A DNA stretch of 6,075 bases from Candidatus Desantisiibacteriota bacterium (GTDB lineage: Bacteria > JACRDZ01): the NCBI GenBank assembly GCA_016209155.1, contig JACQWU010000294.1, positions 1 to 6,075 of the forward strand, written 5' to 3'. Under the pieces are notes generated by a model. The model was not told where the DNA came from. It searched no databases and saw nothing but the letters and a program-made list of their open reading frames with translations. The translations under genes were made by a program, and so were the position numbers. Below, in pieces: positions 1 to 6,075 of the stretch (position 1 is the first letter of the stretch; each line of letters begins with the position of its first letter).

Positions 1-17
1 ACTTCGCACTGAAACAA

Positions 18-392
18 TTATTTTTTCTTTCTTTTTTTTCTTGCGCCGTGTTGTATAGAATAAATTCTCTGTGTGATATCATGAATGATTTCTATTTCTT
101 CTATATCCATGTCCTTAAGATAAGCAGTGACTCGTCCAATACTTTTTACTTTTTCATCGTCAATCGTACTGAATTCATCTTTTTCGATATTGATTAAATC
201 GGGCAGCTGAACGCCTAATCCTTTTGCTATACGTATCAAAATATGAATTGAAGGATGACGTTTAGCCCGCTCAATCAGAGAAATATAATCATTAGATAAT
301 CCGGCGATATCTGCAACATCATTTTGAGTTAATCCTTTTGCTTTTCTAATATTATAAATATTCCTGCCGATTTTTTGTTCGATTTCTGACAT
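18..392 (-). CDS. XRE-family helix-turn-helix transcriptional regulator
   Basis: A 124-residue protein whose first ~66 residues are a Cro/C1-type (XRE) DNA-binding domain. The segment LTQNDVADIAGLS (21-33) contains the first helix of the helix-turn-helix, and NDYISLIERAKRHPS (34-48) carries the recognition helix. The family's typical 'L..IA..LGV....L' ending follows at 52-66. Residues ~75-112 look like an amphipathic helical segment that could mediate dimerisation. The C-terminus is strongly basic (ARKKRKKK, 117-124), encoded by an A/T homopolymer-rich stretch. The start is supported by GAAAGGAG (complement of 399-406) six bases upstream of the ATG. The gene is divergent from rsfS and faces the promoter and repeat region at 474-642, so autoregulation or control of the rightward operon is plausible but not shown. 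No enzymatic, metal-binding or phage-type partner domain is visible. It is a general stand-alone XRE regulator of unknown target. Confidence 0.9.
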   Translation of the reverse strand: MSEIEQKIGRNIYNIRKAKGLTQNDVADIAGLSNDYISLIERAKRHPSIHILIRIAKGLGVQLPDLINIEKDEFSTIDDEKVKSIGRVTAYLKDMDIEEIEIIHDITQRIYSIQHGARKKRKKK

Positions 393-473
393 TGAATTCT
401 CCTTTCTTTTTTAATATATGTGTTAATTCGACAACCTTTTCTTGCAATCATTAAAACTATTATAATATCTAAA

Positions 474-502
474 TTGACACAAACTTTATCAGATGATATA
501 AT
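474..502 (+). promoter_or_regulatory. Consensus sigma-70 promoter for the rightward genes
   Basis: TTGACA (474-479) and TATAAT (497-502) are separated by exactly 17 bases, matching the sigma-70 consensus at both hexamers. A TG one base before the -10 (494-495) adds an extended -10 element. The start site would fall near 507-510, giving a leader of about 175 bases before the rsfS start at 685. A perfect inverted repeat has its left arm in the -35 box, which suggests regulated use. Start-site mapping is needed to prove activity, but an exact match in an intergenic gap is unlikely to be chance even in AT-rich DNA. Confidence 0.75.
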
Positions 503-532
503 TTTTACATTATGAAGCATTTCAGTTTGTGT
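477..532. repeat. 9-bp inverted repeat flanking the promoter -10 and start site
   Basis: ACACAAACT at 477-485 is the exact reverse complement of AGTTTGTGT at 524-532, with 38 bases between the arms. The left arm overlaps the last three bases of the -35 box. The right arm lies about 15-25 bases downstream of the predicted start site. This layout would suit two operator half-sites bridged by a repressor, the divergent XRE protein being one candidate. It is a poor terminator because the loop is long, although T-rich DNA follows the right arm. The repeat is seen directly; its function is inferred. Confidence 0.5.
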
Positions 533-548
533 TTTTTAATTAAATAAG

Positions 549-642
549 ATTAACACTGATTATTTATTCTGTCAAGCTTAATTAATACTGATTATTAATA
601 ATTAGTTTAATGATATTAACACTGATTATTAATTCTGTCAAG
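549..642. repeat. Direct repeats in the rsfS leader region
   Basis: A 28-bp unit occurs at 549-576 and again at 615-642 with one mismatch (T565 versus A631). It starts ATTAACACTGATTATT and ends ATTCTGTCAAG. A partial copy at 581-599 (ATTAATACTGATTATTAAT) sits between them, so starts are spaced 32 and 34 bases apart, about three helical turns. The middle copy also overlaps a perfect palindrome, ATTATTAATAAT at 591-602. The repeats lie downstream of the predicted transcription start and upstream of the rsfS ribosome binding site. Possible roles are regulator binding sites or simply a small tandem duplication. No protein-coding signal explains them. Confidence 0.65.
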
Positions 643-672
643 ATAATTTTGATTTCAAATTTAAAATTAAAT

Positions 673-677
673 AGGAG
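673..677 (+). promoter_or_regulatory. Ribosome binding site fixing the rsfS TTG start
   Basis: AGGAG lies seven bases before TTG at 685-687. This is much better than the sequence before the in-frame ATG at 610, which has no Shine-Dalgarno-like bases and lies inside the direct-repeat cluster. Confidence 0.75.
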
Positions 678-684
678 AAGAAAA

Positions 685-1005
685 TTGTTTTCTAAACAAA
701 TTGCAAATCTGAGTCTTAATTTATGTGAAGAAAAAAAAGGAGAAGATGTTAAAATTATTAGTATGAAAAAAAATAGTCTGACAGATTATTTTGTTATCTG
801 TACAGCAAACTCAGATGTACATGCAAGGGCGATTGCTGAAGAGATAGAAAAGGAGTTTAAGAAAAAAGATATAGAATTATTACATAGGGATGGATATAGT
901 GACGGGCACTGGATTTTACTGGATTATTTTGATGTAATGATCCATATCTTCACAAGGGAAACCAGAGATTTTTATGCACTTGAAAAATTATGGCAGGATG
1001 ATTAA
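685..1005 (+). CDS. rsfS: Ribosomal silencing factor RsfS (Iojap/DUF143 family)
   Basis: A 106-residue protein that covers the family's usual length. RsfS binds ribosomal protein uL14 on the 50S subunit and blocks subunit joining, slowing translation when nutrients are scarce. Family signatures are clear: the N-terminal helix (IANLSLNLCEEKKGEDVKII, 6-25), SLTDYFVICTANSDVHARAI (31-50), the RDGYSDGHWILLDYFDVMIH block (68-87), and the closing RDFYALEKLW (94-103). I chose the TTG at 685 because AGGAG precedes it and the homologous domain begins there. Extending to the ATG at 610 would add 25 residues encoded by repeat DNA with no family match. It is the first gene after the consensus promoter. 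In many bacteria rsfS sits beside nadD; here the next gene is an exported propeller protein starting two bases after the stop. No key residue appears to be missing. Confidence 0.93.
   Translation: MFSKQIANLSLNLCEEKKGEDVKIISMKKNSLTDYFVICTANSDVHARAIAEEIEKEFKKKDIELLHRDGYSDGHWILLDYFDVMIHIFTRETRDFYALEKLWQDD
995..998 (+). promoter_or_regulatory. Ribosome binding site for the signal-peptide frame at 1008
   Basis: AGGA inside the last codons of rsfS lies nine bases before ATG 1008. It supports initiation at 1008, coupled to rsfS translation, rather than at ATG 1072, which has no good upstream site. Confidence 0.55.
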
Positions 1006-1007
1006 GC

Positions 1008-1085
1008 ATGAAAATGCGTATTTATTATATATTGATAAGCTTGTTAATATTTTTTTTGGTAAATAATATTTATGCAAGGAAGTAA
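1008..1085 (+). CDS. Signal-peptide reading frame, out of frame with the downstream propeller gene
   Basis: This 25-codon frame encodes a textbook Sec signal peptide: a short basic start (MKMR), a hydrophobic core (IYYILISLLIFFLV), and a polar end NNIYA with an A at the expected signal peptidase I site (residue 23), then RK and a TAA stop. It starts two bases after rsfS and has AGGA nine bases upstream. The large propeller protein continues in the frame one base further on, beginning GSKEWDIP within a few codons of the signal cleavage point. The two frames are both open between about 1063 and 1082. Removing one base there would give a normal exported protein such as ...NNIYA-RSKEWDIP. I therefore read this as the true 5' end of the next gene, separated by a frameshift, a sequencing error or recoding, rather than an independent peptide gene. 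Confidence 0.7.
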   Translation: MKMRIYYILISLLIFFLVNNIYARK

Positions 1086-4000
1086 GGAGTGGGATATCCC
1101 AATAAAAAGTCGAATAAAATGTGTCCCTGCAATCGCTGACGGGAAAATTTTTTTCGGCTCATGGGACGGGACTTTATTTGTTTTGAATACTTTGTCCGGA
1201 AGCGAAATATGGAAAACAAAAGCTAAAAAAGCAATTTATTCATCTCCTTTATTTCATCAAGAAAGATTATATTACAGTTCCTGGGATGGATATCTTTATG
1301 CGGCGCAGGCAAAAAGCGGTAAAACATTATGGAAATTTAAAGCAAAGGATGCAATAAGTATAACACCTGTTATATATGATAATATAATTTTTGCCGGTTC
1401 ATTAGACGGATATGTTTATGCAGTTGATACACGTGATGGGACTGAGTTATGGAAAATTGAAACCGGCTGGGCCGGCACTCATTTTCCGCCTGTTATTGAT
1501 AAAAAAACCAATCTCATTTTCATAGCCAATAATAACAGTAATATTTATGCTTTGGAACCATTCACAGGTAAAGTAAAATGGAAGTTTGCCACACAATGGT
1601 CTGGAATATATACGGATATGGTTTTAATAGAAAACATGCTTTTTGTTCCTTCTTTTGACGGGACACTTTATTGTCTGGAAGCAAAAAACGGTAAATTGAT
1701 CTGGAGTCTCCCTCTCGGAAAATTTTTTCTTGCCAATCCTCCGTCCCAGGATGAAAAACTTTTTCTTGCAACTGAACATGGGGAGCTTGCGGCAGTAAAC
1801 ATTTATAATGGAAATATTTTATGGCGCTATAAAATAGCCGAACGTATATATAAAAAGCCTCAACTTTTTGAAGATGCGCTTTTTCTTGCTTCAGATCAGG
1901 GATATCTTTACGGGGTTGATATTTTATTCGGTGAAGTAATATTTCAATATATAATAGATTATTATTCTGATTATTTTATACATTATGATTATAATTCAGA
2001 AATGTTTTATTTTTTTAATGGTGAGGACAAATTGCTTAGTTTTGGTAAAGTAAAAGAAAAGGAAGAGCTTGATGTGAAAGAAACTTACATTGCTAAAAGA
2101 GAATTTATTAAACCTCCAAATTTTTCTCCGGATGGAAAATATATTCTTTATAACAATTATCAGATAAAAAGCGATAATAATTTATATCGTGCGCATTTTA
2201 CAGATAACAATACTTTAAGTGTTGTTAAGCTGACGCAATCAGGGGCAGATGATATTTTTCCTATGTGGTGTCCTGATTCAACCGCTATTGTATTTTCTTC
2301 AAATAGAGACGGAAATTATAATTTATATAAAATGTATATGACGAATCTGGATATTTATTATTTTGATGATAAAAATATAGCAGAATGTAACAGATCTGAG
2401 AAGGATACTTTATCAGATTTAAATAATTATACTGTCGAGGATATGGAAAAAAAGTATAATAACCAGCTTACAAATGAGAGAGGAGATGACTTTTTCCCTG
2501 TTCCATCTCCGGATGGTTCAAAAATTTTATATAGTTCAAATATAAATGGAAATTGGGATTTGTTTGTAATGGATTCCAGCGGACAGAATAAAACAAGGCT
2601 TACCTTTGATCCTGCAGATGAAGAATATGCATCGTGGAGTCCTGACGGGAAAAAAATAATTTTTACCTCATCACGGATAAAGGATAAGGATGTTTATATG
2701 ATAGACTGTAATGTAAATAATCTTATGCAGGTAACTCATGATGAAGTTGATGAAATACATCCAAAATGGATTGGGGACAGCTCAATAGTTTATGAAAAAA
2801 TGTCAATAGATAAGAGATATTCCAATATCTGGATAACACAGGAAAACGGGGAAAATGGGAAAGCGCTTACGGAAGGGAAATTCAGAGATGCTTATCCCAT
2901 ACCTTCACCTGACGGTAAAAAAATCGCTTTTATCAGCAATCGCAAAGATGACAGAGATAATATCTGGAGTACTAATATTTCAAGTAACGGACTTATTCAA
3001 ATAACAAATTATGCAGATGAAGTTAATCCTCCCTCATGGTCCTTTGACAATAAAAAAATTATTTTTTTTGTGAAGGATTCTTTAACCGGTAACAGAGAAA
3101 TCAAGACAGTAGATATTAATCAGTTTTCTTTACTGGAATTCTTTAAACAAGCGGAAAATTTTCTTTATAAGGGGGAATATGAAGAGGCACGGAATATATA
3201 TCAGAATATAATCGAAAACTATCCGGATTATAAAGTAATGGTTCTTGTTGAACCTGCACATTTTAATTTATCATCACACCTGTCTGCTTTATATAAAATG
3301 TCTGTAATCGAAGAGAGAAGGAACAATATTGATAATATGACAAAATTAAGAAAAACAATTGCAGAAGATAAAAGCGGTGACGGGGATGAACAAAAAAAGT
3401 TCTCTCTAATAACCAGTGTGAAAATAAAAATAGCCGAACAGTTAGCTAAGAAAGAAAAATATATTGAAGCTATTGATAGTTATACAGATATTTTAAAAGA
3501 TTATAAAGAAATGAAAGATGAATTCGGGTATCCTGTTGCTCCTTATATTATGATTCGTATGGCGGAGTGTTATGAAAAAACAAGTGAATATGAGCATGCA
3601 ATAGATTTGTACATAAAAGCTCAGGAAGAGTATCCGGATGAGTATATTATGATTAATAAAGATTATATCGGAACAATGGCACATAGTTTTGTTATGGCTG
3701 CAAAAATTTATGAAAAGCAGTTCAAAAACTATGATAAAGCTTTAGAGTATTACCTGAAAATTTTAGAAAAGCATTCTGATGATAAATATACTAATAAGAT
3801 TGCGGTACTTAAAGCCGCATATATTGAAAAAGCTTTAATTAATATCCGCAGAATTTACAGCCGTCAAAAAATAGATACTGATAAATGGTTTAAACTTTGT
3901 AAAAACACATATGGGGTTATAAAAAATGAAAGATTGAAAAAGAGTTTTGAAAATATTATTAATGATCTTGAAAGATTAAAAAATGGTGAAAGTTTAATGC

Positions 4001-4839
4001 AGGAAAAAGATCAGGTGTCAAAAGTAGTATTCTGTTCACGAAAAAAGGAAGGTGATTTGTCGGAAAATAATTTTGAAATATATTCAATGACTGAAAATGG
4101 CACTGATACAAAAAGGCTGACTTACAACGATGCAAATGATTATCGTCCTAACTGGTCTCCGGGCGGAGATAAGATAGTTTATCATACACTGTTTGAAAGT
4201 AATTATGAGATTTTTGTTATGGATAATGATGGTGCAAATCAAATGAATCTTACTAACAACGCAGCCTATGATTTTGAACCTGCATGGAATTCTGATGGAA
4301 CACGAATTTCTTTTACCACTGACAGGGATAAGAATATGGAAATATATGTTATGAATGAGGATGGAAGTGACCCGATAAATATAAGCAGTCATCCGGCGCG
4401 TGATTTTGAATCCAACTGGTCACCTTTTGGAGATAAAATAGTTTTTACAACGGACAGGGACGGTAATTTAGAGGTATATCAAATAGATATCGCAAATGGT
4501 ACAATTGAAAATTTATCTAAAAGCAGAGCTGACGACCACGAACCTGTTTTTTCACCTGATGGATTAAAAATTATTTTTACTTCTAATCGCGATGGCAATG
4601 AGGAAATTTATATTATGAATAATGATGGTAGAGAGCAATATAATATTTCAAAAAATGATTCTTTTGATTATAATCCAACCTGGTCAAAGGACGGCCAATA
4701 CATTTTTTTCGTTTCAAATCGTCATGGAACACCAAAAATATTCAGAATGAGATCTGATGGAACAGGCATTGTGCAGTTGACCGGTGATGCAGAAAGCTAT
4801 GATATTCAACCTAATGTGACAAAAGGGATACAGTTCTGA
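1072..4839 (+). CDS. Large PQQ-propeller / TolB-propeller / TPR / TolB-propeller protein, probably exported
   Basis: The open frame gives 1255 residues. Residues ~1-330 form a PQQ-type beta-propeller: seven blades start near 24, 64, 104, 147, 188, 228 and 268, with the pattern 'G.LYA.D..sG...W', and a possible eighth is near 310. Residues ~350-682 hold about seven TolB/PD40-type blades (SPDGKKI.F.SNRDGN..IY.M). Residues ~687-903 contain at least four TPR-like units (for example FLYKGEYEEARNIYQNIIEN and TSEYEHAIDLYIKAQEEYP), then more helix to ~982. Residues 983-1255 form a second TolB-like propeller of six blades with a strict 44-residue period. Such domains bind proteins or ligands; no catalytic residues are evident, so it is probably a scaffold or envelope interaction protein. 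Only one end is uncertain: ATG 1072 lacks a ribosome binding site, and a signal peptide lies just upstream in another frame (1008-1085), so the native protein probably begins at 1008 through a frame change. It is not TolB itself: far larger, with no tol/pal neighbours. Confidence 0.85.
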   Translation: MQGSKEWDIPIKSRIKCVPAIADGKIFFGSWDGTLFVLNTLSGSEIWKTKAKKAIYSSPLFHQERLYYSSWDGYLYAAQAKSGKTLWKFKAKDAISITPVIYDNIIFAGSLDGYVYAVDTRDGTELWKIETGWAGTHFPPVIDKKTNLIFIANNNSNIYALEPFTGKVKWKFATQWSGIYTDMVLIENMLFVPSFDGTLYCLEAKNGKLIWSLPLGKFFLANPPSQDEKLFLATEHGELAAVNIYNGNILWRYKIAERIYKKPQLFEDALFLASDQGYLYGVDILFGEVIFQYIIDYYSDYFIHYDYNSEMFYFFNGEDKLLSFGKVKEKEELDVKETYIAKREFIKPPNFSPDGKYILYNNYQIKSDNNLYRAHFTDNNTLSVVKLTQSGADDIFPMWCPDSTAIVFSSNRDGNYNLYKMYMTNLDIYYFDDKNIAECNRSEKDTLSDLNNYTVEDMEKKYNNQLTNERGDDFFPVPSPDGSKILYSSNINGNWDLFVMDSSGQNKTRLTFDPADEEYASWSPDGKKIIFTSSRIKDKDVYMIDCNVNNLMQVTHDEVDEIHPKWIGDSSIVYEKMSIDKRYSNIWITQENGENGKALTEGKFRDAYPIPSPDGKKIAFISNRKDDRDNIWSTNISSNGLIQITNYADEVNPPSWSFDNKKIIFFVKDSLTGNREIKTVDINQFSLLEFFKQAENFLYKGEYEEARNIYQNIIENYPDYKVMVLVEPAHFNLSSHLSALYKMSVIEERRNNIDNMTKLRKTIAEDKSGDGDEQKKFSLITSVKIKIAEQLAKKEKYIEAIDSYTDILKDYKEMKDEFGYPVAPYIMIRMAECYEKTSEYEHAIDLYIKAQEEYPDEYIMINKDYIGTMAHSFVMAAKIYEKQFKNYDKALEYYLKILEKHSDDKYTNKIAVLKAAYIEKALINIRRIYSRQKIDTDKWFKLCKNTYGVIKNERLKKSFENIINDLERLKNGESLMQEKDQVSKVVFCSRKKEGDLSENNFEIYSMTENGTDTKRLTYNDANDYRPNWSPGGDKIVYHTLFESNYEIFVMDNDGANQMNLTNNAAYDFEPAWNSDGTRISFTTDRDKNMEIYVMNEDGSDPINISSHPARDFESNWSPFGDKIVFTTDRDGNLEVYQIDIANGTIENLSKSRADDHEPVFSPDGLKIIFTSNRDGNEEIYIMNNDGREQYNISKNDSFDYNPTWSKDGQYIFFVSNRHGTPKIFRMRSDGTGIVQLTGDAESYDIQPNVTKGIQF

Positions 4840-4874
4840 TTGCATTTTTATTTTTTAGATGATATATTAAATAG

Positions 4875-4901
4875 CGTAATTTGCGATATAAATGAATTAC
4901 G
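4875..4901 (+). promoter_or_regulatory. Possible small hairpin before the cytochrome gene
   Basis: CGTAATT (4875-4881) and AATTACG (4895-4901) are perfect 7-bp complements with a 13-base loop. The last base touches the GGAG ribosome binding site (4901-4904) of the cytochrome gene, so the stem could modestly affect its translation. It is AT-rich, has no following T-run, and may be coincidental. Confidence 0.25.
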
Positions 4902-4904
4902 GAG
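4901..4904 (+). promoter_or_regulatory. Ribosome binding site fixing the cytochrome start
   Basis: GGAG lies eight bases before ATG 4913. The in-frame ATG at 4892 has no such site and would only add seven residues ahead of the signal peptide. Confidence 0.65.
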
Positions 4905-4912
4905 ATTTTCAG

Positions 4913-5500
4913 ATGAAAGCTATAAAAGTATATATTTTTTTAATAATTTTAGCAGTATTTATGGTTATAAGCGGCATAAATGCCCAGGAATGTAAATGTC
5001 ATAGTAAAAATTCCTCTATGCGGCGAATGCATGAAATAATTGGTTTTAAAAATTGCGGCAATTGTCACAATAAAAATGAAAAGTTAATGAGTTCAAAACC
5101 CAAAAAACAAAACGATCAGAAAAATCAGGAAAAGCTTAAAAATCGTATTAAAGAAGATAAATTTTGTATCCCATGTCATAATCCGGATGGAACAGCTAAA
5201 AAAGAAATTTACAAAAATTCCGATGCCATGAAAATAATTAATACTTTTTACTGCCCAAAAGACAAATTAAGGTTTATTGACAATATTAATGTTTGTCCAA
5301 AATGCGGTGGAAAGTTAATAGATATTAACCTCCTTATGGAAGAATCCAAAAAAAATCCATCTAATGATATATGCCGGCAATGTCATATCAATACTGAAGT
5401 GGAAAACCTTGATTCCCATATTACTTTTAAAAAAGATAAATTGTATAATTGTTTAGAATGTCATAGCGGACATGATGATTGCGGAGGCTGTCATTTTTAA
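4913..5500 (+). CDS. Exported multihaem c-type cytochrome (five CXXCH) with a zinc-ribbon-like insert
   Basis: A 195-residue protein counted from ATG 4913. A Sec signal peptide (MKAIK, a hydrophobic core, then SGINA, residues 1-24) sends it to the periplasm. Five canonical haem c motifs follow: CGNCH 48-52, CIPCH 85-89, CRQCH 154-158, CLECH 180-184 and CGGCH 190-194, the last ending one residue before the C-terminus. A CKCH at 27-30, right after the cleavage site, is one residue short of a normal motif and may be a degenerate haem site or metal site. Other histidines (H40, H169, H187) could be sixth ligands. Between haems 2 and 3, residues 112-137 have CP, then 12 residues, then CPKCGGKL. This is the spacing of the heavy-metal-binding (HMBD) ribbon found in copper/silver efflux proteins, but the usual Met-His after the first CP is replaced. 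A Lys/Gln/Asn-rich linker fills 60-83. The expected role is electron transfer; the partner and pathway are unknown. It begins 73 bases after the propeller gene and ends 18 bases before cobQ. Confidence 0.88.
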   Translation: MKAIKVYIFLIILAVFMVISGINAQECKCHSKNSSMRRMHEIIGFKNCGNCHNKNEKLMSSKPKKQNDQKNQEKLKNRIKEDKFCIPCHNPDGTAKKEIYKNSDAMKIINTFYCPKDKLRFIDNINVCPKCGGKLIDINLLMEESKKNPSNDICRQCHINTEVENLDSHITFKKDKLYNCLECHSGHDDCGGCHF

Positions 5501-5518
5501 AAATTCGGGAAAATTCTG

Positions 5519-6075
5519 ATGAGAACAAAGTCAATTATGATACAGGGAATAGGTTCAGGAGTTGGGAAAACCACACTGACTGCGGCTTTGTGCAGAATTC
5601 TATATCAGGATGGGAAAAAAGTAACACCTTTCAAAGCGCAGAATATTACATTAAATACTTATATTACTCAGGAAGGTCATGAAATTGGATGGGTTCAGGC
5701 AATGCAGGCTGAAGCTGCCGGAACATGTCCGACAAATGATATGAATCCTATTTTAATAAAACCCGCCAATAGCAACTTATTTCAAATTATTGTGCATGGG
5801 AAAATAGTCGGTAATTTTACTTCTCAGGAATGCATTAAATACAGAAAAGAAATCGATATTAATCCTGTAATACATTCTTACAAATATCTTAATAAAAAAT
5901 TTTCTTATATTATCCTTGAAGGTGCTGGAAGTCCTGCTGAAATAAATTCAGAAGATGTGTCTAATATGCGTACAGCGGCTTTTACCGGATCCCCTGTTAT
6001 TCTTGTTGGAGATATTGATAGAGGCGGAGTATTTGCTTCGTTTATCGGCACTCTGGAGCTTTTAAGTGAAGAAGA
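5519..6075 (+). CDS. cobQ: Cobyric acid synthase CobQ/CbiP, 5' part (runs off the window)
   Basis: The first 185 residues are seen; the family is usually about 500, so the glutaminase half lies beyond the window. CobQ uses ATP and glutamine to amidate side chains b, d, e and g of adenosylcobyrinic acid a,c-diamide in cobalamin synthesis, in the cytoplasm. Visible signatures are the P-loop GIGSGVGKTT (10-19), PFKAQN (37-42), EAAG (65-68), the MNP..IKP segment (75-82), VHGK..GN (92-99), ILEGAGSPAEIN (132-143) and VGDIDRGGVFASFIGTLELL (163-182). ATG 5519 is chosen because the family start KSIMIQG follows at once; GGGA at 5507-5510 is a modest ribosome binding site. It follows the cytochrome by 18 bases, so co-transcription is likely. 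Oddities compared with the family as I remember it: W58 where 'EIGRAQ' usually has R, SNLF where a 'D..S' pattern precedes QVVVHGK, and an apparently slightly shorter loop after AEIN. Confidence 0.93.
   Translation, partial: MRTKSIMIQGIGSGVGKTTLTAALCRILYQDGKKVTPFKAQNITLNTYITQEGHEIGWVQAMQAEAAGTCPTNDMNPILIKPANSNLFQIIVHGKIVGNFTSQECIKYRKEIDINPVIHSYKYLNKKFSYIILEGAGSPAEINSEDVSNMRTAAFTGSPVILVGDIDRGGVFASFIGTLELLSEE

What the first reader, a model, noticed from the sequence alone, without database searches (positions are those of the whole stretch)
1008..1092. Signal peptide and propeller protein are in different frames: frameshifted, mis-sequenced or recoded gene
ATG 1008 has a ribosome binding site and encodes a complete Sec signal peptide ending NNIYA, then RK and TAA at 1083-1085. 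The 1255-residue propeller protein is open in the frame one base on, from 1063, and has no ribosome binding site at ATG 1072. One base removed between about 1063 and 1082 would join them at the expected cleavage point. As written, the protein either lacks export or needs a frame change. AAG TAA G resembles no known strong +1 slippery site because tRNA-Lys would re-pair poorly, so an indel seems more likely than programmed recoding. A phase-variable switch is possible but no long repeat tract lies in the required interval; the T8 run at 1050-1057 lies upstream of the frame-1 stop at 1060 and cannot fix it alone.
Basis: partly seen in the sequence, partly recalled or inferred. Interest (0 to 1): 0.6.

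Follow-up and report, generated by a model that had tools for sequence, protein, structure and literature searches.

The report
Accidental frame break in exported propeller gene
A gene for an exported, propeller-shaped bacterial protein is split in this sequence, with its export signal one reading frame off from the rest, most likely through an assembly error or a chance mutation rather than a deliberate frame switch, so it is probably ordinary.

Summary
A 25-codon ORF at 1008-1085 encodes a convincing Sec signal peptide. A 1255-residue ORF (1072-4839, open from 1063) in the +1 frame encodes a BamB-like/TolB-like propeller protein with no signal peptide and no Shine-Dalgarno site. The pairing is unlikely to be chance: it is the only such case among 481 long ORFs checked, and shuffled sequence gives about 0.6%. 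The domain begins right where the signal ends, so this is best read as one exported protein whose frame is broken in this sequence.

Recoding has almost no support: the only interval where a shift could work (1063-1082) has no slippery motif, correctly placed SD, notable RNA fold or homopolymer. The assembly (352 contigs, 79% complete, N gaps) carries other broken genes: 14 candidate frame breaks in 298 kb, against 2 in 286 kb of two relatives; three are confirmed by Pfam.

Consensus error and real strain mutation could not be separated: no reads and no close relative are held, and the only near paralogue (49% identical) is cut off by its contig end. Translational coupling, giving a cytosolic protein, remains a minor rival.

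The parts
685..1005 (+). rsfS (ribosome silencing factor), TTG start with AGGAG at 673-677; gene just upstream
   Evidence: PF02410 E=1.8e-33; TIGR00090; start codon is my reading of the sequence
1008..1085 (+). short ORF encoding a Sec-type signal peptide ending NNIYA, then RK and TAA
   Evidence: sequence; passes a crude Sec test, 0.6% by chance
1063..1082 (+). only interval in which a change of frame joins the signal peptide to the propeller ORF
   Evidence: stops at 1060-1062 (downstream frame) and 1083-1085 (upstream frame)
1050..1057 (+). T8 run inside the signal-peptide ORF; cannot by itself join the frames
   Evidence: sequence
1072..4839 (+). 1255-aa ORF: BamB-like PQQ propeller, TolB-like PD40 repeats, TPR segment, second set of PD40 repeats; no signal peptide in its own frame
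   Evidence: Pfam and NCBIfam; predicted fold of the N-terminal domain matches BamB

Best explanation
Bases 1008-4839 are one gene for an exported multi-propeller/TPR protein. The natural product is a signal peptide followed at once by an N-terminal BamB-like propeller. In this consensus the gene carries a small indel (net one base, modulo three) at the junction 1063-1082, so the export signal and the body lie in different frames. The cause is accidental: most likely an assembly or consensus error in a fragmented metagenome assembly (about 0.55), less likely a real frame-breaking mutation in the sampled strain (about 0.2). Shown: the two ORFs, the required interval, the domain content, the absence of known recoding motifs, and other broken genes in the same assembly. 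Inferred: that the two ORFs were one gene, and that the break is not real biology.
For: A signal-peptide ORF in the wrong frame is unique among 481 long ORFs and 0.6% by chance. Several single-frame propeller homologues in the same genome and phylum carry in-frame hydrophobic leaders. The propeller begins right at the junction: the predicted model has an eighth blade with only three strands from residues 302-326, so the N-terminal stretch EWDIPI is the likely closing strand and only a few linker residues stand before it; Foldseek matches BamB at E about 1e-21. ATG 1072 lacks an SD in a genome where SD matches of 5 nt or more are common at first ATGs (51 of 123) and rare at internal ATGs (5 of 127). 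A frameshift-aware HMM finds 14 in-gene frame changes in 298 kb of this genome versus 2 in 286 kb of G001+G003, and at a stricter penalty 3 versus 0. Split between two frames by Pfam: a polysaccharide-synthesis epimerase (L045), a DegT aminotransferase (L106) and a LytS-type kinase (L075). L069 holds an exact 28-nt tandem duplication between two Nnr domains. The assembly contains N gaps.
Against: No reads were available, so the error is not shown. The interval 1063-1082 holds no homopolymer longer than TTT, unlike the breaks in L075 and L103, which sit at or near A7, T8 and A8 runs. The 1255-codon ORF is otherwise intact, which an old pseudogene would not be. Some of the 14 HMM calls look like ordinary gene overlaps, and the two calls in relatives were not checked. 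No relative shows the two ORFs fused.
Confidence: 0.75

Rival explanations
1. Two genuine ORFs: the short signal-like ORF is a separate leader or small membrane peptide, and ribosomes ending at 1085 restart at ATG 1072, 11 bases back (translational coupling), giving a propeller protein without a signal peptide.
For: ATG 1072 lies within 14 bases of the upstream stop. Coupled starts may have weak ribosome-binding sites, as Antonov et al. note (PMC3711429).
Against: Several propeller homologues in this genome and phylum carry an in-frame leader, and BamB/TolB-type propellers are envelope proteins by established knowledge. A signal-like leader out of frame is unique among 481 ORFs.
Confidence: 0.15
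2. Programmed +1 ribosomal frameshifting at the end of the signal peptide controls how much exported protein is made.
For: The upstream frame ends in a stop codon near an SD-like stretch (AAGGA 1076-1080), and the shift direction is the one used in prfB.
Against: The prfB motif has an SD-like sequence three bases before CTTT and a weak TGAC stop (PMC12421855). Here the codon before the stop is AAG, the stop is TAAG, and the SD-like stretch abuts it. The longer SD match TAAGGAG (1083-1089) lies downstream and has no ATG, GTG or TTG in frame at a usable distance after it. RNA folding is unremarkable (z=-1.25). No second example was found.
Confidence: 0.04
3. Phase-variable switch by slippage in a repeat tract.
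For: A T8 run at 1050-1057 lies inside the signal ORF, and two other genes here have breaks near A7/A8/T8 runs (L075, L103).
Against: A length change at T8 alone leads to stop 1060 or 1064, and no repeat tract lies in 1063-1082.
Confidence: 0.02

Closest known systems
Singleton frame-transition genes of Antonov et al. 2013 (PMC3711429)
   Same: Two overlapping ORFs that look like one gene with a frame change, without a conserved cluster; the authors attribute non-orphan singletons chiefly to sequencing errors or indels.
   Different: Here the upstream ORF is only a signal peptide, so homology across the junction cannot be tested.
BamB (outer membrane assembly factor, eight-bladed PQQ-like propeller)
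   Same: Predicted fold of residues 1-336 matches BamB structures; PF13360 hit.
   Different: Fails the BamB equivalog cut-off (135.6 vs 285.2 bits). Here it is one domain of a longer protein with TolB-like and TPR parts, and the leader has no lipobox cysteine.
prfB +1 programmed frameshift
   Same: Stop in the first frame early in the gene; +1 direction.
   Different: No CTTT slippery sequence, no correctly placed SD, and TAAG instead of TGAC.

Membership tests
Programmed +1 frameshift (prfB type) | Slippery CTTT directly at the stop | tested here: not met
   AGG AAG TAA G at 1077-1086; motif from PMC12421855
Programmed +1 frameshift (prfB type) | SD-like sequence three bases upstream of the slippery sequence | tested here: not met
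   AAGGA at 1076-1080 overlaps the codon before the stop
Programmed +1 frameshift (prfB type) | Conservation of the frame change among homologues | not testable with these tools
   Only genome of its genus held; paralogue cut off before the N-terminus
Phase-variable gene | Repeat tract whose length change restores the frame | tested here: not met
   None in 1063-1082; T8 upstream leads to stops
Exported propeller protein (Sec substrate) | N-terminal signal peptide in frame with the propeller | tested here: not met
   Signal peptide is in the other frame as printed
BamB | Reaches the family cut-off TIGR03300 | tested here: not met
   135.6 vs 285.2 bits
TolB | Reaches the family cut-off TIGR02800 | tested here: not met
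   303.8 vs 343.15 bits

The most novel reading that the evidence does not exclude
An unrecognised +1 recoding event at the end of a signal peptide decides whether a large envelope propeller protein is exported or not made.
Probability: 0.03. Interest if true: 0.7.

Novelty: not a real feature. Interest (0 to 1): 0.12.

Why it matters
If it is an accident, it matters only for annotation: gene callers will start the protein at 1072 and miss its export signal, and other genes of this assembly deserve the same caution. If the frame change were real and conserved, it would be a new way of controlling export, but nothing found here points that way.

Tried and rejected
Relatives: the genus holds one genome, and the phylum only three others, in different families, with only 20-40% identical repeat-domain matches and no orthologue. 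Genome-contig scans gave no orthologue. An exact pattern in viral contigs gave nothing, and phages only distant TolB-like repeats. The missing 5' end of the C135 paralogue was not found at any other contig. Synteny after rsfS is not conserved in the relatives. The loose frameshift HMM (penalty 12) was uninformative, with broadly similar rates in all genomes (41 per 299 kb, 28 per 186 kb, 7 per 102 kb), so stricter penalties were used. Loss of a longer stretch between signal and propeller, as in L045 and L106, was considered: many homologues carry 20-30 extra residues there, but the predicted fold does not require them, so this stays open.

Full report
What is there. The window is contig C244 of a 3.08-Mb, 352-contig genome (78.8% complete). 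It holds an HTH regulator on the minus strand (18-392), rsfS (685-1005), the short ORF in question (1008-1085), the 1255-aa propeller ORF (1072-4839), a gene with many CxxCH-like motifs (start at 4892 or 4913, to 5500) and the start of cobQ (5519-). The short ORF reads MKMRIYYILISLLIFFLVNNIYARK and stop: charged start, hydrophobic core and a plausible cleavage after IYA. The long ORF, in the +1 frame, cannot start before 1063 and its only early start codon is ATG 1072, which lacks an SD.

Is it more than chance? I applied one crude signal-peptide rule to every ORF of at least 150 aa in about 650 kb from three related genomes. Of 481 such ORFs, 126 have a signal-like start in their own frame. 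Only the window has a signal-like ORF in another frame overlapping its start, apart from one call that reads like a translated tRNA gene. In shuffled versions of bases 986-1085 such an ORF appears in 0.6%. The local coding model does not separate the frames well over 1008-1082, which is short and AT-rich, and clearly favours the 1072 frame after 1086.

What the protein is. Pfam and NCBIfam find an N-terminal PQQ/BamB-like propeller, PD40/TolB-like repeats, TPRs and a second block of PD40 repeats; it falls below the BamB and TolB equivalog cut-offs. AlphaFold2 without an alignment gives a model with mean pLDDT 78 for residues 1-336, in which the eighth blade has only three strands from the C-terminal side. 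The N-terminal stretch EWDIPI, right behind the junction, is then the likely closing strand (inference; pLDDT is low there). Foldseek matches BamB structures at E about 1e-21. So the mature domain begins directly where the signal ends. Several homologues in this genome and phylum have an in-frame hydrophobic leader before the same kind of domain. Together this makes one exported protein by far the simplest reading.

Can it be a programmed event? The only interval in which a shift can work is 1063-1082. It contains no repeat tract and no homopolymer over three bases. The T8 run upstream cannot help, since either shift meets a stop at 1060 or 1064. The prfB motif has CTTT at a TGAC stop and an SD-like sequence three bases upstream (PMC12421855). 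Here the stop is TAAG, the codon before it is AAG and the AAGGA stretch abuts it. A strong SD match, TAAGGAG at 1083-1089, lies at and behind the stop but has no ATG, GTG or TTG in frame at a usable distance. RNA folding of 1060-1180 is unremarkable (z=-1.25).

Is the assembly prone to such breaks? A frameshift-aware gene model trained on each genome gave 14 in-gene frame changes in 298 kb here, and one each in 185 kb and 101 kb of two relatives; at a stricter penalty, 3 against 0. Several of the 14 look like ordinary gene overlaps. Three were confirmed by domains split across frames: L045 (profile positions 1-82 and 126-292 of PF02719), L106 (4-111 and 147-359 of PF01041) and L075 (histidine kinase cut at an A7 run). 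L069 has an exact 28-nt tandem duplication, and L103 two breaks near T8 and A8. The assembly also has N gaps. Antonov et al. (PMC3711429) regard frame transitions without a conserved cluster as mostly sequencing error or indel. Breaks of this kind are therefore expected here.

What I could not decide. No reads are held. The genus has one genome. The nearest paralogue, 49% identical over its length, starts at residue 25 because its contig begins there. Other relatives are too distant, and the locus is not syntenic. So consensus error, real strain mutation and, less likely, translational coupling cannot be separated by computation here. The verdict is an ordinary broken reading frame, and the interest is low.

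Noticed in passing
window 549-633: Three 19-bp direct repeats (ATTAAYACTGATTATTAAT and near copies at 549, 581, 615; spacing 32 and 34 bases) lie between the divergent HTH regulator gene (18-392, minus) and rsfS. They look like an operator array for that regulator.
   Followed up: no
L050 2277; L051 minus strand 2146 and 3706; L145 (genome G002): In G002, a relative in the same phylum, three otherwise intact genes hold four in-frame TAA codons where the protein family would fit glutamate (for example TKG*FLAIAGPSGSGKTT in an ABC ATPase). Each is one G-to-T change from GAA. 1 of 24 ABC domains in G002 but none of 120 in the three other genomes has a stop. Damage or sequencing error, mutation, or local recoding of TAA are all open.
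   Followed up: partly
L103 1775-3812: A NACHT/HEAT-repeat gene with two frame breaks near a T8 and an A8 run; possible homopolymer error or slippage.
   Followed up: partly
window 4892-5500: Putative secreted multihaem cytochrome with many CxxCH-like motifs and no Pfam match; only a weak OmcA/MtrC-type hit.
   Followed up: no
L041 1-3762 (G000:C135): A second gene of the same propeller/TPR architecture, 49% identical, in the same genome, with an N gap inside and its 5' end cut off by the contig end.
   Followed up: yes
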